The position numbers and the translations under genes were made by a program. The notes below the pieces were generated by a model, which saw only the letters and a program-made list of their open reading frames with translations, had not been told where the DNA came from and ran no database searches. Positions 1 through 25,493 of a stretch of DNA of 25,493 nt are shown here, piece by piece (position 1 is the first letter of the stretch; the number at the start of each line of letters is the position of its first letter). The stretch spans positions 1 to 25,493 of IMG/VR virus record IMGVR_UViG_3300038619_000046; one strand, 5' to 3'. The stretch is from a virus.

Positions 1-290
1 CCGGTCAGGTTGCTGAGCGAGGTTGCGCGGCCGACCGAGCCACCAAGCGCGATGGGCGTACCGGCCAACGTGCCACTTGCGGCGATAGCCGGGGGAACAT
101 CCTCATAAATGCCGACCCCGCCCCACATCGGGATGGTTTCGCTGGCCGCTAGTTGGCCGCCAGCCTCGGCAAAGCGGGTGGACGGGTCGGGGTACACCGT
201 GCCCTGAATTAGACCATCCCAATCGATGCCGAACGTGCCGGCCGCGTTGGTCGTGATGTACGGGTTGAGGGTAATGCCTGCGGTGGCCAT
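1..290 (-). CDS. Phage structural protein, 3' end cut by window edge
   Basis: This reading frame is open from an ATG at 290 to the window edge, giving the first 96 residues. The start MATAGITLNPYITTN and the segment ETIPMWGGVGIYEDVP resemble head or decoration proteins encoded just after DUF2213 genes in many phages; that comparison is from memory. No enzyme motif, signal peptide or membrane segment is visible. It begins 5 bases after the stop of the NUDIX-DUF2213 gene, so it belongs to the same leftward operon. Its position after portal, head-morphogenesis and DUF2213 genes fits a structural cement or coat protein, but the missing C-terminus prevents a firmer call. Confidence 0.7.
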   Translation of the reverse strand, partial: MATAGITLNPYITTNAAGTFGIDWDGLIQGTVYPDPSTRFAEAGGQLAASETIPMWGGVGIYEDVPPAIAASGTLAGTPIALGGSVGRATSLSNLT

Positions 291-295
291 TGGAG

Positions 296-2140
296 TTAGA
301 CCCCTTTGCCTTTCGGATTGATGCTAGTCACGCAGCGACGCTGCGCCGCGAAACTGTTCATCCAAGCCGATGGATGACCAACGAAGGTCGTTTCGGTATG
401 GCCCCCGGCCAGCGTGCGGGTCCTGGGAACAAGCCGTCCCTCGGGGACAAGGCTCGGATCATTGGCCGCCGAATTCGCGTCGGCGAAGATTTCGACCTCG
501 ATATTATCGAGCGCCGTGTCCGGGATAGCGACGAGGTCGATGTCCTTCCACCGCTTGCTGTGCTTCTTCAGCATCGTATCGAGACGGCGGCGATAGACGA
601 TCGGCGTCTCCATATCGAGCGGACCTGGAGCGCGCATACCATGCTGCTGGAACACGGCGTCGGCCCTGGCTTGGAAGTCGGCCATGGCGTTGTAGTCGTC
701 GGCGGTGACCGCCTTGGGCATACGGGCCTGGAGATCAGCAATGGCCTTGCGCACACTGTCGTCGGCGTCGGCCTTCTTCATGGCGTCGGCTTTCTTCTTT
801 TCCTCTTCTTCGGCGTCGGCCTTCTTTTTGGCCTCTTCCTTCTCTTTTTCCTCGGCGTCGGCCTTCTTCTTCTTTTCCTCTTCCGTCTCTTCGCCGGCAT
901 CCTTCTTGGCGCGGTCGGCCTTCTTGCGCTCTTCTTCCTCGACGGCATCGGCCTTCTTGCGCTCTTCGTCCATCGAGTCCATGCGCGTGGACACGCTGTC
1001 CATCCGCTTCATGCAATCGTCGAGCTTGGAGTGAAGACCCCTTAGCATCATATCCAGATGCTCGCCGGCTCCGCCACCGCCACCACCTTCCGTGGCAAGG
1101 TCGATCTGACCGTCAGCCTTTTTCTTCTTCTCGGCTTCCATCTCGGCTTCGGTCGGCATCTGCGCGTCTCCTTTGGCTTCAACCAGAACCCCGCTCGGGT
1201 CCTCGCCCTTGTCCCACACTCCGACCGGGCAGATCGCCACATGGTCGAGAAGGTGGGGGTCACCTTCGATCAAGATCACCCTGCCGTCATCAAGGTCGAC
1301 CTTGAGATTCTTGCTCTTACGCAACAAAACAGCCGGGGAAGTTGATAGCTGATGCTGGGTCATCATCTCCGCAGCTTCAGCGTCGTAGACCCTAGCTACT
1401 CCCCAGACCTCGTTGCCCTTGATGTAGGGCAACATGATCGAACCAATTACCCGGTCGGCATACTCACGCGAATCAAGCTGCGAACCTTCCGGATGTTGTA
1501 CTATAACCGGAAGTCCAGCGCATCTAGCAAGAAATTCATCGGTGAGGTAGATTTCAGGTTTCCGAAGAACAAATTCATCATCTTTGCGACGATAGGCCGT
1601 TCCGGTACCAGTGATTCGCAGCGCGAACAGCCACATATTCTCATATTGCTGCGGGGATGCAAGTTGCCCGTCCCTGACTGCCCGAGCAACATCAAGTTCA
1701 TTCCATTTTATTTTTTGCAGAGCGACGGAGCATCCAGGGTGCAAAGGAAGTGGCGGCTCGTCTATTTTTGACCATGCAAACCCTGTGTGCTCACCGTTTA
1801 GGTGGGGTTCGAAAGTGTCGGCTACACCCTGTCGGAATGTCGTGTATTCGACCATCTCAGGTGGCTGTGCGCCTGGGACAAGTGGCGCACCATCGGCCAA
1901 GGCCTCGGTCGGCATGACCGTGACTGAATGCTTGGTTCGACCACCATTTGGCAGATAGCTCGGCATGAAGCCGAGTTCTTCGATGGTCTCGCGCACCGCC
2001 GTCTCTTCTGCCGTCTCATTGCCTTCTGTGGTGCCACCAGGGAAACACCAATGCCCAGGCCAAGATGATCCCGGACCTCTCTTAAGGAACAGGGCTAGAC
2101 CATCCGTCGTTGTAAACATGATGCCGGCGGCACGGATCAT
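296..2140 (-). CDS. NUDIX hydrolase-DUF2213 fusion, probable head scaffold/maturation protein
   Basis: The protein has 614 residues. Residues 1 to about 140 form a NUDIX domain with a complete Nudix box (G36, E42, R50-E51, E54-E55, G57), so nucleotide-pyrophosphate hydrolysis is plausible. Residues about 155-330 match DUF2213 (ALRITGTGTAYRR, LARCAGLPVIVQHPEG), a family encoded between portal and capsid genes and thought to act in head assembly. Residues about 365-480 are an extremely Lys/Glu/Ala/Asp-rich coiled coil, typical of scaffolds. I chose the ATG at 2140 because it overlaps the previous stop as ATGA; a TTG two codons upstream is also open. The NUDIX fusion is the odd part. The family calls are firm, the role in assembly is inferred. 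Confidence 0.85.
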   Translation of the reverse strand: MIRAAGIMFTTTDGLALFLKRGPGSSWPGHWCFPGGTTEGNETAEETAVRETIEELGFMPSYLPNGGRTKHSVTVMPTEALADGAPLVPGAQPPEMVEYTTFRQGVADTFEPHLNGEHTGFAWSKIDEPPLPLHPGCSVALQKIKWNELDVARAVRDGQLASPQQYENMWLFALRITGTGTAYRRKDDEFVLRKPEIYLTDEFLARCAGLPVIVQHPEGSQLDSREYADRVIGSIMLPYIKGNEVWGVARVYDAEAAEMMTQHQLSTSPAVLLRKSKNLKVDLDDGRVILIEGDPHLLDHVAICPVGVWDKGEDPSGVLVEAKGDAQMPTEAEMEAEKKKKADGQIDLATEGGGGGGAGEHLDMMLRGLHSKLDDCMKRMDSVSTRMDSMDEERKKADAVEEEERKKADRAKKDAGEETEEEKKKKADAEEKEKEEAKKKADAEEEEKKKADAMKKADADDSVRKAIADLQARMPKAVTADDYNAMADFQARADAVFQQHGMRAPGPLDMETPIVYRRRLDTMLKKHSKRWKDIDLVAIPDTALDNIEVEIFADANSAANDPSLVPEGRLVPRTRTLAGGHTETTFVGHPSAWMNSFAAQRRCVTSINPKGKGV

Positions 2141-2508
2141 GGCCAAATGTTCTCAAGCAGCTTGTTGGTGCGCGCTTTCCTAGCGGCTTCCTCGACCGGC
2201 TTCTCCAGCCGCCGTAAGGCCTCCAAAGCCGCTCGCTTCTCACCGGGGCTGCCGGGGCGCTCATAAAGCGCGAGAGTCCCTAGCGCGCGTTCCATCAGGC
2301 CATCCGCCTGTTTGCAGAAATCATCAACGCGAGCGACGAGGCTGGCGATGGCTGCACTGGGATGCATCGGGTTGTCTACACCGTAGGAGTCGCCACGAGC
2401 CTTGGAGTATGCGATGGCTACCGCCTGAGCCTGCGGTTTTCCAGCCCTAACTTCCGTCGCTATGTTCCGCGACAAAACGGCCTGACTTTTCCCTGGCTCT
2501 AACGGCAC
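2137..2508 (-). CDS. Small phage protein with GKPQAQAVAIAYSKAR motif
   Basis: This 123-residue protein starts at a GTG with AGGTG nine bases upstream. Residues 1-40 carry the segment SRNIATEVRAGKPQAQAVAI, a motif I know from many small phage head-region proteins of unknown function. The remainder is helical and charged with no cysteines of note and no membrane segment. Its stop overlaps the ATG of the NUDIX-DUF2213 gene by four bases, which implies translational coupling and a related role in head assembly. The N-terminal motif begins almost at the start codon, which supports this start even though it overlaps the preceding small gene by 62 bases. Confidence 0.7.
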   Translation of the reverse strand: MPLEPGKSQAVLSRNIATEVRAGKPQAQAVAIAYSKARGDSYGVDNPMHPSAAIASLVARVDDFCKQADGLMERALGTLALYERPGSPGEKRAALEALRRLEKPVEEAARKARTNKLLENIWP

Positions 2509-2683
2509 GGCGAATCACCTGTCTTGCTCCGGCACTATTAGCATATATCGTCTGTGCGCGGCGCAGTTCGGACATCAGTGACCTAAGCTTGTGCAAGCCA
2601 TGGCACCTAGGGCAGATTTTAATTACTGAAGAGCTAGAGCGGTGTATGTTTGGTATCACGTCGGAATGAAAATCACAGGTCAC
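2447..2683 (-). CDS. Small protein with CPRCH motif, unknown function
   Basis: A GTG at 2683 overlaps the stop of the head-morphogenesis gene as GTGA and has AAGAGG ten bases upstream, so coupled translation is likely. The 78-residue product contains CDFHSD near its start and CPRCH at about residues 24-28, a possible metal-binding set, followed by an Arg/Ala-rich helix. It fills an otherwise empty 170-base gap between two good genes, but its end overlaps the next gene by 62 bases, which is unusual. A longer reading from an ATG at 2785 would lie inside the upstream gene and is less likely. No family recognised. Confidence 0.4.
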   Translation of the reverse strand: MTCDFHSDVIPNIHRSSSSVIKICPRCHGLHKLRSLMSELRRAQTIYANSAGARQVIRRAVRAREKSGRFVAEHSDGS

Positions 2684-3510
2684 GATGCTATTGCCTCTTG
2701 CGCTTCTTTCAACTTCTGCCTGCCTCGTTCGGTAATCATATCGGTCGGCAAGCTCCGCAAATGATACAAAAATATCATGTAGCATCTACAGAAAACCTCT
2801 TCCCCGACAGAGGTGATCTTGTCGTAGTATCCAGCGCGGCCGGCCTTCATTAGGCCAGCACGGAGAGCCCAGTTGCCACGCAAAACGTAAACCTCACCGT
2901 CCCGCTCCTTGTGGTCCTCGCGATAATTATAGTTTCTCTGCCGCCAATTGGAGTGCCATACGCCTGCCAAAGCGCCGCCGTCATTGGCGATGATCTCCGA
3001 TATCGATGCGACCAATTTGTGGCCTTGGTCGATGATAACGCGGCGTTCCTCGAAGGGGAGACTGGCGAGCGCCTTGCGTAGTTCCTTCTTGGTCTCGGTC
3101 TTTCTTACGGCATCGCTACCACCCGTGGGGATACTTGTGGCCCACCCTTGAAACCGCTGAATCGTGCGTTGGACCGATGCCTCACGATTGAGGGTGATGA
3201 GGTCGGCCGACGCCATCAGGCGCCGATCAAGCTCCGACCGCATCGAGTGCTTAAGCCTGTCGATCGTGAAGCGGGGGATGCCTGGGTGATATTTTACGAT
3301 TTCACCGTTGTCGACCATCCGCTTATAGATTGAGACCAAACCCTCGCGCAGCATGCGATCCATAGCACGTGGCGAGACCAACATGGCGTTGGCGGCCTCA
3401 CGGATGGCTTCGGTCCACTGTGCGACGCGCTCGGCAGAGTCGTAGCCGTGCTCGGCCAGATCATTGATTGCGTCAGTTAAGACGGAATAGAATGTGGCCT
3501 TACTCGGCAT
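2680..3510 (-). CDS. Mu F-like phage head morphogenesis (minor capsid) protein
   Basis: The protein has 276 residues. Its C-terminal part shows the pattern of the phage Mu F-like family: WHSNWRQRNYNYREDHKERD, then a Gly-containing region and a CRC motif at residues 241-243 followed by hydrophobic residues. Proteins of this family are minor head components attached near the portal and needed for capsid assembly. The N-terminal 130 residues are helical. The ATG at 3510 shares one base with the preceding stop (TGATG). It lies two genes after the portal in transcription order, the usual place for this family. A perfect 13-bp copy of the window's operator palindrome falls inside the gene at 2778-2790. 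Confidence 0.85.
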   Translation of the reverse strand: MPSKATFYSVLTDAINDLAEHGYDSAERVAQWTEAIREAANAMLVSPRAMDRMLREGLVSIYKRMVDNGEIVKYHPGIPRFTIDRLKHSMRSELDRRLMASADLITLNREASVQRTIQRFQGWATSIPTGGSDAVRKTETKKELRKALASLPFEERRVIIDQGHKLVASISEIIANDGGALAGVWHSNWRQRNYNYREDHKERDGEVYVLRGNWALRAGLMKAGRAGYYDKITSVGEEVFCRCYMIFLYHLRSLPTDMITERGRQKLKEAQEAIAS

Positions 3511-3833
3511 CAGATACTCTCAAATACGCCACGCCTTAAATACCCATGCCACCAGCCAGGATGGCGTTGGCTCATATCGATAGACGGATACACGGTGATC
3601 GTGCCGTCATAATACTCAAGCACCGTGTGGTTATCAGGACTCAGAGACCCAACATGACCATCAGGCGTTGTTACTTCCCACCAGCCAGTGCGCTGGCCGA
3701 CGACACGAGAATTTGTGGCCCTACCGTATGATGCCGGTTTATTAATATCGGAAGGATTAAGCCAACCATCGGCGTTAGGCATGACTCGCCGGCCCTGTAC
3801 CTTAATGCCCATTTTGTGCAGATCCTCTCTCAC
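3510..3833 (-). CDS. Hypothetical protein between portal and head-morphogenesis genes
   Basis: The product has 107 residues and is rich in Trp, Gly and Tyr (RTGWWEVTTPDG, HPGWWHGYLRRG), suggesting a compact beta-rich fold such as an SH3-like barrel; that fold is a guess from composition. The GTG at 3833 has GGAG seven bases upstream. An ATG at 3812 (MGIKVQGRR) would shorten the protein by seven residues and reduce the overlap with the portal gene from 32 to 11 bases. The gene is joined to both neighbours by overlaps, so it is part of the head-gene cluster. I do not recognise a family. Confidence 0.7.
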   Translation of the reverse strand: MREDLHKMGIKVQGRRVMPNADGWLNPSDINKPASYGRATNSRVVGQRTGWWEVTTPDGHVGSLSPDNHTVLEYYDGTITVYPSIDMSQRHPGWWHGYLRRGVFESI

Positions 3834-5373
3834 GGCGTCTCTCCGTCAGATCGGTGAGCGCCTTGACGGATTCCCGATATTCGATGCCGCGGACGGAGTC
3901 GGCGAAAGGCCGCGGCGGCTTTGGTGTCCCATCCTCCGAGGATTTAACGCCGGCCTCAAGCGCCTTCTGGTTCTGTTCCTTGGCTTCCTCCAAGGAATCC
4001 ATCAAATCGTCAAGGTCAAGATTGAGTGGCGACTGGAATAGCAATTTAAGCTCCGAGAAATTCTCGGCCGCCCACTGAATGAGGATGCGCTGGTTCTCGG
4101 GCGATTCCTTGAACGTCGGCAGAAGGGTTTCGAGCAACGCTATGATGGCGCGTAGCTTCACGTCGTCAACCTTGATCTTCTCGCTCGGAGGTTCCGTCAG
4201 AAGGGATGGCCACGACGCGGTGAATGAATTTGACCAGCGATAAAACGCCGTGTTGTACGGCATCCGGCCATATTCATCCGGGAACTCTTTCTGAATCAGT
4301 TTGTAGAACTCCGGGTTCCAAGCCCGGCGCTGGACGATGCGATCAAAGAACGCATAGAGCGGCTGCATCTGCTTACGAATGCCGTCGATGTAGGCCGCAA
4401 CATACTTAGCATCCTCGCTCCCCTCACCAAACCCATCGGCAAAGGTCTCTTGCAGCAAAATCTTCGCTGGCATGTCGGCGGCCGTGGCGATGTTCTCGAT
4501 GATGTTCCTGCGCGCTAGGGTGTATGGCGCGTCAAGGTTTTGCAGGTTGAGGGATTCGATTGCCTCGGTTATGTCGATGCTGATGACATTGTCGGTCTGG
4601 GCCTCCTTGAGAATAGCCCGTTTGATGCCAGCTATCTTCATCATCACGTTGTCGATGATCGAGCTGGGTGACTTTTGCTTAGCGATAAGCACACCCACCT
4701 TGCGCACCACCATGTCGTCGGTGATGAGAGTGTTGATGAATGACTTTAGCGGGAACAAGGCGCGCTGGTAGACGGAACGGCCGACGAAGCCGAAGGCGCT
4801 CGACGTGAAGTCAATATAGACTGGCTCCTCATTGAGGATGATGCAGGCGCGTGACTTGTGATAGACCTTGCCGTTGATGGATACGTTGCAGACCTTCTGG
4901 AAGTCCATCGAACCGGGGTTCTGGTTGAGCACCAGACTGCCGGACGTGTTCAACGGATCGAGGACATTGAATGCAATGTCGGTCTCCCACAATTTTTCGA
5001 GCGGGAACTGTGGACTGCCAAGTGGGACCTCCGATCCGATACCCTCAGCCAGTAGCGCCACAGATGCGATGCCGTAGGTTCGACTGAGCTTCATCGTGTT
5101 GGCTATGAGCCGATCGGCGCCGTCAGATTCCCATTGCCTAACGTATTGCTCCTTGAGTCGATCCTCTGGCCCAGCCGGCACGGAGATTTCCCGTGGTTGG
5201 TTCTGCGCCATCTTGATGGGAGACTCGGCCATCTTCTGGCCCAATGGATGGGTCGTTAAAATTATTTTGCATAAATTGTAGCTGGGCTGTTCGCCTGGAA
5301 TGATGGCATCGGCCATCAGAAATTCTTGAAGGCCGTTACCTAGAGCGGTCTGAGCGAAGCCGATCGTTGCCAT
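3802..5373 (-). CDS. Phage portal protein, DUF1073-type
   Basis: The 523-residue protein has the features of DUF1073-type portals. They include an N-terminal helical region, SRTYGIASVALLA at about 97-109, and the diagnostic QETFADGFGEGSEDAKY at about 308-324 followed by RKQMQPLYAFFDRIVQRRAW. Portal proteins form the dodecameric ring through which DNA enters and leaves the head. The C-terminal 90 residues are acidic and charged. Some DUF1073 proteins carry an Acb1-type phosphoesterase domain at the C-terminus, but I see no pair of HxT/HxS motifs here. The ATG at 5373 is preceded by AGGAT/GGGA. The terminase large gene lies about 3.3 kb upstream in the same direction, with small genes between. 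Confidence 0.9.
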   Translation of the reverse strand: MATIGFAQTALGNGLQEFLMADAIIPGEQPSYNLCKIILTTHPLGQKMAESPIKMAQNQPREISVPAGPEDRLKEQYVRQWESDGADRLIANTMKLSRTYGIASVALLAEGIGSEVPLGSPQFPLEKLWETDIAFNVLDPLNTSGSLVLNQNPGSMDFQKVCNVSINGKVYHKSRACIILNEEPVYIDFTSSAFGFVGRSVYQRALFPLKSFINTLITDDMVVRKVGVLIAKQKSPSSIIDNVMMKIAGIKRAILKEAQTDNVISIDITEAIESLNLQNLDAPYTLARRNIIENIATAADMPAKILLQETFADGFGEGSEDAKYVAAYIDGIRKQMQPLYAFFDRIVQRRAWNPEFYKLIQKEFPDEYGRMPYNTAFYRWSNSFTASWPSLLTEPPSEKIKVDDVKLRAIIALLETLLPTFKESPENQRILIQWAAENFSELKLLFQSPLNLDLDDLMDSLEEAKEQNQKALEAGVKSSEDGTPKPPRPFADSVRGIEYRESVKALTDLTERRRERGSAQNGH

Positions 5374-5525
5374 ATCCCGATCCTAATGCGAATCGGGGGG
5401 ATCGTATCACAATGGACTGGTTAGAACTCTTTAGGCTTGTGGTTGGCGCGTAAGGAATTGGCCCCACGAAGGCCCAGCTCGAGGAGGACCGGCTACGCAT
5501 CCGGTTCCGGTCAGTACCCGAAATG

Positions 5526-5912
5526 CTAATCGTTGCCGTTCTCTCGGGCTTGCACCTGGTCAACCAACTCCTGATAAGAAGGCATCGCGATAAGCCAGCC
5601 GCGCTTTTCAAAGGCTGCGAATGCTGCCGTTGCGCATCCGCAGGCTCGTTCGGTAACTTCTTCAACCGATTGGAGCCGAATTCTCTGCCGCCCGGCGCTG
5701 TCTTCGCCGTCCGTTTCGCCAACTATCATCCCCCACCGTTCGATGAGAGCCATTGCAAAACGTGCGCGAGGATCGGGAACTTTTCGCTCGTGCATGAGCG
5801 TCACGAAAGGATGACGATAGTCCGTACGCAGCGCGTGCGGATCCCAAAATTCATTACTTGCAACTGGCGAAAATCGCTTGCCGTTCTCTTCTTCCTGCTT
5901 CTCAGTCATCAT
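5526..5912 (-). CDS. Hypothetical phage protein, 128 aa
   Basis: The product is a soluble, mixed alpha/beta-looking protein with acidic ends. It contains no metal-binding cluster or membrane segment; CGC near residue 92 is the only cysteine pair. The region VPDPRARFAMALIERWGMI resembles short phage proteins upstream of portal genes, without known function. Two tandem ATG codons (5912 and 5909) follow GGAG; the second has the better spacing. It is the last gene before a 152-base gap preceding the portal gene, in which I see only a weak GC-rich inverted repeat near 5485-5515. Confidence 0.7.
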   Translation of the reverse strand: MMTEKQEEENGKRFSPVASNEFWDPHALRTDYRHPFVTLMHERKVPDPRARFAMALIERWGMIVGETDGEDSAGRQRIRLQSVEEVTERACGCATAAFAAFEKRGWLIAMPSYQELVDQVQARENGND

Positions 5913-5950
5913 TATTCTCCATTTTGTTGATGGGTTTGGGCCGTTGTCAT

Positions 5951-6697
5951 TTACGACGGTGCCGCTTCAGCTTGCCTAATCCTTGCCATTCGTGCGACGA
6001 CCACGCTGGGTTCAATTGGTTCAGCTTGCTTTCCGATTTTCATCGCGCCATCCAATAAGGCAACCAAGGCACGGGCGTGGGCGGCGGCGAGGGCTTGGAC
6101 GGCGGCGAGGTCGAGGACACGAACGCGGAGGCCGTCGATGTCGAGGACGAGGGCGAAATTGCGGTCGAGGGTGATGTCGAGGGCATGGGCAGGGTCGAAG
6201 GCACGGGCGCCCTCGAGGGCGCCAAGGACGAAGGCTAGATCGGGGGCACTGGCGCCGATGAGGTCGAGGGCGAAATCCACGCTATTCACCACATCAATTG
6301 CTTGATTGTAATTGGTTACATACTCGCATTTATCGGCTAGATCATCCCTCCAACCACGGAGCGTGATCGGGAGCACGGTTCGGATAAGACCGAGACTAAT
6401 AAAATCAAACCTCTGCCTTTCGATCCGTGAAGTGTCGGCCGTGCCGGCCAATCGCGTCACGAACGGCATCAGCAGATCCTGGCGCAGGTCGTCCGGCAGG
6501 CAGTCATTTAGTTTGATTGCGTAGGCCCCCAATACACGCGAGAAACATGGCGGGCAATCCATGACAGACGAAACCGATTTATACTGGAAGCCTGCGGCTA
6601 CAATGGCGGCCTCGTTGATACAGGTACCACCATCCGGGCCAGGAAACTCATGTGAACCAACAAGTAGTTTCCAGTTTATAATATTATTCCAGTCCAT
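5951..6697 (-). CDS. Conserved phage protein with GSHEFPGPDGGTCINEAA motif and repetitive C-terminus
   Basis: I chose the ATG at 6697 because it follows GGGAGAG and lies just outside the upstream gene, giving 248 residues. The N-terminal 90 residues contain GSHEFPGPDGGTCINEAA, DCPPCFSRVLGAYA and LLMPFVTRLAGTADT. I recognise these as a widespread uncharacterised protein of rhizobial phages and genomes. The conserved Cys, His and Asp residues hint at catalysis or metal binding, but none is known to me. From about residue 155 the protein is a low-complexity stretch rich in Leu, Ala and Asp (ALDITLDRNFALVLD) whose DNA repeats the heptamer GTCGAGG on the plus strand. Confidence 0.75.
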   Translation of the reverse strand: MDWNNIINWKLLVGSHEFPGPDGGTCINEAAIVAAGFQYKSVSSVMDCPPCFSRVLGAYAIKLNDCLPDDLRQDLLMPFVTRLAGTADTSRIERQRFDFISLGLIRTVLPITLRGWRDDLADKCEYVTNYNQAIDVVNSVDFALDLIGASAPDLAFVLGALEGARAFDPAHALDITLDRNFALVLDIDGLRVRVLDLAAVQALAAAHARALVALLDGAMKIGKQAEPIEPSVVVARMARIRQAEAAPS

Positions 6698-6732
6698 CTT
6701 CTCTCTCCCTTTTTCTACAAAGCCCACTTTTG

Positions 6733-7119
6733 TCATTTCGACGTGGTGGCACTCGCCGGTTTCTCGTCGAGCAATTTCCATACCTTATGGACAATACTCG
6801 GCGGGTAGGCGTTTCCGATCGCCGTCTTGATCGTCTTGATGTCGGAGTCCAAGAGCTTCGTATCGGTGGCACCGATGAGGCTCTGGCTGAGTTCACCACG
6901 CCGATCCTTTTCTTCCGGTGATAGGCTCTGCTGATTGGCTGGAGCATCTAAAGCATTGCGCACCGCGATACCTAGAGTGAATTGGCGGATGCAAATGCCA
7001 TCCTTGTCGGCGGAAACGCACATTGGCTTGCCGTCGTCATCCTTGAGAACAGCGGTGAAGTCGATGGCCCAGGCAGGGGCAGAGATCAGCATGAGCATGG
7101 AAACGAACAAACTACGCAT
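6733..7119 (-). CDS. Exported phage protein with signal peptide, unknown function
   Basis: Starting at the ATG at 7119, preceded by AAGGAG at nine bases, the 128-residue product opens with MRSLFVSMLMLISAPAWA. This is a clean Sec signal peptide with an AWA cleavage site near residue 18. The mature part is small and soluble (IDFTAVLKDDDGKP) and ends in a helical segment SDIKTIKTAIGNAYPPS. Similar unsecreted proteins are common in phage structural regions, so the signal peptide is the notable feature: the product should reach the periplasm. An in-frame ATG 15 codons upstream is open but would bury the signal peptide. Confidence 0.7.
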   Translation of the reverse strand: MRSLFVSMLMLISAPAWAIDFTAVLKDDDGKPMCVSADKDGICIRQFTLGIAVRNALDAPANQQSLSPEEKDRRGELSQSLIGATDTKLLDSDIKTIKTAIGNAYPPSIVHKVWKLLDEKPASATTSK

Positions 7120-7239
7120 TGAGACAGTCTCCTTGTTGAGGGTTACATTAAAGGGGTTAGTCATGTTTCCGTTTTCCGTTTCCTATATTTCGTCAGCATT
7201 TTCTCCAATGCGGCACACTCTGTCTGGAAGACCAGACTA

Positions 7240-7425
7240 TCAACACAGGAAGGCATCTACCAGACGGCGGCGGCTGCTACTCGCCATGAGCTTATCGCCG
7301 TGCGACAGATTGGCTGGAGGCCCGGCTATTTTCTTGCGGAAAGAACCCCTACGTTGACGGAAGTAGCAACGAGAGCACATGCCACGAGCCCGCACAGGGC
7401 GATCACAGCCGTCTACCGAGCACAT
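7240..7425 (-). CDS. Small zinc-finger-like protein (CxxxxC...CxxC)
   Basis: The 61-residue product begins MCSVDGCDRPVRARGMCSRC, placing four cysteines at positions 2, 7, 17 and 20, followed by a strongly basic tail. This matches the short treble-clef-like zinc motif found next to HNH or AP2 domains in phage proteins, but no nuclease core is present. The ATG at 7425 shares a base with the stop of the preceding gene (TGATG), supporting coupling. DNA or RNA binding is a reasonable guess from the zinc motif and basic tail. Confidence 0.6.
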   Translation of the reverse strand: MCSVDGCDRPVRARGMCSRCYFRQRRGSFRKKIAGPPANLSHGDKLMASSSRRRLVDAFLC

Positions 7426-7775
7426 CAGTGCCTCGCATCTTGGTGAATTGGCACCGTAACCCCCGGCTGAGCCTGTAGCGGCGGCGGTTGTATCTTGATG
7501 CTGCGTATCCCCTCTTGAAATGCCTCGATGCATTGGCGACGCTCGACCATGAGCGGGCCAAGTAGACCCGTGCCATAGGACATGCCGACGACACGGCCGA
7601 GGTTGCGGCAGACTGCCAGCAGCACGCGGTTCGGTGGGATGCCCATTATGCAGCCGGTGATACCACGCGCCATGGCGTTGATGATGGGGAATACCGTTTG
7701 GTCGAGGGCTTGATCGAGTTTGGATGCAACGTCTTGGGCAGCAGTGGCTTCTTCTGGGGGTGCCTGATCGCTCAT
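7425..7775 (-). CDS. Hypothetical phage protein, 116 aa
   Basis: The protein is acidic at the N-terminus (MSDQAPPEEATAAQ), then a helical, moderately hydrophobic middle (ITGCIMGIPPNRVLLAVCRN), and a Pro/Gln-rich tail. I do not recognise a family. No clear ribosome-binding site stands before the ATG at 7775. It runs in the same direction as the promoter at 7,996-8,024 and follows two micro-genes, so it may be expressed from that internal promoter. Its stop overlaps the next start. Confidence 0.6.
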   Translation of the reverse strand: MSDQAPPEEATAAQDVASKLDQALDQTVFPIINAMARGITGCIMGIPPNRVLLAVCRNLGRVVGMSYGTGLLGPLMVERRQCIEAFQEGIRSIKIQPPPLQAQPGVTVPIHQDARH

Positions 7776-7800
7776 GAGCTTTAGGATACTCCGGTTCTAC

Positions 7801-7902
7801 CTATGACCTGTAAGAGAACGCCAAATCGCGCATCAACTTATTGCGCGCGATCTTCTGTGTCGGGTCTTCCGGTTCGTCGTCGAAAGGTTCTGGCTTGGTC
7901 AC
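7801..7902 (-). CDS. Micro-protein, 33 aa, acidic/basic
   Basis: A GTG at 7902 with GGAG five bases upstream opens a 33-residue frame beginning VTKPEPFDDEPEDPTQKIAR. The composition, an acidic Pro-rich start then a basic helix ending LMRDLAFSYRS, looks like a real phage micro-protein. It overlaps another micro-gene (7838-7951) in a different frame. Function unknown. Confidence 0.4.
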   Translation of the reverse strand: MTKPEPFDDEPEDPTQKIARNKLMRDLAFSYRS

Positions 7903-7951
7903 CAGCGCTCCACATTACGCGATCGCCGACTTCGAAAGTTCTCTTTATCAT
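7838..7951 (-). CDS. Micro-protein, 37 aa, MIKRTFEVGDRVMW
   Basis: An ATG at 7951 follows a strong GGAGGG with good spacing and opens a frame for 37 residues starting MIKRTFEVGDRVMWSAGDQ. The EVGDRVMW segment resembles the first strand of KOW/SH3-like barrels. The rest turns Arg-rich and overlaps the 7801-7902 frame, so the true product may be only one of the two. It is the first frame downstream of the operator-bearing promoter at 7,996-8,024, about 38 bases from its expected transcription start. Confidence 0.4.
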   Translation of the reverse strand: MIKRTFEVGDRVMWSAGDQARTFRRRTGRPDTEDRAQ

Positions 7952-7995
7952 TTTGACACCCTCCGTAGAATTACCTGCGTGACCAGCGCCAGCAC

Positions 7996-8024
7996 AATTT
8001 AGCGCGTAGCCGCTACATGGTCAA
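7996..8024 (-). promoter_or_regulatory. Leftward sigma70-type promoter with internal operator
   Basis: On the minus strand TTGACC (8024-8019) and TAAATT (8001-7996) are separated by 17 bases, close to the sigma70 consensus. The spacer contains the palindrome TGTAGCGGCTACG one base after the -35 box. The main rightward promoter at 17,430 has the same arrangement. Transcription would enter the micro-genes and the 7425-7775 gene. A repressor bound here would block the polymerase directly. Confidence 0.6.
8005..8017. promoter_or_regulatory. Operator-like palindrome CGTAGCCGCTACA
   Basis: This site matches TGTAG-N3-CTACA at nine of ten fixed positions. It sits between the -35 and -10 boxes of the leftward promoter and is intergenic, which favours a real operator over chance. 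Confidence 0.55.
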
Positions 8025-8173
8025 GAGGCCAGATCTTTGTCATTGTTGGCAGCATCTAGGTGTAGACGGATCGTCTCCGCCATATAGCGTGCTAGAACGT
8101 GACTGCGATTGCCAACACCCAAGGCGTCAGCGCAATCTTGCAGCAATTGCCGGTCTGTAATCAGGTTTGTCAC
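8021..8173 (-). CDS. Small helical protein, 50 aa
   Basis: A GTG at 8173 stands six bases after GGGAGAG and opens a 50-residue frame (VTNLITDRQLLQDCADALGV ... RSHVLARYMAETIRLHLDA). The charged helices and strong ribosome-binding site support a real gene. Its length and helical pattern recall small DNA-binding or ribbon-helix proteins, but no motif is decisive. The stop codon overlaps the -35 box of the leftward promoter. Confidence 0.55.
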   Translation of the reverse strand: MTNLITDRQLLQDCADALGVGNRSHVLARYMAETIRLHLDAANNDKDLAS

Positions 8174-8187
8174 AAAAAACTCTCCCT

Positions 8188-8670
8188 TCAGTGGGTTGCC
8201 GCAACTGGCGACACATTGAGCCGTACAGCGACGGCATTGCGCGCCTCCAACAGCGCTGCGATGACGGTGTTGGCCTCTTGGAAAGGGATAAGGAATTGAG
8301 CAAACACCTCGTTGCCGTGGTCAAGAAGCTGGAGGTGGACGCAATCGCAATGCCCGCACTCGCCGATGGCGACATTGTAGGTGGTGAGGGTGCCATTCTC
8401 GCTCTTAAGGATTTTCTTCATGTTGGGCTTCGGCATGGAGGCAACCTCGTTAGACGAAAGCGCAGCCGACATGGCTGAGAATGTCCGCGTCAACGTTCGT
8501 GACGCACTCCCGGAATCATTGGCCGCAGTTCTGATAGCCGTTACCATCATGCTGGCCAAGGCAGAGAGCAAATCGACAACCCTGCTGTCGGCGGCGACCT
8601 CGGCAATTGCATCGCAGAGCCTCGATACCGCGATCCGATCCGAGAACACCATGTCGTTATCTGCTGACAT
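8188..8670 (-). CDS. Hypothetical phage protein, 160 aa
   Basis: The ATG at 8670 follows directly on the terminase large-subunit stop (TGAATG), so the two are coupled. The N-terminal half is Ala/Ser-rich helix. The C-terminal half contains GECGHCDCVHLQLLD, with three cysteines and two histidines that could bind a metal, followed by FAQFLIPFQEANTVI. I recognise no family. Position after the terminase suggests a packaging or head-region role, without further proof. Confidence 0.65.
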   Translation of the reverse strand: MSADNDMVFSDRIAVSRLCDAIAEVAADSRVVDLLSALASMMVTAIRTAANDSGSASRTLTRTFSAMSAALSSNEVASMPKPNMKKILKSENGTLTTYNVAIGECGHCDCVHLQLLDHGNEVFAQFLIPFQEANTVIAALLEARNAVAVRLNVSPVAATH

Positions 8671-10128
8671 TCAGAAACCTTCTGGATTTCCTAGACCGAT
8701 GGCGATGCCGTAACAAAAAACATCTAAAAGATCATCCTGATCCTGGTCTTTATTGCCGACGCGGAAACTACGGATTTGAGTAAGCGCATGGTTTAGAGTT
8801 ACGCCTTTATATGGCACAACTTTGTCGTAGGCGTGGCGAGTAAATTTAATCATCGAACGGTAGACGTAGCCAGATACGGAGATACCACGTTCGACCTTGC
8901 CCATGGCGGTGAGCTTGGAGTCGATAGCAGTGGCCGGCAGATTGCGCCGTGTAGCCTGCTGCAACAAGACGGTGCCACTGTTCTTGTCCTCGATAAACGC
9001 ACCGAGTGAACCCATCCTCGCATGGCACTGTTCGGCAAGCTCCTTGCAGCGGGCCAAGACGCCCGGCAACCAGTGCTCCAATAGGGAACCTTCGATCTTT
9101 TGGATATCGTAGTCTAGGATCATGAGGGGGAAACCGGCGCCATGCCGGTTGATCGCAAAGTACATTACGGCAGTGCCGTCGTGCTCGTTGCCAGTCTTCG
9201 ATGCCGTGTCGATGACGGCGTACACCGCGTCGCAAATCTTGGGGTATTCGATCGGCTGGCCGTTGAGCAGCATATTCTCGATGGCGAAGAAAATGCCACC
9301 TAGGTTACGGCACGCCGTTCCCCACACCCAATCGTAATAGCCCTTGTCATCATTCTCCTCCATTGAACGGCGCTGCTTATCTAACACCTCCGGGAAGGTA
9401 ATGACCTTGACCACATTGCCGAAGTCGATGAATTTATCGTCTGGAATATTTGGGAACGCCGCCCGCGCCCGCGCCATTGGATTCGGCTCGTTCTTGCTGC
9501 CGAATAGGACGTAGTTGTCTTTCCATGTGCATGTGATGATCATGTGCTGATCGTCCCCCCATGCCCCTAGGTGACATTTGTAGGTCGTATAAACCGGGTC
9601 ATCATCAAGAGTTTGGTTGAATGTGAACCACAGCTCTGAGCCCTTGCCGAAAGGGCCGAACGGTGGATCACGCCGGATTGTGGGGTCGATGAAGATAAGG
9701 CTGTCCTCAGTGAGGCTGTGCGCCTCCTCCCCCCAGAACAAGTCGATGCCCCCAAGAGACTTGAGCTGATCCACATTGTTATGCAGACCACGGTAGACGA
9801 CCTGAGCGCCAGTCGTGCGGCACACGATAGAGTTACCGCTGATTTTGAAATACGGAACCAGCCCTAAGCGTTGTATCGCACCGACCAACTCAAAATGCAC
9901 GGAGTCGGAAAGTGAGTTCTGATACTCGCGGCCGCATAGTACTCGGAACGGCTGACCGTCTATTGGCTTACGGCTGTAGAGCAACCAAACAATAATGGCT
10001 GCTATGTTTAGGGACTTTCCGGCGCCGCGGCCGCCGAACATAACTTTGTAGCGGCGAGGGATAAATAGCTTCTGAAATACTGGCGGGACATGGAGCTTGA
10101 CCAGTAATCTATCGTCGAGTGAGGACAC
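8671..10128 (-). CDS. terL: Terminase large subunit, PBSX/Terminase_3-like
   Basis: The 485-residue protein has both halves of a phage DNA-packaging motor. The ATPase carries Walker A GGRGAGKS (32-39) and Walker B IDLFWGEEAH (128-137, with the EE pair). The RNase H-like nuclease carries AVIDTASK (D307), FIEDKNSGT (E380) and QDDLLDVFCYG (D469). It cuts concatemeric DNA and pumps it through the portal. The GTG at 10128 follows GGAG with seven-base spacing. Length and motif order are normal for the family. The small-subunit candidate lies over 6 kb upstream, farther than usual. Confidence 0.95.
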   Translation of the reverse strand: MSSLDDRLLVKLHVPPVFQKLFIPRRYKVMFGGRGAGKSLNIAAIIVWLLYSRKPIDGQPFRVLCGREYQNSLSDSVHFELVGAIQRLGLVPYFKISGNSIVCRTTGAQVVYRGLHNNVDQLKSLGGIDLFWGEEAHSLTEDSLIFIDPTIRRDPPFGPFGKGSELWFTFNQTLDDDPVYTTYKCHLGAWGDDQHMIITCTWKDNYVLFGSKNEPNPMARARAAFPNIPDDKFIDFGNVVKVITFPEVLDKQRRSMEENDDKGYYDWVWGTACRNLGGIFFAIENMLLNGQPIEYPKICDAVYAVIDTASKTGNEHDGTAVMYFAINRHGAGFPLMILDYDIQKIEGSLLEHWLPGVLARCKELAEQCHARMGSLGAFIEDKNSGTVLLQQATRRNLPATAIDSKLTAMGKVERGISVSGYVYRSMIKFTRHAYDKVVPYKGVTLNHALTQIRSFRVGNKDQDQDDLLDVFCYGIAIGLGNPEGF

Positions 10129-10219
10129 CTATTAACTCCGCCACCTTGCGCTCCACCATGATTCGGTGATCAGTAATTTGCTTATCCGGTTGACACATAC
10201 AGGCCAAAAATGACCCCAC
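10109..10219 (-). CDS. Possible micro-protein upstream of terminase
   Basis: A GTG at 10219 with GGAGAG nine bases upstream opens a 36-residue frame (VGSFLACMCQPDKQITDHRI ...) that ends 20 bases inside the terminase gene. A competing frame from the ATG at 10236 to 10132 (34 residues, MERHKMWGHFWPVC) has an equally good GGGAG but an odd Trp-rich composition. At least one is probably translated to couple the upstream gene to the terminase. I favour the first on composition only. Confidence 0.3.
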   Translation of the reverse strand: MGSFLACMCQPDKQITDHRIMVERKVAELIGVLTRR

Positions 10220-10238
10220 ATCTTGTGTCTCTCCATGG

Positions 10239-10400
10239 CTATCTCCCTGTAGAGTCGAAGAGCGTAGGCTGCGGCGGGCGCGCCGGCCGGCCGGCAAAAA
10301 GGTTCGGGCGCGCCAACTCGTCGGCGATGCGGCGGCGCGCTAGAAGTTTATGAAGCTCCACCGTACGTTCTACAGTCCAGCCACCCGAGGTGCTGCTCAC
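10239..10400 (-). CDS. Small protein, 53 aa, basic Pro-rich tail
   Basis: The GTG at 10400 overlaps the preceding stop as GTGA and follows a near-perfect AAGGAGGAT, so translation is well supported. The product starts VSSTSGGWTVERTVELHKLL, a helix reminiscent of the first helix of GcrA-like or homeodomain-like proteins. It ends in a Pro/Arg-rich tail (AGRPARPPQPTLFDST). The DNA of the tail holds GGCGCGCC twice and a run of overlapping GGCCGG palindromes. Function unknown. Confidence 0.55.
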   Translation of the reverse strand: MSSTSGGWTVERTVELHKLLARRRIADELARPNLFAGRPARPPQPTLFDSTGR

Positions 10401-10522
10401 AGCTTATCCTCCTTCTTTTTCATACCCTCCGTGGGCCGGCCGATGTTTCGTAATCCATCGTGTACCCAAGCACCGAGAAAGAACAGCCCGATGGCGATCC
10501 AGAAACCGGCTAAAGCGCTCAC
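10397..10522 (-). CDS. Small single-pass membrane protein, 41 aa
   Basis: From the GTG at 10522 (GGGGGA upstream) the product opens with VSALAGFWIAIGLFFLGAWV, a clear membrane helix, followed by a short charged tail ending KKKEDKL. The frame can be extended to an ATG at 10573 that overlaps the previous stop as ATGA, adding 17 polar residues; both starts are possible. Small membrane proteins like this are common in phage late operons. A lysis or holin-like role is conceivable but not shown. Confidence 0.55.
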   Translation of the reverse strand: MSALAGFWIAIGLFFLGAWVHDGLRNIGRPTEGMKKKEDKL

Positions 10523-10569
10523 AATTCGTCCCCCTTCTTTTTCATGAATCCGTGCAATAGCACAAACGC

Positions 10570-10761
10570 TCATAGTGCCAGTACATCCCTCAGCCGTTCA
10601 ACGCCAATAATTTCGCCGCTCCTTTGCGCAAGCCGTAATTGCGCCTCGACATATTCGAGCGCGTCGGGCTCGTCGACCATGAGAACGCCGCCATTTTTCC
10701 AATTCTGGCGCCGCAGGGTTTCGACGATTTGCGCCGCACTGGCAGAAATATCGTAGTCCAT
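10570..10761 (-). CDS. Small helical protein, 63 aa
   Basis: I start this gene at the ATG at 10761, which shares one base with the preceding stop (TGATG). The product is a soluble charged helical protein (MDYDISASAAQIVETLRRQN ... PDALEYVEAQLRLAQRSGEI). No family recognised. Its stop overlaps an ATG of the next small gene by four bases. Confidence 0.55.
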   Translation of the reverse strand: MDYDISASAAQIVETLRRQNWKNGGVLMVDEPDALEYVEAQLRLAQRSGEIIGVERLRDVLAL

Positions 10762-10844
10762 CACTTCACCCCGCCGCCAACAACCGGAAGCCCCGGCTCG
10801 GGCACGAAACACTCGGATGCTGGTATTCTGAATTTATCGGTCAT
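10761..10844 (-). CDS. Micro-protein, 27 aa
   Basis: The ATG at 10844 overlaps the stop of the MazG-like gene as ATGA, and its own stop shares a base with the next ATG. The product MTDKFRIPASECFVPEPGLP... is Pro-rich and too short for family assignment. The double coupling is the main evidence that it is translated. Confidence 0.45.
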   Translation of the reverse strand: MTDKFRIPASECFVPEPGLPVVGGGVK

Positions 10845-11248
10845 CCCGGTTCCCTCGCATGCAACATGAACCTGCGTAGCTTGGCTCGCTTCAATGGCTT
10901 CTGCATCTCGACCACATCCATGGAGACGAGCCCAAGCTTGGCAAGCTGGTCGATTACCTCCATGAGATCCCCGATCTCCTCCGATAATCGATGCACATTG
11001 TCGAATGACTGACCAGGCTGCGTCTCCGTGGCGCCGAACCGCTTGAGCTTCGAGATACACCTGATCGCAGCAGCGCAGATAGCCGAGCATTCGGTGACGA
11101 TCTCGGCAAGCTCCTCGCCCGCAATATCCAAAAGCTCACGTTCATATGGCGATGGTAGGGCGGACGTGAAGCTTGCGCCCTGATCCGGCCATTCACATCC
11201 TGGGCGGCCACAGAATAATGTGCGGAGGCTTGGGGTGCATTTACACAT
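10841..11248 (-). CDS. MazG-like all-alpha NTP pyrophosphohydrolase
   Basis: The 135-residue protein begins with a Cys-rich stretch (MCKCTPSLRTLFCGRPGCEW) often seen at the start of phage proteins and likely to bind zinc. It continues as an all-helical domain with EELAE (45-49) and EEIGDLMEVID (90-100). These match the paired acidic motifs (ExxE and ExxD) of MazG-like pyrophosphohydrolases, which bind magnesium and hydrolyse nucleoside triphosphates. The ATG at 11248 follows GCGAGG. In phages such proteins may clean or rebalance nucleotide pools. The match is by motif pattern only. Confidence 0.55.
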   Translation of the reverse strand: MCKCTPSLRTLFCGRPGCEWPDQGASFTSALPSPYERELLDIAGEELAEIVTECSAICAAAIRCISKLKRFGATETQPGQSFDNVHRLSEEIGDLMEVIDQLAKLGLVSMDVVEMQKPLKRAKLRRFMLHAREPG

Positions 11249-11249
11249 A

Positions 11250-11612
11250 TTACCTCGCCTTGATCTTGCCGATCTGCCCTAACACTGAGACCAGTTTAGG
11301 GACAATCCGCTGATCAACGATGCCGGGTTTATCGCGGGACCGAAACATGACGGCAAGCTCGGCATCGGTGGCAATGCCGTTCACCCATTGGCGGCATGTC
11401 TTACAGACCACCTCGTGTGGGCGGAATGCAGCCAGAGGCCACTCTTTCTTGCATCGCCGGCAGACCTTCGTGTCCTTCATTCTCTCCTCATGTCGCTCGC
11501 GCTCGGCAATCATGCACTCCTTGCAGTGATCGAATAGACCGTCAGGCGTAGAGGTACTGGCCCAGAATGCCATAGGCCGCAGGCTACGTTTGCAGGAGGG
11601 GCAGCGTTTCAT
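11250..11612 (-). CDS. Double zinc-ribbon protein, 120 aa
   Basis: Two sets of paired CxxC motifs are visible: CPSCKR (4-7) with CKEC (30-33), and CRRC (51-54) with CKTC (70-73). This suggests two zinc-ribbon modules. The short spacer and basic flanks fit nucleic-acid binding. The C-terminal 45 residues form a helical tail. The ATG at 11612 follows AGGGAT. HNH endonucleases of phages often start with similar ribbons, but no HNH core is present. It is followed closely by the MazG-like gene. Confidence 0.65.
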   Translation of the reverse strand: MKRCPSCKRSLRPMAFWASTSTPDGLFDHCKECMIAERERHEERMKDTKVCRRCKKEWPLAAFRPHEVVCKTCRQWVNGIATDAELAVMFRSRDKPGIVDQRIVPKLVSVLGQIGKIKAR

Positions 11613-11652
11613 CGATCCCTGTCCGTAACAAAAAACCTACCGACACCACGGG

Positions 11653-12111
11653 TCAGGCATAGCGGCCTCGCAGCCGCTTGATCGCCTGCTTCAGGCGCCA
11701 CCATCGGTAATGCCATCGCAGTTCCAGCGCGACTGAATCCCGCAGATGATCAAGGGACATACAGGTCCAGCCTGGACCGTAGCAGCGGATGCACTCAAGC
11801 ACGGTGAAGTCGCTATCCTCGTTGTTGTCATCCGGCGGCGATTTGGCATCGAGCAGGTGAATGTGCTCGGGGACCCCACACTTCATGCAGGGAAAAACAT
11901 TGGGAAAGGCGGTCACGATCGGGCGCGACTTTTGTTTAAGAACGGACACCACGTCGGCTACGTCCTCAAGGGCTTCTTTGTGCCCAAACAGATTGGACCA
12001 GTGGGGACTATTTCCGGTAACGATGTAATACATCTGACTGAGGCATTCCTCTGCTGCATCGCGCTCATCGATCAGTTGCAGCATTGCTCTTTCGTCGCGA
12101 TCATCGGTCAT
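11653..12111 (-). CDS. Hypothetical phage protein with CMKCG/CIRCYG motifs
   Basis: The 152-residue protein has an N-terminal helical half with GNSPHWSNLFGHKEALEDV, a pattern I know from uncharacterised phage proteins. A central CMKCG at about 84 and CIRCYG at about 117 could form one zinc site. The C-terminus is Trp/Arg-rich (LRWHYRWWRLKQAI), which suggests membrane or nucleic-acid contact. The ATG at 12111 follows GAGGG. Function unknown. Confidence 0.65.
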   Translation of the reverse strand: MTDDRDERAMLQLIDERDAAEECLSQMYYIVTGNSPHWSNLFGHKEALEDVADVVSVLKQKSRPIVTAFPNVFPCMKCGVPEHIHLLDAKSPPDDNNEDSDFTVLECIRCYGPGWTCMSLDHLRDSVALELRWHYRWWRLKQAIKRLRGRYA

Positions 12112-12175
12112 GGACCAACCCTCAATCTATGACTTATCCGGTTGTTACCCAACGAGCCGAGGATCACTCAGCGGT

Positions 12176-12685
12176 CTAGAGTTTTTCAGAACATCTGCGC
12201 GAGCGTTTGGAAGGGCAATCGCGCCCAGCACGATAGCCAGATATGGTGTGATCACGCCGCGCCCCTTGCAGACACCGGGATTGGCGGCCCACGAAACGGC
12301 GCCAATGAAGCCTCTGCCAGAGGTCGCAGAATTCTTCGATGGGCGACGGGTCCCATTCATCCGGGAAGTCTGGATTAGGACCACGAACGCCTTTACAGCC
12401 CTCCGCGATCGCGTCCGCTTCGCTGATCTCCTGCAACCGCTCGATCTTCGTTGCGGTGACAATGAGCGTGAGGCGGGAGGCCCAGCGCGGCATGTGGATG
12501 CTTGGTTTGTGGTTGGTGACGCTATCGGGATCAACAGCGTCGGCGGCATAGCTCCAGACGCGCCGGCCGAAGTTGATCTGTTCGGACGGCCGGCCGCGAG
12601 GGAGTGTCGGCACATCGAGATGCACGGTCGCTTTTGGCAATCGACCGCTACTGCCTGTTGCGCCATATCCGTTGTGTCTAGGCAT
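12176..12685 (-). CDS. 'Morphogenetic protein'-like ASCH-type phage protein, C-terminus apparently frameshifted
   Basis: Residues about 63-135 contain PSIHMPRWASRLTLIVTATK, ERLQEISEADAIAEG and FCDLWQRLH. These are core motifs of a family often annotated as phage morphogenetic protein, related to ASCH-domain proteins. The start is firm: ATG at 12685 after AGGAG. The usual N-terminal part of the family seems missing. After LWQRLH the frame gives an unusual Arg/Cys-rich tail, while the other frame gives GAVSWAANPGVC, the expected family ending. Removing one A at 12304/12305 joins them and moves the stop to 12145. It is probably a decaying gene or a sequence error. Confidence 0.6.
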   Translation of the reverse strand: MPRHNGYGATGSSGRLPKATVHLDVPTLPRGRPSEQINFGRRVWSYAADAVDPDSVTNHKPSIHMPRWASRLTLIVTATKIERLQEISEADAIAEGCKGVRGPNPDFPDEWDPSPIEEFCDLWQRLHWRRFVGRQSRCLQGARRDHTISGYRAGRDCPSKRSRRCSEKL

Positions 12686-12694
12686 GGGTTGCTC

Positions 12695-13423
12695 CTACTC
12701 CAGATCAAAGCGTTCTTGCTTCGCAGGCTTCGGTCGTTCGATGAACATGTCCGGTTGTTTGAGGGCATCGCTGAGTCGACGGCATGCGATGTCAAAATAC
12801 GGCTCGTGAATTTCAATACCAATGAATTTGCGGCCTAGTCTGACTGCGGCCACCCCTGTGGACCCAGAGCCCATGAATGGATCAAGAATGGTCTTGCAGT
12901 AGGGCATGTATTCGATGCACCAGCGATATAATTCAACCGGACGCTCGCAGGGATGATCGCTTTCCGCCTTATGCGTAACCGTGAAATTTGTCCACGGGAT
13001 TTCTACAATCTCGGTTTTTGAAAAATGTGTGCAGCTTGCAATGTCTGCTTTGCTAAAGTTTGGCATGGACTGCCGCTTAACCCAAACGATAGCCCCACCC
13101 CTGTCCTCAAAACAGTTAAAGAAATTCGCTCCGAAAATAATTCGATGGGTTGAGATGCTGCGTAGTATTTTGAATATTTCCGGGGCCGGCGGGGCATCAT
13201 TCCATGTCACAGATCGTCCTCGGTTGGCTCCGCGCCCTATGATCCGGCCGGTCACTTGGACAAAATTACCAACACCAAAGGGCGGATCGGTCACGACTCC
13301 ATCAACATTGCCGAGCGTCGGGAGTACATCGGCGCAATCGCCCAGATAAAGCGTCACGCCTTCCGCTAAGGTTTCTACCCGAATCTCCATACTGCCGCTG
13401 CGCTCTTTCAACCGTTCCACCAT
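12695..13423 (-). CDS. DNA (N6-adenine or N4-cytosine) methyltransferase, beta-type
   Basis: The 242-residue protein carries catalytic motif IV VVTDPPFG (DPPF 46-49) near the N-terminus. The AdoMet-binding motif I LDPFMGSGSTG (180-190) is near the C-terminus, followed by FIGIEIHEPYF. This motif order is that of beta-class amino-methyltransferases. It would methylate an exocyclic amino group in DNA, protecting phage DNA or changing regulation. No restriction endonuclease gene is adjacent, so it is an orphan enzyme. The ATG at 13423 follows GGAG. The target site cannot be read from the sequence. Confidence 0.9.
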   Translation of the reverse strand: MVERLKERSGSMEIRVETLAEGVTLYLGDCADVLPTLGNVDGVVTDPPFGVGNFVQVTGRIIGRGANRGRSVTWNDAPPAPEIFKILRSISTHRIIFGANFFNCFEDRGGAIVWVKRQSMPNFSKADIASCTHFSKTEIVEIPWTNFTVTHKAESDHPCERPVELYRWCIEYMPYCKTILDPFMGSGSTGVAAVRLGRKFIGIEIHEPYFDIACRRLSDALKQPDMFIERPKPAKQERFDLE

Positions 13424-13475
13424 TTAAGCTCCGTACTTCGAACTCTCTCCGTTTCGGATAAGCTGTTGTTTACGC

Positions 13476-13553
13476 TCACCAGGCTCCGTACCGTTTGGTA
13501 TATGAATCGTGGTCAAGGGAAAAGAACTCAAAAACCTTCTCCGTTTCTGGCAT
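13476..13553 (-). CDS. Possible micro-protein upstream of methyltransferase
   Basis: An ATG at 13553 with AGGAA nine bases upstream opens a 25-residue frame (MPETEKVFEFFSLDHDSYTK...). Its stop overlaps a GTG at 13479 that opens another 23-residue frame ending at 13408, inside the methyltransferase start. This GTGA chain could couple translation into the methyltransferase. There is no other evidence that either peptide is made. Confidence 0.25.
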   Translation of the reverse strand: MPETEKVFEFFSLDHDSYTKRYGAW

Positions 13554-13565
13554 GGAATATGCTTC

Positions 13566-13787
13566 CTACATTCCAATTAGGATTGACGTTCCGCGACGTT
13601 GCATTTCCATTGACGCTTCGTATGCCTCGGCGCACGCCTCAGCAAAATCGCATGTCGGCTCGCGCCCGAACGCCTTCGCTCTGGCCCATGCTTGGCACTG
13701 ACAACACGGGCGCTCGCAATCCCAACACGTCCTATAAAGGGCGCGGAGGATGCGGCGGTATTCAATCCATTTCTGTTTTCTGGTCAT
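13566..13787 (-). CDS. Small Cys-rich protein, 73 aa
   Basis: The product contains CWDCERPCCQCQAW and CDFAEAC, seven cysteines in all, consistent with a metal-binding knuckle, followed by a helix. The ATG at 13787 comes two bases after the preceding stop, with only a weak ribosome-binding site. It continues the chain of co-oriented small genes. A plus-strand frame in the same region has a less natural composition. No family recognised. Confidence 0.5.
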   Translation of the reverse strand: MTRKQKWIEYRRILRALYRTCWDCERPCCQCQAWARAKAFGREPTCDFAEACAEAYEASMEMQRRGTSILIGM

Positions 13788-13789
13788 AG

Positions 13790-13996
13790 TCAGTGACTCG
13801 ATGCAGTGCGCTCGATCGTGATTTCCCAGGTTTCCGTCCCGCCGCCGGTCAGCGAGACTTCAAGCGACAAGACTGCCGAGATTGTTCGGCGTTTCTCGCT
13901 GCGCTCTGCCATGCGGGCCATGCCGATCAAACAAGTCGCGGCATTGATAACCGCGTTGCCGCGCGCTTCGATCTTGGCTTTTGTTGTCTCAGTCAT
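13790..13996 (-). CDS. Hypothetical phage protein, 68 aa
   Basis: I prefer the ATG at 13996 (MTETTKAKIEARGNAVINAA) because the product then starts like a normal soluble protein. An upstream in-frame ATG at 14041 would add 15 residues. The N-terminal helix is followed by alternating hydrophobic residues (TISAVLSLEVSLTGGGTETW) that suggest a small beta-sheet. No family recognised, and neither start has a strong ribosome-binding site. Confidence 0.5.
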   Translation of the reverse strand: MTETTKAKIEARGNAVINAATCLIGMARMAERSEKRRTISAVLSLEVSLTGGGTETWEITIERTASSH

Positions 13997-14096
13997 TTGC
14001 TCTACTATGCGCCAACTCATCCGGCGAAAGAGTGATTGCATTGCTGTTTGCGCCTTTTGATGGCTTTGCCGGCGCTCATGCGGCCTTTGGCTGCGA

Positions 14097-14693
14097 TCAT
14101 GGTGATTGCTCTGCCCCTGATCCGCGAGGCGCCGGGTTCAAGAAATTCTTGGTCACGGCCGCCAGCATATCGGTGAAAGGCTGATGCCAATTTGGATAGA
14201 TGCAGTGCAGAAACTCGTGAGGAATGACCTCATTGTCGTAATGGTCCACCCACTCCGCAGTGCCGAAATAGGGGGAAAACTTGATCAGCTCGGTCGGGAA
14301 CCAGACTTGACACACGTCCCCAATTTCGGATGTGCAGGCGTAGGCGTCCTTGTCGTGACAGATTTTTGGTATTTGATCCTGTGGCACGACGTGGACCAGG
14401 ATATCCAGTGGCACCATGCTCGCGGTTAGAAATGCGTTTCCAAGCTCGCGATGGTTCAGGTCCCTCGAGGAATAGTGGTAGCGGCCGACGCTAAGGCCAT
14501 AAGTAAGACCGCGATCGTAAGCGTAGCGATAGAGGCCGAAGCCGAGAAAGAGGACGAAGGAAAGCGCAATTGCTAGGAGGGGGACCCGGATGCCGGAGGT
14601 TTCTTCCTGGCCTTTTTCTTCGGGGCCTTCGACGCCAAGCCCCCCCGGTACCGGCGCATCGAATCCGCTTTCGCCTTCCGACGAGCTGCGCAT
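14097..14693 (-). CDS. Membrane-anchored putative zinc metallopeptidase (HEFLH)
   Basis: The 198-residue protein has a Gly/Glu-rich N-terminal tail, one membrane helix (about 36-54, VPLLAIALSFVLFLGFGLY) and an outer domain. The outer domain has four cysteines and the motif HEFLH at 159-163, followed by a third histidine at 170. HExxH with a downstream histidine is the zinc site of many metallopeptidases, so proteolysis outside the membrane is plausible. The ATG at 14693 has GGAG at eight bases; a GTG at 14702 is less likely. The first 121 bases overlap the preceding gene in another frame. Its substrate is unknown; host envelope or exclusion are possibilities. Confidence 0.6.
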   Translation of the reverse strand: MRSSSEGESGFDAPVPGGLGVEGPEEKGQEETSGIRVPLLAIALSFVLFLGFGLYRYAYDRGLTYGLSVGRYHYSSRDLNHRELGNAFLTASMVPLDILVHVVPQDQIPKICHDKDAYACTSEIGDVCQVWFPTELIKFSPYFGTAEWVDHYDNEVIPHEFLHCIYPNWHQPFTDMLAAVTKNFLNPAPRGSGAEQSP

Positions 14694-14959
14694 ATGGGGC
14701 ACTCCGTTGATGTAGTGGCTACTACACTATCGGCCCCATCCTTATCCGTAGCTCCTACAGAAAGCAAGCGGGCTTTTAATGCCTTTATTTCAACCCGGAG
14801 CTTTTTGACGATTTCCTCCTCGCTGGATGCGTGACGCAGGATGGCCGGCAAGAGGGAGGGTGATGCCGGTCCCCGTTCTATCTTGCCATCGACTGGCCGG
14901 GGCCGCTTCCTCCCGGCGTTGTCCTCCCGCATCTTGCGGAGATCGTCTGATTTACTCAT
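14573..14959 (-). CDS. Basic protein with ECPICAARRKAKAD motif, 128 aa
   Basis: The ATG at 14959 overlaps the preceding stop (ATGA) and follows AAGGA. The product is strongly charged: a Lys/Arg-rich N-terminus, a central helix (EEEIVKKLRVEIKALKARLL), then ECPICAARRKAKADSMRRYR and a Lys/Pro-rich tail. The CPIC pair might bind metal with a partner subunit. DNA or RNA binding is likely from charge alone. Two copies of the operator palindrome (14,711-14,722 and 14,748-14,759) lie inside this gene, upstream of the metallopeptidase start. Confidence 0.65.
   Translation of the reverse strand: MSKSDDLRKMREDNAGRKRPRPVDGKIERGPASPSLLPAILRHASSEEEIVKKLRVEIKALKARLLSVGATDKDGADSVVATTSTECPICAARRKAKADSMRRYRGGLASKAPKKKARKKPPASGSPS
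14711..14722. promoter_or_regulatory. Operator-like palindrome TGTAGTGGCTAC
   Basis: Nine of the ten fixed bases of TGTAG-N3-CTACA are present. The site lies in coding sequence about 18 bases upstream of the metallopeptidase ATG on the minus strand. No good -10/-35 pair surrounds it, so its function is uncertain. Confidence 0.35.
14748..14759. promoter_or_regulatory. Operator-like palindrome GTAGCTCCTACA
   Basis: This is a second site 36 bases from the first. On the minus strand it stands two bases after a -35-like TTGCTT, repeating the layout of the two better promoters, but the expected -10 region (TAAGGA) is poor. Confidence 0.35.
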
Positions 14960-15228
14960 TGGGGTTCCTTGACTATCGCGTCGATCCACTCATCGGCGTC
15001 GGCTAACTCAGGAAGAGGATCAAGGCAAATACGAGTCTCGTATGAATAGGCAACCTCAATGAGCTGATTGATCTTATCGAGTGCCCGTAAGTATGACCGT
15101 GCGAGTACGCAGATTTCAGAGTCCAAAGCAGCAGGAGTTGCGGCTCGCGCCAATATAGCTACCGCTAAGTTACGAGCCAAGGTAAGCTCTGGAACAAGAA
15201 GCGGTGTCATATTGTCCAGAAAAGTCAT
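14956..15228 (-). CDS. Hypothetical helical phage protein, 90 aa
   Basis: The ATG at 15228 overlaps the preceding stop as ATGA, and its own stop overlaps the next ATG in the same way. The product is almost entirely helical (LARNLAVAILARAATPAALD, YLRALDKINQLIEVAYSY) with an acidic C-terminus. No motif or family recognised. Confidence 0.65.
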   Translation of the reverse strand: MTFLDNMTPLLVPELTLARNLAVAILARAATPAALDSEICVLARSYLRALDKINQLIEVAYSYETRICLDPLPELADADEWIDAIVKEPQ

Positions 15229-15416
15229 CGCACGGTCGCTTTGCTGAAATGAATGAATATCTCGCCCACGACGGCGGATTGCTCCTTCGTCATCTGTAGG
15301 GCCACGCTACCACCGTTGCCGTGAATTGCAATACGAACATTGATCTCGTCATCTGGGCGCCTGATCGTGCCGATTTCGAAATCGACATTACCAATCTTAA
15401 CCATTTTCTTGGTCAT
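15225..15416 (-). CDS. Hypothetical phage protein, 63 aa
   Basis: The ATG at 15416 has AGGAT nine bases upstream and overlaps the previous stop (ATGA). The product (MTKKMVKIGNVDFEIGTIRR ... VALQMTKEQSAVVGEIFIHF) looks like a small beta-sheet followed by a helix. Function unknown. Confidence 0.65.
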   Translation of the reverse strand: MTKKMVKIGNVDFEIGTIRRPDDEINVRIAIHGNGGSVALQMTKEQSAVVGEIFIHFSKATVR

Positions 15417-15739
15417 CTTTGCATATCCTCAATCAGACAATATGAGCAGGTGCAGTCCGACTCGTGCGGCGTTGGTCCTGGCGGTTTACCGACAGAGACG
15501 ATCCGGCCGGCCGCACCATCCAGCGAGAACTGGAGCTGGTCTATCGCATGCTGGCGCGAGGCCCCGGAGTGCATGGAGAGCTGCATCACGAACGTCATCA
15601 GCGTTTCCATCTGCACCATGACATCGGCCATGTTGCCGCCTATAACCATGATCGGCTTGACCATGGCGTCGAATAGCTTGGGGACGTTCTCATTGTGGAG
15701 CTTGAAGAGGGCTACCTGACGCTCGTCGTCTTCACTCAT
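15413..15739 (-). CDS. Hypothetical phage protein with C-terminal CTCSYC
   Basis: The 108-residue product has a long amphipathic, Met-rich helix (MADVMVQMETLMTFVMQLSM), likely for self-association, and ends with DCTCSYCLIED, three closely spaced cysteines that may bind a metal. The ATG at 15739 lies eight bases inside the previous gene. No family recognised. Confidence 0.65.
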   Translation of the reverse strand: MSEDDERQVALFKLHNENVPKLFDAMVKPIMVIGGNMADVMVQMETLMTFVMQLSMHSGASRQHAIDQLQFSLDGAAGRIVSVGKPPGPTPHESDCTCSYCLIEDMQR

Positions 15740-16007
15740 TTACACCACACATCTGTTTGAGGATATATTCGGCAAGGCCAACTTCGTTGGTTTCGCGCAA
15801 TATAGCCCACGGCATATCAACGGTGACGACCTTATCGTTATCGTCCATTATCACGCTGAATTTTATGCTTTCCTTCCCGCGCATCGCCTCGATCTTCTCT
15901 GCATACCGCACGTAAATATTTTCGCCGCGATCTACAGCCTTTAACATGGCTGCGATTTTGTCGGCTTGGGCTTTGAGCGCGCGAAGCGGCGAATGTGAGG
16001 TGGTCAT
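15732..16007 (-). CDS. Hypothetical phage protein, 91 aa
   Basis: The product starts MTTSHSPLRALKAQADKIAA, a helix, followed by a strand-rich segment (IKFSVIMDDNDKVVTVDMPW). Its ATG at 16007 overlaps the stop of the upstream gene as ATGA. I know similar short proteins from rhizobial phages, all uncharacterised. Confidence 0.65.
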   Translation of the reverse strand: MTTSHSPLRALKAQADKIAAMLKAVDRGENIYVRYAEKIEAMRGKESIKFSVIMDDNDKVVTVDMPWAILRETNEVGLAEYILKQMCGVNE

Positions 16008-16384
16008 GGTGCTCTCGACACGGTGCCGATTTCGACCGGTTCTTTACCGCTGGGCAGCAAGTCCAGTTCACGGCACAAATAGACCTTGGGGCTACCCTCT
16101 TGGCAAAGGATGTACGTCACGGCGCGCCGCCCGACCTGCTTCATCAGCGGTCGTGGCTCTCCCATAAGATCGGCCATCGCGTCATCGGGTGAAAAACCAG
16201 GCGGAACGGCTACCAGCACGATCAGTTCTGGCGGAAGAAAGTGACCGACTGCCCGGTCGCGGCGCACCTTCACAACATCGCCGCGCTTGAACCTTGCTTC
16301 CGAGCAGGGCGGGGTCTCGCCGCGTGTGCCAGTGATCCGGTGAATTTGTCCGCCACCGATCAAAAATGCCTGTTCTTCGCTCAT
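16004..16384 (-). CDS. Conserved hypothetical phage protein, 126 aa
   Basis: I start at the ATG at 16384 (MSEEQAFLIGGGQIHRITGT), with AAGG upstream. The core contains RFKRGDVVKVRRD, LIVLVAVPPGFSPDDAMADL and PRPLMKQVGRRAVTYILCQE, a pattern I recall in uncharacterised proteins near the start of phage late operons. The first motif resembles a KOW/SH3-like barrel. It is the second gene of the leftward operon, 96 bases after the terminase-small-like gene. Confidence 0.7.
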   Translation of the reverse strand: MSEEQAFLIGGGQIHRITGTRGETPPCSEARFKRGDVVKVRRDRAVGHFLPPELIVLVAVPPGFSPDDAMADLMGEPRPLMKQVGRRAVTYILCQEGSPKVYLCRELDLLPSGKEPVEIGTVSRAP

Positions 16385-16480
16385 GTGCCAACCTTCGGGC
16401 CTTCGCGCCCGTCCATTTCGTACCAAGTAAATTCGCCGTCTTCCCCGACCGGAAAATGGCCCCGGCCCCTACTGTAACCC

Positions 16481-17275
16481 CTACTTCGGCGGAGGTCCAT
16501 CCGGGATATCGCCCTCATCGACAAAGCAGAGCTGGACGAGGGGGAGGGCCGAAAATGCAGTCCCGGCCGGTAACGGTGTGCCGTCAGGACCACTGATTTC
16601 ATGGGCATTAGTCTCACGCCATCGCGCCCGCGTTTTGAGCGTGAAAAACACCGATGCCTCACGTCCCCTGCGAACCGACTGAGCAAGTTGCCCTACTGCA
16701 TCGGCGATAAGGACCTGCTCCCCGTATTCGAGCACGTCAGCATAGTGTTTTGTGAGGGTATCCACACTGATGCCAAGGCGCTTAGCCATGATCGTTTGAG
16801 GGGCACCTGATATGGCGAAAGCCTCGACCATGAGCCGTGTGGTTTCGGTTGGAACGTGCTGTGGTCTCCCCCTCCCCCTGGCTTCAATCTTTATAGACGC
16901 GACTAATTCATCCGTCTTGACTTGCTGTGGAACCAGAAGGGCTTCGAGCTTTGCCCTACGATCCATTAATTTTAACATGGTGTCGATGGAATGGCTCTCG
17001 CCTTGTGCCGCATTGGCATAGGCGGTTGTCATCATCTGATTGACCCGCTGGAGATCGAGGAGGATGGCTTCCTTGGCTGGTTCGCGGTAAAGCGCGTTCA
17101 ATCCCTTGGTGACGAGTTCGGTGGCGTATTCGACCGTAATCTTGCGACCGACATTCTCGGTATCAGCCGACATTGCCTCGGCGATCTGGATGTAGTCGTG
17201 ACCTTGGAGGCGATAGTCGATCGCCATCGAGATGAGGTCGATCTCGGGGATTTCAGGTGTCTTTTTCTTCGGCAT
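16481..17275 (-). CDS. Double-HTH DNA-binding protein, probable terminase small subunit
   Basis: The 264-residue protein has a first helix-turn-helix-like segment near 27-46 (DYIQIAEAMSADTENVGRKI) and a helical region ending in IDTMLKLMDRRAKLEAL. A second clear helix-turn-helix lies at about 157-180 (GAPQTIMAKRLGISVDTLTK), followed by KTRARWRETNAHEISGPDG. The second half is a common prophage protein usually called terminase-small-like. Being first in the late operon fits a packaging-site recognition role, but regulation is an alternative. The ATG at 17275 has only a weak ribosome-binding site and follows a hairpin with a T-tract. Confidence 0.55.
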   Translation of the reverse strand: MPKKKTPEIPEIDLISMAIDYRLQGHDYIQIAEAMSADTENVGRKITVEYATELVTKGLNALYREPAKEAILLDLQRVNQMMTTAYANAAQGESHSIDTMLKLMDRRAKLEALLVPQQVKTDELVASIKIEARGRGRPQHVPTETTRLMVEAFAISGAPQTIMAKRLGISVDTLTKHYADVLEYGEQVLIADAVGQLAQSVRRGREASVFFTLKTRARWRETNAHEISGPDGTPLPAGTAFSALPLVQLCFVDEGDIPDGPPPK

Positions 17276-17286
17276 TGACTACGGCA

Positions 17287-17322
17287 CCTACAAACAAAAG
17301 GGACCGGCGATTTGCCGGTCCC
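17287..17322 (-). terminator. Hairpin plus T-tract in the leader of the terminase-small-like gene
   Basis: Perfect 9-bp arms GGGACCGGC (17300-17308) and GCCGGTCCC (17314-17322) enclose a 5-base loop. On the minus strand the hairpin is followed by TTTTGTTT. This is the form of an intrinsic terminator for leftward transcription, ending 12 bases before the late gene start. It would stop any transcript begun upstream unless antitermination occurs. On the plus strand no T-run follows. Confidence 0.65.
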
Positions 17323-17354
17323 CGATAGTACGATATCTCAGTGGCATTAGTCCA

Positions 17355-17365
17355 GTAGAAGCTAC
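17355..17365. promoter_or_regulatory. Operator-like palindrome GTAGAAGCTAC
   Basis: It keeps the eight core bases GTAG-N3-CTAC but not the outer T/A. On the minus strand it stands directly upstream of a possible promoter (TGGACT at 17354-17349, TACTAT at 17330-17325, spacing 18) that would drive the late operon. Confidence 0.4.
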
Positions 17366-17429
17366 GGCGTCTTCGTTTTGCCTTTCCCGGCCTTCCGCTT
17401 CACCCCTATTTTCAATGATTTAAAATGAC

Positions 17430-17457
17430 TTGACATGTAGTCTCTACATTATATTAT
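17430..17457 (+). promoter_or_regulatory. Strong rightward early promoter overlapped by operators
   Basis: TTGACA (17430-17435) and TATTAT (17452-17457) are separated by 16 bases, almost the sigma70 consensus. One operator fills the spacer and another covers the -10 edge and the expected start near 17464. It should drive the plus-strand genes from 17,550. A perfect TATAAT on the minus strand (17453-17448) also suggests a weak leftward start, although its -35 is poor. Confidence 0.75.
17436..17448. promoter_or_regulatory. Operator TGTAGTCTCTACA (left of the pair)
   Basis: This is a perfect 13-bp palindrome that begins at the base following the -35 box. Its centre lies 21 bases, two helical turns, from the next site, so two dimers could bind the same face of the helix cooperatively. 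Confidence 0.7.
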
Positions 17458-17469
17458 GTAGCCACTACA
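17457..17469. promoter_or_regulatory. Operator TGTAGCCACTACA (right of the pair)
   Basis: This second perfect palindrome starts at the last base of the -10 box and covers the expected transcription start. Binding here would exclude RNA polymerase. Confidence 0.7.
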
Positions 17470-17549
17470 CCAGCAGGTCATTTAGGTGGCACCGTCTATC
17501 TGTGCGAGTGACCCTCGAACTGGCCTGTGAGGCCCAAACGGAGCACGAC

Positions 17550-17840
17550 ATGACCAAAACCCTTTATTTCAACGGACTGACGGAATTGAACCCCAAGAGC
17601 ATCCATATGGACGGCCGCCAACTGCTCGGGGAGCCGATTGGCTATGAGCCGGTCTATCTTCAGGGAGAAGGCTGGAAACATAATTACCTGCCTGCCAATC
17701 GCGTAGTCCGGCTGAAATCGAACCCCTCGCGCCACGAATGTGATGCTCGCTGCATCAACGCCTCAGGTCGCACGATGAATTGTGAATGCGCCTGCGGCGG
17801 CAAGAACCACGGCAAGGGCCGGTTCAACTGTGCAGCGTAA
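17550..17840 (+). CDS. Early Cys-rich phage protein with CxCxCGGxNHG motif
   Basis: The ATG at 17550 follows CGGAG and is the first good start after the early promoter. The 96-residue product ends in a Cys-rich block with HECDARCINASG, NCECACGGKNHGKG and a final Cys. That arrangement of C, H and G residues is conserved in uncharacterised phage proteins I recall and likely binds zinc. The N-terminal part is polar and beta-like. As first gene of the early operon it could be a regulator or host-takeover protein, which is inference from position. Confidence 0.7.
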   Translation: MTKTLYFNGLTELNPKSIHMDGRQLLGEPIGYEPVYLQGEGWKHNYLPANRVVRLKSNPSRHECDARCINASGRTMNCECACGGKNHGKGRFNCAA

Positions 17841-17890
17841 CCGCCCCCGCCATGGCAAAAGCAGGCCCTCGAACCGCTGGAGCGCAAATC

Positions 17891-17977
17891 ATGAAGTTGC
17901 GATACAACGTCGAAACGATAATTCCCTATACTTGGCTACAACGTGCCGAAGGGCGATGTGGCTCACGCACACCCTAA
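17891..17977 (+). CDS. Possible micro-protein, 28 aa
   Basis: An ATG at 17891 has GGAG eight bases upstream and opens MKLRYNVETIIPYTWLQRAE... for 28 residues. The 226-base gap between the flanking genes otherwise holds only a perfect 7-bp hairpin, CACGCAC (17964-17970) with GTGCGTG (17978-17984), not followed by a T-run. Another frame through the hairpin (GYNVPKGDVAHAHPKCVQIV) looks protein-like but has no start, so a frameshift here is possible. Confidence 0.3.
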   Translation: MKLRYNVETIIPYTWLQRAEGRCGSRTP

Positions 17978-18066
17978 GTGCGTGCAGATTGTACAACACG
18001 GTCGGCGACGACTGCAAAAGTTTGAGGCGTAAATGTCCGCCACCAACACAAACACGAGGAACCAAG

Positions 18067-18540
18067 ATGTCAAAAAGCATGACGAAGAAACAGAAATTCT
18101 TAGCCGCGAGCGGGCAATTGAGCGCGCTGCTGTCGGCGGGCTACAGCGCGAGCGCGCTGCGGTCGGCTGGCTACAGCGCGAGCGAATTGGAAGATTTTCT
18201 CGCCGATGTCCCGCTCGTTGAGCGGCCGTACTCACGGCTCTGGGCCGATCTCAAGGCCAAGGCTCGTGTTCACAAGCAATCAACGTGGGGACCGGACACG
18301 GCGATTGCCGACGACAATGTATGCGGGACGCCGATGTGCACGGCTGGCCATCTTGTTCAGATGGCAGGCGCTGCCGGCTACGCACTGCGCCTGAAATACG
18401 GCTTGTCCGGCGCAGCGACCCTCATCCACATGAAGGCGCACCTGGACGAGCCGCCGCAAAACTTCGACTCGATCCCCCAGGATTGGGCGCTCGCGTACAT
18501 CGAAATGATGGCTGCGAAGGAAGCCAGCCAAAGCCGCTAG
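18067..18540 (+). CDS. Early protein with SAGYSASxL repeats, 157 aa
   Basis: The ATG at 18067 follows GAGGAA. After a basic start (MSKSMTKKQKFLAASGQ) the protein has a tandem 10-residue repeat, SALLSAGYSA SALRSAGYSA, then SELEDF. It continues with a domain containing NVCGTPMCTAGHLVQMAG and IPQDWALAYIEMMAAKE. AGYS repeats of this type occur in phage and bacterial proteins of unknown role. The C-terminal domain is a conserved but uncharacterised phage module. The repeat is a 30-bp DNA duplication with two mismatches. Confidence 0.7.
   Translation: MSKSMTKKQKFLAASGQLSALLSAGYSASALRSAGYSASELEDFLADVPLVERPYSRLWADLKAKARVHKQSTWGPDTAIADDNVCGTPMCTAGHLVQMAGAAGYALRLKYGLSGAATLIHMKAHLDEPPQNFDSIPQDWALAYIEMMAAKEASQSR
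18121..18180 (+). repeat. 30-bp tandem duplication, 28/30 identical
   Basis: Units 18121-18150 and 18151-18180 differ at two positions only and keep the reading frame, encoding two 10-residue SAGYSA repeats. Confidence 0.85.
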
Positions 18541-18563
18541 ACCGTAACGCACGGAGAACGGAA

Positions 18564-18785
18564 ATGACGATGGCCGAGAAACAACTCGATATCCGCGATG
18601 CCCTTGTGCGGATGGAAGGCAATAGCGCGGGATTCCTAGGGCTACCCCGCGACAACCCTTACCGGCGTGGAATCTATAATCCAGAAGCGGCGGCGCTCGC
18701 CGACGAATGGGAAGTGGGATACGAAGCCGGCGAAATGGACGCGAAGGAAATTATATACCAGAAACGACTGGCTGGCACGCGCTAA
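18564..18785 (+). CDS. Small early protein, 73 aa, RMF-like pattern
   Basis: The ATG at 18564 has GGAGAACGGAA before it. The product contains NPYRRGIYNPEAAALADEWE followed by VGYEAGEMDAKE. The spacing of NPY, Gly, Trp and GYEAG recalls the ribosome-modulation-factor-like motif of many small phage proteins, but the match is weak. It follows the AGYS-repeat gene by 23 bases in the same operon. Confidence 0.6.
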   Translation: MTMAEKQLDIRDALVRMEGNSAGFLGLPRDNPYRRGIYNPEAAALADEWEVGYEAGEMDAKEIIYQKRLAGTR

Positions 18786-18803
18786 TCAAATGGAGCAAAA
18801 AGC

Positions 18804-18887
18804 ATGCAAACCGCCATACTTTATGTCGGACTTGGTGGCCTCACCTTGTTTGTTTACGCCATCTTCGTAAACATCATCGTCCCGTGA
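18804..18887 (+). CDS. Membrane micro-protein, 27 aa
   Basis: An ATG at 18804 with GGAG eight bases upstream opens MQTAILYVGLGGLTLFVYAI..., essentially one membrane helix. Small early membrane peptides are common in phages, where they may affect host envelope or superinfection. The ribosome-binding site and clean hydrophobic helix support it despite its size. Confidence 0.5.
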   Translation: MQTAILYVGLGGLTLFVYAIFVNIIVP

Positions 18888-18944
18888 CTCACGCTGCGAT
18901 CAAGCCCCCCCCCTAGCCTACGGAGAAGAGAAAGGAACCTAGCC

Positions 18945-19239
18945 ATGTATGTGATCTTCGAGAATTCTGGCGAAATCGACCCGCTTGCCATTCGCACCTT
19001 TGGCGTCAGCGTCAAGGATGGCACGCTCGGCGCCGGTATCTACGCATGTGCCGAGGGCGGCCGCATCTACATCGCCCGCCAGTGCTTTCAGCACGGCACG
19101 AAGTGGGTGGCCGCTGCGGCTCATCGAAGAGTTCATCCATCTACGATACGGGCACGACGACGATACACGAGAAATGCAGACCTTTCTGCTGACCAAGCTC
19201 GTATCGCTCGGCGAAGAATTGTGCGGGGAGCCGCTGTGA
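18945..19239 (+). pseudogene. Internally deleted and frameshifted remnant of a GHKL-ATPase-like phage protein
   Basis: The ATG at 18945 (AAGGAA upstream) opens MYVIFENSGEIDPLAIRTFG, the N-terminus of a large phage family I recall as ATP-binding and GHKL-like. After about 26 residues it passes straight to the family's C-terminal part, IARQCFQHGTKWVA. It then loses frame; LIEEFIHLRYGHDDDTREMQ and VSLGEELCGEPL follow in the +1 frame. Deleting one G at 19118/19119 restores a 97-residue product ending at 19239. The missing middle, several hundred residues in full-length relatives, would have removed ATP binding. Family recognition is from memory. A sequence error could explain the shift but not the deletion. 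Confidence 0.5.
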
Positions 19240-19373
19240 TCCCTTCTGTCCTCCTCAAGATCGTGCGCCGGCTCCCGGAATCGGTACCCATTGCCGACCT
19301 GGTGCCAGGTATCCGAGGCTGGTGGCGTGACCAAACAAACAGTGATACTGGCATCACGCTCTTTCGATCCTAG
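19236..19373 (+). CDS. Small protein, 45 aa
   Basis: A GTG at 19236 overlaps the stop of the restored preceding frame as GTGA. The product VIPSVLLKIVRRLPESVPIA... has a short amphipathic helix and a polar end. Without the frameshift this stretch would be the tail of the 18945 frame, so its status depends on that gene. In the following 131-base gap I see an imperfect hairpin (CCACGGC 19378-19384 with GCCGTGG 19416-19422) and no gene. Confidence 0.4.
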   Translation: MIPSVLLKIVRRLPESVPIADLVPGIRGWWRDQTNSDTGITLFRS

Positions 19374-19504
19374 CGATCCACGGCCGACACAAGCGGCTGC
19401 TGTCAGGACATTCCTGCCGTGGCCACTAGTCGAGAGACACATCATTGTCATTGCCTGATCGTGACCTTCTGTGCCGTCTAGTGGCGCTACAACGGAGAAA
19501 CCAA

Positions 19505-19780
19505 ATGACGGATTATCTTCATAACGACGAGTGCAAGACTCATATGCTTTCGGCAGTGACTGGATACCCTTCCGCTGCCATCACCGCTGCGTGCGGCTCG
19601 ATCTCTTCCGACGAGATCAATAAATTCGACGGTTGGCGCAAAATCGCCGTACTGAAACACTACATCGGTACATTACTCATAACAACCCAGACTGGGGATG
19701 ACAGCACCATCGCAATGCTGCGGCAGGTTGAAGAAGAAGTCTCGGCCAAACTTCTCAGCATGGTCGTGCCGTATGAGTGA
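19505..19780 (+). CDS. Hypothetical early protein, 91 aa
   Basis: The ATG at 19505 follows GGAGAAACCAA. The product is a soluble helical protein (MTDYLHNDECKTHMLSAVTG ... IAMLRQVEEEVSAKLLSMVV) without recognisable motif. It sits within the rightward early operon, 30 bases before the next gene. Confidence 0.6.
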   Translation: MTDYLHNDECKTHMLSAVTGYPSAAITAACGSISSDEINKFDGWRKIAVLKHYIGTLLITTQTGDDSTIAMLRQVEEEVSAKLLSMVVPYE

Positions 19781-19810
19781 CACATTACGAGAAAGCTGGA
19801 GTACTAGTCC

Positions 19811-20110
19811 ATGCCAATCATCCGCACCGAATATTGGGCCAAGCCAATCCCGCTCCGTCAGTTCGACTGGATCGCGTTCTACGACAACGACGAGCCGAAC
19901 GACAACGGCGGGATGAGCACGGGAGAAGGCCGTACCGAGCAGGAAGCGATCGACGACCTGCTGACCAACTATCCGCCGCCATGCGTTGATTGCAATGGCT
20001 GCGGCGGCATCCTTCCGAGCATTGAATGCGCGACCTGCGAAGGCAGCGGCGAGCGCATGCCCCACGATCATCTTGACCCGGTTACGATCATTCGGAGCAC
20101 ATCATGGTAA
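19811..20110 (+). CDS. Early phage protein with DnaJ-like CxxC zinc block, 99 aa
   Basis: The ATG at 19811 has GGAG nine bases upstream. The N-terminal part (RQFDWIAFYDNDEPN, GEGRTEQEAIDDLL) is a short phage domain I know from many rhizobial phages. It is extended by CVDCNGCGG and CATCEGSGE, two CxxC-type motifs spaced like one DnaJ zinc-binding repeat. Zinc binding is likely, and function unknown. Its stop overlaps the next ATG by seven bases. Confidence 0.7.
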   Translation: MPIIRTEYWAKPIPLRQFDWIAFYDNDEPNDNGGMSTGEGRTEQEAIDDLLTNYPPPCVDCNGCGGILPSIECATCEGSGERMPHDHLDPVTIIRSTSW

Positions 20111-20406
20111 AAAATCTGGTCGCCGACCGCGCGCATGCGCAAGGCTTGTATTTTCAGTTCTATGATTTCGGCGCATACGATGGCGAAATCTATGATTTCG
20201 GCGCATACGATGGCGAAACCGAGCACCACATCATGTGCACTTTTTATTGTCTTCGCGACGGCCAATTGAACATTGGCCAGAGTGAGCTTGTTCTGGCGAA
20301 CCAATGGCCAGCCTACCGCGCACAAATCGAACGCGATGGCTGGACGCATCGCGAACGTCAACACCAATATCCACCGAGAGGCCACAATGGAAATCAAAGT
20401 CCTTGA
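20104..20406 (+). CDS. Early protein with duplicated YDFGAYDGE segment, 100 aa
   Basis: The ATG at 20104 lies inside the end of the preceding gene. After a basic start the protein contains YDFGAYDGEI twice in tandem, caused by an exact 30-bp duplication, followed by EHHIMCTFYCLRDGQLNIG. No family recognised. The last 20 bases overlap the next gene. The duplication being exact suggests it is recent. Confidence 0.55.
   Translation: MVKNLVADRAHAQGLYFQFYDFGAYDGEIYDFGAYDGETEHHIMCTFYCLRDGQLNIGQSELVLANQWPAYRAQIERDGWTHRERQHQYPPRGHNGNQSP
20159..20218 (+). repeat. Exact 30-bp tandem duplication
   Basis: Units 20159-20188 and 20189-20218 are identical and in frame. Confidence 0.95.
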
Positions 20407-20737
20407 GATACGCGACGCGTGCACATTCATCCCTGTTATCTGTATCAGGCCGGTCGCGGAGAACAGCGCGCAACGCTACCTACTACGTCGAGACGGTTAC
20501 GTTGCCGATGCTTCTGAACGCTGCATCATCATGGTTGATGCTCAGTGTCGCGGGGCCTCGTATGATCCTTATGACTGGGAGGATCGTAGAACCAAGGGTT
20601 CGGCCCACAGATACATCGAAAGGAATTGGAGCACGATCCGTGATGGTGACGTGATCGATGTCCAATTCATCTTGGATGAGACGCTTTCGCCAAAAATCAG
20701 TGAACGCTTTACTGCGCCAATTGGGGACGAGCCATGA
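20387..20737 (+). CDS. Conserved early phage protein, 116 aa (MEIKVLEIRDxxTFIPV)
   Basis: The ATG at 20387 follows GAGAGG. The product contains VLEIRDACTFIPVICIRP, AQRYLLRRDGY, YDPYDWEDRRTKGSAHRYIE, GDVIDVQFILDET and PKISERFTAP. I recognise these as a very common uncharacterised protein of rhizobial and related phages. Its mixed alpha/beta pattern shows no catalytic set. It is coupled to the next gene by an ATGA overlap. Confidence 0.8.
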   Translation: MEIKVLEIRDACTFIPVICIRPVAENSAQRYLLRRDGYVADASERCIIMVDAQCRGASYDPYDWEDRRTKGSAHRYIERNWSTIRDGDVIDVQFILDETLSPKISERFTAPIGDEP

Positions 20738-21012
20738 AACCATCAGACATGATCCAAGACTTCGCGCCAATGCGTGAGGCCACCAAAGTCGGTGACGGCT
20801 GGAAAGTGGTTATAACACCACCGACAATCACTAGGCTACCATCAGTCGTTGTCGATCTTACTGACGATCAATATCGACGCTATCTGGCGTGGCGTGATGG
20901 TGGCGCTTTGATCCAGATGGTGCTTTCCGATCTCAGCGAAAGTCAGCGCGAGATGCTGATGACCGGGATTGGCGATGAGGATTGGAACCGGATAGCTGCG
21001 GAGGATGACTGA
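20734..21012 (+). CDS. Conserved early phage protein, 92 aa (LTDDQYRRYLAWRDG)
   Basis: The ATG at 20734 overlaps the previous stop. The C-terminal half (LTDDQYRRYLAWRDGGALIQ, LSESQREMLMTGIGDEDW) is a common small phage motif usually associated with acidic helical proteins of unknown function. The N-terminal half contains WKVVITPPTITRLPSVVVDL, which looks strand-rich. It may bind another protein. Confidence 0.75.
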   Translation: MKPSDMIQDFAPMREATKVGDGWKVVITPPTITRLPSVVVDLTDDQYRRYLAWRDGGALIQMVLSDLSESQREMLMTGIGDEDWNRIAAEDD

Positions 21013-21262
21013 AATGTGGTGGCTCTCGTTCTGCGATGGAGATAAGCCGAAGGGGGATCAGTTTCTTGGTGTCTGCCTCGTCGAGGGCCACAGTCTCGCG
21101 GAGGCTCTCGCAAAAGCACATACGCTTGACATCAACCCCGGCGGGGAAGTCATCGACACATTCATCCCTACCTCTGTTGCAATCCCTACCAAATACATTG
21201 GCATCCTGATGGACAAGCGCATGATCGCGGCACTTGATAAAGAAATGGGCTCAAGCAAATGA
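21005..21262 (+). CDS. Hypothetical early protein, 85 aa
   Basis: The ATG at 21005 overlaps the preceding stop by eight bases; an ATG at 21014 (MWWLSFCDGDKPKGDQFLG) is equally plausible. The product is a small alpha/beta protein with HSLAEALAKAHTLDINPGGE. I recall similar uncharacterised proteins in rhizobial phages. Confidence 0.65.
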   Translation: MTEMWWLSFCDGDKPKGDQFLGVCLVEGHSLAEALAKAHTLDINPGGEVIDTFIPTSVAIPTKYIGILMDKRMIAALDKEMGSSK

Positions 21263-21528
21263 TAGTATGGCGTATCACTGGGAATGGAACTGGACCTAGC
21301 GGCAACAGCGCCCACTACGTCACCAAAAAGACCGTGGCGGTTCGTCTGTTGCGTGAAACGATCGAGAATGCCGGCGGCCGCGAGAACTTCCATGGATCAA
21401 CCAAACCGCAGCGGATCGACATCACCTGCCGGGCGCAGCTCGCTGCTGCGCTCAATGACGCCATGAGCTATAGTGGTGCTGCAACGGAGATTCGATCATG
21501 CCCACAACGGTCACCCTCTACCTTGTAG
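21259..21528 (+). CDS. Hypothetical early protein, 89 aa
   Basis: The ATG at 21259 overlaps the preceding stop. The N-terminal half (MIVWRITGNGTGPSGNSAHY, VAVRLLRETIENAGG) is helical and strand-like and typical of short early phage proteins. The last ten residues overlap the following membrane micro-gene in another frame, so the true C-terminus is well defined only by its stop at 21528. Confidence 0.6.
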   Translation: MIVWRITGNGTGPSGNSAHYVTKKTVAVRLLRETIENAGGRENFHGSTKPQRIDITCRAQLAAALNDAMSYSGAATEIRSCPQRSPSTL

Positions 21529-21614
21529 GCGTTTGGTTCGCGGTCGGCTTCTTTACTGGCATTGGCTGGGCGCTCGGGACCTGGGTTGTTGGGCGGGCAC
21601 TTAGGGCCTTCTAG
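21498..21614 (+). CDS. Small membrane protein, 38 aa
   Basis: The ATG at 21498 has GGAG eight bases upstream and opens MPTTVTLYLVGVWFAVGFFT, then GIGWALGTWVVGRALRAF, one or two membrane helices with a basic end. It is the last gene of the rightward operon. Its stop codon starts the 5' arm of a 10-bp inverted repeat. Confidence 0.55.
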   Translation: MPTTVTLYLVGVWFAVGFFTGIGWALGTWVVGRALRAF

Positions 21615-21693
21615 CCCCTGCCCTGCCGTTGCCATGCCCTGCCCTGCCCCATGCCACAGGATTACCATGGCCTGTGCCACTTTGCAGGGGCTA
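21612..21693. repeat. Inverted repeat and C-rich direct repeats at the convergent junction
   Basis: TAGCCCCTGC (21612-21621) and GCAGGGGCTA (21684-21693) are perfect inverted copies. Between them CCCTGCCCTGCC occurs twice (21616-21627 and 21637-21648). A weak terminator-like CCCATAATGGGATTTTTA follows at 21794-21811. The region separates the rightward operon from the leftward one and may terminate or structure converging transcripts. Confidence 0.5.
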
Positions 21694-21817
21694 GGACATG
21701 GTCCAATCCCATTGAAGCTAGGGGGGATGGCACCAAAACGGTATAGCCATTCCAGCCTCATTTATGAGGGACTGGAGGCCATAGGATTATAGACCCATAA
21801 TGGGATTTTTATCTTAT

Positions 21818-22630
21818 TTAAGCCACAACCTGGCGCTTTCCGCGTTTCGCGGCTGGTAACCTGTCAAGGCGCCGTAGCAGCGTCGGTGAGACCAACACCC
21901 CTCCAGAATAGACCGGCTCGATCCCCAAGTTCTTATACTCAGCCAAGACCGCACGCTCGGCCGCGCTGCGGCTCCGTGCGTCCATAGCACTGCGTGCCCG
22001 ATTGATACGTCGAGCCTCGATCGTACCGCCGATGCCACGGCTCTCGTCCATAACTCTCGTGCGCAGTTCATCGGAGAACGTCCTCAACTTGGCTTGAACT
22101 CGATCCTTGATCTCCTTGGACGGCTCAGCCCCATCGAATGGCGCATTTAATGCCTCGGTGATCAGGTGATTTTCCGTGACACAATCCGCCATGACCGATC
22201 GGCATAGCACCCGGACTTGGATTGTAGTTGGTCGATATGTCGTCGAAACATCGATGGCCGTCCCAGCCTTGATCTTGGCGCAGGCAATGCACACCGCCCA
22301 AGTCGGAACGGCGGCAAGTTCGTCGAGATACTTTCCGACAACTGCCGCCATTTCGTTCACGGTCTGAGGACGCGGATCGTAGCAACCGAGCATGTCGGCG
22401 ATGTAGGCGCCCTTAAGGTTTGGGCTGTTGTCCTTGAGCGCCCTTTGCAGAACCACGGCTCGCGCCGCCAGCGTCGAGCGGACTTCGGTGGGAAGAGGAT
22501 ATCGTACACGCAGCACGCCGGTTGTAGTACGGAAGCATTTGTTGCTTGCCATATCCAAAGCTATGGCTGCCGTCCGGTCATATCCCGGAGCGTCTAGATT
22601 ATATTTTACCTTAGCTACTTCCGTTCCCAT
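21818..22630 (-). CDS. Hypothetical protein next to replication gene, 270 aa
   Basis: The ATG at 22630 lies 16 bases inside the end of the replication-like gene. The protein is soluble and mostly helical, with YDPRPQTVNEMAAVVGKYLD and VPTWAVCIACAKIKAGTAID in the first half and an Arg-rich C-terminus (EARRINRARSAMDARSRSAA). The first motif recalls phage proteins encoded beside helicase or primase genes. A replication-accessory role is inferred from this coupling only. It is the last gene of the leftward operon and faces the end of the rightward one. Confidence 0.65.
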   Translation of the reverse strand: MGTEVAKVKYNLDAPGYDRTAAIALDMASNKCFRTTTGVLRVRYPLPTEVRSTLAARAVVLQRALKDNSPNLKGAYIADMLGCYDPRPQTVNEMAAVVGKYLDELAAVPTWAVCIACAKIKAGTAIDVSTTYRPTTIQVRVLCRSVMADCVTENHLITEALNAPFDGAEPSKEIKDRVQAKLRTFSDELRTRVMDESRGIGGTIEARRINRARSAMDARSRSAAERAVLAEYKNLGIEPVYSGGVLVSPTLLRRLDRLPAAKRGKRQVVA

Positions 22631-22974
22631 GACCCAGCGAGCCTGCGTGCGAAATCCATGTAGCTGCTACCGCAATTCGATTGATTTGTATAGTCCGATT
22701 CCCAGCGGTGCTGATTTAGCCATGTGACCGCCATTGCGGTGAATTTTGGATTCTCACCTTCTCGGGTGGCGGCATAGGCGATCATGCTGCTGATAATGAT
22801 TTCCGGGTCTATGTGTTCCCGCTCGACTAAACGGGTAAATTTCAAAAGGGCTGGGCGCTTGGGATTATCGTGTGGAGCGCGCTTTGGCGTCACATCCCAA
22901 AATCTCTCGAATAGTTGCTGCGTTGATGGCCTTGAACAAACGACTTTGCCGAACATGACCAACTGAACTGTCAC
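22615..22974 (-). CDS. Replication-organiser-like protein (FxxFW domain)
   Basis: I chose the GTG at 22974 because GGAGG stands six to seven bases before it, giving 119 residues. The sequence FERFWDVTPKRAPHDNPKRP, then LKFTRLVEREHIDPEIIISS and FTAMAVTWLNQHRWE, matches the C-terminal domain of phage replication initiation or helicase-loading proteins. These contact the replicative helicase. The usual N-terminal DNA-binding domain is absent, so it may work with another protein or be a short variant. An operator-like site lies in the end of the gene (22,659-22,670). Confidence 0.6.
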   Translation of the reverse strand: MTVQLVMFGKVVCSRPSTQQLFERFWDVTPKRAPHDNPKRPALLKFTRLVEREHIDPEIIISSMIAYAATREGENPKFTAMAVTWLNQHRWESDYTNQSNCGSSYMDFARRLAGSWERK

Positions 22975-23021
22975 GAAATCCCTCCGCAATCCTCGTTGAA
23001 CAGGCCGCTCATGCGGCCCAA

Positions 23022-23552
23022 TTACGCCGCCGGCACGTGCTCGAGCCACTTCGGCGCGATGAAGTAGATGTCGGGTTCGAAGTCGACTTCCACCCCTATT
23101 ACCCCGTCGGCCGGCTTGAACGACACGACCTTCCCACAAGCGTTCGAGAGCGAATTAGCTAGCAACCAGTTTGGTCTGACGAGCACCCGATCCCCGACGA
23201 CGAAGCCGGCGAAGCTCTGACAGCGCCATGCTTCCTCGTTCTTAGCCTGCCGCGCGGCGGCACCTTCGTCGGCGCCCCTCGACGCGATCTCTCCGCCACA
23301 CGCGCCATACCCGCAGATATCAATCCATGAATCCAGGTGGGCCGGATCGTTCTCGAGCCGAGCAATCTTGACGAGGCAAAGCATCAGCGCCACGTCGCCG
23401 CCGGTCATCGGGGCGTTAGACTCGACCCGATTCGCCAGATGCGTGTTCCAAAGCCGCGCGATCCTTTCAAAGTTGTCTTCAGGCGTCCCGTATGCGGTGC
23501 TGCGGACCTTTACCGCCTCCGCCGCTTGGTTCAACACTTCCGCGCGCAGCAT
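23022..23552 (-). CDS. DUF6378-like protein with C-terminal SH3/KOW-like extension
   Basis: The ATG at 23552 has a strong GGAGGGG. Residues 1 to about 95 show the DUF6378 pattern: STAYGTPEDNFERIARLWNT, MTGGDVALMLCLVKIARLEN and LDSWIDICGYGACGGE, a short helical phage domain with conserved acidic residues. After a linker, residues about 117-176 (FVVGDRVLVRPNWL ... VIGVEVDFEPDIYFIAPKWL) look like an SH3/KOW-like barrel. The combination suggests a nucleotide- or nucleic-acid-linked function, but the biochemical role of DUF6378 is unknown to me. Confidence 0.75.
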   Translation of the reverse strand: MLRAEVLNQAAEAVKVRSTAYGTPEDNFERIARLWNTHLANRVESNAPMTGGDVALMLCLVKIARLENDPAHLDSWIDICGYGACGGEIASRGADEGAAARQAKNEEAWRCQSFAGFVVGDRVLVRPNWLLANSLSNACGKVVSFKPADGVIGVEVDFEPDIYFIAPKWLEHVPAA

Positions 23553-23619
23553 GGTCGCCCCCTCCGTCTTGACCGTAGTGTGATTTCCGTGCCCTCACCT
23601 TGGGCCATTTTACGTAGCG

Positions 23620-23841
23620 TCATGAAATTCCGGCAGCCTCTTCAACTAGGTCATAGACCGCGTTGCTGTGCGAGAGATCGCATGCCAGCCTTGTTAGATT
23701 GATAGCACCAAACCCGGCGCCGATAAGCCAATCTCCGGCTGTCATTGTTCCTGGTGGTGACTTGTATGGCTTATGTCCCTGTTGCTCGACGAGCGAAACG
23801 ATCTCCCGTTCCAATTCACGGTGATCAATGATCATGGTCAT
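23620..23841 (-). CDS. Hypothetical protein, 73 aa
   Basis: The ATG at 23841 overlaps the preceding stop as ATGA. The product has an N-terminal helix (MTMIIDHRELEREIVSLVEQ) and a conserved-looking middle, TAGDWLIGAGFGAINLTRLA. No family recognised. Coupling to the DUF3850 gene suggests shared expression. Confidence 0.6.
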   Translation of the reverse strand: MTMIIDHRELEREIVSLVEQQGHKPYKSPPGTMTAGDWLIGAGFGAINLTRLACDLSHSNAVYDLVEEAAGIS

Positions 23842-24302
23842 TCGACATCCCCTAGACTAAGAATGGCGTAACCCCGGAAGAGTCCAGCAACCGGCTTGAT
23901 AGCACCACTGCCGATACCTTCCATAACGAAGGTGATAATTTTGGTCATTTTGCGGCCGGTATATCTACCGAGGCGGTCATCGTATTCCAGGAACTCGATG
24001 GTGTCACCAGTCGCGTAGTTCCGGTCTTGCTGGCGCAGGTCGAATTTCTTGCGGCCGTCGAGAATAGGCTCGTAGAAGTCAGGCCATGATTTGACCTGGT
24101 GATGTTTGCTCAATTTAATACCTCCGTCTAGTTTCGGGTTGTACGTCCATGCTTGCCAGCGCTTGACATGCACAGTGTGGCCGGTGCAGCTCGCGTGCTC
24201 GCGCGCCTCTTTGGCAGCCGTCAGGTAGTCGCCCCACGATTTCTTACAGTCGCGACATTCCGCGAAAACATGGTGCGTGCCAACTTTGCTTCCCCTCAAC
24301 AT
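23838..24302 (-). CDS. DUF3850 (ASCH/PUA-like) protein with N-terminal Cys motif
   Basis: Residues about 66-150 carry HHQVKSWPDFYEPILDGRKK, FDLRQQDRNYATGDTIEFLE and GYAILSLGD, the hallmark pattern of DUF3850. This is an ASCH/PUA-like fold related to RNA-binding proteins. The first 40 residues contain CRDCKKSW and CTGHTVHV, a possible zinc site not part of DUF3850. In phages DUF3850 proteins are common and their target is unknown. The ATG at 24302 has a modest ribosome-binding site. Confidence 0.8.
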   Translation of the reverse strand: MLRGSKVGTHHVFAECRDCKKSWGDYLTAAKEAREHASCTGHTVHVKRWQAWTYNPKLDGGIKLSKHHQVKSWPDFYEPILDGRKKFDLRQQDRNYATGDTIEFLEYDDRLGRYTGRKMTKIITFVMEGIGSGAIKPVAGLFRGYAILSLGDVE

Positions 24303-24365
24303 CTAGTGGCTCTCAGCGTTTGTGTGTTGTGGGCGAAAACCAGATTAGAATGGGATTTATATACA

Positions 24366-24581
24366 TTAGTCCCTGTCTCGCTCATTTCGATTCCGCGCTG
24401 CTTTAGCGGCCTTCCGCTTGCGTGATTTCGCAGCTTCGCTCTTGGGCTTGGGGCGATAGGCCAGCACCTTGTCCGCTATGGCGTCGAGTTCGGGCGGCGT
24501 GCGGTGCGGACATTCGAGGCATCGCGTCTTGTCGGTCGGATAGCCAAGAGGCGGGCAATCCTCGCATAGCGCCGCGCTCAT
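24366..24581 (-). CDS. Small Cys-rich basic protein, 71 aa
   Basis: The product opens MSAALCEDCPPLGYPTDKTR with CEDC and CLEC motifs, forming one likely zinc site, and ends in a strongly basic Lys/Arg/Ala tail suited to nucleic-acid binding. The ATG at 24581 overlaps the preceding stop as ATGA. It may be a small DNA- or RNA-binding regulator of the early leftward operon. Confidence 0.6.
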   Translation of the reverse strand: MSAALCEDCPPLGYPTDKTRCLECPHRTPPELDAIADKVLAYRPKPKSEAAKSRKRKAAKAARNRNERDRD

Positions 24582-24736
24582 GCGATGAGCGCCTTGTAGG
24601 TAAGCCGCTTGCCGGCGACGTTGACGATGAAGCTGTCGGTATTGAGCCGCGAACCGATCTCAATGTTCCGGTAGATCGCCGTATGAATCGTCGCCATATC
24701 GGTATCGACTATCGGCATGGCCTTGACCCATCTCAT
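24578..24736 (-). CDS. First gene of leftward early operon, 52 aa
   Basis: The ATG at 24736 opens MRWVKAMPIVDTDMATIHTA..., a polar protein ending KRLTYKALIA, whose stop overlaps the next start. No strong ribosome-binding site precedes it; two in-frame ATG codons downstream offer alternatives. I could not find a convincing promoter between it and the hairpin region. Confidence 0.5.
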   Translation of the reverse strand: MRWVKAMPIVDTDMATIHTAIYRNIEIGSRLNTDSFIVNVAGKRLTYKALIA

Positions 24737-25194
24737 TAGAATTACACTCTGAGAGATTCTTAAACTTCTATTTCTTTCTTAGACGGAAGACTCATCAACA
24801 TAAGAGAACCTATATCTATCTATCACACACACTGATCCCTAAGGGTGGCGAAAGACGCCGAGTGACCTATCGGGGGACGCAAAACGCACGCCGCTTACCG
24901 ATCCCTACTCGCGTGCCGTCAGCACGGTAGGTTCAAGGGGATTATCCGCACTGACGCGCGGCGATCTGGGACTCCCCCACCTGCGTACATCTTTCATTAC
25001 GCAGCAGTCCGCCCACGGGCCTTTGATCGCTCTCACCTAAGCCCTTTGCATCAACGTCCGGCCAGGGTCCGGGTGACGTTGATGGCCGACCCCCAACCGT
25101 GGCATACAGGTACGCGCCACGGCCAAGGGTTACTCGGCACATTCACTTTGGCTGGGCCAACGAAGAACAAATTGTGGCTGGGCGTTGAAGTCGG
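24737..25194. other. Gene-free region with a cluster of perfect hairpins
   Basis: No convincing gene lies here. It has a short TATC/CA-rich simple repeat near 24,812-24,830, then several hairpins: GGCG/CGCC (24847-24859), nested CCTAC+CGTGC with GCACG+GTAGG (24904-24931), CTGCGTA/TACGCAG (24981-25004), CATCAACGTC/GACGTTGATG (25049-25084) and CCGTGGC/GCCACGG (25097-25122). Such density suggests a structured RNA or a replication or packaging site. Confidence 0.5.
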
Positions 25195-25222
25195 TTGACG
25201 GCGGAACACAAAACGCTATTAT
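25195..25222 (+). promoter_or_regulatory. Promoter of the small RNA unit
   Basis: TTGACG (25195-25200) and TATTAT (25217-25222) are 16 bases apart, matching sigma70 well. The expected start is near 25229, only about 80 bases before a strong terminator. Confidence 0.65.
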
Positions 25223-25228
25223 TCGCCG

Positions 25229-25308
25229 TCCCCGGATCGGATCACGCCCTCAAGCCAATCCGATCTAAGCCCGGTGCGGAAATCACTCCCCCGCACCGGG
25301 CATTTTTA
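25229..25308 (+). ncRNA. Candidate phage small RNA, about 80 nt
   Basis: Between the promoter and the terminator the transcript would form a first stem GATCGGAT/ATCCGATC (25235-25242 with 25258-25265, 15-base loop) and end in the terminator hairpin. There is no start codon with a ribosome-binding site in the transcript. This compact layout is typical of small regulatory RNAs. A leader/attenuator for a gene beyond the right edge is an alternative. Start and end are estimates. Confidence 0.55.
25269..25307 (+). terminator. Strong rho-independent terminator
   Basis: Perfect 11-bp arms GCCCGGTGCGG (25269-25279) and CCGCACCGGGC (25291-25301) are followed by ATTTTT and ATTTC. This is the best terminator in the window. 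Confidence 0.9.
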
Positions 25309-25429
25309 TTTCTAGGCTGGATTCGATGCCCCGGTCAAGCGCTAGGACTAGTATTGTTGATGGCGCGGGACACTAGCTAATGGGCAGAGTACGCAATGTG
25401 CGCTATGGCTGGGTTCCAGCACGCTCGGC

Positions 25430-25493
25430 ATGAGCCGCAAAAGTGACCCTGATAACGGGCTGGGCAATCATGAGAATCATCAGGCACCTTGGA
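25430..25493 (+). CDS. Possible start of a rightward gene, cut by window edge
   Basis: An ATG at 25430 opens MSRKSDPDNGLGNHENHQAP and stays open to the edge. It overlaps the stop of a 17-residue frame (MGRVRNVRYGWVPARSA, 25380-25432) as ATGA. Neither has a good ribosome-binding site, so this is weak. Confidence 0.2.
   Translation, partial: MSRKSDPDNGLGNHENHQAPW

Follow-up and report, generated by a model that had tools for sequence, protein, structure and literature searches.

Two perfect palindromes on a near-consensus promoter raise the question whether the divergent intergenic region at 17276-17549 is a local switch or part of a wider regulatory system. The region separates a leftward from a rightward gene block in a 25.5-kb linear viral contig, the window of this analysis, which is probably incomplete. 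The first leftward gene (16481-17275, minus strand) is terS-like (terminase small subunit) with an HTH in its C-terminal half, a call based on weak profile matches and on homologues close to terL in three phages; its predicted structure was of low confidence (pLDDT 48) and was left unused. The leftward block continues with terL, portal, MuF-like and capsid-side genes. The first rightward gene (17550-17840, plus strand) has a GGAG ribosome-binding site, encodes a Cys-rich protein of 96 aa and opens a block of small genes without assigned function. In phage lambda, several phased operators lie over a promoter in a divergent region (OR/OL), and a control region of this type had been the original prediction. 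Eight scattered copies of the palindrome, almost absent from related phages, make it probable that these are sites of one phage-wide regulator rather than of a lambda-style local switch.

Promoters and palindromes of the divergent region

The rightward promoter is of the sigma-70 type, TTGACA-16-TATTAT (17430-17457, plus strand), with the -35 box at 17430-17435, a spacer of 16 bp, the -10 box at 17452-17457 and a transcription start expected at about 17464. It was the only match of at least 11/12 on both strands of the 25.5-kb window, for an expectation of 0.25. Operator O1, TGTAGTCTCTACA (17436-17448, centre 17442), lies inside the promoter spacer, and its arms can be extended to ATGTAG/CTACAT at 17435-17449. 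Operator O2, TGTAGCCACTACA (17457-17469, centre 17463), covers the expected start. Both are perfect TGTAG-N3-CTACA palindromes (TGTAGNNNCTACA) with centres 21 bp, or two turns, apart. The promoter, the palindromes and their phasing agree with the initial description. Only three perfect 10/10 palindromes are present in the window, two of them on the sole 11/12 promoter. A third family member, AGTAGAAGCTACG (17354-17366, centre 17360), lies 82 and 103 bp from the centres of O1 and O2, respectively. It is weaker, the core GTAG-N3-CTAC being perfect and the outer base pair not, yet it belongs to the same palindrome family.

The leftward side was less well defined. The minus-strand TATAAT reported to overlap the palindromes is indeed present at 17453-17448, without a matching -35 box; a weak and doubtful candidate promoter on the minus strand (17448-17481) spans this TATAAT and the sole minus-strand match of the promoter scan in the region, ATGACC-17-CATAAT at 17481-17453 (9/12). 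The leftward promoter suspected beside the third site was not recovered: the promoter scan gave no leftward match of at least 9/12 next to it. The frame at 17436-17362 proposed to encode a basic leader peptide of 24 residues exists (MSSHFKSLKIGVKRKAGKGKTKTP); it is of ordinary length and lacks a ribosome-binding site, and the peptide is unsupported. A strong intrinsic terminator for leftward transcription, absent from the original prediction, was found at 17299-17323 (minus strand; stem of ten pairs, eight of them G-C, followed by TTTTGTTTGT); it separates the proposed leftward promoter from the terS-like gene. An early/late division is plausible in view of the leftward gene order, with terS first and terL, portal and capsid genes after it; against it stands this terminator in front of terS. 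A leftward RNA of some 150 nt (17299-17445, minus strand), terminated just before terS, may be formed. Either leftward transcription would yield this short product, or terS expression would need antitermination, for which lambda pR' is a precedent. Rfam and tRNA searches gave no match.

A dispersed palindrome family

The core GTAGNNNCTAC occurs eight times in the window (2779, 8006, 14712, 14748, 17355, 17437, 17458 and 22660), spanning 20 kb of the contig and including five sites beyond those initially described. The perfect copy TGTAGCATCTACA (2778-2790) lies within the MuF-like gene (2680-3510), where it uses the rare Arg codon AGA, and CGTAGCCGCTACA (8005-8017) is outside the called genes. 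TGTAGTGGCTACT (14711-14723) lies within the ORF 14573-14989, its centre 15 nt upstream of a possible start of the ORF 14097-14702; CGTAGCTCCTACA (14747-14759) follows at a distance of 36 bp, 51 nt upstream of the gene start. TGTAGCTGCTACC (22659-22671) is located within the end of the ORF 22615-23139, its centre 35 nt upstream of the start of the ORF 21818-22630. Four of the eight sites are inside genes, the remainder outside called genes or intergenic, with gene calls based on our own reading of the ORFs. Some outlying sites are upstream of gene starts and others far from any start. Gene density is high, so closeness to a start is uninformative, and the outlying copies are therefore called members of a genome-wide set and given no individual roles.

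The frequency of the motif was far above expectation. Dinucleotide shuffles of the window gave 0.07 copies of GTAGNNNCTAC on average, and no shuffle reached the observed eight. The longer form TGTAGNNNCTACA likewise exceeded chance, being present seven times with at most one mismatch versus 0.23 expected. The motif had been defined from the first pair, and its enrichment was then examined in the remainder of the contig; hence the test is not circular. Among spacers of 0 to 11 bp only the 3-bp spacer was enriched. Of the 5376 gapped 4-bp palindromes counted in the window, GTAGNNNCTAC had the highest count, although the same arm letters in other orders had no occurrence there. Synonymous codon shuffling reduced the four genic sites to 0.18, and none of 2000 trials reached four (the first rightward gene was entered from 17551 instead of 17550, which touches no site). 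The four genic sites fall in two different reading frames, which together with the excess over synonymous shuffling indicates selection on the DNA and not on the peptide.

Related phages carry the motif rarely. In 62 related phage contigs (740 kb), found mostly via the portal protein, the rate was about 0.03 per 25.5 kb, and 23 whole related records held two sites in total. The portal search itself yielded 59 relatives with approximately 50-60 % identity; searches with terS, terL and the ORFs 18067 and 21818 revealed no relatives or distant ones only, and no close relative was obtained. KU052037, a portal relative carrying toxin genes, was left out of the comparison. Taken together, the shuffles, the relatives and the codon shuffling establish that the palindrome family is real, resides on the DNA level and is specific to this phage.

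Tandem and promoter forms of the motif were encountered elsewhere in unrelated settings only. The tandem operator pattern had seven matches in the viral collection, and those examined were repeats in coding sequence, proline-rich in most cases (PVAPTPV or similar). TTGACATGTAGNNNCTACA matched a single unrelated 172-kb phage, and a relaxed pair with the -10 bases retrieved a tail-gene contig and a Chloroflexi repeat whose setting is non-homologous. The collections searched contained no homologous promoter carrying this operator pair, and a plasmid search with the region gave no match.

A proposed phage-wide regulator and its alternatives

We favour, with moderate confidence, the reading that a single dimeric, phage-specific DNA-binding protein uses the sites as its operators, with the pair repressing the rightward promoter and the others forming a genome-wide set. 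TGTAG-N3-CTACA, with the core GTAG-N3-CTAC and a weaker preference for TGTAGCNGCTACA, would be the putative recognition sequence of this protein on its own genome. Two dimers bound at 17436-17469 would sit two turns apart on one helical face, one over the promoter spacer (about -22) and the other over the start point (+1). This would shut off the rightward promoter and also occlude the overlapping weak leftward promoter, if there is any. From the placement we infer cooperative repression by a dimer, which fits two copies two turns apart on the strongest promoter. The other six sites, outlying members of the set close to gene starts or within genes, may serve as auxiliary operators. Five of the eight sites lack a recognisable adjoining promoter, and a block of initiation at a known promoter therefore cannot explain how most of the set would act.

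As had been noted before, no recognisable repressor gene adjoins the operators, which are flanked by the terS-like gene and the gene for the Cys-rich protein. Within the window, an incomplete contig, we detected no XRE, KorB or ParB-N proteins, no classical repressor by Pfam and no convincing regulator by Pfam or PHROGs. The gene for the binding protein probably lies in the portion of the genome that the contig lacks. Since the binder was unrecognisable in the incomplete contig, it could be an immunity repressor, a KorB/ParB-type protein or a lytic regulator.

The nearest published case is Corndog, a cluster O mycobacteriophage with 34 copies of the repeat TGTTCGG-N3-CCGAACA, some of them within genes, whose binder and function are unexplained (PMC4351075). 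Both sets are palindromes with a variable 3-bp spacer, scattered, partly intergenic and partly genic; the Corndog repeats are absent from other phages and were read as sites of a dimeric protein (PMC4351075), and the present set likewise repeats one palindrome across the genome far above chance, with related phages (0.03 per 25.5 kb) and public genomes lacking it or carrying it rarely. In contrast to the 7-bp arms of Corndog and its 34 copies mostly off promoters, the present arms are 4-5 bp long, there are eight copies in 25 kb, and two of them coincide exactly with the best promoter, at a spacing of 21 bp. The set is of the same kind as the Corndog-type repeats, known but unexplained and mostly off promoters, while its two perfect members on the best promoter make a regulatory role directly testable. 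Scattered repressor sites are also familiar from temperate phages, e.g., the conserved inverted repeats of phiC31 and the C1 operators of P1; sequences and repressors differ from the present case.

Several other explanations were considered. The sites might belong to a palindromic stoperator-like or KorB/ParB-like system, in which a clamp or roadblock protein loaded at the scattered sites would silence or organise the whole genome, with the promoter pair as one station among others. We consider this unlikely, although most sites are away from promoters and half of them inside genes. The operators and stoperators of L5 (cluster A) are 13-bp sites across a phage genome as well, some in promoters and most not, but they lack symmetry, follow the direction of transcription and are bound by a protein monomer (PMC9283540), whereas the present sites are symmetric palindromes. 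The KorB operators of plasmid RK2 are 13-bp palindromes near and far from promoters (PMC2680271, PMC11790492), share the architecture of short arms with a 3-bp centre, TTTAGC(C/G)GCTAAA (PMC2680271), and exert their effect over distances between 4 bp and more than 1 kb (PMC11790492). The symmetrised motif TGTAGCNGCTACA differs from the KorB operator by one change per six-base half-site, a likeness that is weak evidence and a lead, not a test. However, RK2 is a plasmid with KorA partner sites, and neither the window, an incomplete contig, nor 26 related records contained a KorB-family protein; one ParB-N protein was present in those 26. In a related reading, a phage-encoded dimeric or clamp-type protein would load at the scattered 13-bp palindromes, also in structural genes, and silence or organise the whole genome at a distance, its start site being the pair near the promoter. 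We regard this reading as rather improbable; if true, it would be a symmetric counterpart of the stoperators and provide a functional handle on the Corndog-type repeats.

The early/late switch of the original prediction, a three-operator region with a CI/Cro pair and divergent promoters, draws on the divergent genes, the two phased operators on a strong promoter, the third site 82 bp off, and the cI/cro genes of some temperate structural relatives. It fails on the adjacency of a repressor and on the confinement of the operators to the control region: neither flanking gene is a repressor or cI/cro, and the sites spread over 20 kb. In addition, the leftward promoter is a weak one and terS lies behind a strong terminator. 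Such a switch has a low probability. Recruitment of host-regulator sites by the phage has a slimmer chance. The motif has the ordinary size of an operator for a bacterial dimeric repressor, but genic sites are unusual for a host regulon, the region had no plasmid match, and the operator pair had a single match in the genome collection, the non-homologous Chloroflexi repeat, which is a weak test. Chance or a coding artefact such as protein repeats is already refuted for the whole family. Proline-rich PVAPTPV-type repeats do give the pattern in other contigs, and an A+T-rich phage has four coding matches, yet the sites of the window occur in two frames and outside genes, against expectations of 0.18 (synonymous), 0.07 (dinucleotide) and 0.03 (relatives). 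Single outlying sites could be due to chance.

Further features of the contig and a relative

Additional observations concern other parts of the window. At 25195-25320 (plus strand), a 10/12 promoter, TTGACG-16-TATTAT (25195-25222), is followed by a hairpin of nine pairs and a strong terminator (GCCCGGTGCGG...CCGCACCGGGC ATTTTTATTT). With a folding z-score of -3.7 and no convincing gene around, this is a candidate small RNA; a search of the phage collection gave no homologue. Two 30-bp in-frame tandem duplications were present in small rightward genes (18120-18184 and 20159-20218, plus strand), and the 100 % identity of the two copies at 20159-20218 suggests a recent duplication. A de novo palindrome scan of the relatives showed that the related contig L053 carries seven copies of GCAATYRATTGC (4039, 5967, 9611, 9887, 12527, 15179 and 20413), each followed by G and C/T and all in the same orientation. 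Five of the seven read QLIA or QSIA in one long frame, so that the repetition may lie at the protein level or reflect a DNA motif with a fixed orientation. The large ORF 296-2146 (minus strand), within the head gene cluster, combines a NUDIX-like N-terminal part with a charged, K/E/A-rich repeat region, and the related phage PdC23 has an annotated NUDIX gene in the equivalent position.
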